A stretch of 64,000 nucleotides of DNA from Candidatus Zhuqueibacterota bacterium (GTDB lineage Bacteria; Zhuqueibacterota; QNDG01; JABMRT01), in NCBI GenBank assembly GCA_013202295.1, contig JABMRT010000093.1:1-64000 (forward strand), written 5' to 3'. Position 1 is the stretch's first letter. The number at the start of each line of letters is the position of its first letter. Both the position numbers and the translations under genes were made by a program. Positions 1 through 64,000 of this stretch are shown here, in pieces. The notes under the pieces were generated by a model. It made no database searches. It saw only the letters and a list, made by a program, of their open reading frames with translations, and was not told the origin of the DNA.

Positions 1-755
1 GATTTGAAAACTGCATGACGAGCTCCTTTCGTTATGTGATAAATATGAACGGGATATTCATATTTTACTGATGGAAAGGCACATTTTAAAGTTAAATTAC
101 TGTTTTAATCAATATAGAAATCGTTAACCTCAAATTAATTTTTTTATTACAGGATATGTGCTCACTTAACCCCATTTCAGCCAAAGATGACGCACACCTA
201 TGTGTGCAGAGATGATCAATTCAGAACTGAACATTTTACTAAATTGTCATACATTATACAAAACCCTTGACAAACATGATTTTTTTCTGTAATTTCATCC
301 GGATCAATAAAGACGATGTGCCAACACGGAAATGTATATCAGTAAAATCGTTCCAGCACTAAAAGCTCCAAAAACTCATTAACTGAATATCTATCCTATC
401 CAAAATACATCGTATGAATAGTCATTTGAAATTTGTTGTATCTTTTTTTGTATTGCATCACTACATGTGACAGGTGGCATTTATCTGTCATATAAGAACC
501 ATCTCTGATTCTGACAGAGCGTACATCATTTTGAAAATAACATAATCCACGTCAGAACAGAAAGCGAGGCTCGTAAAAACAAATAAAACACACAGATTGT
601 CACACAGAACAATCCTTCAAACAGTTTTTCAATCCGCAAATCGAGCGGCTTTAATATAACCATTAAAGAAAATTTATAAAAATACGTCAAATAATCAGTC
701 GGCCCTGCAAGGGCAATTTCTGAATTATATGATTATTGAATGAGGAGGCATCTCA

Positions 756-2003
756 ATGCATATTGTCGAATTACAGACAATGAAAATTTCTGAACTTTCC
801 GATCTGGCGCAGGAAATGGATGTGCCAGGATATAGCGGACTTCGAAAACAGGAATTAATTTTTAAAATCCTTGAGACACAGACCGAGAAGGATGGTAACA
901 TCTTCTCCGAAGGGGTACTCGAAATCCTGCCGGATGGGTATGGATTTCTACGCAGCTCGGATACCAACTATCTGCCCGGCCCGGATGACATATATGTGTC
1001 GCCGTCACAGATCAAACGATTCAGTCTGCGCACCGGGGATATTGTTTCAGGACAAATCAGACCGCCAAAAGACAACGAGCGTTTCTTTGCCCTGATCAAG
1101 GTGGAAGCGATCAATTATGAAGATCCGGAAGAGGCAAAATCCAAAATCCTCTTTGACAACCTGACACCTCTTTATCCTGATGAAAAGATCAATCTCGAAA
1201 TCAACTCAAAAGATTACACTACACGCGTCATGGATTTACTCACACCGATTGGCAAGGGCCAACGCGGCCTGATCGTAGCCCAGCCCCGGACCGGTAAAAC
1301 CATTGTTCTTCAAAAGATTGCCAATGCCATCACTAAGAATCATCCGGAATGCAAGTTAATTGTACTGCTGATTGATGAGCGCCCGGAAGAAGTGACGGAC
1401 ATGAAGCGTTCTGTAAAAGCAGAGGTGGTAAGTTCGACTTTTGACGAGCCGGCAGAACGACATGTACAAGTTGCAGATATGGTTCTTGAGAAGGCGAAAC
1501 GTCTCGTGGAGTATGGTCATGATGTCGTAATTCTTCTGGATTCCATCACACGTTTGGCGCGTGCTCACAATACGGTTGTGCCTCATTCCGGTAAAATTCT
1601 CTCCGGTGGTGTGGATTCAAACGCACTGCATCGGCCGAAACGTTTCTTCGGCGCAGCCCGAAATGTCGAAGAAGGTGGTAGTCTGACCATCATGGCCACC
1701 GCCCTGATCGATACGGGCAGCCGCATGGATGAAGTCATCTTCGAAGAGTTTAAGGGTACGGGTAATATGGAATTGCAATTGAACCGGGCGCTCTCTGACA
1801 GGCGTATCTTCCCGGCTATTGATATCAACAAATCCGGCACTCGTAAAGAAGAACTGCTCTTAACAGACAAAGAGCTTAGCCGGATCTGGGTTCTGCGCAA
1901 ACTGTTAAACGAACTCAATATGACCGAAGCCATGGAATTCCTGTTGGAAAAACTGCGCAACACAAGAAACAACAAAGAATTCATCATGTCCATGAATTCA
2001 TAA
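756..2003 (+). CDS. rho: Transcription termination factor Rho
   Basis: RNA-binding N-terminal domain ([16 protein letters not shown]), Walker [37 protein letters not shown] Shine-Dalgarno upstream. Confidence 0.98.
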
Positions 2004-2106
2004 ATGCAATTATAATTAAAATGGATGTGGACTTTTTTCTTGCATTCAATCCATCATTTCATTATATTTTTGATCGCGTTTAGTAATGACGATCGGAGGA
2101 AATAAA

Positions 2107-2346
2107 TTGAAGAACGATATACATCCTGAATATAAAGAAGCGTCAATAGTCTGCGCCTGTGGCAACTCCTTCACAACAAGGACGACTGTGGGTGATGTAC
2201 ATATTGAAATCTGCTCGGCATGCCATCCTTTCTTTACCGGAAAGCAGAAACTGGTGGATACAGCCGGCCGCGTAGAAAAATTCCGACGTAAATATAAACT
2301 GGAAAATAAAGACGCTGCTGAAGAGAAGACTACAAAATCAGAATAG
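2107..2346 (+). CDS. rpmE: 50S ribosomal protein L31 (zinc-binding C+ type); ORF track starts at 2086, but a TTG at 2107 follows GGAGGA
   Basis: [12 protein letters not shown]...[14 protein letters not shown]; CxC and CxxC metal ligands; location after rho. Confidence 0.95.
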
Positions 2347-2362
2347 CCCCCTTTTCTACAAG

Positions 2363-2406
2363 AAAAGCGGAATACCAGCCTGCGGGACTGTTATTCCGCT
2401 TTTTTC
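2363..2406 (+). terminator. Rho-independent terminator after rpmE
   Basis: 12-bp perfect stem AAAAGCGGAATA / TATTCCGCTTTT followed by T-rich tract. Confidence 0.85.
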
Positions 2407-2426
2407 TTAAATGGAAACCTTGATAC

Positions 2427-3362
2427 ATGACAAAAGAAAATAAAACGATTAAAGTAGGCGGACAGGCAGTCATCGAAGGTGTGATGATGCGATCTCCGGA
2501 GTTTGTTGCTGTTGCGGTACGTAAACCGGATGATCAAATTGTTGTAAAAAAAGACCCTTTTGTGTCGTTAACCAAGAAAGTCCGTATTCTGGGACTGCCG
2601 CTAATTCGCGGCGGTGTGGTTCTGATCGAATCGCTTGTGCTTGGAATTCGCGCGTTAAATTTCTCAAGTGAAGTCGCCATGGCCGAAGTGGAAGACGAAA
2701 AGAAAAAGGACAAACCCAAATCAGACAGCCAAAACAAACTTCTTTTGGCTGGCACTCTGATTATGTCTATGGGGCTGGGATTTGTTCTCTTCTTTTATGT
2801 GCCACTCCTTCTGACTGAATGGACAGGTGTGAAAGACGGTGTGCTCTTTAATTTAATCGACGGCGGCATTCGAATGACTATCTTCCTCCTCTACCTCATA
2901 CTGATCAGTTTATGGAAAGAGATCCAACGCATCTTCGCCTATCACGGCGCGGAACACAAATCCATCTTCGCGTTTGAAGCAGGTCAGCCATTAACCGTTG
3001 GGGATGTAAAGCCATTTACAACACATCATCCGCGTTGCGGTACCAGCTTTCTTCTGGTGGTCATGATGGTTTCAATCCTTGTCTTCATCACACTTGGCCG
3101 GCCCGATCAGATCACGGATCGGTTGATCCGGTTTTTATTCATCCCTGTGATAGGTGGCATTTCATACGAAGTCATTCAGTTTTCAACCAAAAAATGGGGA
3201 CGATGGATTGCTTCTACCCTCACCGCTCCCGGCCTTTGGCTTCAGCGCATCACAACGAAAGAGCCGGATGACAAACAGCTCGAAGTTGCGCTCGTTGCGC
3301 TCAAGGCGTCCCTGGGCATGAAATTAGATCCTTCAGTAGAATTGTGGACCAAAACAGTCTGA
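2427..3362 (+). CDS. DUF1385 family membrane protein (YqhQ-like)
   Basis: VGGQAVIEGVMMRSP motif, AYHGAEHKSIFAFE, HHPRCGTSF, multiple TM segments. Confidence 0.9.
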   Translation: MTKENKTIKVGGQAVIEGVMMRSPEFVAVAVRKPDDQIVVKKDPFVSLTKKVRILGLPLIRGGVVLIESLVLGIRALNFSSEVAMAEVEDEKKKDKPKSDSQNKLLLAGTLIMSMGLGFVLFFYVPLLLTEWTGVKDGVLFNLIDGGIRMTIFLLYLILISLWKEIQRIFAYHGAEHKSIFAFEAGQPLTVGDVKPFTTHHPRCGTSFLLVVMMVSILVFITLGRPDQITDRLIRFLFIPVIGGISYEVIQFSTKKWGRWIASTLTAPGLWLQRITTKEPDDKQLEVALVALKASLGMKLDPSVELWTKTV

Positions 3363-4457
3363 ATGGATTATATGGCTGAAAAAAATCACATGATGGATAA
3401 AATCGAGCGTCTGCTGGCCCAAATCCAGGAGATTGAAAAAGATCTCGAAAATCCGGATATCCTAAAGAACACTCAGGAATTGACGCGTCTTTCTATAGAA
3501 CACAAATCCTTAACACCAGTGGTGCAAAAAGCAAAATTGTATCAGAGCGTGATGGAGCAGATTCAGGAGGCGCGGGAAATTCTGGACTCCGCATCGGAAG
3601 CAGACATGAAAGAACTGGCGCGCGAGGATCTGGAAGAGAATGAATCCCGGCTTGAGGTGTTGGAGCAAGAACTTAAACTCATGCTCATCCCCAAAGATCC
3701 GAATGATTCGAAAAACGCCATTATGGAAATCCGCGCAGGTACAGGCGGTGAAGAAGCCGCGCTTTTCGCTGGCGATCTATACCGGATGTACTCAAAATAT
3801 ATCGAAAAGCAGGGATGGAAAGCAGAGACCCTGAGCTCAAATCCAACCGGTTTGGGTGGATTTAAAGAGGTTACATTCGCTGTATCCGGAGAAATGGCTT
3901 ATGGACGAATGAAATATGAAAGCGGTGTGCATCGCGTGCAGCGCGTGCCTGCAACCGAAACCAGCGGTCGCGTCCACACTTCAGCCGCTTCAGTTGTAGT
4001 TTTGACGGAAGCTGCGGACATGGACATCGAGATCGATCCCAATGATTTGCGCGTGGATGTGTTTCGTTCATCCGGACCGGGTGGACAGAGCGTGAACACG
4101 ACGGATTCGGCCGTGCGCATCACACATCAGCCAACCGGTTTGGTCGTCACCTGTCAGGACGAAAAATCACAGCACAAAAACAAAGCGAAGGCATTCAAAG
4201 TTCTGCGCGCCCGGCTATATGATCTCAAGCAGAAGGCGGAAGAAGAAAAACTTGCCAAGAGCAGGCGGTCCATGATCGGCTCAGGCGATCGCAGCGCGAA
4301 AATTCGAACATACAATTATCCTCAAGGCAGAGTCACAGATCATCGCATTAATTTGACACTCTACCGCCTTCAGGAAATTCTGACTGGCGATCTGGATGAG
4401 ACCATTGAAAAACTTCAAGTGGCTGATAGAAATGAAAGGTTGAAAGCTGAGAAGTGA
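3363..4457 (+). CDS. prfA: Peptide chain release factor 1
   Basis: GGQ motif in [23 protein letters not shown]1-type PAT anticodon-like motif in [17 protein letters not shown]. Confidence 0.97.
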
Positions 4458-4625
4458 GGTTCTGTTTTTTTGTGGACACAAGAACTTCCCTTCTTTCATT
4501 TTAATTGATTGAGGGGCTTTTTTTTGGGTGCGTGGAAAGGCGGATGTGGTTTTCCTTGAATAACAGATGGGGTTTTGGTATATTAACCTGATTGTTTTCA
4601 CAGATTTGATGAGGCAGGTAAAATC

Positions 4626-5315
4626 ATGAAAATTTCATGGAAAAAACAGGGAATTCTTCTGCTCCACATTCTGTTGTGGATGTCGATGACAAGCTGCTCC
4701 GCCGTGTCTCAGCAAGTTGTTGAATCTGAAAGCACCTTACCCTCCGGCCAGAGAAAAGTGGATAATTTCCCCATTCTGCGCATTGGGGACATTCCGGAGC
4801 TGGACGAAGAAAACTGGTCTCTCACCGTGACCGGCACTATTGAGGATTCGGCTACCTTTACCTATAATCAAATTTTGGATCTGGATACTGTCCAGGTCTT
4901 ATCGGACTTTCATTGCGTGACAGGCTGGTCACATCAGAAGAATCGCTGGACCGGTGTGCTGATTCGCACCTTTTTGGAGCAGATCAAGTTGAATGCGGAT
5001 GCTAAATTTCTGTCATTCCTCGCAGCGGACGGGTACAGCACTTCCCTGCCAATCTCGGAATGTTTGAGTGGCGTGGATATGCTCGCATTTCGCTGGGAAG
5101 GCAAACGACTCGACAATAAATTGGGTGGACCCATCCGGGCTGTCATACCGGAGAAATACGGATACAAGAGCGCCATGTGGCTTACAGAAATCCGGGTAAC
5201 TGTAGATGAAGAGCTGGGATATTGGGAAAAACGTGGATATAACAATTCGGCCGATCCAAAGAAGGAAGAACGTATGGATGAACATCCAACCGTGAACTCG
5301 AACGGAGAACATTAA
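4626..5315 (+). CDS. Molybdopterin-dependent oxidoreductase (sulfite oxidase/YedY-like catalytic domain), predicted lipoprotein
   Basis: Lipobox MTSC; LSDFHCVTGWSHQKNRWTGV (Mo-ligand Cys); VIPEKYGYKSAMWLTEI. Confidence 0.85.
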   Translation: MKISWKKQGILLLHILLWMSMTSCSAVSQQVVESESTLPSGQRKVDNFPILRIGDIPELDEENWSLTVTGTIEDSATFTYNQILDLDTVQVLSDFHCVTGWSHQKNRWTGVLIRTFLEQIKLNADAKFLSFLAADGYSTSLPISECLSGVDMLAFRWEGKRLDNKLGGPIRAVIPEKYGYKSAMWLTEIRVTVDEELGYWEKRGYNNSADPKKEERMDEHPTVNSNGEH

Positions 5316-5345
5316 AATGATCTCCAAACGGATGGGAGATATCAA

Positions 5346-6632
5346 ATGAACGAGAATGTCGCGAGTGTGATCATGGCAGGAGGCGCGGGTTCGCGTCTTT
5401 GGCCACTGACTGAAAATCGGGCGAAACCAGCTGTACCCATCGCGGGTAAATTCAGGCTGATCGACATTCCGATCAGCAATTGTATCAATTCGGGCATTCG
5501 AAAAATGTTCGTGCTTACCCAGTTCAATTCCGTCTCATTAAACCGGCACATCACGCACACTTACTTTTTTGCTCCCTTTTCGGAAGGATTTGTTCAGATC
5601 CTTGCCGCTCAGCAAACTCCTGACAGTAAAAACTGGTATCAGGGCACTGCGGATTCAGTCCGTCAGATGTTTCGTTATTTCAATGCCAAGACCTACGATT
5701 ATCACTTGATCCTCGCAGGCGATCATCTCTATTCGATGGATTACAGCAAGCTCATTGAGTTTCACAAGGAAAAAGGCGCCGATATCACAGTCGGCGTACT
5801 GCCTGTCGTTAAGGAACAGGCATCGGGATTTGGAATCCTGAAGATGAATGACAAATCGATCATCACGGATTTCATCGAAAAGCCGAAAGAGGACAAAGAG
5901 CTTGACCCCTATCACGCGCCGCCGGACTGGATGCGAAAGTTGGGATTCGATCCGGATGAAACCCCCTTTATCGGATCCATGGGTATTTATGTTTTCAACC
6001 GCAAAGTATTGGAAGATGTGCTGACTGAATGTGAACATGAAGATTTCGGCAAGGGTGTCATCCCCTATGCGATTCGCCATAAAAAAGTATTTGGATATTT
6101 GTTCGACGGCTATTGGGAAGACATCGGAACCATTGGATCCTTTTTTCAAACCATGATGGACCTGGTCAGCCCCATGCCGAAATTTAATTTTTACGAGAGC
6201 AAGCGTCCGATCTATACTCGGCCGCGTTACCTGCCCGGCGCCAAAGTGGCGGGATGCCATATCTGCCGATCCATCATCAATGAAGGGGCCATCCTGGAAG
6301 AATCCTTTATCGAGGATTCCATGATCGGTATTCGAGGGCGGATTCACACGGGTGCGAAAGTACTTCACTCTGTGGTCATGGGCGCGGATTATTATGAAAC
6401 CGCGGAGGATCTGGAAGAGAATCTGGTGCTCGGACGGCCCGCTGTGGGGATTGGAAAAGACAGTGTGATCGAGAGAGCTATTATTGACAAAAACGCACGG
6501 CTGGGCGATGGTGTACAGATTCTTGACAGGAATCGTGCGGAGGAAGTCCGGGAATCGAACTATGTCATCCGGGACGGCATTGTAATCATTCCGAAGAATG
6601 CAATCATTCCGGCTGGCACAATCATAGGATAA
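5346..6632 (+). CDS. glgC: Glucose-1-phosphate adenylyltransferase
   Basis: [43 protein letters not shown]; left-handed beta-helix C-terminus. Confidence 0.95.
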
Positions 6633-6637
6633 AATAA

Positions 6638-7759
6638 ATGCGAGCAGTTTTGCTACTCGAAGATGGAACCTTGTTTGAAGGCGATGGATTCGGAGCAAAA
6701 ACCACAGCGATTGGTGAAGTAGTTTTCAATACCGGTATGACCGGATATCAGGAGATTCTCACCGATCCTTCCTATAAAGGTCAGATTGTCACCATGACCT
6801 ATCCACATATTGGCAATTACGGGATCAATGCAGAAGACATGGAATCTCTCAAACCCCACGTGGAAGGATATGTGGTCAGAGAGCTTTGCCGTGCGCCGAG
6901 TAATTACCGATCTACCGGTTCGCTGAATGATTATCTCAAAGAACACAACATCCCGGGAATAGAGCAGATTGACACAAGGATGCTCACTCGGCATATCCGG
7001 TCTAAAGGAAGTATGATGGGTGTTCTGTGTGCTGAGGATCGCAAGCTGGAAGATCTGAAAGTTGAACTGGCAGCCCATCCTCAGATTGAGGGACGCGATC
7101 TCGTACAATACGTGACTGTGGAAGAACAGCAGGTTTGGGAAGTCTCCACACCCCAGAACTGGTATTATGAAAATCTGACGGACGAAGCGCAATCCACCCA
7201 TCACGTAGTGGCCTACGATTTTGGAATCAAGCACAATATCCTGCGCCTACTCACTTCATTTGGAATGAAAGTCACGGTCGTAACCGCTTCTACTCCGGCT
7301 GAAAGGGTAATGGAAATGCAGCCGGATGGGGTGTTTCTCTCGAACGGCCCTGGCGATCCCACAGCAGTGGATTATGCGGTTCGGAATGTGAAGGAACTGA
7401 TCGGAAAGGTTCCTATATTCGGGATTTGCCTCGGCCATCAGATTTTAGGATTGGCTATCGGCGCGAAAACCTATAAACTGAAATTCGGACACCATGGCTG
7501 CAATCATCCTGTGAAGCGGTTGGAGACCGGAGAAATTGAAATCACCTCGCAGAACCATAACTTTGCAGTTGATCCGGATTCACTCAAAGGCACTGGCATG
7601 GAAATCACACATGTCAATTTGAATGATAAAACCATTGAAGGTGTCCGGCATAAGGAACTGCCGATCTTCTCCGTGCAATGTCACCCCGAAGCCAGCCCCG
7701 GCCCCCATGATTCGCTGTATCTTTTTAGGACGTTTAAGAAAATGATGCAGAATGCATAA
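6638..7759 (+). CDS. carA: Carbamoyl-phosphate synthase small subunit
   Basis: [20 protein letters not shown]; class I glutaminase triad GICLGHQ...SVQCHPE. Confidence 0.97.
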
Positions 7760-7843
7760 TATGGTGTGGTGTGGTGTGGAATGGAATCGCCTTTTCGAGC
7801 ATACATTGATGTTCACTAGCATCGTTATGCAGAAGAGGGGCTT

Positions 7844-7871
7844 ACTTTCCGGATTCTTTTCCCCGGAAAGT
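7844..7871. repeat. Inverted repeat/hairpin between carA and carB
   Basis: ACTTTCCGG-(10 nt)-CCGGAAAGT, perfect 9-bp arms. Confidence 0.7.
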
Positions 7872-7990
7872 CCAGGTGGTCGGGAAGTGTGGATTGAACG
7901 TTTCATTATGTGTAAGAACATAAATGATCGGGCGCTTCCGAAAAGGCATGTTTTTTTTGTCTTCTACAAGAGGGGATATTAAAAATTGAT

Positions 7991-8033
7991 CCCGCAAAGC
8001 GGGAGTACTTTTATTTGCGCCAAAGAAAAGTAC
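7991..8033. repeat. Double hairpin between carA and carB
   Basis: CCCGC-AAA-GCGGG followed by GTACTTTT-(13 nt)-AAAAGTAC, both perfect. Confidence 0.75.
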
Positions 8034-8089
8034 ATCATTTATGTTCAATAATAAAGATTGTCAACCATATAAATTAATAAACGGATACT

Positions 8090-11000
8090 ATGCCCAAACG
8101 TACCGACATTAAAAAAATTATAATTATAGGATCAGGCCCTATTGTGATTGGTCAGGCCTGCGAATTCGACTACTCCGGCACACAGGCCATGAAGGCCCTG
8201 AAGAAACTGGGATACACGACCATTCTAGTGAATTCCAATCCCGCAACCATTATGACCGATCCGGAACTGTCGGACAGAACCTATGTCGAGCCCCTCACAG
8301 TCGATACCGTGGAAAAGATTATCCGGAAAGAAAAACCGGATGCATTGCTCCCCACCATGGGCGGTCAAACTGCTTTGAATATCACGGTGGGGTTGGCCAA
8401 ATCCGGATTCCTCAAGGAACAGGGAGTGATACTAATCGGAGCACAGCTTGAAGCGATTCAAAAGGCTGAGGATCGCGAACTCTTCAAGGATGCGATGATC
8501 AAGATCGGACTGGATTTGCCCAAGGGCGGGTTTGCACACACAGTAGATGAGGCAATGGATCTGGTGAAGTTGGTGGGCTTTCCCGCTATAATTCGCCCTG
8601 CGTATACACTCGGAGGCACGGGCGGCAGCATTGCTTATAATGTTGAGGAATATCGCGAACAAATCCGCTGGGGTCTTGACTGCAGTCCGATCGGTGAAGT
8701 ACTCATCGAAGAGTCGATTATCGGATGGAAAGAATTCGAACTCGAAGTCATGCGCGATCTGAAGGACAATGTGGTCATTATTTGTTCCATCGAGAATCTG
8801 GACGCGATGGGAGTTCATACCGGGGATTCAATCACCGTCGCACCGATCCAGACGCTGACAGATCGTGAATATCAGCTCATGCGGGATGCATCGGTAGCAA
8901 TTATCCGTGAAATTGGCGTGGAAACGGGTGGATCCAACATTCAATTCGGTGTGGATCCAAAGACGGGCAGGATGGTCGTGATTGAGATGAATCCGCGTGT
9001 GTCGCGCAGCTCAGCACTCGCCTCCAAAGCCACGGGATTCCCTATCGCAAAGATCGCTGCGCAACTGGCTGTGGGATTGACGCTGGATGAGATTATGAAT
9101 GACATCACAGGTAAAACCCCGGCGTCATTCGAACCCACCATCGATTATGTGGTATGTAAAATACCGCGTTGGAACTTTGAAAAATTCCCCCAAACAAAAC
9201 CCCTTCTCGGCACGCAGATGAAATCCGTGGGCGAAACCATGGCCATCGGACGCACTTTTAAGGAAGCCTTTCAAAAAGGTCTTCGTTCATTGGAGAACGA
9301 TGTCTATGGATTGGAATTTGATCGCGAAGTGACTCAGGGGGAGATGGAGGAAAATCTAAAGTTTCCAACCGATCAGCGCATCTTTTACCTTGCCGAAGCC
9401 ATGCGGCGCGGCATGATGCTGGAGAAGCTCTATAAACTGACCGGGATTGATCCATGGTTTTTGAGTCAAATTCAATCCATCATTGATGAGGAAGATCAAA
9501 TCCGCAAAAACGGTTTGAAAGCAAAAGGCGCACTATTGCGTGCTAAAAGGTCCGGTTTCTCAGACAATCGGCTTGCGGATTTAACGTTCACAACGGCGTC
9601 GGAAATCAGATCAATGCGACAAGATCAAAACTTAAAGCCGGTTTATAAAATCGTGGATACTTGCGCGGCGGAATTTGAATCGGAAACGTCGTATCTTTAC
9701 GGTACCTACGAGCAGGAAAATGAAGCCCGCAGTTCGGACCGGCCCAAAATTATTATTCTCGGCAGCGGCCCCAATCGGATCGGTCAGGGCATTGAATTCG
9801 ACTATTGCTGTGTACATGCGGTCATGGCCCTGCGCGAAGAGGGCTTCGAAACCATCATGATCAACAACAATCCTGAGACGGTTTCTACGGATTATGACAC
9901 CGCGGATAAGTTGTACTTCGAGCCCCTCACGTTTGAGGATGTGCTGCATGTCGTGGAATTTGAAAAGCCCCTGGGTGTGATTGTCCAGTTTGGAGGCCAG
10001 ACCCCGCTCAAACTGTCCAAACCATTGGAAGCGGCCGGCGTACCAATTCTGGGAACGTCACCGGAATCCATTGATCTTGCCGAAGACCGTGAACGGTTCG
10101 GTGCCCTGATTAAAAGCATGCCCATCAAGATACCTGATTGGGGTACCGCTTTCACTTTTGAAGAGGCCAAGAAAACCGCGGACCGCATCGGTTACCCCGT
10201 ACTCGTGCGCCCCTCTTATGTACTCGGCGGACGGGCCATGGAAATCGTATATGATGAGAAATCGCTGGAACGGTACATCGCTGAAGCGGCCTCCGTCTCG
10301 CCCGATCATCCGATCCTGGTGGACAAATTTCTTGAGGATACCTTCGAATTTGATGTGGACGCCATCTGCGATGGCACAGACACTCTAATCTGCGGATTCA
10401 TGCAGCATATTGAAGAAGCCGGAATTCACTCTGGGGACAGCTCTTGCGTGCTCCCGCCCTACATGATCAGCGATGAGGATTATAAATCCATTTGCGATCA
10501 GACTATTTTGCTCGCGGAGACGCTGGACGTCAAGGGTCTGATCAATGTGCAATTCGCCATGCAAGGTGGTCAGATTTATGTACTGGAAGTCAATCCCAGA
10601 GCGTCACGAACCGTACCATTCGTAAGTAAGGCAACTGGAGTGCCCTGGGCCAAGATCGCTGCCAAGGTGATAGCAGGTAAGAAATTAAAGGAATTTGACA
10701 ACCTCTCTTTGGACATGAAAAACCGTGTGGCCGTTAAATCACCCGTCTTCCCATTTATCAAATTCCCAAATGTGCAAACCTATCTCGGACCTGAGATGCG
10801 ATCCACCGGTGAGGTCATGGGCCTGGACAACGATTTCGGGGGCGCGTTTGCCAAGGCCATTATCGCGACCGGGCATACCCTGCCAATTGAAGGGAATGTC
10901 TTCATCAGCGTAAACAACAATGACAAGGATAGGGCCATTCCCATTGCCCGGCAGCTATATGAGATGGGATTCGGCATTGTGGCCACTTCAGGCACAAAGC

Positions 11001-11278
11001 AGGCTTTTCGAAAAGCAGGAATTCCATGCAAGGAAATCTATAAGGTGGATCAGGGCCGTCCGAATTCAGTGGACATGATTATCAATAAAGAAATCCATCT
11101 GATTGTCAATACACCTCTGGGCAAAGTCTCACGATTTGATGAGTATAATATCGGACGAGTGGCTCTTGCGCATCAGATTCCCTGCCTGACCACACTATCA
11201 GCAGCCTGGGCCGCAGTGAACGCCATTCGATCTCTGCAATCAGGCGAATTGTCCGTCATCGCCTTACAGGATAAATAA
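8090..11278 (+). CDS. carB: Carbamoyl-phosphate synthase large subunit
   Basis: [26 protein letters not shown]; duplicated ATP-grasp halves; C-terminal MGS-like domain. Confidence 0.98.
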
Positions 11279-11285
11279 CGTTTAT

Positions 11286-11322
11286 ACCTCCGGGAAGAGT
11301 GAATTCTCCCTGAGGTTTTTTT
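11286..11322 (+). terminator. Rho-independent terminator after carB
   Basis: ACCTCCGGGA...TCCCTGAGGT hairpin followed by TTTTTT. Confidence 0.8.
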
Positions 11323-11372
11323 AGGCTCTATACTGTTTTGAGAGGGGAGACCTAATCAACAAATATAAATTC

Positions 11373-11634
11373 GCCACGGATTTTCACGGATGCAAACCGA
11401 TTTCAAATGATGAGACGCTTGCACTCAATTTTTCCTTTTTCCGGAACTGGTGAACAGTCCGACTGTCAGTCAAGTCGTTTTCAATGCGACTAACAATTGG
11501 AGCGCATCTTTCGAATTGTGCTTTATCAACACTTCCAGTTCAATAATATAACCTTGAAAAACGGATCAGATCATAATGGCTATTTTTTTCACTCATTTCA
11601 TTTTATCCGTGCTTCATCCGTGTTTATCTGTGGC
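11373..11634 (+). repeat. MITE-like non-coding repeat, copy A
   Basis: Starts GCCACGGATTTTCACGGATG, ends CATCCGTGTTTATCTGTGGC (imperfect terminal inverted repeats); aligned by eye with 27059..27323 and the complement of 18972..19171. Confidence 0.8.
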
Positions 11635-11766
11635 CCTTTTATTAAATGTGGCCCTTTTATTAAATGGATTTTCCAATCCGGCATGATCATTTTCTTCTTT
11701 GAATCCTCTCATTTTTTTCAGTATCTTAAGAGTTGTTAAAATTAATTTTGATGAATCGGGAGCTTT

Positions 11767-13125
11767 ATGAATCAGCCCAACCACACGCAAGAAACACCCA
11801 CCGCACTGATGCGATGGGGCGCGTTAGTGATGATCAGTATCGTCATGTTCGCGAGCTACTATTTCTATGACGTCTACTCAGGCGTCAAATCCACATTACA
11901 GGCAGAAACCGGGATCACAAATGCGGAATACGGCACCATGTACGGCGCCTATTCATTTACAAATTCTATTCTGCTCATGGCTTTTTTGGGCGGCATTTTA
12001 CTCGATCGCTGGGGCATTCGAAAAACCGCGTTGACCTTCTTCGCATTCATGGCTTCTGGTGCCTTACTCACCGCTTACGGCGCATCCAGTGTGTTTCGTG
12101 AAGGGGGTGTTGGATTCTCTCTTTTTAGTAACTTTTTAAAAAACATGTCACCCTCTTTAAAAATGATGATCCTGGGGCGGTTGATTTTCGGACTCGGCGC
12201 GGAAACATTTTATGTTGTCATCAATAAAATTATTGCAAAATGGTTCAAGCATAAAGAGCTCGCACTCGCCTTCGGGATCAGTCTTGCATTCGGTCGTTTC
12301 GGTACAGCGGCCGCCTTCAGCATCTCTCCCCGTCTGGCGAGCAGCGCCTCATCCATTGATCCAGTTGCCTGGTTCAGTGTCATTCTCATGCTTATCAGTT
12401 TGGGAACGCTGATCGTTTATTTGATTCTGGATCGTGTCTATGACCGCCGGTTTACTGCGACGGGACTGACTGCCGAAGGGGAATCCTTCTCACTTCGTGA
12501 CATCAAACTTCTGTTGACCAACAAATCTTTCTTATATATCACGGGATTGTGCGTTCTTTTCTACTCTGCAGTTTTCCCGTTCCTCGGCTTCGCGCCAGAT
12601 TTTCTGCATAATAAATTCGGTTTTTCTCTGGAGCGATCTGGAGATTTAACCACCATTCTGCCTTATGGAACCGTGCTATTTACTCCGATATTCGGATGGT
12701 TCTGTGACAAAAAGGGCAGAAGCGCATCCGTCATGATCACAGGATCGATTATGCTTATCCTCGTGCACCTGACCTTTTCACTGACAAACTTGATGCCCTA
12801 TATTCCGTTATTTCTATTGGGAGTAGCGTTCTCCCTGGTGCCTGCTGCGATGTGGCCTTCGGTCGCAAAAATTGTGGATGAGAAACGACTCGGCACAGCG
12901 TATGGATTCATGTTCACCGTGCAAAATTACGGGCTCATGCTTTTTCCCTGGTTCATCGGGCTGACTTTGGATGCAACCAATAAAAATGTGGCAGCAGGAG
13001 ATCCGCTCAACTACACGTACGCAATAGTGGGATTGTCAGGCATGGGAGTCATCGGTCTCGTTTTTGCGCTGCTTCTGAAACGCGAGGATCTCCGTAATAA
13101 TTCTATCCTTGAAAAAGTCATATGA
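11767..13125 (+). CDS. MFS transporter, MFSD1-like
   Basis: SYYFYDVYSGVKSTLQAETGITNAEYGTMYGAYSFTNSILLMAFLGGILLDRWGIRKTA; LIFGLGAETFYVVINKIIAKWFKHKELALAFGISLAFGRFG. Confidence 0.8.
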   Translation: MNQPNHTQETPTALMRWGALVMISIVMFASYYFYDVYSGVKSTLQAETGITNAEYGTMYGAYSFTNSILLMAFLGGILLDRWGIRKTALTFFAFMASGALLTAYGASSVFREGGVGFSLFSNFLKNMSPSLKMMILGRLIFGLGAETFYVVINKIIAKWFKHKELALAFGISLAFGRFGTAAAFSISPRLASSASSIDPVAWFSVILMLISLGTLIVYLILDRVYDRRFTATGLTAEGESFSLRDIKLLLTNKSFLYITGLCVLFYSAVFPFLGFAPDFLHNKFGFSLERSGDLTTILPYGTVLFTPIFGWFCDKKGRSASVMITGSIMLILVHLTFSLTNLMPYIPLFLLGVAFSLVPAAMWPSVAKIVDEKRLGTAYGFMFTVQNYGLMLFPWFIGLTLDATNKNVAAGDPLNYTYAIVGLSGMGVIGLVFALLLKREDLRNNSILEKVI

Positions 13126-13139
13126 GGAGGATTCTGCAA

Positions 13140-13466
13140 ATGAAAACCGGGATTACTTTTTTCTTGATCATCTTGCTTGTGACAGGATGTTTTCATCGAT
13201 CCGGCCCTGCACCCCAGTCTAAATGGGATGCCATGCTTCAGATGGAAATCAACAAAAACCACGAAAACCCAATCCACTTTTCTGGCCTGTGTTCCAAGCC
13301 GATTACGGATAGAGTCAAGCATGAGATGGAAAAATCCGGCATTGTGATTCAGACCCGGATAGATGATAAATTTACGGCAATCGGAAATACCAAACAAATC
13401 AGGAAACTCTCTCGTCTGAGATATGTTAAACGGCTTGAGGGTGCCAAACCGGTTAAAATGCACTAG
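13140..13466 (+). CDS. Small predicted lipoprotein resembling the propeptide of the adjacent subtilase (ORF track start 13122; AGGAGG precedes ATG 13140)
   Basis: Lipobox LLVTGC; C-terminal 42 aa align without gaps to residues 75-116 of the downstream S8 protease (14 identities counted by eye). Confidence 0.75.
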   Translation: MKTGITFFLIILLVTGCFHRSGPAPQSKWDAMLQMEINKNHENPIHFSGLCSKPITDRVKHEMEKSGIVIQTRIDDKFTAIGNTKQIRKLSRLRYVKRLEGAKPVKMH

Positions 13467-13481
13467 AAAGGGAAACTCCAA

Positions 13482-15689
13482 ATGAAACGTCTCACACTTG
13501 TAATTCTGCTTGTCAGTTTTTGTGGTAGTTTAATCGCTGATTCAAATAGGGCTCATCTCGATAAAATGGATGCCATGCTTCGCATACGTTTGGCCGGCAA
13601 TCAGCTGTCCGGCATGAAACTGGGTCCTGCAAAGATTACCGCTGATAATAGGGTTCGAATTATTTTAAAAGGTTCTGATCCAGCATCTGCTATAGAGGAG
13701 GTAGGCGGTACTGTGCATACTCGTATCGGAGAGTTTGCGACCGCGCATGTGGCGTTGGACAGGATTGAAGATCTGGCCAAATTCGGCAGTGTCGAGCGCA
13801 TGCAATTGAGCCGCCCCGTGAAACTCCACAATGATCAGGCCGCTATATTTTCCGAAGCAGATAAAGTTAAAAATGGGACCTCCCCCCTTTCAATGGAATA
13901 TGATGGCACAGATGTGATTGTAGGCATTATTGATTCGGGCATTGACATCGATCATGAAGATTTTAAAAACGCAGATGGCACAACGCGCATTCTCTCGATT
14001 TGGGATCAAAATGTTGATCCGGTTGTGAATCCGCCGGGTGGATTCGACTATGGCCGCGAATGGACACAAACACAAATCAATAGCGGCGTCTGCACCCATG
14101 TCGATACAGACGGACACGGTACACATGTGGCCGGATCAGCTGCAGGCAATGGCCGGGCAATAGGTGCGCATACCGGCATGGCGCCGAAGAGTGATATCAT
14201 CATGGTCGCAACGAATTTCTACTCAACCAGCATCATAGACGGCGCCAGTTATATCTACACCAAGGCAGCAGCTCTGGGTAAACCCTGTGTGATCAATGCT
14301 AGCATTGGAAATCATTTTGGACCCCACGATGGCACCGGTCTGGAATCACAAGCCCTGGACGCATTAATCGCAGCCAATAATGGCCGTTCGTTTTGTTCCT
14401 CTGCCGGAAACGAGGGAAATGACTATATGCATTATTCCATTCCTTCTTCCGATTCGTCATGGACCTATGTTCATGCTAATGAAGATCAATACGCGATCCT
14501 GTTTATACGTTTGCCGGGGCTGATTAAAAATACCATGAAGATACGAATCGGCTGGGATTTCAGCACATACAATCCAAATGATGAATCTGGGGGACCGTAT
14601 GCGTTTGTCGGTCAGACCGACTGGTATACACCGTGGCAAATCATAGGTCAGGAAGGTATTTTTCTGGAGGCATCTCAGGGAGTTACCACACTCGGCCAGA
14701 TCGGCTTTTTTCCTAACACAAACTCCGGCGGCACCACTACCATTGCAATTCAAATATGGGACAACATGACCTGGAATCAAAACGCAGAGACAGTTCAGAA
14801 CATGGAGCTATGGCGCCTAATCATTGAAGGCGCAAACTCGGACGTTGATGTATGGATCGCGGACATTGGTTATCCCTATCTTAATACTGTATCTGCACCC
14901 AATTATATCGTACCGGACAACAATAAAAGTGTGGGCATGCCCGCTGTGGCGAATAATGTCATCGCGGTCGGGGCCTATATGAGTCGAACAGAATGGCTGG
15001 CTTCTGATGGAAACACATACTTGTATGACCCGGACTATGTTGTAGGACAGCTTGCGCCGTTTTCTTCCATTGGCCCCAGTGCGGACGGACGCGTCAAACC
15101 GGAGATAACAGCCCCCGGCATGGCCGTGATTTCTGCGCTCTCCTCTGCAATGACAGGTGTTGAAGCAGCCAGGCTTGTGCCTGGAGAACAACATTGGGCC
15201 TCACAGGGAACCAGCATGGCCAGCCCAATCACGGCCGGGTGTGTCGCATTGTACCTGCAAAAAAATCCAAATGCCACACACTCTCAGATCAAGCAGGCCG
15301 TGATCAACTCCGCGACGAATGATGGATTTACAGGATCTTTACCCAACAATACCTGGGGTTATGGAAAACTCAACATCTTCAGCATGATGACCGCTAACGC
15401 TGTTGAAGATAATCCGGCTCAACCGGGATCATTTGAACTCTTCGCGGCATATCCCAATCCATTCAATCCGACGTCCACAATTCGTTATCAGCTCCCGGCG
15501 CAGTCAAAAGTACAACTCTCGATCTATAATGCTTTGGGACAATTACAAGAAGTGCTGATCGATCAGGTGCAATCCGAAGGCACCCATCAGGTTCAGGTGG
15601 ATGGCAGCGACTGGGCAAGCGGTGTCTATCTCTGCAAAATCGAAGCAGCCGGACAAATCCGAACGACCAAGATGATTCTGATGAAATAA
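13482..15689 (+). CDS. S8 subtilisin-like serine protease with T9SS-type C-terminal sorting domain
   Basis: Catalytic motifs VGIIDSGIDIDHEDF, DGHGTHVAGSAAGNG, GTSMASPITAG; C-terminal YPNPFNPTSTIRYQLP...GVYLCKIEAAGQIRTTKMILMK. Confidence 0.93.
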   Translation: MKRLTLVILLVSFCGSLIADSNRAHLDKMDAMLRIRLAGNQLSGMKLGPAKITADNRVRIILKGSDPASAIEEVGGTVHTRIGEFATAHVALDRIEDLAKFGSVERMQLSRPVKLHNDQAAIFSEADKVKNGTSPLSMEYDGTDVIVGIIDSGIDIDHEDFKNADGTTRILSIWDQNVDPVVNPPGGFDYGREWTQTQINSGVCTHVDTDGHGTHVAGSAAGNGRAIGAHTGMAPKSDIIMVATNFYSTSIIDGASYIYTKAAALGKPCVINASIGNHFGPHDGTGLESQALDALIAANNGRSFCSSAGNEGNDYMHYSIPSSDSSWTYVHANEDQYAILFIRLPGLIKNTMKIRIGWDFSTYNPNDESGGPYAFVGQTDWYTPWQIIGQEGIFLEASQGVTTLGQIGFFPNTNSGGTTTIAIQIWDNMTWNQNAETVQNMELWRLIIEGANSDVDVWIADIGYPYLNTVSAPNYIVPDNNKSVGMPAVANNVIAVGAYMSRTEWLASDGNTYLYDPDYVVGQLAPFSSIGPSADGRVKPEITAPGMAVISALSSAMTGVEAARLVPGEQHWASQGTSMASPITAGCVALYLQKNPNATHSQIKQAVINSATNDGFTGSLPNNTWGYGKLNIFSMMTANAVEDNPAQPGSFELFAAYPNPFNPTSTIRYQLPAQSKVQLSIYNALGQLQEVLIDQVQSEGTHQVQVDGSDWASGVYLCKIEAAGQIRTTKMILMK

Positions 15690-15729
15690 TGTACTGCTGG
15701 ACAATAAAAACCAATGATGGAGTTATACG

Positions 15730-17343
15730 ATGAATAAATCGCGGCATAATATAATTATTTGGATTCTGCTTCTCGCCATCCAGACCACAGCAGTCTTCGC
15801 TTGCACCAACTTTCTCATCACCAAAGGCGCATCCGTGGATGGTTCCACCATGATCACTTACGCAGCCGATTCACATGTTCTCTACGGCGAGCTCTATTAC
15901 ACGCCCCCGGGACATCACCAATCCGGTACAATACTCGATGTGTATGAATGGGACACGGGTGAATATCTCGGCCAAATCGCACAAGCGGATGTAACCTACT
16001 CTGTCGTGGGCAATATGAATGAACATCAGGTATCCATAGGCGAAACCACATACACTGGAAGATATGAATTACAAGACTCGACCGGGATCGTGGATTACGG
16101 CTCACTTATGTACATCGCGCTCCAACGCGCCAAAACAGCCCGTGAAGCGATTCAGGTGATGACTGATCTGGTTGAGGAATATGGCTATTACAGTACGGGT
16201 GAATCCTTTTCTATTTCGGATCCGAATGAAGTCTGGATCATGGAAATGATCGGCAAGGGTCCAGGCAACAAGGGTGCAGTCTGGGTCGCCCGCCGTGTGC
16301 CGGATGGTTATATCTGCGCCCACGCCAATCAGGCCAGAATCCGACAGTTCCCTCTCAATGATAAAAAGAATTGTTTGTATGCGAAGGATGTGATTTCATT
16401 CGCACGGGATAAGGGATATTTCGAAGGCGCGGACGAAGACTTCAGCTTTGCCGACGCCTATGCTCCTTTGGATTTTGGAGGGCTTCGTTTTTGTGAGGCG
16501 CGTGTCTGGGCCATGTTCCGACGCGCTGCACCTGGAATGGAATTTGATTCTGATTATGTCTTTGGAGATCCAAAAGGCGATCCGCTCCCGCTGTGGATTA
16601 AACCGGAAAAGAAACTCTCGGTTCAGGATATCATGGGCTTCATGCGCGATCACTTCGAAGGCACTGAATTGGACATGACTCAGGATATCGGAGCCGGACC
16701 TTACGAGCTGCCTTATCGCTGGCGTCCACTCACCTGGAAAGTGGATTCCGTGGAGTACTGCAACGAACGCGCGACCTCCACGCAGCAGACCGGATTCTCA
16801 TTCGTGGCACAGGCGCGCTCATGGCTCCCCGATCCAATCGGCGGCATTCACTGGTTTGGCGTGGATGACACCTACAGCACGGTTTATGTGCCCATGTATT
16901 GCGGCATACTGAACGCTCCCAATCCTTTCGCGGTGGGCAATGGATCCTTCAATGATTTTTCATGGGATTCTGCATTTTGGGTTTTTAACTGGGTTTCTAA
17001 TTACTCTTATCTCCGCTATAACGTTATGATCAAGGATGTACAGATTCTGCAACGCAAACTGGAGTCCGCATTCATCGCTCAAGTGGATGAAACGGATGCG
17101 GCCGCTCTTGCGCTGTACAAACAATCTCCCCGTCTGGCACGTGAGTACCTCACGGGATATTCAACCGAACAAGCTGAAATGACTGTCAATCGCTGGAAAA
17201 AATTGGGTGAATTCCTGCTCTGGAAATATCTTGATGGCAACATGAAAGATGAACTGGGCAATGTGACACATCCGGGATATCCGGAATCATGGTACAGACG
17301 ACTCGTTGAAAAAACCGGCGACCACTTCGAAGTGACTGACTAG
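15730..17343 (+). CDS. C69 family dipeptidase
   Basis: Signal peptide then ACTNFLITKGASVDGSTMITYAADSH (N-terminal nucleophile Cys); VSIGETTY; NEVWIMEMIGKGPGNKGAVWVARRVPDGYI. Confidence 0.9.
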   Translation: MNKSRHNIIIWILLLAIQTTAVFACTNFLITKGASVDGSTMITYAADSHVLYGELYYTPPGHHQSGTILDVYEWDTGEYLGQIAQADVTYSVVGNMNEHQVSIGETTYTGRYELQDSTGIVDYGSLMYIALQRAKTAREAIQVMTDLVEEYGYYSTGESFSISDPNEVWIMEMIGKGPGNKGAVWVARRVPDGYICAHANQARIRQFPLNDKKNCLYAKDVISFARDKGYFEGADEDFSFADAYAPLDFGGLRFCEARVWAMFRRAAPGMEFDSDYVFGDPKGDPLPLWIKPEKKLSVQDIMGFMRDHFEGTELDMTQDIGAGPYELPYRWRPLTWKVDSVEYCNERATSTQQTGFSFVAQARSWLPDPIGGIHWFGVDDTYSTVYVPMYCGILNAPNPFAVGNGSFNDFSWDSAFWVFNWVSNYSYLRYNVMIKDVQILQRKLESAFIAQVDETDAAALALYKQSPRLAREYLTGYSTEQAEMTVNRWKKLGEFLLWKYLDGNMKDELGNVTHPGYPESWYRRLVEKTGDHFEVTD

Positions 17344-17384
17344 CATTTTGGATGAATTACTTCATTCTGAGTGGCGTTGAAAGA

Positions 17385-17427
17385 TATATGAAAAAAGCAA
17401 GTCCTCAGGACTTGCTTTTTTCATATA
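17385..17427. terminator. Strong terminator (near-perfect palindrome, potentially bidirectional)
   Basis: 21-bp arms TATATGAAAAAAGCAAGTCCT-C-AGGACTTGCTTTTTTCATATA. Confidence 0.9.
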
Positions 17428-17495
17428 CTTTTGTATCTTAATCACATAAGTGATAAGAACTGCACGGATTTAATACCACCTCATATTAATTTACA

Positions 17496-18914
17496 TTGGG
17501 CCCAATGCGAACCAAACTACATCCCCAATCTGATACGGACGGCCTTTTAACGCAAATTGGCGAATTATCTGAAAGCACAGACATGCCCGTGTACGCGGTC
17601 GGGGGATTTGTCCGGGACTGCCTTCTGAATCATCCTGTGGATGAAATCGATTTTGTCGTGATTGGAGATGGACCACAATTCGCCTCCAACGCATGCAAAG
17701 CCATGAAGGGCCATGGATGGGTTGTCTATAAAAAGTTTGGTACGGCCTCTTTTATGGTAGATAATTTCCGTCTCGAATTTGTGACGGCGCGCAAAGAAAT
17801 CTATCAAGCCGACTCGCGAAATCCGGAAGTACTATCTACTGATCTCGCAGAAGATCTATCGCGTCGTGATTTTACCGTAAACACCATGGCCATGCATTTG
17901 GATACAAAACATTTTGGCCTTATCATTGATCCATTCAAGGGCAAGAAGGATATAAAGAAAAAGCTCATCCGCACACCGTTGGATCCTGTGCAGACATTTT
18001 CTGAAGATCCTCTAAGGATCATGCGAGCCGCGCGATTTGCGAGTCAGCTTCAATTCGAAATTCATCCGGATGCACTTCAAGCAATGCAAATGGAACGAGA
18101 GCGTCTTAAAATCGTATCGCAGGAGCGCATCACCGCAGAACTGCTTAAAATTCTTAGTCATCCCAGGCCCAGTATCGGGCTTCGCATTTTACAAAAAACA
18201 CAAGTGTTTGAAATTATTTTTCCTGAGATTAGCGCTCTGGTTGGAATTGAACAGCGCGACACGTATCACCATAAAGATGTTTTTGAACATACCATGAAAG
18301 TACTGGACAATGTCGCCGCAGTTAGTGACAATCTGCTGCTTCGTTTTTCCGCGCTTGTCCATGATATAGGCAAGCCGCGTGTAAAACGCTTTGTCGATGA
18401 TATTGGCTGGACCTTCCATGGCCACGAAGTGACTGGAGTGCGTATGCTGAAACCCATCGCACAAAAGTTGAAATTGTCTAATGAGTATCAGAAATACAGC
18501 CGTGAAATGACCCGGCTTCATATGCGCCCGATTCAACTTATCGGAGAAGATGTAACCGATTCAGCTATTCGACGTTTGATTGTGGATTCCGGGGACAAGT
18601 TGGAAGATCTGATGACCCTCTGCCGTGCAGACATCACATCCGGAAATCCCAATCGCGTAAAGCGTCATTTGACCAACTTTGATTATGTGGCAAAGCGCAT
18701 TGAAGAGGTAGAAGAAAAAGACCGCATGCGTGCATTTCAGTCCCCGGTACGTGGTGATGAAATCATGAAAGCAATGGAAATCCAACCGGGGCCCTACGTG
18801 GGGATTTTCAAGAGACGCATTGAAGAAGCCATTCTGGAAGGCATCATCCCGAATGAGCACGACGCTGCTTTTAATTTTTTACACCAAATAAAAGAAGATG
18901 TGCTTTCTGAATAA
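17496..18914 (+). CDS. CCA tRNA nucleotidyltransferase / poly(A) polymerase family with HD domain
   Basis: VYAVGGFVRDCLLNHPVDEIDFVVIGDG; RRDFTVNTMA; HD motif FSALVHDIGKP. Confidence 0.92.
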   Translation: MGPMRTKLHPQSDTDGLLTQIGELSESTDMPVYAVGGFVRDCLLNHPVDEIDFVVIGDGPQFASNACKAMKGHGWVVYKKFGTASFMVDNFRLEFVTARKEIYQADSRNPEVLSTDLAEDLSRRDFTVNTMAMHLDTKHFGLIIDPFKGKKDIKKKLIRTPLDPVQTFSEDPLRIMRAARFASQLQFEIHPDALQAMQMERERLKIVSQERITAELLKILSHPRPSIGLRILQKTQVFEIIFPEISALVGIEQRDTYHHKDVFEHTMKVLDNVAAVSDNLLLRFSALVHDIGKPRVKRFVDDIGWTFHGHEVTGVRMLKPIAQKLKLSNEYQKYSREMTRLHMRPIQLIGEDVTDSAIRRLIVDSGDKLEDLMTLCRADITSGNPNRVKRHLTNFDYVAKRIEEVEEKDRMRAFQSPVRGDEIMKAMEIQPGPYVGIFKRRIEEAILEGIIPNEHDAAFNFLHQIKEDVLSE

Positions 18915-18971
18915 AAGACTTTAAAGACTCTATATCAAATCTAGTGCGTAGATTAATAAAAAAGCTGACTT

Positions 18972-19171
18972 GCCACAGATTAACACGGATGAAACACGAT
19001 TATAATGACGTTATAGTAGCAAAAAGTACAATCCTAAAAATGAATCGCCATTACTTAATGAATTAGGTAATACCATAACAAAGTTGGATTGCTTATAAAT
19101 TTCGGAAAAGAAAAACTTGAGTTTAAGCGTTTTGTTTAATAACTCTGTGTTAATCGGTGAAAATCAGTGGC
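18972..19171 (-). repeat. MITE-like non-coding repeat, copy C (inverted, internally shortened)
   Basis: GCCACAGATTAACACGGATGAAACAC ... GGTGAAAATCAGTGGC; complement contains ACGCTTAAACTCAAGTTTTTCTTTTCCG matching ACGCTTGCACTCAATTTTTCCTTTTTCCG in copy A. Confidence 0.7.
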
Positions 19172-19408
19172 TAATCATTTTATGTTTATCTCGCACCACA
19201 CAAAACGACATAGAACTTTAAAATCCATAAAACAGTGTTCATTCAATTCAGGATATTTGTTAAAAAATCACTCAAATTGAATTTTCCCGCGAGACAACGG
19301 TTTATCTGTAAAAGCACAGCAAAGAAGCATGAAAATATTCGAAACTTTCAATGGCGTTTTTCGTCTACTCATAAGGTATTTTAAAAGATTAGCACAAAGG
19401 AGGCATCC

Positions 19409-20131
19409 ATGAACGCGGAAACTATGGAGACCAAAGAAATGGGTTTAATAAGTCGTATTGTCGGTATTTTTTCTGCTCCAACAGAAACATTTGAGAGCAT
19501 TAACCGGAAGCCCACCTGGTTGATGCCTTTTTTAATTGTGGTCATTCTAACAATTACGATGCAATATTTCGTGAGAGATATTGGCATGAAAGACCAAGTG
19601 GCCAAAATGGAAGCACGGGGCATGTCAGACGAACAACTTGAAATGGTTAAAAAACAGATGAGTGGACCGGCACAATATATCGGTATTGTTGCCATCCCCG
19701 TGGTTACACTCGCGATTTGGGCTATCATCTCAGGTATCCTTATGCTCGGCACAAACACAGCCATGGGCGGTCAGGCTACCTTTAAAAAAATGTTTGCTGT
19801 TCAAGCCTGGTCAAGTCTGGTTGGAATGCTCGGCGGTATACTTAAAACAGTGTTAATCATATCAAAAGGCAGTACGCAGGGTGTGGCAACCAGCCTTGCG
19901 ATCATTCTGCCCACACCCGCTTTGGCGGAAACACCTCCGGTAATGTATCGACTTTTATCAAAATTCGATGTATTTACGATCTGGGCCCTCGTTCTTTGGG
20001 TAATCGGCATCGCAGCCGTTGGAAACCTTGACACAAAGAAATCTGCGACTGTCGTGATTGCGATATGGGTATTATGGATTATTCTCAGCGTCGCACTCGG
20101 GGGTGTATTAGGGCCAATGTTTGGTGGATGA
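19409..20131 (+). CDS. YIP1 family membrane protein
   Basis: RIVGIFSAPTETFESINRKPTWLMPFLIVVIL; several TM helices; AGGAGG Shine-Dalgarno. Confidence 0.8.
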   Translation: MNAETMETKEMGLISRIVGIFSAPTETFESINRKPTWLMPFLIVVILTITMQYFVRDIGMKDQVAKMEARGMSDEQLEMVKKQMSGPAQYIGIVAIPVVTLAIWAIISGILMLGTNTAMGGQATFKKMFAVQAWSSLVGMLGGILKTVLIISKGSTQGVATSLAIILPTPALAETPPVMYRLLSKFDVFTIWALVLWVIGIAAVGNLDTKKSATVVIAIWVLWIILSVALGGVLGPMFGG

Positions 20132-20170
20132 TCGAAATTTTAAATTAAACAGCCATTGAAAGGATTTCCG

Positions 20171-21499
20171 ATGAGAATGCAAGTTTTACTTTACCTGTTA
20201 ATTTTTATATGTGTGGGAGTGAATGCACAGGACACACTTCGCCTGGATCTGGATCAATGCGTGGAAACCGCATTAAAAAGTAATCCCCAAATATTACAGA
20301 GCGAATTCTATCGCGAAATGTCTGAAAAAGATGTCACAATAGCATTTTCTAACTTTCTTCCCAATGTAAATGCCAGCATGGGATACAACCACTCCACTTT
20401 GGGTCCTTCTTCTCAATTACGTATTGATACGCGTTCAGGCATACTTGTCCCACTGCAGCCCGATGAAATCAAATCTTGGTCCTCCTCTGCTGATGCAACA
20501 ATAAGCCAGACTTTGTTCAACGGAGGATATAACTTCTACAATCTTTCTCAAGCAAAGAACATGGACAAGAGTGCCAAATATTCACTTGAAGCCACAAAAC
20601 AGGAGATTATCTATCGTGTAAAAGAACGATATTACAATCTATTGAAGCAGGAACAATTGCTTCAGGTTCAACACAAAGCGCTGGAATCAGCTAAAGAATC
20701 TCTGAGGCTTTCCCGAACCTTGTTTACTGTGGGCAAGGCTTCCAAATCGGATGAGCTACAGGCTCAGGTTTTAAAAGATCAGGCTGAACTTGCAGTGATT
20801 GAACAGGAAAATATTCTCTCTATCGCGCATTCCTCATTAAACCATGTACTCGGTTTTGATGTGAACAAGGTGATTAAGATTTCGGACAACTTTGATATCC
20901 AGGAAATAGTAATTACATATGAGAAGGCGGCTGAATCGGGCCGGATGTATAATCCCAATTTGATCAAATCTCAGTATGATTTGAAAGCCTCACAAAACTA
21001 TATCGGCATGGCCACAAGTAGTTACCTTCCGAATATTTCCATATACGCCGGATACTCTTGGCGTCATCAGGATTTTAGTCGCATCGAAAATTGGCGGGAT
21101 GAAGATTATAACTGGTATTCGGGTATCTCCTTATCAATCCCGATTTTTCAGGGGTTTTCTCGGATCGCCAATGTCAGCAAAGCCAAATTGAATTATAATT
21201 ATAATCAAGAGATCCAAATTCAACTCCAGAAAGACATTGATCTTGAGCTGAAAGAATCTTATTTTTTACTTCACCAGGCCAAGAAAAAAATTGCTGTGAC
21301 TGAAGTGGCTGTCGAATCAGCAGCAACCAATCTCAAACTGATGCAGGAAAAATTCAGGATTGGATCGGGTACCATGCTTGATATTACGGTTGCCCAGGTC
21401 AGTGATGTGGAAGCCCAAAGCAACAGGATACAAGCATTGTATGAGTATAAACTCAGTGCAGCCCGCTTACAGAAAGCAATGGGGCAATTAAAAGAATAA
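20171..21499 (+). CDS. TolC family outer membrane efflux protein
   Basis: LDLDQCVETALKSNPQI; outer-membrane efflux helical repeats; AAAGGA before ATG 20171 (ORF track TTG start 20156). Confidence 0.9.
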   Translation: MRMQVLLYLLIFICVGVNAQDTLRLDLDQCVETALKSNPQILQSEFYREMSEKDVTIAFSNFLPNVNASMGYNHSTLGPSSQLRIDTRSGILVPLQPDEIKSWSSSADATISQTLFNGGYNFYNLSQAKNMDKSAKYSLEATKQEIIYRVKERYYNLLKQEQLLQVQHKALESAKESLRLSRTLFTVGKASKSDELQAQVLKDQAELAVIEQENILSIAHSSLNHVLGFDVNKVIKISDNFDIQEIVITYEKAAESGRMYNPNLIKSQYDLKASQNYIGMATSSYLPNISIYAGYSWRHQDFSRIENWRDEDYNWYSGISLSIPIFQGFSRIANVSKAKLNYNYNQEIQIQLQKDIDLELKESYFLLHQAKKKIAVTEVAVESAATNLKLMQEKFRIGSGTMLDITVAQVSDVEAQSNRIQALYEYKLSAARLQKAMGQLKE

Positions 21500-21528
21500 C
21501 AGGTTTTGAGAAAAAGGAGCAGAAACTG

Positions 21529-22773
21529 ATGCGTATATCAAAAAAGAAGCTGTTCATATTTATTGGAATTTTCGTGGTGTTGGCCGTTTTTGTTTTTGCC
21601 AACCTTAAGAAAAAAGGACAAAAAACAAAGATCCAGACTGAGACCGTCTCGAAGGGAACGATTACTGAAACCGTATCCGGTTCAGCGCGCATTCAACCGG
21701 AAGTACAAGTGAAGATCTCTGCAAAAGTAAGCGGTCAGATCGTGGATCTGGGCGTCAAGGAGGGCGATTCAGTCACAGAGGGGCAGTTCCTGGCTCAATT
21801 GGATCAGGAGTATTATCAGGCGGCGATGGAACAAACCCAATCGAACCTGGCCTTTGCTGAAGCCGGATATACCAAAGCGCAAAATGAATATAACCGATAT
21901 AAGCAACTGTTTGAGGACAATCTTACTTCAGAGGCAGAACTGGATCTGGCCAAATCCAACTTTGGACAGGCCAAGGCCCAGGTGGAACAGGGTGAAGCTA
22001 CTTTGAAACAGGCCAGAGATAATCTGGCAAAAACCACGATTTATTCTCCGATGGATGGCACGGTCAGTCAGCTCAACAAGAAACTCGGAGAAATGGCCAT
22101 GGGATCTCAGTTTACTCTTGATGTGATCATGGTTGTTTCTGATCTGACACAGATGCAGGCAGAAACGGAAATCGATGAGAATGATGTCATCCATGTAACC
22201 GTGGATGATACAGCCAATATCATGATTGACGCATTCCCGGACACCACATTCAAAGGCGTTGTTTATGAAATTGCCAATACCGGATCCACGCTTGGTCAGG
22301 GTACAATGGAACAAGTTACCAACTTTCTCGTGAAAGTTGCCATGATCGAAAAACCTGAGCACCTCCGGCCCGGTATGTCATCCACAGTGGATATTATAAC
22401 GGAATCAAAGGAAAACGTACTAAAGGTTCCGATTCAATGTGTCACAATCCGTAAGCCAGTCAAGGAAGAGGTAGAAACAACCGAAGAAACAGCTGATTCA
22501 ACAAAGACTGATTCAACCGAAACAAAAGGAAAACCGAAAGAAGAAGAAAAACCCGTAAAGGTCATATTTATTGTTGAGAACAACATTGCTCAACAGCTTG
22601 AGGTGGAAACCGGAATTTCAAGTGATACAGAATGGGAAATTAAAAGCGGACTTGAAGAAGGTGCCGAAATCGTAAGCGGCCCCTACCGAATTCTTTCAAA
22701 ACAGTTGAATGACAAAGACGAAATCAGTGTGGACAACTCTCTGAAAAAGGATACGTCTGAAAATGAGTCCTAA
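21529..22773 (+). CDS. Efflux periplasmic adaptor subunit (MacA-like)
   Basis: N-terminal TM; VSGQIVDLGVKEGDSVTEGQFLAQLD lipoyl-like motif; coiled coil; beta-barrel domain. Confidence 0.9.
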   Translation: MRISKKKLFIFIGIFVVLAVFVFANLKKKGQKTKIQTETVSKGTITETVSGSARIQPEVQVKISAKVSGQIVDLGVKEGDSVTEGQFLAQLDQEYYQAAMEQTQSNLAFAEAGYTKAQNEYNRYKQLFEDNLTSEAELDLAKSNFGQAKAQVEQGEATLKQARDNLAKTTIYSPMDGTVSQLNKKLGEMAMGSQFTLDVIMVVSDLTQMQAETEIDENDVIHVTVDDTANIMIDAFPDTTFKGVVYEIANTGSTLGQGTMEQVTNFLVKVAMIEKPEHLRPGMSSTVDIITESKENVLKVPIQCVTIRKPVKEEVETTEETADSTKTDSTETKGKPKEEEKPVKVIFIVENNIAQQLEVETGISSDTEWEIKSGLEEGAEIVSGPYRILSKQLNDKDEISVDNSLKKDTSENES

Positions 22774-22797
22774 TCGCAGCACGAGGAGTATGAATCT

Positions 22798-23475
22798 ATG
22801 ATGATCGAACTGAAGAATATCGTTAAGGAATACCATCTTGGTCTTGAAACAGTCCATGCTCTAGCGGGGATTGACCTTAATCTTGACAAGAATGAATACG
22901 TGGCCATTATGGGACCTTCCGGGTCTGGTAAATCCACCCTCATGAACTTGCTTGGTTGTCTCGACACACCGTCAGAGGGTGAATACCATCTCAACAGCCA
23001 GAATGTTAGCGAGATGAGTGATGATGAACTGGCAGAAATCCGTAACAGGGAAATTGGATTTGTTTTCCAGAACTTCAATCTCTTGCCCCGTGCCTCTTCT
23101 CTGCACAATGTGGAGCTTCCGTTAATCTATAACGGCACACCCGCATCCAAAAGGAAAGAGCTGGCTGAAGAAGCACTCACCAAAGTGGGTTTGAGCGACA
23201 GAATGCATCACAGACCCAATGAACTGTCTGGTGGTCAGCGGCAACGCGTGGCAGTGGCTCGGGCGCTGGTAAACAATCCAGCCATTATTCTGGCGGATGA
23301 ACCTACCGGAAACCTGGATACACGCACCGGTGATGAAATCATGGATCTGTTTGAAGATCTGCATGACAATGGCAATACCATCATTATAGTGACTCATGAA
23401 GAATATATTGCTGAACATTCAGATCGAATTATTCGGCTGAGAGACGGTCGGGTCGAGAGGGATGAAGCCCGATAA
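22798..23475 (+). CDS. ABC transporter ATP-binding protein (MacB/LolD-type)
   Basis: Walker [10 protein letters not shown], signature [15 protein letters not shown], Walker [13 protein letters not shown]. Confidence 0.97.
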
Positions 23476-23509
23476 ACGAAATATCCACTGAATAATAGAG
23501 CAGAGGATT

Positions 23510-24745
23510 ATGATCATCTCATTATCAGAACTGAGCGAAGGGTTTCGAATCGCCCTGCATGCACTTAAGACCAATCGTTTGAGAACCATCTTAACGACCC
23601 TTGGTATTCTCATAGGAGTTGTGGTAATCACCGTCATTATTTCCGTGATTCAGGGAATGAATACATACGTCAGTGGTGAGCTCTCTGCGATTGGCACAGA
23701 CAATGTCTTTGTTACTCAATATCCCTGGATGATCAACAGCTGGGAAGAGTGGCTTCGCGTTCGAGGCCGGCCGAAAATCGACAGCAAGCATTTTGAGTTT
23801 ATACAAGAGTATGCGACTCTTGCTGAGGTTGTTGCCCCAGAGGTAGCAACCCGGAGAACTGTTAAATATCGAAATGAAGATTTGACCAGAGTAATTATAT
23901 ACGGAACAACCCCCGGCTATATGGTGCTTTCCGATGCCATGCCCGAATTCGGACGTTTTTTCAATGACTCAGAAATGCAGCATCGGAGAAATGTCTGTGT
24001 GATAGGCTGGGAAATTGCTGACAAGCTATATAAGGATGTGGATCCGATCGGCAAACGCATAAAGATTGGTAGCCAGTCATTCTTCATATTGGGTGTGATG
24101 GAAGAACGGGGGCAGTTATTTGACTTTAGCATGGATAACAATGTTCTGATTCCCTATACCGTATTTCAAAAAGCATTCGGAAAACATCGTTCTCTGGAAA
24201 TTCAAGCCAAAGCTGTGAATCCAGAACTTGTTGAAGAGTTAAAGGATGAGCTGGAAGAATTGATGCGGCGTACAAGAGGATTAAAAGTCGGACAGGAAAA
24301 TGATTTCAATATCAATCAGCAGAGTCAATTGATGGATGTCTACAATAATCTGACAAAAGTCTTATGGATTGTTCTGATCGGTATTGGATCCATTGCGCTT
24401 TTAGTCGGAGGTATCGGAATCATGAATATTATGTTGGTTTCCGTGACTGAAAGAACCCGTGAAATTGGTATTCGAAAGGCCCTGGGCGCAAAACGCAAAG
24501 TAATCCTGTTACAATTTCTGGTTGAATCGATGTTTATTTCGAGTATTGGCGTCATTTTAGGATTATTAATATCCATTGGCCTGGCCACTGCCATTAAACA
24601 GGCTTCACCCATTCCTGTAGACATCTCTGGCTGGGTGGCTTTACTCGGAGTTGGTTTTACTGTCACGATTGGTCTTTTCTTCGGACTTTACCCGGCTTCC
24701 AAAGCATCGAAACTTGATCCGATTGAAGCCCTCAGATATGAATAG
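23510..24745 (+). CDS. ABC transporter permease (MacB/FtsX type)
   Basis: TM1 + MacB_PCD periplasmic domain + MNIMLVSVTERTREIGIRKALGAK. Confidence 0.95.
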   Translation: MIISLSELSEGFRIALHALKTNRLRTILTTLGILIGVVVITVIISVIQGMNTYVSGELSAIGTDNVFVTQYPWMINSWEEWLRVRGRPKIDSKHFEFIQEYATLAEVVAPEVATRRTVKYRNEDLTRVIIYGTTPGYMVLSDAMPEFGRFFNDSEMQHRRNVCVIGWEIADKLYKDVDPIGKRIKIGSQSFFILGVMEERGQLFDFSMDNNVLIPYTVFQKAFGKHRSLEIQAKAVNPELVEELKDELEELMRRTRGLKVGQENDFNINQQSQLMDVYNNLTKVLWIVLIGIGSIALLVGGIGIMNIMLVSVTERTREIGIRKALGAKRKVILLQFLVESMFISSIGVILGLLISIGLATAIKQASPIPVDISGWVALLGVGFTVTIGLFFGLYPASKASKLDPIEALRYE

Positions 24746-24771
24746 AATGGCAAAGTAAAAGGATTTCATCC

Positions 24772-26013
24772 ATGCAGTCTAATGAATTTACTGTACAATT
24801 TAAAGAAAATGTCCTTATCGCACTCGATGTCATTCGCAGTAATAAAATGCGCTCTTTTTTAACATTGCTGGGTGTGATTATTGGCGTGATGTCTATTATT
24901 GGTGTGCAATCTCTCATCGAGGGATTTCAAAAAAGCATATCTGAGCAAATCGAACAGCTCGGTGCGAATGTGTTTCAAGTTCAGAAATATCCAGCCCTTG
25001 GCAATGATAACGATGAGAAATATCGCAATCGCAAAGATATCACATGGGAAAATGCGAAAGCCATCGAAAAATATTGTACAGCCGTGGAACGGGTAGGCCC
25101 CGAAGCCTGGCATTTTGAAGTGGTCATTAAATATCGCGATAAAAAAACCAGCCCGGCCAATGTACTTGCAGGAGGCACTCCTGAGTTTTTTGTGAATAAC
25201 AGCTACTTCATAGACGAAGGTCGCGCGTTCTCCGATGTGGATGTTCAGCAGAAAGCAAATGTCGCTGTTCTGGGTAAAGATATTGTAGACACCTTGTTTC
25301 CCTATGAAAATCCTTTAGGCAAGGTTGTTACAGTGGATGGACGGCGCTATCAGGTTGTGGGCACACTCGAAGAAATTGGAAGCCGGTTCGGGGGCAGCGA
25401 GGACAATAAAATCGCCATCCCACTTTCGACATTTTTAAAATACTATGGCAGCAACCGTTCTCTCAACATTACGGTTCAGGCGGCTTCGATTGAGATGATG
25501 GACATTGCACAAGAACAGGTCATAGGTGTATTACGGGCTGTGCGCAAAGTACCGCCGGGAGAACCAAATGATTTTGAAATCTGGAGCAGCGACACGATAA
25601 TCAGTACATTTAACAATATGACCAAGGCTGTTCGCATTGGTGCGATGGTCATCGTCTCTTTCTCCCTTCTGGTTGCGGGTATCGGAATTATGAACATCAT
25701 GCTCGTTTCAATTCGAGAGCGTACACGGGAGATTGGTATTCGTATGGCGATCGGTGCTCGAAGAGCTGATATTCGACTTCAATTTCTGATTGAAGCAATG
25801 TTTCTCTCAATTTTGGGAGGATTTATCGGGATTATCACCGGTGTGGGATTGGCACAATTAATCTCACTTGTCAGCCCCGTACCAGCCGCCATCCCTGTTT
25901 CTACGATATTTTTAGCTTTTATTGTTTGTGCAATAGTTGGAATTGTTTTTGGTGTCTATCCTGCTGCAAAAGCCAGCAAGCTGGATCCGATTGAATCTTT
26001 AAGATTCGAATAA
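24772..26013 (+). CDS. ABC transporter permease (MacB/FtsX type), second paralog
   Basis: MNIMLVSIRERTREIGIRMAIGAR; same architecture as preceding gene. Confidence 0.95.
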   Translation: MQSNEFTVQFKENVLIALDVIRSNKMRSFLTLLGVIIGVMSIIGVQSLIEGFQKSISEQIEQLGANVFQVQKYPALGNDNDEKYRNRKDITWENAKAIEKYCTAVERVGPEAWHFEVVIKYRDKKTSPANVLAGGTPEFFVNNSYFIDEGRAFSDVDVQQKANVAVLGKDIVDTLFPYENPLGKVVTVDGRRYQVVGTLEEIGSRFGGSEDNKIAIPLSTFLKYYGSNRSLNITVQAASIEMMDIAQEQVIGVLRAVRKVPPGEPNDFEIWSSDTIISTFNNMTKAVRIGAMVIVSFSLLVAGIGIMNIMLVSIRERTREIGIRMAIGARRADIRLQFLIEAMFLSILGGFIGIITGVGLAQLISLVSPVPAAIPVSTIFLAFIVCAIVGIVFGVYPAAKASKLDPIESLRFE

Positions 26014-26036
26014 TTGATTAAAGGAAGGACAACCCA

Positions 26037-26384
26037 ATGGAAATGCGCGAAGAGACCAAACAGGATGTTTTAGTCCTGCATTTGGAGGGAGAACTGATGG
26101 GTGGGGAAGATTCCAAAGCCTTTCAGGAACGACTTTATGAAGCCATTCGCCAGAGTCAGGTCAACGTAGTTATAAACATGGCTGATGTGAAATGGATGAA
26201 TAGCTCAGGGCTTGGCATTTTAATGGCCGGATTGACCACATTGCGCGGCAGTGAAGGCGATCTGCGGTTGGCCGAAGTACAGGATCGGGTTAAACGCCCC
26301 ATTGAAATTACAAAACTCAATCAAGTATTAGGCATGTATAAAACTGTGGATGCTGCCATTCAAAGCTATGAACAGGAGGCTTGA
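26037..26384 (+). CDS. STAS domain protein (anti-anti-sigma factor-like)
   Basis: VLHLEGELMGGEDSKAFQERL; VVINMADVKWMNSSGLGILMAGLTTLR. Confidence 0.9.
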   Translation: MEMREETKQDVLVLHLEGELMGGEDSKAFQERLYEAIRQSQVNVVINMADVKWMNSSGLGILMAGLTTLRGSEGDLRLAEVQDRVKRPIEITKLNQVLGMYKTVDAAIQSYEQEA

Positions 26385-26385
26385 T

Positions 26386-26955
26386 ATGGCGCCAATGACA
26401 CGTGAACAGGTTGTGCAAAAAGTACAGGATGGAGGATCATTGGCAGGATTCGACCTCTCAAACGCAGATCTGTCTTATTCAAATCTTAAGGGTGCCAATC
26501 TTAAAGGAGCCAATTTAAAAAATGCCCATCTTCAAAACACCAACTTGAATAATGCAGATCTTTCAGAGGCTGATTTGGAAAATGCATTTTTGTTCGGATC
26601 CAGTTTACAAGGCGTAAACTTTGAAGGAGCCAACCTGACAGGTGCGAACCTGCAGGACACCAACATGGAGAAGGCCAATTTAAAGGGCGTAAATTTAAGT
26701 GGACTCTCCCTGTTCGGAGCACAGCTGGATGGAGCCAATTGTGAATCGGCCAATTTATCAAAGGCAAAGATGAAACGGGCCAGTCTGATTGAAACCAATT
26801 TAAGGAATGCCGATCTCAGGGGAACACATCTCCAGAGGGCAAACTTGAGAAAAGCTGATTTGACCAATGCCCAACTGGATGGCGCAAAACTCTTGAATGC
26901 CGATCTCACAGGCGCAAAAACACAAGGCGTTGATCTGGCAGGTACAGTCCAATAA
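26386..26955 (+). CDS. Pentapeptide repeat protein
   Basis: A(D/N)LxxANL repeats throughout; ATG 26386 preceded by AGGAGG (ORF track start 26350). Confidence 0.95.
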   Translation: MAPMTREQVVQKVQDGGSLAGFDLSNADLSYSNLKGANLKGANLKNAHLQNTNLNNADLSEADLENAFLFGSSLQGVNFEGANLTGANLQDTNMEKANLKGVNLSGLSLFGAQLDGANCESANLSKAKMKRASLIETNLRNADLRGTHLQRANLRKADLTNAQLDGAKLLNADLTGAKTQGVDLAGTVQ

Positions 26956-26975
26956 TTGGATCTTATAATTTTTGG

Positions 26976-27009
26976 AAAAAGCAGACTCATTTTGAGTCGG
27001 CTTTTTTTT
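26976..27009 (+). terminator. Rho-independent terminator after the pentapeptide gene
   Basis: AAAAAGC-A-GACTC-ATTTT-GAGTC-G-GCTTTTTTTT. Confidence 0.85.
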
Positions 27010-27058
27010 GGATCTATGTTATTTTATATAGGTAGCACTAATCAACAAACATGAATTC

Positions 27059-27323
27059 GCCACGGATTTTCACTGATGCAAACCGATTTAAAAAGACGAG
27101 ACGTTTACAATCCAATTCCCCTTTTTCCTAAACGGATGAACAATCCAACTATCACTTAAGTCGCTTTTAATACGATTAATAATTGTAGCTCATTCTTCGA
27201 ATTGTACCTTATCAATACTTTCAGTTAAATAATAACTACTTGAAAAACGGATCAAACTATAGTGGCTATTTTTTCATCTAATCATTTCACTCTATCTGTG
27301 TTTCATCCGTGTTTATCTGTGGC
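27059..27323 (+). repeat. MITE-like non-coding repeat, copy B
   Basis: GCCACGGATTTTCACTGATGCAAACCGATTT ... TTTCATCCGTGTTTATCTGTGGC; co-linear with copy A over its full length, including TTGAAAAACGGATCA(A/G)A and the left flank CTAATCAACAAA. Confidence 0.8.
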
Positions 27324-27499
27324 CCATTTGATTTTAAAAATCCACTCGATTCAACAGAACACCGAATTTCTTATATCCGGATGAAAGCGCTTGATTTTTT
27401 CTTCCTAATTTGCGACCTTAAAACACTGTTTTTTCAATCATCGGGAATTATATCGCATTATAAATCCTCTCCCATTCATGCGGGACAACCGGGATTCAC

Positions 27500-28516
27500 A
27501 TGAGCATTTCAAAGCGCAAACAGGAACACATCGATATTGCCATGAATCAATCCGTTAAATTCACAGAGAAGACGAATGGATTTGAACATTATGATCTTGT
27601 GCATTGCGCACTTCCGGAACTGAACGTTGAGGACATTCATCCGCAGATCCAATTTCTGAATAAACCTCTCTCCTCACCTCTGATGATCACGGCCATGACC
27701 GGTGGATTTGAAGGCGCGAAAGCCATCAACGCCGCACTGGCTGAAGCGTGCCAATCTGAAGGGGTTGCACTCGGTCTCGGCAGCCAGCGTCAAATGCTGG
27801 AAGATGAAAATTATCTGGATTCCTTCACGATTGCCCGTGAGAAAGGACCTGATATTGTCTTGGTGGGCAATATTGGCGCGGTGCAATTGGTTGGGATGAC
27901 GAATTTAAGCCCTGTCTGTTACGCTGTGGAGAGGATTGAAGCCGATGCACTGGCCGTACACCTGAATGTCCTTCAGGAAGTCCTTCAACCGGAAGGAAAC
28001 ATCCGGTTTAAAGGAATGTTACACGGCATTGAGAAGATCGTCAAGGAGCTGGACGTTCCCGTAATTGTGAAAGAAATCGGATGCGGCATCTCCCGTGAAG
28101 TGGCATTGAAGCTTGTGGATGTCGGGGTGACAGTCATAGATGTCGCTGGCGCGGGCGGTACATCCTGGGCGGGGATTGAATCACATCGGGCAGATCGGAA
28201 TGCACTTGCTGGTCAGTTCTGGAATTGGGGCATCCCGACCGCGGTATCACTTGAGATGATCTCAGATATTGAATCTCTCACAATCATCGCGTCAGGCGGA
28301 ATAGACAACGGCATCACCATGGCCAAAGCCATTGCTTTGGGAGCGGATCTGTGCGGAGCTGCCTTGCCTTTCCTTCATGCCTATTCAGAGAGCGGAGCAG
28401 ATAGCGTGGCTGCGCTCATCCGGCAGTGGAAAGAAGCGTATCGGACAGCCCTTTTGTTAACCGGATGTCAGGATACGATTTCACTTCAGAATCGAAAACC
28501 TTTACGAACTTGTTAA
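27500..28516 (+). CDS. fni: Type 2 isopentenyl-diphosphate delta-isomerase
   Basis: MSISKRKQEHIDIAMNQSVKF; MTAMTGGFEGAKAIN; GLGSQRQM; DVAGAGGTSWAGIE; ASGGIDNGI. Confidence 0.93.
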   Translation: MSISKRKQEHIDIAMNQSVKFTEKTNGFEHYDLVHCALPELNVEDIHPQIQFLNKPLSSPLMITAMTGGFEGAKAINAALAEACQSEGVALGLGSQRQMLEDENYLDSFTIAREKGPDIVLVGNIGAVQLVGMTNLSPVCYAVERIEADALAVHLNVLQEVLQPEGNIRFKGMLHGIEKIVKELDVPVIVKEIGCGISREVALKLVDVGVTVIDVAGAGGTSWAGIESHRADRNALAGQFWNWGIPTAVSLEMISDIESLTIIASGGIDNGITMAKAIALGADLCGAALPFLHAYSESGADSVAALIRQWKEAYRTALLLTGCQDTISLQNRKPLRTC

Positions 28517-28526
28517 ACGGATCATT

Positions 28527-29504
28527 ATGACCTATCAGGAAGCAGTCCGTCACATTCATCAACTGATGGATGATAAAATCGAATTCCTGTTTAAGGACAA
28601 ACAGCCGGAGTCTTTATATCAGGCCATGCTGTATCCGATTGAAGCAGGAGGAAAACGAATTCGTCCTCTGATGCTCGCATTTAGTTGCCAGGCTGTTGGG
28701 GGGGCTTTGGATGTGTGCCTCGACGTAGCGCTTGCTGTCGAATTACTTCACACATTCACCCTCGTGCATGATGACATCATGGATCACGACGCACTCCGCC
28801 GCGGCAGACCCACCGTCCATGTTAAATGGGATGAACCCACTGCAATCCTTGCGGGAGACGGCCTCGTCACCCTGGCATTTCAAAGCCTCTCACAAACCAA
28901 TCATCCACATTTGAAAGAGATTCTGCAAATCTTCACAAACGGACTTCTCGAATTGTGCGAAGGCCAGGCCATGGACAAAGCCTTTGAAGTGCAATCCTCT
29001 GTGAAGCTGGATGAGTACCTCGAGATGATCGACAAAAAGACCGCCCGATTAATCGAGGTATCCTGCAGGATCGGCGCTGTCATTGGTAATGGTTCGGATG
29101 AAGAGCAAGAGGCCATCCGTAAATACGCCTGTAATCTGGGGTGGGCGTTTCAAATCCAGGATGATTTACTGGACCTGATCTCGAACGAATCCGTATCCGG
29201 CAAACCCATTGGCAGTGACCTGCGGGAAAAGAAGAAAACCATCCTGACAATCCTTTTCGAAAATCGGGCTTCTGATATTCAACGGAACCAATTTCTGAAA
29301 TTATGGAAGCAAAATTCCCTGTCTAATGAGGAGATTCATGAGATCAGGACGTTATTTGAGGAAACCGGAGTCATCGGAGAGACACAGAATCGAATCAACG
29401 CCCTTCTAAATGAAGCATCGAAGGCACTCAACACCCTTCAGCCATCGGATCATAGAAATCACTTGAATGCGATGATCCTTCACCTTAAAGATCGTGTGGC
29501 TTAG
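28527..29504 (+). CDS. Polyprenyl (farnesyl/geranylgeranyl-type) diphosphate synthase
   Basis: GGKRIRPLM; first Asp-rich motif LVHDDIMDHDALRRGRPT; second motif QIQDDLLDL. Confidence 0.93.
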   Translation: MTYQEAVRHIHQLMDDKIEFLFKDKQPESLYQAMLYPIEAGGKRIRPLMLAFSCQAVGGALDVCLDVALAVELLHTFTLVHDDIMDHDALRRGRPTVHVKWDEPTAILAGDGLVTLAFQSLSQTNHPHLKEILQIFTNGLLELCEGQAMDKAFEVQSSVKLDEYLEMIDKKTARLIEVSCRIGAVIGNGSDEEQEAIRKYACNLGWAFQIQDDLLDLISNESVSGKPIGSDLREKKKTILTILFENRASDIQRNQFLKLWKQNSLSNEEIHEIRTLFEETGVIGETQNRINALLNEASKALNTLQPSDHRNHLNAMILHLKDRVA

Positions 29505-29590
29505 CCCGTAAAATATAATTTTTTTTCACAGTGGAAATTACCGCCAAAATTTAGTTGATTTTTACCTCAAATGTTATCACATTAATCACA

Positions 29591-30115
29591 ATGTACAACA
29601 CCCTTTTTAAACGCAGCACTGGAATTCAATTCTCCCGTCGGTTTGCCATGATCTATGGTGTGATCGCGGCAGGAACTCTATTGTGGTGCATTGCCTTCAT
29701 CGCATCACCTCGGCTCATTGAAATGGGAGGCATTCATTCTCTGTTCGCGATTGGATTCCGCTACTTTTATTCCTTTATCTGCCATCAGAATCCGGATCGA
29801 TCTTTTCATGTTCTGGGCCACTCTATGGCCGTTTGCGCACGTTGTACAGGCATTTATTTCGGTGCACTAATCGGGATCCTCACTTTTCCTTTTACTATTG
29901 GATGGTTTAACGAGCATTCACCCTGGAAAAAATGGCTTGTGATTGTCATCGGACTGAATCTGATCGAATTCACCCTGTCGTCTCTGAATCTGTTCTCGAA
30001 CCTGATCCTCCGCGCCGGCACAGGATTGACTTTAGGGTTGGGGATTGCAAGCTGTGCATTATTCGCCATTTTTACACATATACAAATCCGTTTAAAATGG
30101 AGAGATTCGACATGA
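29591..30115 (+). CDS. DUF2085 family membrane protein
   Basis: YFYSFICHQNPDRSFHVLGHSMAVCARCTGIYFGALIG; ORF track start 29555. Confidence 0.85.
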   Translation: MYNTLFKRSTGIQFSRRFAMIYGVIAAGTLLWCIAFIASPRLIEMGGIHSLFAIGFRYFYSFICHQNPDRSFHVLGHSMAVCARCTGIYFGALIGILTFPFTIGWFNEHSPWKKWLVIVIGLNLIEFTLSSLNLFSNLILRAGTGLTLGLGIASCALFAIFTHIQIRLKWRDST

Positions 30116-30621
30116 CCGAAAAACCAAGCAAGCTTAAACCTGCACTCATCGGCGGGGCAGCCATCGCGGTATTCTCCTCGCTTCCAATTCTCAACTTTGG
30201 CAACTGTTTTTGCTGCATGTGGGTTATTCTGGGTGGAGTCCTTGCCGTGTACCTGTACTGGAAAGCATTGCCTCCCTCAGCAGAATTCACAGCCGGTGAC
30301 GGTGCCCTTCTCGGCTTATTGGCCGGACTTTTCGGCGCACTTTTCGGATCTTTATTGGGTCTTCTTATGATCGGCATTTTGGATCTGAATCCGGGACGGG
30401 ATATTTTGAACGCGATCATGGAAGCAGGCGATGAATTTCCGGATGAGTTCGAATCCTATATGGATGATTTTGATGAATCCAGTGGCGTACACCCCATTTT
30501 CGCCATGTTCAGTCTGACTTTTTCACTGATAATTAATTCGATTTTCTCAACACTGGGTGGATTGATCACCGCATCCCTGCTTCAAAAGAAAAGGGTCAAT
30601 CAACCTCCAATGAATGAGTAA
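30112..30621 (+). CDS. Small integral membrane protein, unknown function
   Basis: MTEKPSKLKPALIGGAAIAVFSSLPILNFGNCFCCMW; ATGA overlap with the DUF2085 gene (ORF track start 29932). Confidence 0.75.
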   Translation: MTEKPSKLKPALIGGAAIAVFSSLPILNFGNCFCCMWVILGGVLAVYLYWKALPPSAEFTAGDGALLGLLAGLFGALFGSLLGLLMIGILDLNPGRDILNAIMEAGDEFPDEFESYMDDFDESSGVHPIFAMFSLTFSLIINSIFSTLGGLITASLLQKKRVNQPPMNE

Positions 30622-30653
30622 TTCGATTTTCCAATGAGGATGGATATTTTCAA

Positions 30654-31187
30654 ATGAAGCGTATAAGCAGAAAAATAGTATCGGGTTTAGGGATTCTTCT
30701 CCTGTGTATCGGATGGATCACCTTGACATCATGCTATAAAGGCCATGGCCTGGACCCTGGCGATCAATTATCCGGCAGACCCTCAGGCATTCAGGGCACC
30801 ATCACATTTCAGGGTGAATGGCCAGATTCCACGAAAGAAGTGCGTATCGCTGTGCTTAAATCCTATCCGGCAGGCATGTCAGACCCAGACTCTCTTTTCA
30901 CGTTTGTGCTGGAAAATCTGATCGTGTTTAGTGATACCATCCCCCGATTTATTGAGGAATATGATTATGAACTTGAGCTCAAGCCCGATCTGTACGGATG
31001 GATTCTAGTGGCCTGGTTTCCTGACAATGAGTCCTACATCCTGGGCGTGAAAGAGCTTGGTGCGTACTATGGAGAAATTGTGGAGGGAGCACCCACCCCT
31101 GTCCACGTGTCCCATGGCGAAATGGTGGAGCACATTGATATGGTCGCTGATTTAGCAAATGTGCAAAACGAGGCCCCATTCTTTTAA
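30654..31187 (+). CDS. Hypothetical lipoprotein
   Basis: Lipobox LTSC; Gly-rich start to a compact domain; 9 nt upstream of the TonB receptor gene. Confidence 0.65.
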   Translation: MKRISRKIVSGLGILLLCIGWITLTSCYKGHGLDPGDQLSGRPSGIQGTITFQGEWPDSTKEVRIAVLKSYPAGMSDPDSLFTFVLENLIVFSDTIPRFIEEYDYELELKPDLYGWILVAWFPDNESYILGVKELGAYYGEIVEGAPTPVHVSHGEMVEHIDMVADLANVQNEAPFF

Positions 31188-31196
31188 TTGGATTAA

Positions 31197-33476
31197 ATGA
31201 TGTTTTTTCAGATGAGCCGTAACAATCGATATAAATGGATGGGTATTGCTTTTGTGCTTGTCCTGTCAAGCATGGCTGTTGGACAAACCAGGGGCACATT
31301 GACGGGATCGGTATTGGATGCGAAAACCGGTTCATCCCTTTATGGTGCCAACATTTTCCTGAAGGGAACCCTTCTCGGAGCCGCGACGGATGATTCGGGT
31401 CAATATACAATTACCAATCTGCCGCCGGATCAGTATGAGCTTGTTGCGACCATGATCGGGTATAAAAAATCGGAAACATCTGTCGTGATCCGTATGGGCG
31501 AGCAGACACGAATGAATTTTGATTTACAACCCACTATTCTACAACAGCCCAATATGGTGGTCACTGCCTCAAAACGTAAACAGGCTTTGGAAGATGCCAC
31601 GACAACCGTCGAAATCATGTCTCTCGCGGAGATTCAAAGCCGAAATGTCACTACATTGGATGAAGCACTTCAGAATGTTTCGGGATTCCGCGTAATCAAG
31701 GGCCAAATTGACTTGCGGGGTTCAACCGGATTCAACTGGTCCGCAGGCAGCCGTGTACTCCTCATGGTGGACGGACATCCCATGATCAACGGCGACACAG
31801 GTGGCATCAACTGGGACGCCATTCCAGTTGAGCAGATCGAACGTGTCGAAATCATAAAGGGCGCTGGTTCTGCACTTTACGGCTCCAATGCAATGGCCGG
31901 TATGGTGAACATTATCACGCGTAATCCATCGCTTCATCCGGAAACAAGAGTACGGCTGACCTGGAGCTTTTACGATGAACCGGCCTATGAGAGCTGGCGC
32001 TGGACCGATCGCTTCTTGCCCTATAAGTTCTTTGAATTGGATGAGTACAATCCGAAACACACACTGTCATATGAAAATATGGATGTCACTCACAGTCGCC
32101 GGATCGGTCAAACCGGAGTTCTGGTAAACGTGGGCCGAAAACGGGGAAGCGGGTATCAAGAGAATGGCGATTATTCACGCTGGAACTTTATGGCCAAAAC
32201 AAAGACGAGATTCTCACCCAATCAAACGTTGCTGCTCACAGCCAATGTCACACTGAATAATCATGGCGATCTCATTCAGTGGATCACGCAGGATGATCCC
32301 ATGGCAGTGCCGCCCGAAGAGCTTGGCAATCGCGTTGTATACAATAAAGCGAATGTGCATGCCACATTCCAAAACGCAGTAAATCACAATTTTGCTTATA
32401 CCGTCAAAGGCAATTGGTATCGCACCGACTGGCAGAATGATTTTCAGGATAATCAAGACTGGGCCATTACTGATCGTTATGGAACTGAAATTCAATGCGA
32501 TTATTTGATAGGCATACAGGCGTTTACATTCGGCTCCGAGATCACGCACCATCATACCAGTTCTGCAATCTACGGCAACCAGAATATTTGGGATTTTGCT
32601 GTATATGGTGAGGACGAAATCCAATTCTCGCCCAAACTGACAATGAATATCGGCAGTCGATATGACTATCATCAGGTAATGGAGGTCTCCTCGGATCAAC
32701 AGCTCAGTCCCCGACTGGGATTGGTTTTCAAGCCTGCGCGAGGAACCGCATTCCGATTCTCCGCGGGATATGGATTCCGCGCGCCTTCAATCGCTGAGGT
32801 ATTTGCCAACATTAAGGTGTCTGGAGTGCAGGTCATTCCCAACCTGGAGCTAAAGGAGGCCGAACGCGCCTGGAACTTTGAGATTAGCGGATCTCAGATC
32901 ATCGATACAAAACCGGGGCGCGATCTCAGCCGGATCCGTTTCCCTGAATGCCTCTGCCCTGTCCTGTCGCTGGATGCCGCAGCCTTCTACAGCCAGTACA
33001 AGAACATGATCGATGTAGAACTGAATCCGGAAGAAATGGCATATCAGTTTACCAATCTCGGCAAGGCCAGAATCCGGGGAATCGAAACCAAACTCAAGGC
33101 AGGATTCCTTAATGGGATGCTCACCGGTTCGGTCGGTTACACTTACCTGGATCCTGAAAATCAGATCACTGGAAAGACGCTTAACTATCGATCACGCCAT
33201 CTTCTCGTTACAGGTGGTGTGCTTACACTAGAGGCTTTCCGTTTCGGATTGGACTATCGATATGCAAGCCGAATGGATGAAATCATCAATATACTCGGTT
33301 CCGGGTATGATCAACGCGTACCAATTCATGTGATTGATATTCGAATGAGCTATAAATGGCGGAATATGGAGTTTGGAATTGATGGCAAGAACATACGAAA
33401 TTACCATTATGTGATGAGACAGAGGCTCCTCGAACCGCCGAGGCATTATGTTTTCACGGTGAGAACCCATTTCTAA
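31197..33476 (+). CDS. TonB-dependent receptor with N-terminal carboxypeptidase-regulatory-like domain
   Basis: GSVLDAKTGSSLYGANIFLKGTLLGAATDDSGQYTI; plug IERVEIIKGAGSALYGSNAMAGMVNIITRNP; barrel to terminal F. Confidence 0.93.
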   Translation: MMFFQMSRNNRYKWMGIAFVLVLSSMAVGQTRGTLTGSVLDAKTGSSLYGANIFLKGTLLGAATDDSGQYTITNLPPDQYELVATMIGYKKSETSVVIRMGEQTRMNFDLQPTILQQPNMVVTASKRKQALEDATTTVEIMSLAEIQSRNVTTLDEALQNVSGFRVIKGQIDLRGSTGFNWSAGSRVLLMVDGHPMINGDTGGINWDAIPVEQIERVEIIKGAGSALYGSNAMAGMVNIITRNPSLHPETRVRLTWSFYDEPAYESWRWTDRFLPYKFFELDEYNPKHTLSYENMDVTHSRRIGQTGVLVNVGRKRGSGYQENGDYSRWNFMAKTKTRFSPNQTLLLTANVTLNNHGDLIQWITQDDPMAVPPEELGNRVVYNKANVHATFQNAVNHNFAYTVKGNWYRTDWQNDFQDNQDWAITDRYGTEIQCDYLIGIQAFTFGSEITHHHTSSAIYGNQNIWDFAVYGEDEIQFSPKLTMNIGSRYDYHQVMEVSSDQQLSPRLGLVFKPARGTAFRFSAGYGFRAPSIAEVFANIKVSGVQVIPNLELKEAERAWNFEISGSQIIDTKPGRDLSRIRFPECLCPVLSLDAAAFYSQYKNMIDVELNPEEMAYQFTNLGKARIRGIETKLKAGFLNGMLTGSVGYTYLDPENQITGKTLNYRSRHLLVTGGVLTLEAFRFGLDYRYASRMDEIINILGSGYDQRVPIHVIDIRMSYKWRNMEFGIDGKNIRNYHYVMRQRLLEPPRHYVFTVRTHF

Positions 33477-33495
33477 ATGACACGGATACCATGAA

Positions 33496-34676
33496 ATGAA
33501 ACTCTGGCAAAAAAATATCAAATTGGATAAACAGATAGAAGCATTCACTGTGGGTGATGATCCGGTTCTGGATCAAAGATTGATCCCCTACGACTGCAAG
33601 GCCTCGATCGCGCACGCGCAAACATTGCACAAAGCTGGCATTCTCACCAGAGAAGAAGCTGATAAACTTGTTGAGAAATTAAAGTCTATTATCGCGTTGG
33701 ATGAAAAGGGTGATTTTATTATCACGCAGGAGCAGGAGGATTGTCACACTGCCATTGAAAATTATTTAACGGAAAAACTTGGAGACATAGGGAAGAAGAT
33801 CCATACGGGTCGCTCGCGAAACGATCAGGTTTTAGCGGCTCTCAGACTTTATTATCTGGATGCAATAACGTCTATTCATTCCATGTCGGAAGATTTCATT
33901 CATGCGATGTCAGATTTAAAAACGCAATTTGGCGAAATTCAATTCCCCGGATACACGCATACACGTAAGGCCATGGTTTCTCATGTTGGCATGTGGAGCG
34001 ATGCGTTTTCTGAATCCATGCATGATAATTTAAAATTACTCGCAGTTGTTCATGAGATCATGGATCAATCCCCTTTGGGCACTGGCGCCGGGTATGGTGT
34101 GCCGCTTGATCTGGACCGGGAAGAAACAGCCAAACTTGCTGGATTCAGCCGTGTTCAACAGAGTCCTGTTTACGCACAGCTCAGCCGGGGCAAATTCGAA
34201 GTCATGCTGATTCATAGTCTGGCTCAAATTTTATTGGAATTAAACCGCCTGGCGAGCGATTTAATTCTGTTTAGCATGCCGACATTTGGATATTTCAAGC
34301 TGCCTCCGGAATTCTGCACAGGCAGTTCAATCATGCCGCAAAAAAGAATCCCGATGTGCTGGAACTAATGCGTGCCCGTTTTCATGGTGTAGCAGCAAGT
34401 GAATTTCAACTTTTCAGTATGCTTTCCAACCTGATCTCCGGATATCACCGCGATCTGCAGCTGACTAAAAAACCGGTCATGGAAGCTATCCATCAAACGA
34501 AAGATTGTTTGAACATCATGATCCTTGTGATAAAAGGACTTCAAGTGGATAAGGAGCGCTGTCAACAGGACATGACCAAGGAACTTTTCGCAACAGAAAA
34601 GGTATATGAACTCGTAAAAAAAGGAATGCCTTTTCGTGAGGCATATCAAGTGATCGCAAAGGAATTTGAGGAATAA
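33496..34676 (+). pseudogene. argH: Argininosuccinate lyase, split by a -1 frame disruption at ~34340 (ORFs 33496..34368 and 34356..34676)
   Basis: First ORF ends GSSIMPQKRIPMCWN; restoring one A in the A6 run gives GSSIMPQKKNPDVLELMRARFHG. Confidence 0.85.
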
Positions 34677-34683
34677 AAAGCAG

Positions 34684-35166
34684 ATGCATCAAACAGAATT
34701 ACAATATCTCATTCTTGTGCGGCATGGCCGTTATCAAGACCATGCGTACTCGGATGAATCTCGAGTACTGACCGAAACAGGCCGCGAAGAAATCCGTCGT
34801 GTGGCAAAACACATACAGAATCAGGGGATTCAGGTAAGCCAAATCCTGCATAGTGGTAAAAAACGTGCCGAACAGACTGCCGAAATTTTTGCTAAAAGTC
34901 TTAATCTTGAACAAGTGAAAGAAGCGCCGGGATTGCATCCTGAAGACGATCCGGAAGAGCTGATTCGCACGATCGAAATGGAATCCGAATCCACCCTGAT
35001 TGTCAGCCATCTGCCCCTACTTGATCGGGTGGCCGAAATGGTTCCGGGATTAACCGGATCGACAGACCCAGTTCATTTCCCGCAGGGAGGCACGCTCTGT
35101 CTTATCCGAAATGAAACCGGGCTGAAACCCCAATGGATGATCACACCAGAAATGCTGAAAGCGTAA
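34684..35166 (+). CDS. Histidine phosphatase family protein (SixA-like)
   Basis: LILVRHGRYQDHA...LTETGREEIRRVA; HSGKKRAEQTAEIFA; LIVSHLPLL. Confidence 0.85.
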   Translation: MHQTELQYLILVRHGRYQDHAYSDESRVLTETGREEIRRVAKHIQNQGIQVSQILHSGKKRAEQTAEIFAKSLNLEQVKEAPGLHPEDDPEELIRTIEMESESTLIVSHLPLLDRVAEMVPGLTGSTDPVHFPQGGTLCLIRNETGLKPQWMITPEMLKA

Positions 35167-35179
35167 AGGAGGCATTAAC

Positions 35180-35542
35180 GTGACAGACAAGTTAACCGAT
35201 TTCCAACAATTGAATGTCTGGCAGAAGGCCCACGCCTTAACCTTAGAAGTTTATGAAGCCACAAAGAAATTCCCGAAGGATGAAAAATCAGAAATGGTCT
35301 CTTTGATACGGCAATCGGCCATGACCATACCGATTAAAATCGCTGAAGGCTTCATGCGGCGCAGCCCGCGTGAAAAAGAAATGTCCTACAAAGACAGTCA
35401 GGATGCCATTGAGGCTTTGAAATACTATTTGATCTTATCAAAGGATCTGGGACACCTCAAGGAAAATGAAGAGCTGATGCTTTCTGTGGATGAAGTCGGA
35501 CGCATGCTGACCGGATTGGTTCGTTCTACGAAAAATAAATAA
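35180..35542 (+). CDS. Four-helix bundle protein (23S rRNA intervening-sequence protein family)
   Basis: FQQLNVWQKAHALTLEVYEATKKFPKDEKSEMVSLIRQSAMTIPIKIAEGFMRR; GTG start. Confidence 0.88.
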   Translation: MTDKLTDFQQLNVWQKAHALTLEVYEATKKFPKDEKSEMVSLIRQSAMTIPIKIAEGFMRRSPREKEMSYKDSQDAIEALKYYLILSKDLGHLKENEELMLSVDEVGRMLTGLVRSTKNK

Positions 35543-35713
35543 TTTAAATTTTCTGGATTTGAATGAAGCAATTCATAATCCAAATACCACGCGAAAGATC
35601 AATATATTTTGTCATATGGATGAGAAAATCATCTGCACATCCATGTTGATTCGAATATATCAATCCCCTATAAAACTATCGATATTGGCTTATAGAATGA
35701 ATGGAGTGCGAGA

Positions 35714-37066
35714 ATGTCGAAACCGTTGATGATTAGTGTATCGGGTATACGAGGAATCGTAGGTGAAGGTTTAAGCCCCGACATTGTGATGAAATATACT
35801 GCGGCTGCAGGAACCCTTTTCGGACCGGGCCGGGTCATGGTGGGAAGAGATTCACGTGTCACAGGAGAAATGGTCAAACATGCTGTGATTTCAGGATTGA
35901 TGGCTGTGGGCTGTCACCCGGTGGATCTGGGCATCTGCGCGACACCTTCGGTCGAATTGGCAGTTAGAAATTCGGATGCGGTCGGAGGGATAATCATCAC
36001 AGCGAGTCACAATCCCATTCAATGGAACGCGCTCAAACTGCTCGGATTGGAAGGGATGTTTCTTGATCCTGAACAAGGGGAAGCCATTAAAAAGATCGCT
36101 GAAAGCGGAAATTTCGCATGGAAGACGTGGGATAAAATTGGTCGGATGGAGACGGATTCGCAAGCCACCGAAAATCATATCAAACATATATTGGGTCTTT
36201 CCGTACTGGATGTGAATCGTATTAAGAAACGGGGATTCCGGGTTGCCTTTGACAGTGTGAATGGCGCAGGTGGTTTGATCGTACCTAAATTATTAAAGAA
36301 ATTTGGATGTGAAATCTTTCCGTTAAATGGGGAACCCACTGGCCATTTCGCGCACAGTCCAGAGCCTGTACCTCAAAACCTTGCAGACCTTTCGGAACAC
36401 GTATTAAAAACTCAGGCAGATATTGGATTTGCCGTCGATCCTGACGTGGATCGGCTGGCCGTGGTCAATGAAAAGGGCGAACCTATCGGTGAAGAGTATA
36501 CACTGGCTTTGGCAGTCAAACATATTCTGTCAAAAATAAAGGGATCAGTCGTGGCCAACGTCTCCACATCTCGTGTGATCGATGATATTGCTGCGGAGTA
36601 TGGAGTTGAAGTCGTAAGAACCAAAGTGGGCGAAATTCATGTGTCGAAAAAGATGCAGGAAATCGGTGCAGTCATAGGCGGTGAGGGCAATGGCGGTGTC
36701 ATCCTGTCTGCGAGTTTATTGGGGCGCGATGCCATGGTTGCCATAGCCCTTATCCTGCAGGCGCTTACAGAATCAAACCAAAAGATTTCTGAAATCTGGC
36801 GCGGTCTTCCCCAATACTCAATGAGTAAAAAGAAAATCGAGATTGGCAATCAAAATCCGGAAGTAATCATTGAGGGACTAACACGGAAATACCAGAAAGA
36901 AAATTTAAATCAACTGGACGGGCTGAAGATTGAATGGCCCAAATCCTGGGTGCAGATTCGAAAATCCAACACAGAACCGATTATCCGGATAATGGCTGAA
37001 GCTCAGAATTTTATGGAAGCGGAATCGTTATGCGATCGGTTCATCGATGAAATCAGAAATTGTTAA
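35714..37066 (+). CDS. glmM: Phosphoglucosamine mutase / phosphohexomutase family
   Basis: ISVSGIRGIVGEGL; GGIIITASHNPIQWNALKLL; DPDVDRLAVV; RKSNTEPIIRI. Confidence 0.85.
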   Translation: MSKPLMISVSGIRGIVGEGLSPDIVMKYTAAAGTLFGPGRVMVGRDSRVTGEMVKHAVISGLMAVGCHPVDLGICATPSVELAVRNSDAVGGIIITASHNPIQWNALKLLGLEGMFLDPEQGEAIKKIAESGNFAWKTWDKIGRMETDSQATENHIKHILGLSVLDVNRIKKRGFRVAFDSVNGAGGLIVPKLLKKFGCEIFPLNGEPTGHFAHSPEPVPQNLADLSEHVLKTQADIGFAVDPDVDRLAVVNEKGEPIGEEYTLALAVKHILSKIKGSVVANVSTSRVIDDIAAEYGVEVVRTKVGEIHVSKKMQEIGAVIGGEGNGGVILSASLLGRDAMVAIALILQALTESNQKISEIWRGLPQYSMSKKKIEIGNQNPEVIIEGLTRKYQKENLNQLDGLKIEWPKSWVQIRKSNTEPIIRIMAEAQNFMEAESLCDRFIDEIRNC

Positions 37067-37131
37067 TTACGTGCAACTTTATATGATTTGCGGAGTACAA
37101 TTTTGTACATCTCAAATCAGAAGAGGATGAA

Positions 37132-38322
37132 ATGAATAATCGCAATCTCGCACTATTTGGACTTCTGGGCGTTTTTTTTGTAGTTGGGATCGGACACACT
37201 CAAATCGAAGCCATTTGGCCCAATCCGATGCTCTTGGATGAACCGTATTTTGTGGATCAGGACACAACCGTGGATGTCAGTAGCCTGAATCTGGGAGTTG
37301 CAGCCGGAAATCAAACCTGGGTTTTTGCGGATACAATGACTGGCGAAATCACTCAATCCGGTTGGTTGGAGGTTGAGGGCACACCCTATGACACAGCGTT
37401 CACCGAAGCGGACTGGGTCGAACATTTCATACAATACGCACCTCTCATCGAATTCAATGTCCGTGAAGATTGGAAGATTACCGTGCCTGCACAACTCGTG
37501 GAAATGTTCCGCTATCACCGTCAAGAAGAAGGTTGGATTCGAACCCTCGGCATGGGATTTACATATGACCTCATGTGGGGCGCTCCCTATGTGTATGACG
37601 CGCCTTCATTCTTTTATCCCGAAACATTAACCGCGAGTACTGATCCATGGCTCGAGATGTATTCTTTTGAAACGAAATTGCTTGCCCTCTTTCCCAGTAC
37701 AGTCACAGACAGTACCTGGATTGAAGTCGATGCCTGGGGTGAATTAACCATTCCCGCAGGAACCTTTGACTGCATCCGGATTAAGCGACACGAATTCCGG
37801 AATATCTATATAGCAGCTTTTGATACCTCGGCTCGGCTTGAAACCTACACCTATACATGGTTTACTCAGGATTTTCAGCCTCTGCTGAGTATCTCGGCTC
37901 AGGCCACTCGCGGTGATACTATTGAAGTAGCAGATCTTGTCTCACGGTCCCAGGGATTTCGGCAGGACACCACAAGCGGCGTCTGTGATCCGGAATCATG
38001 TAGACAAATCAGCAATCTTCATCCGGATGGATTTGAGTTGAGTCAAAATTATCCCAATCCTTTCAATCCGGTAACGACAATCCAATTTTCCTTATCAGCA
38101 CCCGCTCGCGTTCGTATGGATGTCATTGATGTCCGTGGACGTCAAGTCGATCAAATCCAAGTTGGCTATCGAGCCGAGGGCACGTATGAAATGACATGGG
38201 ATGGATCGAATCTGGATCAAGGTGTGATGTCTTCCGGCATTTATTATTATCGGATAACAGCCGAACCAATTTCAGGAGCAGCCCCCTATTCCCAAACACG
38301 AAAAATGATTCTGCTCCAGTAA
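37132..38322 (+). CDS. Hypothetical secreted protein with T9SS-type C-terminal sorting domain
   Basis: Signal peptide; C-terminal FELSQNYPNPFNPVTTIQFSLSAPARVRMDVIDVRGRQ...SGIYYYRITAE...TRKMILLQ. Confidence 0.85.
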   Translation: MNNRNLALFGLLGVFFVVGIGHTQIEAIWPNPMLLDEPYFVDQDTTVDVSSLNLGVAAGNQTWVFADTMTGEITQSGWLEVEGTPYDTAFTEADWVEHFIQYAPLIEFNVREDWKITVPAQLVEMFRYHRQEEGWIRTLGMGFTYDLMWGAPYVYDAPSFFYPETLTASTDPWLEMYSFETKLLALFPSTVTDSTWIEVDAWGELTIPAGTFDCIRIKRHEFRNIYIAAFDTSARLETYTYTWFTQDFQPLLSISAQATRGDTIEVADLVSRSQGFRQDTTSGVCDPESCRQISNLHPDGFELSQNYPNPFNPVTTIQFSLSAPARVRMDVIDVRGRQVDQIQVGYRAEGTYEMTWDGSNLDQGVMSSGIYYYRITAEPISGAAPYSQTRKMILLQ

Positions 38323-38376
38323 AAATTCTCTTTGGGATTTCATTATCCAATTATTTATATTAAACTATCTGATAAC

Positions 38377-38413
38377 AAGGCGTTTCAAACCATACTGAAA
38401 CGCCTTCTTTTTA
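38377..38413 (+). terminator. Rho-independent terminator
   Basis: AAGGCGTTTCA-AACCATAC-TGAAACGCCTT perfect 11-bp stem then CTTTTT. Confidence 0.85.
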
Positions 38414-38501
38414 GGATATTTTCGAATTAACATGATTCGGGGTTCTGTACTCTACAAAGTGGCTCCGGCCTTGATGATGATTCTTCATATGTAGGTGTTG
38501 G

Positions 38502-39200
38502 GTGTTTCACGTCACAATGCGCCAAAATCAAATAAAATTTATAGTGCTGTTTTTTCTTTTCCTCATAGTGGATGCCATACCCAAAGGAGAAAAGATATAT
38601 TTCTTCAACATCCGAATTGAAGAGAATATGTTGGTCGCTGATTTTCAACGCGACCAGATCATTGATCCGGAAACCCTGAAAGGTCTAAAAAAAGGACTGA
38701 CCGCCACTGTGGAATATCAGGTCCAACTTTGGAGGGACGATTCCCGAATCCTCAAACATCTGGTTACGGAAAAACGATTGCGCCTCAAGATTGATTATGA
38801 CAACTGGGAACGTAAATATAGGATGGCCTCAAAGTCTGACAATCCCGTTTTTTTATCAGAAGAGTCTCTTAAAAAAAGATGCGATGAGAGATTGGACTTA
38901 CAAATATATACGGCGAAAAAGTTAGAGGATCAGGCGACATATCATTTGACCATGCACGTGATTGTTCAGCCAATGACCGTGGAGAATGTTGAAGAGGTTA
39001 GAAAATGGCTGGCCGGTGAAGTCGATGATTTCAGCACCAATTCAATTCAGAAAACAAAGTCTCCATTTAAAAAAGTTGGCGGCTGGGTTTTGGGTCTCAT
39101 TGTCAATTTGACCGGATTTGGTGAGCGAGTTTACGACTTGAACGGCCCTGCGTTTACTTTTCAAAATAATCACATTGAAGTCTTTGAAGATTCGGATTAA
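38502..39200 (+). CDS. DUF4390-like protein
   Basis: Signal-like N-terminus; LKGLKKGLTATVEYQVQLWRDDSRILKHLVTEKRLRLKIDYDNWERKYRMA. Confidence 0.6.
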   Translation: MFHVTMRQNQIKFIVLFFLFLIVDAIPKGEKIYFFNIRIEENMLVADFQRDQIIDPETLKGLKKGLTATVEYQVQLWRDDSRILKHLVTEKRLRLKIDYDNWERKYRMASKSDNPVFLSEESLKKRCDERLDLQIYTAKKLEDQATYHLTMHVIVQPMTVENVEEVRKWLAGEVDDFSTNSIQKTKSPFKKVGGWVLGLIVNLTGFGERVYDLNGPAFTFQNNHIEVFEDSD

Positions 39201-39205
39201 TCAGC

Positions 39206-40120
39206 ATGAATCGAATCGCTGTTATTGACATCGGCACACAATCAGTTCTATTTCTTTTGGCGGAAACAATAAGTGGAAAGCTGCATCGCATCGGACAATC
39301 CGCTGTGAATGTCCGCATGGGCCAGCTGGATGTAAACAATAATATTCAGCAGGAACGACTTGATGCGTGTGCCGGGATTCTTCTCGACTTGAAAGCACAG
39401 GCAGAAGTTGCCGGAACGGAACATATCATCACAACAGGAACGGCTGTTTTTCGAAATGCGTCTAATGGACATGATGCTGCGCAATTTCTTTCTAAGCGGA
39501 CGGGATTACATGTCGAGGTTCTGAGTGAAGCAGACGAGGCCCTGCTCAGCTTTAAAGGCGCCATGTGGAATCGTAATTTGGATGGGAGGTGCTGGGTCTT
39601 TGATGTGGGAGGCGGCAGCACTGAATGTATCCTGGGGTCAAAGGAGCATTTGGAGAAATGGACCAGCCTGCCCCTTGGCGCGGTCAGCATGAATCAAATG
39701 CTCAGCGGCGATCCACCGGAACCGGAGACAGTGACTCTGATGCAAAACCGGATTGTTAATATTCTTTCATCCTTTAATCCTATTAAATCGGAAAGCGCGG
39801 AAACACTCATCGGCGTGGGCGGTACCATCACCACATTGGCGGCCATGGAGCTCACTATGTCCGATTACGACTCGGACCGTATAGATGGCATGACGATGAC
39901 AAGATTCCATTTTGAGAAGTGGATGGATTTTATTAGGAGGACACCAGTGAAAAATCGATGTGAGATCCCCGGTCTCTCCGCAGGAAGGACGGATATTATC
40001 ATGGCAGGCACAGCAATCTTTCTATCAATTCTGGAACTCACCGGCCATACACAGATCATGGTCAGTGATCGGGGACTCCGACATGGTGTGCTGATGCGGG
40101 AACTGGCAAAGATCACATAA
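39206..40120 (+). CDS. Ppx/GppA family phosphatase
   Basis: IAVIDIGTQSVLFLLAE; DVGGGSTECILG; VGGTITTLAAMEL. Confidence 0.9.
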   Translation: MNRIAVIDIGTQSVLFLLAETISGKLHRIGQSAVNVRMGQLDVNNNIQQERLDACAGILLDLKAQAEVAGTEHIITTGTAVFRNASNGHDAAQFLSKRTGLHVEVLSEADEALLSFKGAMWNRNLDGRCWVFDVGGGSTECILGSKEHLEKWTSLPLGAVSMNQMLSGDPPEPETVTLMQNRIVNILSSFNPIKSESAETLIGVGGTITTLAAMELTMSDYDSDRIDGMTMTRFHFEKWMDFIRRTPVKNRCEIPGLSAGRTDIIMAGTAIFLSILELTGHTQIMVSDRGLRHGVLMRELAKIT

Positions 40121-40159
40121 TTCAATTTTGGTTTAGACAATAACAGACATGGGTTACGT

Positions 40160-41659
40160 ATGAACATCCGATGGATTCTCTGGATAATATTCGGAATTGG
40201 TTTTTTAACACAGAACGCTTCGGCCGAGATTTCTCCGCTATCCCATTCCATTCAATGGCATGTACCCGGCCGGGTAAACAAGGTCATCCCCTGGGACATA
40301 AATCAGGATGAGAAATCCGATTTGTTGGTATTCAGTACCATGGTGTCGGATGATCTGATAAGGCATACGCGCTATCTCTCATTGTTCATCAGCGAATCCG
40401 GGAGGGCAACCGGCACCCCAGATCAAATCCTCCCCCTTCGTGACGCCATCGCCTTTGATGTTGCTGATTTAAATCAGGACAACTTTTCTGACCTGATCTT
40501 TTTGTGCAAAGATGGCATTTACTGTCTTCAATCCGAATCCAATCGTATTATTGAGGAATGGAATTTATTGATCCTCACGTTATCGGTCTTCCCCGGCGCA
40601 GACTTAAGCAACATAATCCAATATCCTTTCGTGGCGGATTTTAATGGAAATGGGACGCCTGAAATTATCGTCCCGACAAATGACGGCGTGCGAATCTATC
40701 AACAATCCGATTCCCTCTATCAGCCGATCCGGGATTGTATGATCAGGCCGCAGTACCAATTTTTGAAGACTGATGTGATGGATCTAATCATTCATCCTCC
40801 CCGATTGGTCTTTATGGATTTTGACGGCGATTCCCGATCCGACCTGATTCACTTGATCAACGACCGCATTCGAATCTTTCTGAATCCTTCAATTATCAAT
40901 CGTCAAAATGCGACTCTGCTTCCCGATCAGGAAATCGATCTTGGCAGTCATCGTCTCACATACAGTGCGGTGGACCGAGTCGCACCTGTGTCGCATCAGA
41001 TTCAAATGATAGATTTGAATAATGATGGATATACCGACCTGGTTCTCTCACAGGCTGCCCGATCCAGTTATATCAACACCGTTTCGCAACTGCACATTTA
41101 TTTGAATGATCAGGGGGCTCTGGCATCTTTTCCGGATCAAATCCTGACCGCTGAAAATTATGCGGGCGAACACATTGTTCGTGATTTAAATGGTGATGGT
41201 TTGCAGGACATCATCCTGTTTAATCTGGATATCGGATACAGTACAGCCATGCGTTTTTTGCTGACGCGTAAAATCGTTCACCAATATGATGTTTACTTGA
41301 TGCGCGATGATCACACCTATCCTTCGACGCCGGATTCAAAACATACTGTCAAGGTGGATCCGAGAGAGCGTCCATTGGCTTCAGTCGTGTATGCATTATT
41401 TCAAGTAGATGACTTTAATGGGGATGGATACCATGATCTGCTTGTCGCAACCGATAAAGACACATGGATTCTTTATCCGGGAAGACCTGATGGAGCATTC
41501 TATAATAAGGATCAGATTAAGATCAAGGCACAAACCGCTGTCAAGCGAATGTCAACCGACCTGAATGGGGATAGAGCCGCAGATCTGGTTTTCTGGGGCA
41601 CTGATGATTCAGAGGGTGTGTTAAGCATTCTTCTCAGCGGAAAGGACAGCGCCCCATGA
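40160..41659 (+). CDS. FG-GAP/VCBS repeat-containing secreted protein
   Basis: Signal peptide; repeated Ca-binding-like motifs DINQDEKSDLL, DLNQDNFSDLI, DFDGDSRSDLI, DLNNDGYTDLV, DLNGDGLQDII, DFNGDGYHDLL. Confidence 0.88.
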   Translation: MNIRWILWIIFGIGFLTQNASAEISPLSHSIQWHVPGRVNKVIPWDINQDEKSDLLVFSTMVSDDLIRHTRYLSLFISESGRATGTPDQILPLRDAIAFDVADLNQDNFSDLIFLCKDGIYCLQSESNRIIEEWNLLILTLSVFPGADLSNIIQYPFVADFNGNGTPEIIVPTNDGVRIYQQSDSLYQPIRDCMIRPQYQFLKTDVMDLIIHPPRLVFMDFDGDSRSDLIHLINDRIRIFLNPSIINRQNATLLPDQEIDLGSHRLTYSAVDRVAPVSHQIQMIDLNNDGYTDLVLSQAARSSYINTVSQLHIYLNDQGALASFPDQILTAENYAGEHIVRDLNGDGLQDIILFNLDIGYSTAMRFLLTRKIVHQYDVYLMRDDHTYPSTPDSKHTVKVDPRERPLASVVYALFQVDDFNGDGYHDLLVATDKDTWILYPGRPDGAFYNKDQIKIKAQTAVKRMSTDLNGDRAADLVFWGTDDSEGVLSILLSGKDSAP

Positions 41660-42891
41660 GACGTCTGGAGTATATCGTTTTCCTACTCCTCCCCCTTTTG
41701 GCATTGGAACTGAAGGCGCAGCGCCTCGAAGAAATACTGGTCTACGGACACAGATCCACAAATCCGGAAGTAATTCTCCGGGAATTGGAAATTGCCCCCA
41801 ACTCACAACTTGATGAGAATCTTCTGCAGCACGAACGAGATTGGCTCTTGCGTCTGGATTTTCTAAAGCGCATCGATTTTCTCACCAAATCCGGCACTTT
41901 GGATAATCGGCAAATCCTCATGATTGTGATCCGGGAACGGTCTGCGTTCTCATTCATTCCCAGCCTGGATATGGATGATTTGTATGGAATCAGCTTGGGT
42001 GGGCATATGACAACGTACAACTTGCGAGGGAACCGGGAGCGCGTTCGGATCTCAGGTATGGTGGGAGGATTTCGACATTTTGGAATATCCTGGCACAATC
42101 CCTGGATTGCCGGCTCGCTTCGGCTTTTCGTTGAACTCAATGCCGGTTATAAAGACTTTGACTATCTGTATCCGGATTGGAATACACCATTCAAGGAAAC
42201 AGATCTGAGTCTGCAGGGAGTGATAGGCCGGCAGTGGGGACGCACGTTTCGCGCTGGAATCTGCTTTGAGTTCGAAAGAGTCAAAGTCAGCGATCCAGAA
42301 ATCTCTCTATCTCACACGGGTCAGGATGACATCACGCAATGGCAAATCTTCACAGAATATGATAATCGGGACTGGCCGTTCTATCCCCGCAGGGGGATTT
42401 ATTGGAAATCAGGTCTCGATCACTATCTGATGCCGTCTGATCAGAAATTGGACTTCTATTTTACGGATTTCCGTACCTATTTGCCCCTTGGCCGACAGCA
42501 AACCGTGGCGCTTCAGATTGCAGGACATCTCTCCGAAGGAGTGACGCCTGTCTATAAACGTACGCATTTTGGCGGAAGTCGAACGGTCAGAGGGTATTCA
42601 ACCGGAGAGTATGCCGGCGAAAATATTGTCTATTCCAGCCTGGAATATCGATTCCCCTGGTTGTATGAACGCAATCCATCCGCGGGCCTTCACTTTGGAA
42701 TCAATGGTGTATTCTTTATGGATGCCGGGTCCGTGTGGTGGAATTCGGATGCGTTTAATCTCAAATCGATCCATGGATCAGTGGGACTGGGCGTGCATTT
42801 TATTTGGGATCAATGGGTCATCCGTGCTGAGTACGGCGCGCATGGCCGTGGCTGGGGCTTCATCAACACTGGTATGGATGTTAAATTTTAA
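41656..42891 (+). CDS. Omp85/BamA-like outer membrane protein with a single POTRA-like domain
   Basis: RLEEILVYGHRSTNPEVILRELEIAPNSQLDENLL POTRA-like; FGGSRTVRGYSTGEY (RGY motif); C-terminal F. Confidence 0.85.
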   Translation: MRRLEYIVFLLLPLLALELKAQRLEEILVYGHRSTNPEVILRELEIAPNSQLDENLLQHERDWLLRLDFLKRIDFLTKSGTLDNRQILMIVIRERSAFSFIPSLDMDDLYGISLGGHMTTYNLRGNRERVRISGMVGGFRHFGISWHNPWIAGSLRLFVELNAGYKDFDYLYPDWNTPFKETDLSLQGVIGRQWGRTFRAGICFEFERVKVSDPEISLSHTGQDDITQWQIFTEYDNRDWPFYPRRGIYWKSGLDHYLMPSDQKLDFYFTDFRTYLPLGRQQTVALQIAGHLSEGVTPVYKRTHFGGSRTVRGYSTGEYAGENIVYSSLEYRFPWLYERNPSAGLHFGINGVFFMDAGSVWWNSDAFNLKSIHGSVGLGVHFIWDQWVIRAEYGAHGRGWGFINTGMDVKF

Positions 42892-42892
42892 C

Positions 42893-44215
42893 ATGGAAAA
42901 TAGTCCCTTGATTAAATTTCGATATTGTTGGATGATGTTTGGATGGGCGCTGATCCTTCTCTTCTCGGAAGGTAAGGCCCAAACTTATATCGATTCCAAA
43001 TATGCGGATAAACCCATCGCCCGATATGAAATCATCGGGAATGAAAAGACAAAACCGTTCGTTCTGCTCCGCGAAATCAAACAACAGCTTGGCGATTCCC
43101 TGGATCTTGAGCGGTGTGAGGAGGACCGGAAACGAATACTCAGCTTGCGTTTATTTAACCGGGTCATGATGACCGCCACGCCCGTTGAAGACAGTGTGGC
43201 CATTCAAATTATTGTGACCGAACAATGGTATATCATTCCCTTTCCCATCCTGCATCTCGTCGATCGGGATTGGAACAAGATCTCGTATGGACTGGGTCTC
43301 AAACATTTGAACTTCAGAGGTCGAGCCGAGACCTTGTCCGCTATCGTCAAACTGGGATTCAATCCGCAGCTCTCGTGCACGTATGTTAATCCATGGCTCG
43401 ACCGCGATAAGAATTGGCAATTCGCACTCAATTTGGCATACAACCGTGTGCGCTCCAAACACTTTGAGGACCTGGATGAAAAGGTGGATGAGAACCAATC
43501 CCATGCACGAATATCTCTGGGCAGACGGTTTGGATTTCACACCTCTCTGACGATGGAAATGGGCGCAAATCAAGTCACTCTCACACCTCCTGTGCTGGGT
43601 CAAACCCTCTCCCCAAACGGCAAGGATCGCTTTTTTCAAACCGCCCTTTATTTTGGATGGGACCATCGCGATTTCAAAGAATATCCGATGTCGGGATGGC
43701 TCTGTCGTTTATCACTTCAGCAAAATGGTCTCTTTTCATCCACCATCGATTACAGACGGGCGGCCACCGATCTTCGAGTTTATCTTCCTATCAAAATTGG
43801 AACACTGGCCATGCGGTCCGCGTGGAGCGTGAGTGCAGGCAAGATTCCTGTCTATAGCCGAACCTATCTGGGTTACAGCGAACGCATCCGGGGTCACTTC
43901 TTTGATGCATATGAAGGAGAGAATCGGGCTGTCGCGACACTGGCGTTCCGTAGATTGATCATCGAGGAACAGTATTTTAATATGTCCCCTGAATCGGAGT
44001 TGAGCGACCTTCGCTTCGGCATGGGATTCGGGCTGTTCGCGGACACCGGTCTGATCTGGTTTCAGGATGCCCCCATGAGAGCTGAGGATTTGATTTCAGG
44101 ATATGGCGGCGGTTTGCATTTCCTACTGCCGTACAACACGGTCCTGCGTCTGGAATGCGCTTTCAATGAATCCGGCCACTTGCAATGGATCGCGGATGTG
44201 GATGTGGACATTTAA
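42893..44215 (+). CDS. Second Omp85/BamA-like outer membrane protein with a single POTRA-like domain
   Basis: ARYEIIGNEKTKPFVLLREIKQQLGDSLDLERCEEDRKRILSLRLFNRV; barrel with YLGYSERIRGHFFDAYEGENRA; ORF track start 42569 is too early. Confidence 0.82.
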   Translation: MENSPLIKFRYCWMMFGWALILLFSEGKAQTYIDSKYADKPIARYEIIGNEKTKPFVLLREIKQQLGDSLDLERCEEDRKRILSLRLFNRVMMTATPVEDSVAIQIIVTEQWYIIPFPILHLVDRDWNKISYGLGLKHLNFRGRAETLSAIVKLGFNPQLSCTYVNPWLDRDKNWQFALNLAYNRVRSKHFEDLDEKVDENQSHARISLGRRFGFHTSLTMEMGANQVTLTPPVLGQTLSPNGKDRFFQTALYFGWDHRDFKEYPMSGWLCRLSLQQNGLFSSTIDYRRAATDLRVYLPIKIGTLAMRSAWSVSAGKIPVYSRTYLGYSERIRGHFFDAYEGENRAVATLAFRRLIIEEQYFNMSPESELSDLRFGMGFGLFADTGLIWFQDAPMRAEDLISGYGGGLHFLLPYNTVLRLECAFNESGHLQWIADVDVDI

Positions 44216-44235
44216 TTTGGGTATTGGACAATACA

Positions 44236-44973
44236 ATGCACTTTGAAAGTTATTATGTAAATCCTGAGGATGTGCAGGACAATCAACTGATCATTCTCGG
44301 GGATGAGCTGCATCATCTGGCACGCGTTAAGAGAAAACGGATTGGTGATATAATCCAGGTTGTGGATGGCTGCGGCAAAGCATACGAGTCGGAGATCTTG
44401 GAAATCTCCAAATCAGAAGCGCAGTGTAAAATTCTCTCACGCCAGTCCGGGATGGGTGAAGCCTCCATCTCGCTCACAGTCGTGCAAGGTGTTCTCAAAG
44501 GCGATCGGTTTGACTGGTTCGTGGAAAAAGCCACGGAAATTGGCATCCGTAGAATTATCCCTCTAACATGTGAGCGGGCCGTCCTAAATCCGGGATCGAA
44601 TAAAGTAATGCGTTGGAATCGCATCGCTCTCTCTGCCATGAAACAATGCGGACGATGCGTCCTGCCAGAAGTGACTGAACCAGCAACCATGGAGGAAGCG
44701 CTCACTTCTGGATCAGAGTATCCGATCCAGCTGATCGCACATGCGGGAGAATCAAGCCACCCGTCTTCGATGGTGATGAAGGTGAACGCTCAGCCGAATC
44801 CTCAAATCATGATTCTCGTCGGCCCTGAAGGCGGATTTACAGACGAGGAAGTGGCCCTGGCCGTTGAACAGGGATTCGCGCCGGTCAGTCTAGGCCCCAG
44901 ACGGCTTCGCGCAGAAACAGCTGGCATCGTCTTCTCGACCCTGATCATGTCTCAGATGAAAGAACTGGAGTAA
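44236..44973 (+). CDS. rsmE: 16S rRNA (uracil(1498)-N(3))-methyltransferase
   Basis: LGDELHHLARVKRKRIGDIIQVVDGCG; ILVGPEGGFTDEEV; LGPRRLRAETAGI. Confidence 0.95.
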   Translation: MHFESYYVNPEDVQDNQLIILGDELHHLARVKRKRIGDIIQVVDGCGKAYESEILEISKSEAQCKILSRQSGMGEASISLTVVQGVLKGDRFDWFVEKATEIGIRRIIPLTCERAVLNPGSNKVMRWNRIALSAMKQCGRCVLPEVTEPATMEEALTSGSEYPIQLIAHAGESSHPSSMVMKVNAQPNPQIMILVGPEGGFTDEEVALAVEQGFAPVSLGPRRLRAETAGIVFSTLIMSQMKELE

Positions 44974-44980
44974 GGTTTTT

Positions 44981-45358
44981 ATGCTGAAATTGTTATGGAT
45001 CGGCCTGGGCGGATTTTTAGGCGCTATCAGCCGATACGCGCTGAGCGGTTTCATCTACCGTGTCTTTTCCGATCCCTGGATGCCATACGGCACCATGGCC
45101 TGTAACGTACTCGGCTGCTTTTTAATCGGATTGCTTGGCGGCCTGAGTGAATCCAGACAACTTTTCGCGCCTGAAATCCGGCTCTTTTTATTCATCGGAT
45201 TGCTCGGCGGATTTACTACCTTCTCTTCATTTGGAATGGAAACCTTCAATTTGATGCGTGAGGGGCAATGGTTTCCATCTCTGATGAATGTGATCCTTTC
45301 AATTGTGCTGGGATTGATTGCCGTCTGGATCGGCTTCAATATCACACGAATCAGATAA
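44981..45358 (+). CDS. crcB: Fluoride efflux transporter CrcB/Fluc
   Basis: GGFLGAISRYALSG; PYGTMACNVLGCFLIGLL; GLLGGFTTFSSFGMET. Confidence 0.95.
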   Translation: MLKLLWIGLGGFLGAISRYALSGFIYRVFSDPWMPYGTMACNVLGCFLIGLLGGLSESRQLFAPEIRLFLFIGLLGGFTTFSSFGMETFNLMREGQWFPSLMNVILSIVLGLIAVWIGFNITRIR

Positions 45359-45368
45359 GGAGGATGAT

Positions 45369-45734
45369 ATGATACTTCCTGAAACGGGACATCTTCTGCG
45401 CATCTACATCAGTGAAAGTGACCGGCATGAGGGAAAACCTCTGCATGAATGGATCATCCATCAGGCACGCGAGTATGGTCTGGCCGGAACGACTGTCATA
45501 CGGGGCATGGAGGGATTTGGGGCACACAGCCGGATCCATCATGCACAATTGCTCAGATTATCGGAAGATCTGCCCATCATTATAGAGATAGTTGATATTA
45601 AGGAAAAGATAGAAGCATTTCTCCCTGCGATCGACTCTGCTATCAAGGAAGGCCTAGCCACACTTGAACCTGTTGAGATCCGGTTCTATCGGGCTGGTTC
45701 GGACAATTCTCATTGTGATGGAGATCGAAAATGA
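45369..45734 (+). CDS. DUF190 domain protein
   Basis: LLRIYISESDRHEGKPLHEWIIHQAREYGLAGTTVIRGMEGFG; directly after crcB; ORF track start 45318. Confidence 0.92.
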   Translation: MILPETGHLLRIYISESDRHEGKPLHEWIIHQAREYGLAGTTVIRGMEGFGAHSRIHHAQLLRLSEDLPIIIEIVDIKEKIEAFLPAIDSAIKEGLATLEPVEIRFYRAGSDNSHCDGDRK

Positions 45735-46804
45735 AACGGCGTAACTTTATTTCTGGTACCATAAAAATCGGGATTACTGGTCTTGTCAGTGCAATTGCAT
45801 GTTCGAAATACGATGTCGATGTAAAACTCCAACGAACCATCCAAAAAGTGAAACACACCATGCTCACCATGCAGCGTGCCTCATGGGAACAGGGCGTGGC
45901 CGTGCAGGCACTCCTGGAATTCGGAGACAAAGAAACCGTTTTACTCATGGCCCGTGAAGCAGTCGTACGACAGGCTGAAGATGGTCGTCTTGCGGTCATG
46001 TACGGCATGGAAGGCACAACCGATCCGGCTTCAAACGGAGAAGCAGTATTAAAAGCGGCGGAGTGGACAGATGATCCGATATTTCAGGATGCAGCTGACC
46101 GCATGCTGTCTTGGTTGATGGAACAAGCACCACGAACAGAAAATGGAGTCATCTGTCATTTCAAAAACAGCCAACAGGTTTGGGTGGATTCCATGTATAT
46201 GGCGCCACCCTTTCTCGCAGTTGCAGGCGAACCGGATGAAGCAGTACGCCAGATAGAAGGATACCGCAAGCTGCTTTGGAATCCGGAAAAGCATCTATTC
46301 TCGCATCAATGGGACAACGCGAAAAAGGTCTTCTCGCGGGAAGCCTTTTGGGGCGTAGGCAATGGATGGGCCGCTGCCGGTATGGCCCGTGTGATACACC
46401 ATTTGCCGAATTCGCATGAGAAGGACAAACTTCGTCTGGCAAAATATGTACACGAACTTCTAGATGGATGTCTGCCTCATATTCGCTCTGACGGATTTTT
46501 TCACAACGTGATTGACGATCCGGCAACCTTCATTGAAACCAATCTCTCTCAAATGCTAAGCTATTCAATATATCGGGGGATACAAGCAGGCTGGCTTCCG
46601 GATACCTATTTCACAGACGCGGAACACATGCGCATGGCCGCTCATTCCAAGATTGATAATTATGGCTATGTGCGGGATGTATGCGGTTCTCCCTTTTTCA
46701 ATAGCCCGGGAACCGCAACTGAGGGTCAAGCTTTTTTCATTTTAATGGAAGCTGCCAGAAGAAATCTATTAAAATCAGATAAAAAAGGAGAAGTGATCGC
46801 ATGA
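45731..46804 (+). CDS. Glycoside hydrolase family 88/105-like protein, possible Tat-exported lipoprotein
   Basis: KRRNFISGTIKIGITGLVSAIAC leader; ADRMLSWLMEQAPRTENGVICHF; WGVGNGWAAAGMARV. Confidence 0.85.
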   Translation: MKRRNFISGTIKIGITGLVSAIACSKYDVDVKLQRTIQKVKHTMLTMQRASWEQGVAVQALLEFGDKETVLLMAREAVVRQAEDGRLAVMYGMEGTTDPASNGEAVLKAAEWTDDPIFQDAADRMLSWLMEQAPRTENGVICHFKNSQQVWVDSMYMAPPFLAVAGEPDEAVRQIEGYRKLLWNPEKHLFSHQWDNAKKVFSREAFWGVGNGWAAAGMARVIHHLPNSHEKDKLRLAKYVHELLDGCLPHIRSDGFFHNVIDDPATFIETNLSQMLSYSIYRGIQAGWLPDTYFTDAEHMRMAAHSKIDNYGYVRDVCGSPFFNSPGTATEGQAFFILMEAARRNLLKSDKKGEVIA

Positions 46805-47778
46805 AAGTTTTATTTATTGGCGGAACCGGTATCATCAGTTCGGCTTGTTCTGAACTTGCAATTCAGAAGGGCATTGATCTCACACTATTAAATAGAGGAA
46901 CATCCATTCGTCGGGTTCCAGAAGGAGCAGAGGTGCTAAATGCGGACATGGATAATCCCGATGAAGTTAATAAGGTTCTTGATGAGCGAACATTTGACGC
47001 AGTTGTGAACTGGATCGTCTTCACACCCGATCAAATCGATCGTGATCTGAAACTATTTAAAAATCGAACGGGACAATACATTTTCATCAGTTCCGCATCA
47101 GTGTATCAAACCCCGCCTGCCAATCTACCTGTGACTGAATCAACGCCGCTGGACAATCCGATCTGGGAGTATTCACAGAACAAAATCGCCTGTGAAGACA
47201 AACTCATTCAGGCCTATCGTGATGAAAAATTCCCCGTGACAATCGTCCGTCCTTCACATACATATGACAAAACCCTGCTGCCCTTTACAGGTCGCTACAC
47301 GGTCATTGACCGAATGCGCAAAGGCAAGCCTGTCATCGTGCATGGCGATGGTACATCCTTATGGACCCTCACCCATCATAAGGACTTCGCCGTCGGTCTG
47401 GTGGGCCTCCTGGCCAATTCTCACACGATTGGTGAGGTCTTTCACATCACATCGGATGAAATTCTGACCTGGAATCAGATCTTCCACATTATGGCCAATG
47501 CGGCTGGTGTATCAGAGCCGAAACTTGTGCACATCGCATCGGACACACTGGCGAAACATGATAAGGACTGGGGCGATAATTTATTAGGGGACAAATCTCA
47601 TTCCATGATCTTTGATAACACCAAGATTCGGCAAGTCGTACCCAATTTCAATCCATCCATCCCATTCCATCGGGGTGCTGAAGAGATCATGGCCTGGTAT
47701 GATGGTGATCCGGCCAGACAGGAAGTGGATGTGAAACTTGATGCCATGTACGATCAGATCATCAAGGAAAACACGTAA
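46801..47778 (+). CDS. NAD-dependent epimerase/dehydratase (extended SDR)
   Basis: KVLFIGGTGIISSACSELA Rossmann motif; FISSASVY; WEYSQNK. Confidence 0.88.
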   Translation: MKVLFIGGTGIISSACSELAIQKGIDLTLLNRGTSIRRVPEGAEVLNADMDNPDEVNKVLDERTFDAVVNWIVFTPDQIDRDLKLFKNRTGQYIFISSASVYQTPPANLPVTESTPLDNPIWEYSQNKIACEDKLIQAYRDEKFPVTIVRPSHTYDKTLLPFTGRYTVIDRMRKGKPVIVHGDGTSLWTLTHHKDFAVGLVGLLANSHTIGEVFHITSDEILTWNQIFHIMANAAGVSEPKLVHIASDTLAKHDKDWGDNLLGDKSHSMIFDNTKIRQVVPNFNPSIPFHRGAEEIMAWYDGDPARQEVDVKLDAMYDQIIKENT

Positions 47779-47840
47779 CAATTGGTTACCAATTCGAGTC
47801 CAAAGGATATATATTCAAAACTCGAAAAGGAGGTCATCAA

Positions 47841-48569
47841 ATGAAAAAGCGAATTCTGCTCATCGTCGTGATGATTTTGATCACACTTCCCTACTCTGGC
47901 AATTCACAAACAATTCAAATCGGTCTGTCGCCCAGTCTATCCCATGTGCTTGGAGGTTCCTATTATGCAGATGAACTGGATATGACTCTTTATGAACAGG
48001 GTTCTTTACCATGGCGCCTTCCAAGAAGACATTTTATCCAAGCCTTGGGTTTGGGCATAATGCCCGGATATCAAGTTGAACTCAAAATGGATTTAAATAA
48101 TCCTGGTGTATTTTGTATAGCTCAATTTGAGCAGCAATTTCTGTCCAAAACTGGGAAAGCATCCCTTTTCCCACCTCTGGAATCTTCATATCGTTATTTA
48201 GATAATGCTGTTAATGTAAAAGTGGCCAGTTCGCTCATTGCTTTAAATCTGGGCATTGGATGCAGGCTTCAAAGCAAAGGGCCGACGCCCTATCTGGCCG
48301 GGGCACTCCTTCTCAGCCGGATCGGTGATGTGACAATTAAAGATGATAACCTGGAAGTGACGATTGATGAAACTATTCCGGAAAAGAATCGACTGGGATT
48401 TAGTTTTATCTTTGGTTTTGAATGGGATATATCACAGAAATTAACTCTTGATACTCAGTTAAATCTGAAGAATTACGCAATGTGGTTCCGTGAAGAGGAT
48501 GAAGATTTTTTCATAACAACAGGTCTATCAATTGGCGTACTATACACACTGACTTCATCGAATCATTGA
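47841..48569 (+). CDS. Predicted outer-membrane beta-barrel protein, paralog 1
   Basis: Signal peptide; alternating hydrophobic strands; paralogous to 48604..49311. Confidence 0.7.
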   Translation: MKKRILLIVVMILITLPYSGNSQTIQIGLSPSLSHVLGGSYYADELDMTLYEQGSLPWRLPRRHFIQALGLGIMPGYQVELKMDLNNPGVFCIAQFEQQFLSKTGKASLFPPLESSYRYLDNAVNVKVASSLIALNLGIGCRLQSKGPTPYLAGALLLSRIGDVTIKDDNLEVTIDETIPEKNRLGFSFIFGFEWDISQKLTLDTQLNLKNYAMWFREEDEDFFITTGLSIGVLYTLTSSNH

Positions 48570-48603
48570 GGAGAACATAAAATAATATTAAGGAGGTAAT
48601 CGA

Positions 48604-49311
48604 ATGAAAAAGCGAATGTCACTCATCGCCGTCCTGATTTTGGTCACACTTCCATGCGTAGTCAATTCACAAACTGTTCAAATCGGGTTGTCACATAGCC
48701 TAGGATATGTTCTCGGTGGCCCATTTTATTCAACAAAATCACTTGTCATCGCTTATCCAACCCCATTTGATCCCCCTGATCCTTATAATATCAGATATTT
48801 GGGATTGAAAGAATCATTGGGATACGAAATTACAGCAAAGGTTTTAAAGCCTCCAGGTATTCTTTTATTTGCCCAGTTCGAACATCATTTACTGCAAAAT
48901 CCGCACGGGGCCTGTATTGATAATTGGTCCGCAGCCTCCTCAATTATGCATCCGCTAAATAAAGTAACCGCTTCTATCCTTGCATTTAATTTGGGTGGAG
49001 GATACCGATTTCTTAGAGAAGGGGCACTCCCCTATTGGGCAGGGACTCTCATTTTTAGTCGTATTGGTGACATTAACATAAAAAGTGAATTTACTGGCCC
49101 ACCAATCGATCTAACCATTGAAGCTAAAAATCGATTGGGCCTGGGATGCATCTTTGGTGTGGAGTGGCCACTATCAAAGAAATTCTATTTGGATGCACAA
49201 TTTCATCTGAAAAGCTACGCGCTGTTTATGCGTGAAGAAAATGAAGACGATTTTATCACAACCGGTTTATCCGTTGGTCTACTCTACACACTCACTTCAC
49301 CAGAAAACTAA
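48604..49311 (+). CDS. Predicted outer-membrane beta-barrel protein, paralog 2
   Basis: Near-identical signal peptide and RBS to paralog 1; shared C-terminus FITTGLS(I/V)G(V/L)LYTLTS. Confidence 0.7.
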   Translation: MKKRMSLIAVLILVTLPCVVNSQTVQIGLSHSLGYVLGGPFYSTKSLVIAYPTPFDPPDPYNIRYLGLKESLGYEITAKVLKPPGILLFAQFEHHLLQNPHGACIDNWSAASSIMHPLNKVTASILAFNLGGGYRFLREGALPYWAGTLIFSRIGDINIKSEFTGPPIDLTIEAKNRLGLGCIFGVEWPLSKKFYLDAQFHLKSYALFMREENEDDFITTGLSVGLLYTLTSPEN

Positions 49312-49317
49312 ATAGCT

Positions 49318-49707
49318 ATGAGTAATCCCGAAATCCCAACCTGGAAACGCATTCTACTCATCACTGCAGGAATCCTCTCAATCTTTCTTGGAACATTGGG
49401 CTTGTTTCTCCCCTTGCTTCCAACCACACCCTTCCTCCTTCTTGCCGCAGCCTGCTTTGTTCGCAGTTCAGACAGATTTTATACTTGGCTCATCAATCAC
49501 CGGATATTCGGATCATACATCCGGAATTACCGGGAAAAGGGCGGTATTACACGAAAACATAAAGTGATTACGATCACCTTTTTATGGCTGGTGATTATCC
49601 TGACAGTTCTTTTCCTCATCTCGCACCTCATCCTAAAACTTTTTCTGCTTGCAGTGGCTTCACTCGTGACCTTTCATATTCTATCGATCCACACTGTAAA
49701 AAAATAA
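49318..49707 (+). CDS. YbaN family (DUF454) membrane protein
   Basis: LGLFLPLLPTTPFLLLAAACFVRSSDRFYTWLINHRIFGSYIRNYREKGGI. Confidence 0.92.
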   Translation: MSNPEIPTWKRILLITAGILSIFLGTLGLFLPLLPTTPFLLLAAACFVRSSDRFYTWLINHRIFGSYIRNYREKGGITRKHKVITITFLWLVIILTVLFLISHLILKLFLLAVASLVTFHILSIHTVKK

Positions 49708-49793
49708 TAAATACGGGAACATACCTCCCACGCAATGGTGTAATTGAGTCATTTATCCATTAACTTTCTTTTGGATATGAAAGGAGGACCACC

Positions 49794-50573
49794 ATGCGAT
49801 TTGTAAAAGGATTCATTGTTGTGCTGGTAATTTTAATGGCCAGTAGTACAGTAAAGGCACAGTTGCCTGCGGATTTTCTGCAGTTGGCTTCATCATCTGA
49901 AGGCGTGTGGAACAATTTGACATATGCTACCACCGGACCGCTTTTGATGTCTGGAGAGTTCAATGAAGGCACGAGCATGTTTTCAATCGATGCGACCTTA
50001 TTTGGCGGATTTGGAATAGATGATACTGTGACATATACCGTCGAGGGAGCCTTTGTTTCCGCAGGAGACTCGGTTATATTGGTTGTTACAACGCCCTGGC
50101 CAGGAGGATTGGCTGTATATCCCGACACGGTTTTCGGATCGTTCGCGGTTGCGGCTTATGGCATTGTCATTGAGATTACAGGAAACTATGAAACAGGCAG
50201 TGCGAGCCTCGAATACCATATGACCGGTGGCTTTGAGGCATTCGGTACACTGGAATTGACAGGAACCTCAGCCACGGGTGTGCAGGATGAACCAATCGTC
50301 CAACAGCCATCTTCTTTTGATTTGGCCCAGAATTTTCCCAATCCATTCAATCCGGAGACCACGATTTCGTTTACAACTCCGGAATCAGATCACGTCAATC
50401 TGACAGTCTATGATATTCTCGGAAATGAAGTCGCCGTTCTCATGAATGGAATTCTACCTGCTGGTTATTATCAGGTTCCGTTTAATGGTAACGATCGACC
50501 ATCAGGTATCTATTTTTATCGTTTGGAATCAGGCAATTTAAAATCGGTAAAGAAAATGATACTTACTGAATAA
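49794..50573 (+). CDS. Hypothetical secreted protein with T9SS-type C-terminal sorting domain
   Basis: Signal peptide; FDLAQNFPNPFNPETTISFTTPESDHVNLTVYDILGNEV...SGIYFYRLESGNLKSVKKMILTE. Confidence 0.85.
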   Translation: MRFVKGFIVVLVILMASSTVKAQLPADFLQLASSSEGVWNNLTYATTGPLLMSGEFNEGTSMFSIDATLFGGFGIDDTVTYTVEGAFVSAGDSVILVVTTPWPGGLAVYPDTVFGSFAVAAYGIVIEITGNYETGSASLEYHMTGGFEAFGTLELTGTSATGVQDEPIVQQPSSFDLAQNFPNPFNPETTISFTTPESDHVNLTVYDILGNEVAVLMNGILPAGYYQVPFNGNDRPSGIYFYRLESGNLKSVKKMILTE

Positions 50574-50592
50574 ATAGGAACCAGCGGAAATT

Positions 50593-50633
50593 AAAGGGAT
50601 AGTGGAAGCGAAGTCTTCGCTATCCCTTTTTTA
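50593..50633 (+). terminator. Rho-independent terminator
   Basis: AAAGGGATAG...CTATCCCTTT stem with inner GAAG/CTTC pairing, then T tract. Confidence 0.8.
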
Positions 50634-50747
50634 TTGAACGACGAACGTGGATGATGGTAAAACAAACTTCCGATTTTCAGTTGCATTTCTTCCCCTACTT
50701 TGTTAATTTGTACCCCATCAAAGATTCGATTTTTGAGGAACTTACAC

Positions 50748-52034
50748 ATGGCCAAATCCAAAGTCGCGATTTTAAAAACATCGCCTGAAACGATTCTCGA
50801 AGACACGCACCGTCTCATGAACCTGGCGGGGTATCAGACGGTATTAGATAAAAAAGCGGACACCGCCCTGAAAATCAATATCAGCTGGCACTATTTTTAT
50901 CCGGGCAGTTCCACCACACCCTGGCAGCTCGATAGCGTGATTCGCGCCATGAAACGCGACGGATACGATCCGGCCTTGATTCACGGATGCCACAATCGCA
51001 CCGTAGTCATCGATGCCCATCTTGGTGAACGGGAGAACAAACAGGTGAATGTGACTGATGCTCACGGATTGCGAAATGTCCACTTGTATGAGGGCGAAGA
51101 ATGGATCAATGTGCGGGATGCGGTCGGTGATTTGGCTGATGATTTTCTCGTACTCAATCAAGTCTTTCCCAAGGGATTCATGATTCCGAAACGGTTTATC
51201 GGTGAGAATATTATTCACTTGCCGACCATCAAGACCCATATTTTCACCACAACAACTGGCGCGATGAAGAATGCATTTGGCGGATTGCTGAACGAACGTC
51301 GCCACTGGACCCACCCCGTCATTCATGAAACCCTCGTGGATCTGCTCATGATTCAGCAAAAAATTCACAAGGGTATTTTCGCAGTCATGGACGGCACCTT
51401 TGCGGGAGATGGCCCGGGCCCGCGCTGTATGGTGCCCTATGTAAAAAACGTGATCCTTGCTTCTTCAGATCAGGTGGCAATAGACGCACTCTCAGCAAAA
51501 TTGATGGGCTTCGATCCCCTGTCGGATCTGAAATATGTGCGCATCGCACATGAAAAAGGATTGGGCTGCGGTGATGTGAGCGAGATGGAAATTGTCGGTG
51601 ATGTAGATGCAGCCAAAGAAAATTGGGGGTTTGTCGGCCCGTTCAAGAAAATGACCTTTGCAAGCCGGATGCAGCATAAAATTTACTGGGGCCCGCTGAA
51701 AAAGCCGTTGGAGTGGACACTCAAGACCGTGCTGGCCCCCTGGTCTTACATTGCCAGCGTGACCTATCACGATCTATTCTGGTATCCGGTTCACATGAAA
51801 CGCGTGAAGAAAATCCTGGGCAGCACCTGGGGACGGCTCTTTGCTAATTGGGAAGAAAAACAGATCCCGGCCGATGATTTAAAATCTTCCGGATGGACGG
51901 ATGTGGGAAAAGAACCAGCGAAGCTGACACGGAATGCGCTGCTTCACATCCTGAAATCCTTCAGACTCATTGGAATGGCTGTGACAGAATCCCCTGAATT
52001 CTCAGCTCGGCGCCGGTATAAATCATCCAAATAA
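50748..52034 (+). CDS. DUF362 domain-containing protein
   Basis: KINISWHYFYPGSSTTPWQLDSVIRAMKRDGYDPALIHG; IHLPTIKTHIFTTTTGAMKNAFGGLL; VAIDALSAKLMGFDPL; ORF track start 50700. Confidence 0.85.
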   Translation: MAKSKVAILKTSPETILEDTHRLMNLAGYQTVLDKKADTALKINISWHYFYPGSSTTPWQLDSVIRAMKRDGYDPALIHGCHNRTVVIDAHLGERENKQVNVTDAHGLRNVHLYEGEEWINVRDAVGDLADDFLVLNQVFPKGFMIPKRFIGENIIHLPTIKTHIFTTTTGAMKNAFGGLLNERRHWTHPVIHETLVDLLMIQQKIHKGIFAVMDGTFAGDGPGPRCMVPYVKNVILASSDQVAIDALSAKLMGFDPLSDLKYVRIAHEKGLGCGDVSEMEIVGDVDAAKENWGFVGPFKKMTFASRMQHKIYWGPLKKPLEWTLKTVLAPWSYIASVTYHDLFWYPVHMKRVKKILGSTWGRLFANWEEKQIPADDLKSSGWTDVGKEPAKLTRNALLHILKSFRLIGMAVTESPEFSARRRYKSSK

Positions 52035-52059
52035 TAGTTAATGAAATATTGGAACTCAT

Positions 52060-53085
52060 ATGAAACTCGGAATCATCGGTCTACCCCAGTCAGGCAAAAC
52101 CACACTTTTTGAAGCATTAACCGGATCGCCCGCGAATCCCGCATTACGAACGGAAAACCGAATGCGGGCAATCAATGTGCCCGATGTACGTGTGGATGCA
52201 CTGAGCCAGATGTACAATCCGAAGAAAACCGTATACGCACAGGTTGAATACTTCCTTCCCGGTTTGGGTGGACAGAAAAGCGCAAAAGATGGAGAGGCCG
52301 CCTACTGGGCCCAATTACGCGCCTGCGATGCGTTCATTCATGTCATCGGCTGCTTCGGACAATCGGATACAGGCCCTTCCGAAAGCTTTCAAAAACTGAA
52401 TGAGGATCTCATCTTTGCAGATCTCGTGGTGGCTGAAAAACGGCATGAACGTCTTTCGAGGGATAAACAATATGGTAGAGCGTATGATCAGGACGAATTT
52501 CATCTCCTTGAATCTGTAAAAAACTGGCTTGAAGAAAACAAGTCTTTAAGACATCATCCGGAGTTGGCCACAGCTCATAAACTACGTGGATTCACCTTTC
52601 TCTCAGCCAAACCCATGCTCATCCTTTTTAATAATGAAGAAGGGAATAACGCGCTTCCTGATATTAAGGAGCAGTTGAATGGAGAACTCAGTCTTGCACT
52701 ACAGGGACAAATCGAACATGAAATTGCAGAAATGTCTGAAGAGGATGCACAGGAATTTCTCGCTGAATATAATATCACGGAACCCGCGACAGGCCGTGTC
52801 TTGCTGGAATCCTACACCCTGCTTGGATTAATTTCATTCTTTACGGTAGGAGAGGATGAAGTCCGCGCCTGGACCGTGAAGAAGGATGTTCATGCTGTAG
52901 AGGCCGCAGAAGAGATTCATTCAGATATTAAAAAAGGATTCATCCGCGCGGAAGTAGTGAGCTATGATCATCTCATGGAAGCCGGATCATTAGCAGAAGC
53001 AAGAAAAAAAGGAACACTCAGACTCGAAGGCAAAGAATATCAAGTACAGGATGGAGATATTGTTCATTTCCGATTTAACGTTTAA
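52060..53085 (+). CDS. ychF: YchF/OLA1-type P-loop ATPase with C-terminal TGS domain
   Basis: MKLGIIGLPQSGKTTLFEALTG; FTVGEDEVRAWTVKKDVHAVEAAEEIHSDIKKGFIRAEVVSYD. Confidence 0.93.
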   Translation: MKLGIIGLPQSGKTTLFEALTGSPANPALRTENRMRAINVPDVRVDALSQMYNPKKTVYAQVEYFLPGLGGQKSAKDGEAAYWAQLRACDAFIHVIGCFGQSDTGPSESFQKLNEDLIFADLVVAEKRHERLSRDKQYGRAYDQDEFHLLESVKNWLEENKSLRHHPELATAHKLRGFTFLSAKPMLILFNNEEGNNALPDIKEQLNGELSLALQGQIEHEIAEMSEEDAQEFLAEYNITEPATGRVLLESYTLLGLISFFTVGEDEVRAWTVKKDVHAVEAAEEIHSDIKKGFIRAEVVSYDHLMEAGSLAEARKKGTLRLEGKEYQVQDGDIVHFRFNV

Positions 53086-53222
53086 ACAATCACCACTGTC
53101 CCCATCTTGTTATTGGTATCGGGATCACGATTTTATTCATCAATCCTTCCATAGCTTCTGAAAATGTTGGATTCGATAATGCACTCGCCTGCTTTCAAAA
53201 AGCAGAATATACTCAATCCAGA

Positions 53223-53954
53223 ATGTTATTTACTCAAATATCAAACACACAGCTCGAATCAGATTCTGCATATTATTATCTTGGCAAGTCTTGTTATCAT
53301 TTGAATCAACTCGATACTGCAATTAAGTATTACCAAAAAGCGCTTGTACTAAAACCGGATAACGCAGAATTCTATTATTGTATTGGCCAGGCTTATGCCC
53401 GCAAGCTTCAGGATTCGCATCTCATCACGCAGGCCCGGCTCGCTCCAAAAGTCCTCGAGGCATTCTCGAAAGCAGTAGCTCTTGATTCAACACATATGAT
53501 GGCACAAATTGGCTTGTCTGATTTCTATCGAATTGCCCCGGCGTATGCTGGAGGTAATCTGGATAAATCTATAACTCATGCAGAGGCCATCCGTAATCTT
53601 AATGAAAGCCGGTGTCGCTTGCTTCTTGCACAGGTGTATTACAAGCAGGGGTATATCTCCCGGGCCGAAACAGAATATAGCATCATTGAAACACAAACCA
53701 TGGATTCCACCCTTTACCAGTCCGCAATGGGCCATTATGGCGATCTTCTATTCGATCAAAAGCATTATTCAGAAGCCTATGAAAAGTATCGAAAACGACT
53801 GGACTATTCCCCAAAATCAATTGAGGCATGGATTCAACTTGGACGCGCATTCGAGGCTCTGAACCGGATAAATGATGCAAAAAATGCCTATCAGCAAGCC
53901 ATCCTGATTAATCCAAAACACCAAGAAGCAAACGAGCGTTTCAAAGCCTTATAA
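53223..53954 (+). CDS. TPR repeat protein; 5' end uncertain (frame open back to 53079 with a signal-peptide-like segment)
   Basis: YYLGKSCYHLNQLDTAIKYYQKALVLKPDNAEFYYCIGQAYA; WIQLGRAFEALNRINDAKNAYQQAILINPKHQEA. Confidence 0.85.
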   Translation: MLFTQISNTQLESDSAYYYLGKSCYHLNQLDTAIKYYQKALVLKPDNAEFYYCIGQAYARKLQDSHLITQARLAPKVLEAFSKAVALDSTHMMAQIGLSDFYRIAPAYAGGNLDKSITHAEAIRNLNESRCRLLLAQVYYKQGYISRAETEYSIIETQTMDSTLYQSAMGHYGDLLFDQKHYSEAYEKYRKRLDYSPKSIEAWIQLGRAFEALNRINDAKNAYQQAILINPKHQEANERFKAL

Positions 53955-53975
53955 TTCAAGGGATCTCATAGTCTC

Positions 53976-54803
53976 ATGAGCCGTCCACTCTGGTTTGTAG
54001 AATTTATCAAGAGATCATTTCCGCATCGATTCAAGTTAACCTGGCTTACTCATGTGCCATTGATCGGACACTGGATTGACAACGCGCTGTTTCGAGGAGA
54101 TCACCTTTATTTCCTCCCGCATGAAAAAACAATTGTGCTCAATCAATCACTCCCCAATCCTGAAAGTTTGGTTCTTCCCTTCCGGATTGTGGAACATTTC
54201 ATCAAGCAAACCAATGATCTCTGGATTATGAACAAATGCATCTGCCGCGATGCGTCACAATGTAAAGACTACCCCATTGATTGTGGATGCCTTTTTCTCG
54301 GTAATGCGGTTCATGGCATCAACCCTGATCTGGGCCGGCCCGTCACACAAGCTGAAGCGCTGCACTATGTGGCAAAATGCCGTGAAGCCGGATTGATTCA
54401 TCTGATCGGCCGCAACCGACTGGATACAGTCTGGTTGGGTACCGGACCGGTTAATGAGCTGCTAACCATCTGCAATTGCTGTCCGTGCTGCTGTCTGTGG
54501 AAAATGCTTCCAAATCTGCCCATGCATATCGAATCACGGGTAAGTGGATTGCCCGGTCTCTTTCCGACCATTAACGATCAATGCACAGGCTGCGGCATTT
54601 GCACCGATAATATCTGTTTTGTTAATGCCATTTCCATGAAAGAAGGTAGAGTCGACATTGGGGAAGGATGCAAAGGATGTGGACGCTGTGTGTCAGCATG
54701 CCCTGAGCAGGCAATCGAATTGAATGTGAGTAGAAATGCACTCGACGAAATACAGTCTCAGATTGCTTCACTCGTCCATTTAAAAAATCAGGACGAATGC
54801 TGA
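53976..54803 (+). CDS. Cys-rich 4Fe-4S ferredoxin-type protein
   Basis: [17 protein letters not shown] and [18 protein letters not shown]; additional [18 protein letters not shown] and CNCCPCCC motifs. Confidence 0.85.
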
Positions 54804-55948
54804 TGGGGTGTCTTGACAAAGAGAATGAGGACAACCGCTGCTATCACAGCGAGACTGCCGGATATAAAGTAGAGTGATCCATATCCATGGTGATAGCTGA
54901 TTTGCCCCCCGAAAAATGCCCCGCAAATTGCCCCGCTGTTTAAAATAAATGTACTGTAAAACGCCTGCGCCGAAAACCGGATTTCTTGCGAACTTTCCAT
55001 ATCCAGAAATGTGGCAGCTCCGATATATCCGAATGTAAGAGTAAACGCGTGAAGCAATTGCAAAGGTAAAATCTGCCACCATGCGTTCATCAGGCCGAAC
55101 GGAAACCAGCGAGCTGCTGTCAGCAGCATGCCAATTACGAGCACGGTCTTGATGTTAATGCGCCGTACGATTCTGGCGAACGTGATCATTGTAAACATCT
55201 CGGCAATGGTCGCGACGGCCCATATTAATCCCACTTGAATATGACTCGCACCCAACACTCGGCTGTAAAGACTCAGGTATGTATATCCCATCTGATTGGC
55301 TGATTCAAAGAGAAATACCGCAATGAGGAAAAAGAAGACATTGCGTTTGGTCAGAAGTTGACGCACCGCACGCAATCCCTGACGCCATGTGATTTTATCA
55401 TTCTCAGGAATACGCCACAAGAACATCGCGGCGATGAGTATGCCTAATGTGTAAAATGGAAAAAGCCATTGAATGCCGATCGTATCCAGCAATCGCCCCA
55501 CAAGGATCACCGCGAGCGCCCATCCGAAGCTTGCGAATATCCTGAAATTTGCGAATCGCATGCGTTGGTGATGCCCCAAATAGTGAAATGCGAGCGCGTC
55601 GTTCACTGTATTGAGAGGCGCATTGAAGAAGGACCAGAATGCCGTCACAGCCATTAAGGGCAGAATCGATTTGACAATCAGATGCAGCGGAAACAGGCAT
55701 CCGGCAATCACCGCCAGGATGAATGCCAGCCGGGCGCGATGTCCGCCCGTATCAGCTAAAACGCTCCAGAAGGGCTGGGCCATGATCGCGACCAGAGGGC
55801 GCACCATCAGTAAATATCCGATCTGAATTTCATTAAAGCCGAGACTGTCTTTGAAATAAATCACAATAAAAGGCAACGCGCTTCCGATCCCGAATGAATA
55901 GAAAAAGAAGCTCCCGCGGATTGCCGATTTGGTTGTATCGCTTTTCAA
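54788..55948 (-). CDS. MFS transporter (MFS_1-like)
   Basis: 12-TM-like protein; FFFYSFGIGSALPFIVIYFKDSLGFNEIQIGYLLMVRPLVAIMAQPFWSVLADTGGHRARL; TTG start. Confidence 0.83.
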   Translation of the reverse strand: MKSDTTKSAIRGSFFFYSFGIGSALPFIVIYFKDSLGFNEIQIGYLLMVRPLVAIMAQPFWSVLADTGGHRARLAFILAVIAGCLFPLHLIVKSILPLMAVTAFWSFFNAPLNTVNDALAFHYLGHHQRMRFANFRIFASFGWALAVILVGRLLDTIGIQWLFPFYTLGILIAAMFLWRIPENDKITWRQGLRAVRQLLTKRNVFFFLIAVFLFESANQMGYTYLSLYSRVLGASHIQVGLIWAVATIAEMFTMITFARIVRRINIKTVLVIGMLLTAARWFPFGLMNAWWQILPLQLLHAFTLTFGYIGAATFLDMESSQEIRFSAQAFYSTFILNSGAICGAFFGGQISYHHGYGSLYFISGSLAVIAAVVLILFVKTPHQHSS

Positions 55949-56047
55949 TTGAAAAACCTGTAATCAATTCCAGACTATGTATAACGATTTTTAAATTAAG
56001 GGAATTTCCGACAAATGCAAGTGGATATACAAATCAAGGTTGAATGA

Positions 56048-56581
56048 TTACCGGATGCCTCTTTTTTCAAACAAATTTATAAAGAACAATGCAACCATAC
56101 CGCCTGCGATAGCAGTAAGAAATTGAGGTGTGGTCATCATAAACGTAATTTTCGGGGGGATTTCAATACCGAACCACAGGGGTACCAAAACGCGAATTGA
56201 CAGGAAGAAAAACACAGTTTTAAGAACCGCTGCCAGAATAATAGAGATGATCTTTTGGAGTGAAAACATCCGACCGGACCGATCAGGAAGCAATTTGGAC
56301 ATCAAGGCGAATGTGACAATCAAAATCCCGTTGGCAATCGCGATAAAGGGGATCAGAACTGCGAGAAAGGGAGGCAGATGTCCGCGTATGAGTGCAATCA
56401 TGGGTGTCAATAATCCCAGGAAGACTGCGGAGACCGGCCCGATAATCACGGATGCAAGGAGGAGGATGCCATTGACCAGCGGCCCCATAACAGGTTGAGG
56501 CAATCCCGTGAGCTGAATCACAAGGGTGAGTGCCAAGAAGAGCGCCAGACGAGCCAGATGATATGTTCTTTGTGGTCTCAT
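56048..56581 (-). CDS. ECF transporter S component-like membrane protein
   Basis: LARLALFLALTLVIQLTGLPQPVMGPLVNGILLLASVIIGPVSAVFLGLLTPMIALIRGHLPP. Confidence 0.75.
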   Translation of the reverse strand: MRPQRTYHLARLALFLALTLVIQLTGLPQPVMGPLVNGILLLASVIIGPVSAVFLGLLTPMIALIRGHLPPFLAVLIPFIAIANGILIVTFALMSKLLPDRSGRMFSLQKIISIILAAVLKTVFFFLSIRVLVPLWFGIEIPPKITFMMTTPQFLTAIAGGMVALFFINLFEKRGIR

Positions 56582-56642
56582 ATAAAGTAATTTGGAGTGG
56601 GAAATCCGGCGAGTTCGTCAAATTCCACGCTCACTGCTTTCC

Positions 56643-58706
56643 TTAGAATTGGAATTTAAGACCCACAGCAATATCTCTTCCTGCTGCGTCCCACCAGGTT
56701 ACTGTAGAGAGATGATCTCTGTAACTTCTGTCGAGTAGGTTGCGTGCGTTTACCGTCAGGTGTATTGGATAGTGAAGTGGGAGAACCGTATTTAAATTCA
56801 ATCCCGTACTTAAATTGAGCAATCCGTAGCCGGGCGTTCTCAACTCGTTCTCCGCGTTACGATCCTGATCTGCAACGAAGATGGAGGAAACCTCCACCCA
56901 GTATTGATCCGCTGGAGAATGATAACGCACTCCCAGAGTTCCCTTGAGAGGAACTATCTGGGGCAGCGGCCGATTGAGCTGGGCATCCTCGCCATACACA
57001 TATGCGGCGCTCATAGAAACACTGAGCGATGGTGTGAGATGGACACGTCCCTGAAATTCACCGCCTACCAGTTCTGCGATTCCCACATTCGCATATTCAT
57101 ACTGACTCGCTTCCGCGTCGATCGGATGCATCACGATAAAATCGTTCACACGATTTCGAAACACACTAATCTCACCTGAAGTCAAGCGGGTCTCCCACTT
57201 CAGGCCCAGATCGATATTCAGACTGGTTTCTGATTTGAGATTCGGATCACCGGTGAGATTGCCCACCTGCGCGGTGCCCTGAAAAAATCGCTGCTGAAGG
57301 GTGGGAGCCTTGAACGCTCTGCCTACATTGGCCGTGAGCCGCAACCATGGTTTAACACGGAATGTGGTACCAATATGACCACTGTAATCACAGTCATCTT
57401 TATCAAGGTCATTCTCAACAAGTGTACCGGTTGTACCAGCTGCGTGGCTGAGAATTTGATCAGCGCGAATACCGGTATTCAGGGTGAGAATTGGAAACAG
57501 AGTCCAATCATCCTCAATGAATACACCCATTCCTTTTCGCGAGGATTTAGGTGTCGGGGGGGTTAAATCCGCCGGGGGATCCATCAGCACCAGACCATCC
57601 GGATTGGTGACAACCGCATCTGAAATTCGCTTTGTATCATCCGATTCCAGATACCCATCCAGTCCAGCAGTGATTATGTTTTGCTTTAATGGCATGATGG
57701 ATGCCTGAACAAAGCCGCCACGCGTGCTCACATAACGGTTTGCATTTAACGCATTGTTCACAAAATTTGGACCTTTGGGAATATGATAAAGAAAGGCATC
57801 GAAATTGCGTTCTTCCTGCTGAACGTAGAAGGAGGATCGCACATTCAGTTGCGCCAAAGCAACATTCTGGAATACATATTCAACGGTTAGGCGGTCCCTG
57901 TCATATTTGAGAAAACGGGCCCGCTGCGCGAAAGGATTGACGGGCACGCCCGCGTTATCCGTTCGATTTAGATGACCAGTTAATGTGAAGGTATGACTAT
58001 TTAAAAAAAGATACTTTAATTTGGAATCGATTTCATAACCGGAATACGCTGTATTATTCAGTGTACCGGTTGGAGTTTGCAGGTCTTCTGCGTTCCGATT
58101 GTTGAACCGAGTCATCCATTGCCATTGATGCCAATTTGTGGAAATTGTGGCGTTCTGGCTGAACTGACTGCTCGCAGATGCATAGCCCAATCCGGCACTG
58201 CCCTGAAAAGCCCAGACCGCGGGATGCATTAAAGGTTTCTTCGTGATAATATTGACGACACCAGCGACTGCGTCCGATCCATAAAGCACTGAAGCCGGAC
58301 CGCGAATGATCTCAACCCGCTCAATTTGATCCACATCCAAAAGGGGAGCATGACTGCCATAATCACGAAGGACATCGAGACGAAGGCCATCCACCAGCAT
58401 CAGATTGTGGCCGACCAATCCACGGACTACGATCTTCTCGCTCCATGGGCCGCTGTTTACAACATCCACACCAGCCTGGTTGGAGACCATAGCGGACAGA
58501 TCGGACACGCCATTTTGCCAGATTTGATCTTCATGGATAATCCGAACGGGCAGATGGGTTTCGAACACATCTTTCTCATATCGATTGGCAGTGACACTCA
58601 CACCAGGATAATGATGCCAAACACTGTCTTGCTTGGAATCGGCGCCAAATAAAAATTGGGGGATAATAAAAAATAAAAGGGGGAATACTCTTGTTACTAC
58701 TTTCAT
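56643..58706 (-). CDS. TonB-dependent outer membrane receptor
   Basis: VSVTANRYEKDVFETHLPVRIIHEDQI; VDQIERVEIIRGPASVLYGSDAVAGVVNIITKKP; C-terminal ...DIAVGLKFQF. Confidence 0.93.
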   Translation of the reverse strand: MKVVTRVFPLLFFIIPQFLFGADSKQDSVWHHYPGVSVTANRYEKDVFETHLPVRIIHEDQIWQNGVSDLSAMVSNQAGVDVVNSGPWSEKIVVRGLVGHNLMLVDGLRLDVLRDYGSHAPLLDVDQIERVEIIRGPASVLYGSDAVAGVVNIITKKPLMHPAVWAFQGSAGLGYASASSQFSQNATISTNWHQWQWMTRFNNRNAEDLQTPTGTLNNTAYSGYEIDSKLKYLFLNSHTFTLTGHLNRTDNAGVPVNPFAQRARFLKYDRDRLTVEYVFQNVALAQLNVRSSFYVQQEERNFDAFLYHIPKGPNFVNNALNANRYVSTRGGFVQASIMPLKQNIITAGLDGYLESDDTKRISDAVVTNPDGLVLMDPPADLTPPTPKSSRKGMGVFIEDDWTLFPILTLNTGIRADQILSHAAGTTGTLVENDLDKDDCDYSGHIGTTFRVKPWLRLTANVGRAFKAPTLQQRFFQGTAQVGNLTGDPNLKSETSLNIDLGLKWETRLTSGEISVFRNRVNDFIVMHPIDAEASQYEYANVGIAELVGGEFQGRVHLTPSLSVSMSAAYVYGEDAQLNRPLPQIVPLKGTLGVRYHSPADQYWVEVSSIFVADQDRNAENELRTPGYGLLNLSTGLNLNTVLPLHYPIHLTVNARNLLDRSYRDHLSTVTWWDAAGRDIAVGLKFQF

Positions 58707-58901
58707 GGATCTCTCCTCTCCATCAGGTTTGTTTACACAAACCCTCGGGCTCAGATTGAGTTAATTTAATTACAGGATTAGAATACGGATTTTGTCCCTG
58801 CTCTTTGTGTTTGCAACCTACTGACTTCTAAATCTGGTTCCTACTTATATGGATAACCGACCTTTAGAATACAGAATTAAAAGAGATAAATCAACACTCT
58901 A

Positions 58902-58919
58902 TTGTGCTAATTTTCACAT
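58902..58919. promoter_or_regulatory. Candidate Rex operator between rex and the TonB receptor gene
   Basis: TTGTGCTAATTTTCACAT, 15/18 to TTGTGAAAWWWTTCACAA. Confidence 0.5.
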
Positions 58920-58930
58920 AAAATAGATTT

Positions 58931-59575
58931 CTATGAACTCCTGCATCTTGTACATTTATTTTCCATTGCATTCACAAAATAAATCACGTTCTCTAACTCC
59001 ATTTGAAGAAAGACACTGTTAATAACCACATCTTCAGGTGCAATGAGCCTGATTTGTGCAAAATTTAGAATGCCCTTAATGTCCGAATCTACCATGATAT
59101 TGCAAACTGACTGAGCGGCTGCATCTGGAACAGCAAGTACACCTATCTGTATCTGATTCTCGCACACATACTTATTCAACTCATCCAGATGATATACCGG
59201 AATTCGGTTTCGTTTGTTCACCTTTGCCGGATCAATATCAAAGCCCGCCACAATTTGAATACCTTCTTTGTCGAAACCGGTATATTGAATAAGTGCGCGC
59301 CCTAAATTACCAATACCGACTACCACAACATGATGTACTTTATCTTTGCCAAGTATGGACCGGAGTTCATGAAGAAGATCTTCAATCTGATAACCACCCC
59401 GTTTATTCCCGGATATTCCATGAAGAGAGAAGTCTTTCCTGACTTGGGCAGATGTAACACCAACAGCATCTCCAAGCACATTAGAAAAAATTTTGCTCAA
59501 ACCCATTTCCTGAAATTTAAGCAGAACTTCTCTATATTGTGAAAACCTGGAAATGATTTTCTTGTTTACCAACAT
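58931..59575 (-). CDS. rex: Redox-sensing transcriptional repressor Rex
   Basis: ISRFSQYREVLLKF; TSAQVRKDFSLHGISGNKRGGYQIEDLL; VVVVGIGNLGRALIQYTGF; GILNFAQIRLIAPEDVVINSVFLQMELENVIYFVN. Confidence 0.96.
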   Translation of the reverse strand: MLVNKKIISRFSQYREVLLKFQEMGLSKIFSNVLGDAVGVTSAQVRKDFSLHGISGNKRGGYQIEDLLHELRSILGKDKVHHVVVVGIGNLGRALIQYTGFDKEGIQIVAGFDIDPAKVNKRNRIPVYHLDELNKYVCENQIQIGVLAVPDAAAQSVCNIMVDSDIKGILNFAQIRLIAPEDVVINSVFLQMELENVIYFVNAMENKCTRCRSS

Positions 59576-59645
59576 TCAATATCTCACTTATGGAGAATTT
59601 TCGATGGTTATAATATATGAATTATTGATATTTAAATCAACGTTT

Positions 59646-59663
59646 TTGTGATTTTAATCACAT
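59646..59663. promoter_or_regulatory. Candidate Rex (or CRP/FNR-type) operator upstream of rex
   Basis: TTGTGATTTTAATCACAT; perfect TGTGAT-N4-ATCACA palindrome. Confidence 0.6.
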
Positions 59664-59719
59664 TTAAAATATAGGAAGGTTTTCAAAAATCGAGTAATAG
59701 CAATAGACTGAAATTGGTT

Positions 59720-60970
59720 TTATTCCCTGGCATATTGCTTTTTTCGATACGATTTTACTAGTTCCATAAAAATTTCCAAGTCACTATCCAGATCGAAAGG
59801 CACGCCATCAAAATAGAAAATACGGATTGGGATGTCCTGATGATCCTGACTGATTTGATGATAGTATGTTTCTGTTACAATCCCGTTCATACAGGTGAAC
59901 GGGCTAATATCAATAACGCCATCGCATCCAGCTTCATAAAAGGCAATGGCCTTCCCCGCATTGAGGGTCATCTCACCCAGAGCTTTTCTCTGGGGTAAAT
60001 AGCTTGCGCTCCTCTTTAGAATTTCCCGAATCGACAACTCTTTTCTATGCTGGAAATATTCTGCAAAAGGCCCGATCAATTTCTTTTCATCAGAATGTTG
60101 AATCATCTCCTTGATTTTCGCGCCTAGCATATCCAGACTATAATTTTGACCCGCATCTTTCAATTTACGCTGTTGTTCCACATTTGTATACCACACCCAT
60201 TCGGCGACATCCGCCATCCAGCACTCGCCACCGAGAGCTTCAACACGTCGAACAAGATTCTGGTTGCTGTAACTATTCAACCTGAGATAGATCTCACCTA
60301 CAATTCCAAGAAGTGACCGACTTCCAAGCGGTTCTTTCAGGGATATTTGATTCAAAGAATCTCGAAAGGATTCCAGATGTCCAACCAGAAAGCTGATTTG
60401 TTTTTGTGTGGAAAGAGAGGCATCTGCTAAAATTGAACACATTGATTTTAAATGTTTTTGCTGGACTTGATCTGTTTCGCCTGCATTCGCCTCATAGGGA
60501 CGAACCATATAGGTGGCTTTTCTGAGAACATCTGAGACAATGACTGCACGCCAGGCTGTACGTTTGAATTTGTTGACATTGCGCGCAATGCCTTCATACC
60601 CATTGCTGCTGGTCGGAGAAAATACCATTGAGGCATCAAGGCCGATTTCATTCAGCACTTTTTTTTGAAAGGGAGCATATTGGCCAAAACGACAGGGGCC
60701 TGAAGAAGTAGGCATGAAAAACCCATTTTTCGCAGGATCGAAATCAGGATCTTGAATTACCTTCAGAAAATTACCAAGTACGACCCGCTGAGGAAGACAT
60801 TCCTCTCCAGTTGTATACTTTGCGGCACACAAAAGAGTGTGATCATCCGCTTCGGGTGAAACTCGCGCATCAAACCCGATAGAGCGCAGGGCAGCAGAAA
60901 GGCATTCAGCGCCCACAGTACTCATTCGCGGCACCCAGAGTTTTATGCGGTCATTATTGGACATCGGCAC
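59720..60970 (-). CDS. 2-hydroxyacyl-CoA dehydratase (HgdB-like) family protein
   Basis: TGEECLPQRVVLGNF; PTSSGPCRFGQYAPFQ; DGVIDISPFTCMNGIVTE; GTG start in the track, ATG at 60964 also possible. Confidence 0.85.
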   Translation of the reverse strand: MPMSNNDRIKLWVPRMSTVGAECLSAALRSIGFDARVSPEADDHTLLCAAKYTTGEECLPQRVVLGNFLKVIQDPDFDPAKNGFFMPTSSGPCRFGQYAPFQKKVLNEIGLDASMVFSPTSSNGYEGIARNVNKFKRTAWRAVIVSDVLRKATYMVRPYEANAGETDQVQQKHLKSMCSILADASLSTQKQISFLVGHLESFRDSLNQISLKEPLGSRSLLGIVGEIYLRLNSYSNQNLVRRVEALGGECWMADVAEWVWYTNVEQQRKLKDAGQNYSLDMLGAKIKEMIQHSDEKKLIGPFAEYFQHRKELSIREILKRSASYLPQRKALGEMTLNAGKAIAFYEAGCDGVIDISPFTCMNGIVTETYYHQISQDHQDIPIRIFYFDGVPFDLDSDLEIFMELVKSYRKKQYARE

Positions 60971-60983
60971 TCTCTCTATTCAT

Positions 60984-63900
60984 CTACAACATACCTTTGC
61001 TTTCAAGAAATGCCTCGATTCTTGTCATCACACCGGCATCATTGGAGTGACTGTCCAACTGCAGAAAAAGATAGGGCTTATCAGCTGCCATCTCAATATA
61101 GTGCCGAATGTACGAATCCGGACCGCACTTAAAGTTGCTTAAATAGATGAGATGCAGGAAAGGATAATCACGCGTCCACCTTGCGGCCTGAATTATACGA
61201 CGGCCGAAATTCCAGAACATATGGTCATGAATGGATTGGATATCGATCTCGTGATACGGAAGGAAGTCCATGGGCAGCACATTGGCTCCGTAAAGGTTTC
61301 TTAACTTGGCAGGGATATTTAAATTTAATCCTGGATCATATAAATTATAGGGCCTTCCTATAAGCACAAGACTTGGTAGCTTTTGATTAATCACCGGCCG
61401 GATGACTTTTAATCCTGAGTCGAATTGCTGTTGTCTGTATTTTTGATATGTTTGATAAGCTTGATTTAATGCGTTTTCGTGAACTTTACCTGGGATATCC
61501 AAAAACTTCAACTGCTCCTTCAGCTGTCTTCCGACATATTGATTTCCTTTTACAAATTCAATATTTGGAGACAATATCTTATGTTTTAGTGATTCGATCA
61601 TGGGGCTTTGCTTGATCACGAGCGGCGCAGTCTGTGTCCAAGGACAAATAAAAGAAGCCACACTTTCTGTGGGATCTTCTTCATTCACGACATTGGGCAT
61701 AAAAATATAATCGATCTTTTCATCCAGAAAAGCAGCGACATGACCGTGCGCGACCTGAACCGGGAAACAGGGCTCAGCCACTGTGGCTTCCAATCCCTGA
61801 TGAACGAGTTTCTGTTTGGTCGGACCAGACTGTACCACTTCGAATCCCAAATGACTGAAGTAGGTTTGCCAGAAAGGAAGCCGATCATACATTGACAGAC
61901 ACATTGGAATGCCGAGCCGTCCCCGTGATGGATGATCGTAATTCTCTGAACGAAAAATGGATGATACCTGCTCATCTATAAGATCGGGGATTTCAGCCTT
62001 TTTTAATGTCTTCGCTCGTTTGCGATATCGATCAGAACACTTGTCCCCCCAGTGGCTCTTTTCTCCATCAATCTCAAACTCTTGAATTGCGCAATGGTTG
62101 GTGCAACCGTTACATTCAAATTCCCGCATCTTCCATTGAGTCTTTTCTATCTTCCACCCTCGAAAATTGCTTTTTGATTTTGGATCACGATTTTCTGAAG
62201 CAAGCAAAGCTGCTCCGATCGCTCCGATGATACCATTGTGGGGTGGCACAATAATTTCTTTATCAAGTATGGAAGCAAACGCCGCAGCCACCGAATCATT
62301 ATAAGCGGTACCGCCCTGAAAAAAGATCGTGTTTCCGATCGGACGTTTTTTCACAACACGATTCAAATAATTATGAACTACTGAAAGCGCCAATCCAGCA
62401 GCAATATCGCTCTTCGGAACGCCTTGATGCAGATAGGGGCCAAGTTCTTTTTCCATAAAAACAGTGCATCTTTCACCCAGTCTGAGCGGATTTTTGGCAG
62501 CGAGCGCCAAATTGGAAAATTCATCACGGATCGAAATTCCTAATTTATTGGCCTGCTCTTCTAGAAAAGATCCTGTACCTGCAGCACAGGCCTCATTCAG
62601 GCTGAAGTCAACCACTGCACCTTTTTGAATGGAGATAAACTTGGAATCCTGTCCGCCAATCTCAAAGATAGTATCCACTTTTTTATCCAGATATCGAGCG
62701 CTGACAAATACCGCCCCGGTTTTATGGCAAGTGATTTCATCTTTTACCACGTCAGCCCCGACAAGCAATCCGATCAACTCCCGTCCGGAACCTGTGGTTC
62801 CAACGCCCAGCACATTGACTCTGTTTCCAACTGCGCGATCCATCTCGTTCAGCGCATTTGTAACAACTTCAATAGGGCGGCCATCTGTCATAACATATAT
62901 GCCATGAATCAGGTTACCTTTCACGTCAATTAGCGCTAGATTTGTGCTGACAGAACCAATATCAACGCCGAGATAAGCATCCGTTTTCTGATGATTGGAT
63001 AGTTCAACCGTCTTTATAGTATTGCGTAGAAGCGTTACATTTTCAAGGGAAAGAGCGGATGTCGTGGGATGTTGATGTGAATTTGAAGTATTGATTTCAA
63101 AATTGCATTCTTTCGATTCACGTTTTTGCGAAAGTCTCGCCGCTCCAATCGCGCTCATCCATGCAGAATGATCGGGTACGATAAGATCACCTTGATTAAA
63201 TCCGAATATATCATGGATTGCATTCACAATCCCTCGGTTTTTTGCCACACCCCCCACAAAAGCCACGCTCGGCTCAATGTGCTTACCCTTGGTAATACTT
63301 CCTTTAAAATTTCGAACAACCGCTTCACACAATCCTTTTAGAATTTCTTCCGGGCTGTATCCCCTCTGCTGCGCGTGAATCATATCTGACTTTGCAAACA
63401 CAGAACATCGCCCTGCAATGGAAGCCGCATTTTTTGTGTTAGCAATCAGCCCACCGACTTCTTCGATGGAAAGACGCAGCCGTTCAACCTGCTGATCAAA
63501 AAAGGATCCTGTCCCGGCAGCACATTCTCCATTTGTCTCATAATCGACAATCTGGATATTTTGATCATCATCACGATGAATTTGAACATATTTTGAACTT
63601 TCACCGCCCATTTCAAAAATAGTATGCACTTTGGGATACATCCATCCCACACCCTCTGCAAGAGCAGAAATCGAATTCACTGAATCCTGATTATACCGTT
63701 TGGAGATTTGTTTACCACCCGATCCTGTAAACAGCGTGGCAATGGAGTAATCTTTTGAAAAAATGTCTTTTATATATGTGAAAAGATTTCGGATATATCG
63801 TTCAGGCTCACCCATATGTCGAAAATATTCAGAAAGATAGATGAAGTCAGATCCTATTTGAAATGAATTGAACCGGACAGGCGAATCCGTCAATTCGCGG

Positions 63901-63998
63901 ACAGATTCCAATACCGTGTGACTATTCATCTGGGGAAGAAGAGCAACCTTGGCGCTGACCGCACCAATATCAATTCCGATATATAGTTTAGATTTCAT
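60984..63998 (-). CDS. Fused double BadF/BcrA-type (ASKHA) CoA-dehydratase activase with DUF2229-like C-terminal region
   Basis: Two ASKHA modules (YIGIDIGAVSAKVALL...NGECAAGTGSFFDQQ; YLGVDIGSVSTNLALI...NEACAAGTGSFLEEQ); ECNGCTNHC; PTKQKLVHQGLEATVAEPCFPVQVAHGH. Confidence 0.92.
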   Translation of the reverse strand: MKSKLYIGIDIGAVSAKVALLPQMNSHTVLESVRELTDSPVRFNSFQIGSDFIYLSEYFRHMGEPERYIRNLFTYIKDIFSKDYSIATLFTGSGGKQISKRYNQDSVNSISALAEGVGWMYPKVHTIFEMGGESSKYVQIHRDDDQNIQIVDYETNGECAAGTGSFFDQQVERLRLSIEEVGGLIANTKNAASIAGRCSVFAKSDMIHAQQRGYSPEEILKGLCEAVVRNFKGSITKGKHIEPSVAFVGGVAKNRGIVNAIHDIFGFNQGDLIVPDHSAWMSAIGAARLSQKRESKECNFEINTSNSHQHPTTSALSLENVTLLRNTIKTVELSNHQKTDAYLGVDIGSVSTNLALIDVKGNLIHGIYVMTDGRPIEVVTNALNEMDRAVGNRVNVLGVGTTGSGRELIGLLVGADVVKDEITCHKTGAVFVSARYLDKKVDTIFEIGGQDSKFISIQKGAVVDFSLNEACAAGTGSFLEEQANKLGISIRDEFSNLALAAKNPLRLGERCTVFMEKELGPYLHQGVPKSDIAAGLALSVVHNYLNRVVKKRPIGNTIFFQGGTAYNDSVAAAFASILDKEIIVPPHNGIIGAIGAALLASENRDPKSKSNFRGWKIEKTQWKMREFECNGCTNHCAIQEFEIDGEKSHWGDKCSDRYRKRAKTLKKAEIPDLIDEQVSSIFRSENYDHPSRGRLGIPMCLSMYDRLPFWQTYFSHLGFEVVQSGPTKQKLVHQGLEATVAEPCFPVQVAHGHVAAFLDEKIDYIFMPNVVNEEDPTESVASFICPWTQTAPLVIKQSPMIESLKHKILSPNIEFVKGNQYVGRQLKEQLKFLDIPGKVHENALNQAYQTYQKYRQQQFDSGLKVIRPVINQKLPSLVLIGRPYNLYDPGLNLNIPAKLRNLYGANVLPMDFLPYHEIDIQSIHDHMFWNFGRRIIQAARWTRDYPFLHLIYLSNFKCGPDSYIRHYIEMAADKPYLFLQLDSHSNDAGVMTRIEAFLESKGML

Positions 63999-64000
63999 AA

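What the first reader, a model, noticed from the sequence alone, without database searches (positions are those of the whole stretch)
13140..13829. Stand-alone propeptide-like lipoprotein encoded directly before a T9SS-type subtilase
Seen: the ~108-aa predicted lipoprotein (lipobox LLVTGC) ends in GIVIQTRIDDKFTAIGNTKQIRKLSRLRYVKRLEGAKPVKMH. This aligns without gaps over 42 residues with the pro-region of the next gene, GGTVHTRIGEFATAHVALDRIEDLAKFGSVERMQLSRPVKLH (14 identities by eye). Both proteins also share a (K)xDAML motif near the N-terminus. Established: subtilase propeptides act as intramolecular chaperones and inhibitors, and stand-alone I9-type inhibitors exist. Inference: this is a dedicated membrane-anchored inhibitor or folding chaperone that keeps the protease latent in the periplasm before T9SS export. 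I do not know of a described lipoprotein propeptide paired with a T9SS protease.
Basis: partly seen in the sequence, partly recalled or inferred. Interest (0 to 1): 0.8.

Follow-up and report, generated by a model that had tools for sequence, protein, structure and literature searches.

The report
Lipoprotein copy of protease propeptide
In a little-studied group of bacteria (KSB1), secreted protein-cutting enzymes sit next to a small membrane-anchored protein that copies the enzyme's own built-in lock, and the tip of the copy changes in step with each enzyme's active site, so it is very probably a custom-made safety lock.

Summary
The 108-aa lipoprotein (13140-13466) is a stand-alone homologue of the S8 propeptide encoded 15 bp downstream (0 of 20,000 shuffles reach its alignment score). 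A profile built from its relatives finds that propeptide at E 2.3e-13, and AlphaFold gives it the beta-alpha-beta-beta-alpha-beta subtilisin-propeptide fold. I found 41 such small genes in candidate division KSB1. Thirty-three of the 39 with readable surroundings lie directly beside an S8 protease, in 29 of 82 genomes and 11 families.

The strongest evidence concerns mechanism. Across 22 non-redundant pairs, lipoprotein and cognate propeptide match specifically at P4 (z 7.1), P1 (z 5.2) and P2 (z 3.4), the residues that fill the S4, S1 and S2 pockets. No other position comes close, the signal vanishes if the register is shifted by one, and it persists within lipoprotein clades. I conclude that it is a cognate-specific, product-like active-site inhibitor tethered to the membrane. 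Inhibition itself was not tested.

Both halves of the idea have precedents: eukaryotic stand-alone propeptide inhibitors, and Tannerella potempins (lipoprotein inhibitors encoded before T9SS proteases). It is a new variant combining two known kinds.

The parts
13140..13466 (+). Stand-alone propeptide-like lipoprotein, 108 aa
   Evidence: ORF and lipobox; homology to the propeptide; predicted I9/propeptide fold
13140..13190 (+). Type II signal peptide ending in lipobox LVTGC; lipidated Cys17 codon 13188-13190
   Evidence: sequence; a lipobox Cys is invariant in the lipoprotein alignments
13221..13463 (+). Propeptide-like domain, Lys28 to His108 (K-x-D-x-x-L motif, then beta-alpha-beta-beta-alpha-beta)
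   Evidence: AlphaFold pLDDT 74; Foldseek best matches are subtilisin propeptides
13452..13463 (+). C-terminal tail V-K-M-H, register P4-P1; the chain stops exactly at P1
   Evidence: register alignment; P4/P2/P1 covariation
13482..15689 (+). Cognate S8 subtilase precursor, 735 aa, with T9SS sorting tail
   Evidence: Pfam Peptidase_S8 7e-46, Por_Secre_tail 3e-11
13563..13829 (+). The protease's own propeptide, Lys28 to His116; tail V-K-L-H = P4-P1, then N-D
   Evidence: alignment; same strand/helix order in the AlphaFold model
13896..15365 (+). S8 catalytic domain (DSGID, GHGTH and GTSMAS motifs)
   Evidence: Pfam, PDB and genome search
15450..15677 (+). T9SS C-terminal sorting domain (Por_Secre_tail)
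11767..13125 (+). Upstream MFS transporter gene, 14 bp before the lipoprotein; context, not part of the pair
   Evidence: ORF; Pfam MFS_1 2.6e-38; also upstream of the pair in L022 and L025 by position and size

Best explanation
The lipoprotein is a duplicated, free-standing propeptide domain that acts as a membrane-tethered, cognate-specific inhibitor of the S8 protease encoded beside it. It folds as a subtilisin propeptide, docks on the catalytic domain where the protease's own propeptide docked, and lays its C-terminal tail (V-K-M-H, product-like P4-P1) along the non-primed side of the active-site cleft, filling S4, S2 and S1. The protease folds with its own cis propeptide, cleaves it, and is exported by the T9SS. 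Prematurely activated or mis-sorted molecules inside the envelope, or molecules at the cell's own surface, are captured by the lipid-anchored copy. Shown here: homology, fold prediction, conserved pairing and residue-specific covariation with the partner. Inferred: binding, inhibition, the location (periplasmic face or surface) and the protective role.
For: (1) Homology and fold; AlphaFold pLDDT 74 with order beta-alpha-beta-beta-alpha-beta. Foldseek against PDB ranks pro-subtilisin E, Tk-propeptide, BPN' prosegment and CspB prodomain at the top with probability about 1.0, but E 0.01-0.1. PF18425 CspB_prodomain is the only Pfam family hit by several of 28 relatives, best E 4.3e-4. (2) Pairing: 33 of 39 assessable small homologues lie directly beside an S8 gene; counting only the 29 assessable ones not used as profile seeds, 23 do. 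(3) Mechanism: over 22 non-redundant pairs, cognate similarity exceeds permuted pairs at P4 (z 7.1, identical in 15), P1 (z 5.2, identical in 11) and P2 (z 3.4), with no other position above z 2.9 among 28; shifting the register by one removes it. Permuting only within lipoprotein clades keeps it (P4+P2+P1 z 4.0, p 1.5e-4; the other tail positions z 0.7), and sister contrasts run 11 to 2 against 3 to 6. (4) The conserved Asp/Asn at P2' of the protease precursors (22 of 22) is not kept in the lipoproteins, and some, including the window's, stop exactly at P1. (5) Compartments match: secreted, T9SS-tailed partners go with lipoprotein forms, while two cytosolic S8 proteases without signal peptide or T9SS tail are paired with forms that lack the signal peptide. 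(6) Purifying selection, dN/dS 0.18-0.34.
Against: No binding or inhibition was measured, and no complex could be modelled. Propeptide tails are used in chaperoning as well as inhibition, so the covariation does not by itself separate the two roles. Some pairs do not match at P4/P1 (for example L066, L072, L074, L075). Six homologues have no adjacent S8 partner (L073, L077, two in L084, L088, L089). Most lipoproteins extend 1-16 residues past P1, so they would have to be trimmed or act as uncleaved inhibitors.
Confidence: 0.75

Rival explanations
1. It is mainly a trans-acting folding chaperone or stability partner: the lipid-anchored domain helps the protease fold or survive in the periplasm before T9SS export, rather than shutting it off.
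For: Subtilisin propeptides are foldases in general (PMC10580911). In Treponema denticola the lipoprotein PrcB, first gene of the prcB-prcA-prtP operon, is required for accumulation of the subtilase PrtP (PMC8167434). Co-directional genes 15 bp apart suggest joint expression.
Against: Each paired protease keeps a full propeptide with its own P4-P1 tail, so folding help in cis is present. S8 proteases with the same type of propeptide occur without the lipoprotein (L091-L096). Product-like matching at the pockets is what an inhibitor needs most.
Confidence: 0.14
2. The lipoprotein sits on the cell surface and is a regulator or competitor of released proteases (its own or a neighbour's) rather than an envelope safety lock.
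For: Several relatives have K/R-D/E just after the lipidated Cys (CKDPE, CKEPE, CRDPE), somewhat like the Bacteroidota surface-export signal (from memory). Potempins are cell-surface inhibitors (potempin A, PMC10909966).
Against: The window protein (CFHRSG) lacks such a signal. Specific matching to the adjacent protease argues for self-protection rather than for targets of other species.
Confidence: 0.08
3. The similarity is only shared ancestry: a recent duplicate of the propeptide with no dedicated role towards the partner.
For: The core domains are also more alike within pairs than between pairs (z 7.1), and the tree needs several changes between lipoprotein and propeptide (7; at least 4 forced by strong branches), so duplications or conversions recur.
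Against: Most lipoproteins form clades apart from their cognate propeptides (7 changes against 26.6 expected for shuffled labels) with only 18-39% core identity to them. Strong matching is confined to P4, P2 and P1 of the tail. Purifying selection and phylum-wide adjacency persist.
Confidence: 0.03

Closest known systems
Stand-alone subtilisin-propeptide-like inhibitors (MEROPS I9-type: Pleurotus POIA1, yeast proteinase B inhibitor 2, Arabidopsis SPI-1, Toxoplasma MIC5, Plasmodium SUB1-ProM; PMC6993865)
   Same: Separate small gene with the propeptide fold; tail expected in the active site. Plasmodium SUB1-ProM is even encoded next to subtilisin genes, and its authors suggest that the tail adapts to the cognate enzyme.
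   Different: The examples in that paper are eukaryotic and none is said there to be a bacterial lipoprotein. Here the domain is detectably homologous to the partner's own propeptide and the partner is a T9SS cargo.
Potempins of Tannerella forsythia (lipoproteins encoded before KLIKK T9SS proteases, including potC with mirolase; PMC4404884, PMC7296668)
   Same: A small lipoprotein gene immediately upstream of a T9SS-secreted protease, one inhibitor per protease, inhibition specific for the co-expressed enzyme, co-evolution proposed.
   Different: Potempins share no significant sequence similarity with one another (PMC4404884) and are OB-fold or up-and-down beta-barrels (from memory; the 2023 Chem Sci paper is not held). 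The KSB1 lipoproteins are copies of an S8 propeptide and, where paired, serve S8 partners.
Dentilisin operon prcB-prcA-prtP of Treponema denticola (PMC8167434)
   Same: Lipoprotein gene upstream of a subtilase gene in one operon, physically interacting with the protease.
   Different: PrcB is 23 kDa, has no homologues outside oral treponemes according to that paper, and is required for PrtP accumulation rather than shown to inhibit it.
CspB-type subtilases and PF18425 CspB_prodomain (PDB 4i0w)
   Same: CspB-type germination proteases are the nearest solved relatives of the protease; the prodomain family is weakly hit by 4 of 28 lipoproteins and is structurally near the lipoprotein model.
   Different: CspB's prodomain belongs to its own precursor (general knowledge); I know of no separate lipoprotein copy.

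Membership tests
Stand-alone propeptide-like (I9-type) subtilase inhibitors | Propeptide (beta-alpha-beta-beta-alpha-beta) fold | tested here: met
   AlphaFold secondary structure and Foldseek neighbours
Stand-alone propeptide-like (I9-type) subtilase inhibitors | Own small gene, not released from a protease precursor | tested here: met
   Separate ORF with own signal peptide and stop codon
Stand-alone propeptide-like (I9-type) subtilase inhibitors | C-terminal tail suited to the non-primed subsites of the target | tested here: met
   P4/P2/P1 match the cognate propeptide; sequence evidence only
Stand-alone propeptide-like (I9-type) subtilase inhibitors | Measured inhibition of a subtilase | not testable with these tools
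   Needs a bench assay
Pfam PF05922 Inhibitor_I9 | Score above the curated cut-off | tested here: not met
   No match for the window protein or the 28 relatives; one cytosolic relative at E 0.095, below cut-off. Therefore not filed under PF05922
Pfam PF18425 CspB_prodomain | Score above the curated cut-off | tested here: not met
   Window propeptide 12.9 bits against a 25-bit cut-off, window lipoprotein no match; 4 of 28 lipoproteins hit, best E 4.3e-4
Potempins | Small lipoprotein encoded immediately upstream of a T9SS protease | tested here: met
Potempins | Beta-barrel fold (OB or up-and-down; from memory) | tested here: not met
   Predicted fold is a propeptide fold. Works like a potempin, is not one
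Potempins | Specific, potent inhibition of the downstream protease | not testable with these tools
   Needs a bench assay
T9SS-exported S8 subtilase (partner) | S8 domain with D/H/S motifs, T9SS tail, T9SS present in the genome | tested here: met

The most novel reading that the evidence does not exclude
A phylum-wide bacterial self-protection strategy in which the propeptide of a secreted protease has been captured, several times, as a separate lipid-anchored inhibitor. Inhibitor and protease then co-evolve at exactly the specificity-pocket residues P4, P2 and P1, so that a genome sequence alone reveals which inhibitor fits which protease and hints at the protease's cleavage preference.
Probability: 0.6. 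Interest if true: 0.68.

Novelty: new variant of a known kind. Interest (0 to 1): 0.62.

Why it matters
It joins two known ideas, stand-alone propeptide inhibitors and lipoprotein inhibitors paired with T9SS proteases, in an uncultured phylum. It gives a direct sequence read-out of inhibitor-protease matching: in the tail, the residues that fill the S4, S2 and S1 pockets covary and their neighbours do not. That makes the evolution of inhibitor specificity testable by swapping two or three residues, suggests how bacteria hold dangerous secreted proteases in check before export, and defines a family that Pfam and NCBIfam do not cover.

Tried and rejected
A first genome-contig scan with the single protein found no relative. 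An alignment of 28 lipoproteins was too diverse for pattern search; a narrower one gave six named KSB1 loci. A PDB sequence search with the lipoprotein profile found nothing. The AlphaFold model of the whole pro-protease is poor (mean pLDDT 45, 7-row alignment); only its propeptide part (pLDDT about 70-82) was used. Chance similarity was rejected, and mere recent duplication was rejected as the whole story. 'No lipoprotein inhibitor of a T9SS protease is known' was rejected after finding the potempins. An anti-phage role was not supported: PADLOC hits the protease only through generic subtilase and IetS models and does not hit the lipoprotein. Occurrence outside KSB1 was not tested: no handle to genomes of other phyla was available.

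Full report
What is there. The window belongs to a candidate division KSB1 genome: related loci carry that name in their record titles. A 108-aa lipoprotein (13140-13466) lies 14 bp after an MFS transporter gene and 15 bp before an S8 protease gene of 735 aa (13482-15689). The protease has signal peptide, propeptide, S8 domain and T9SS tail. The genome has SprA, at least 150 T9SS-tail hits and about a dozen S8 genes, but only this one lipoprotein of the kind.

Is the similarity real? Yes. No shuffle in 20,000 reaches the score, the only second hit in 5.1 Mb is the neighbour's propeptide, and a profile of relatives finds that propeptide at E 2.3e-13.

Conservation. A profile search of 82 KSB1 genomes and inspection of the loci gave 41 small homologues. 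Two lie at contig ends (L026, L069). Of the other 39, 33 are directly beside an S8 gene on the same strand: 30 upstream of it and 3 downstream (L082, L086, L087). Leaving out the profile's own seed sequences, one of which (L033) had been chosen partly because of its neighbour, the count is 23 of 29. With about a dozen S8 genes among several thousand, chance adjacency would be under 1% per gene (inference). Pairs occur in 29 genomes of 11 family groups. Six homologues are unpaired: L073 (an S8 gene of another type lies 1.4 kb away behind a gene on the other strand), L077, two in L084, L088 and L089. The last four are forms without signal peptide.

Fold. AlphaFold with only seven sequences gives pLDDT 74 and the order (helix)-beta-alpha-beta-beta-alpha-beta. 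Foldseek's best PDB matches are pro-subtilisin E, Tk-subtilisin propeptide, BPN' prosegment and the CspB prodomain; probabilities are near 1 although E-values are only 0.01-0.1. The protease's own propeptide is modelled with the same order, although the rest of that model is poor. In Pfam, CspB_prodomain is the only family hit by several relatives.

Mechanism from covariation. Propeptide tails bind the non-primed side of the active site like a product, and exchanging them changes the strength of POIA1 and yeast inhibitor 2 (PMC10580911). I aligned tails by the conserved V-x-x-I/L anchor. The proteases have a conserved Asp/Asn two residues after the predicted P1; lipoproteins lack it and end 0-16 residues after P1, three of them including the window's exactly at P1. 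Lipoprotein and cognate propeptide tails match in the window (VKMH/VKLH) and in relatives: MKPL/MRKL, LKPK/LKIK, LKIH/LNLH, VHKR/VRKR, AKLR/ARLR. Across 22 non-redundant pairs, P4 (z about 7), P1 (about 5) and P2 (3.4) stand out; P3, P5 and P8 do not. Over 28 consecutive positions no other exceeds z 2.9, and shifting the register by one removes the signal. By established knowledge of subtilisins, S1 and S4 are the main specificity pockets and P3 points to solvent.

Is this only common descent? The tree, made without the tail columns, separates lipoproteins from propeptides with 7 changes against 26.6 for shuffled labels, and strong branches force at least 4. So most lipoproteins are old, but the domain was duplicated or converted more than once. 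Permuting partners only within lipoprotein clades keeps the P4+P2+P1 signal (z 4.0, p 1.5e-4) and not that of the other tail positions (z 0.7). Sister contrasts are 11 positive to 2 negative, against 3 to 6 for the other tail positions. The core is also somewhat pair-specific (z 2.6 within clades), as co-inheritance predicts. dN/dS of 0.18-0.34 shows purifying selection.

Compartments. Every secreted partner with an intact C-terminus ends in a T9SS-type tail (judged by eye), and nearly all their lipoproteins have a recognisable lipobox; the exceptions are a truncated start in L068 and a doubtful one in L065. Two partners (L086, L087) lack both signal peptide and T9SS tail, and their small neighbours also lack a signal peptide. 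This fits action in the same compartment, but rests on two cases from one family.

Inhibitor or chaperone? Partners keep their own complete propeptide, and proteases with the same propeptide type occur without a lipoprotein (L091-L096), so I favour inhibition. The dentilisin lipoprotein PrcB, needed for PrtP accumulation (PMC8167434), is a fair precedent for the rival view.

Known relatives. Stand-alone propeptide-like inhibitors are described in fungi, plants and apicomplexans (PMC6993865). In Tannerella forsythia every KLIKK protease is preceded by a small lipoprotein gene (PMC4404884), later named potempins with inhibition specific for the co-expressed protease (PMC7296668); their beta-barrel folds I know only from memory. 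The KSB1 pair works like a potempin pair but is built from the protease's own propeptide. I therefore call it a new variant of a known kind.

Limits. No inhibition or complex was tested, occurrence outside KSB1 was not searched, location is inferred from the lipobox, and the AlphaFold alignment was thin.

Noticed in passing
L088:640-1102 (minus strand): A second, unrelated stand-alone prodomain lipoprotein: about 103 aa, lipobox MAGC, consisting of a fervidolysin-type N-terminal prodomain (PF22148, E 6.7e-10), with no S8 gene within the 6.5-kb locus.
   Followed up: partly
L084:1-445, L084:4617-4956, L088, L089 and, beside S8 genes, L086 and L087: Cytosolic forms (about 89-103 aa, no signal peptide) of the same domain in one KSB1 family; four of six have no protease next to them.
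   Followed up: partly
window 8090-15689; L022; L025: Conserved order carB, MFS transporter, lipoprotein, S8 protease in three KSB1 genera (L022 and L025 genes identified by position and sequence start).
   Followed up: partly
window 15730-17343: A peptidase C69 gene (E 2.5e-93) follows the protease, so two peptidase genes lie in a row.
   Followed up: no
L065: Two lipoprotein-protease pairs in tandem in one genome, each with its own matching tail (SKPL/SRPL and RPPL/RQSL).
   Followed up: partly
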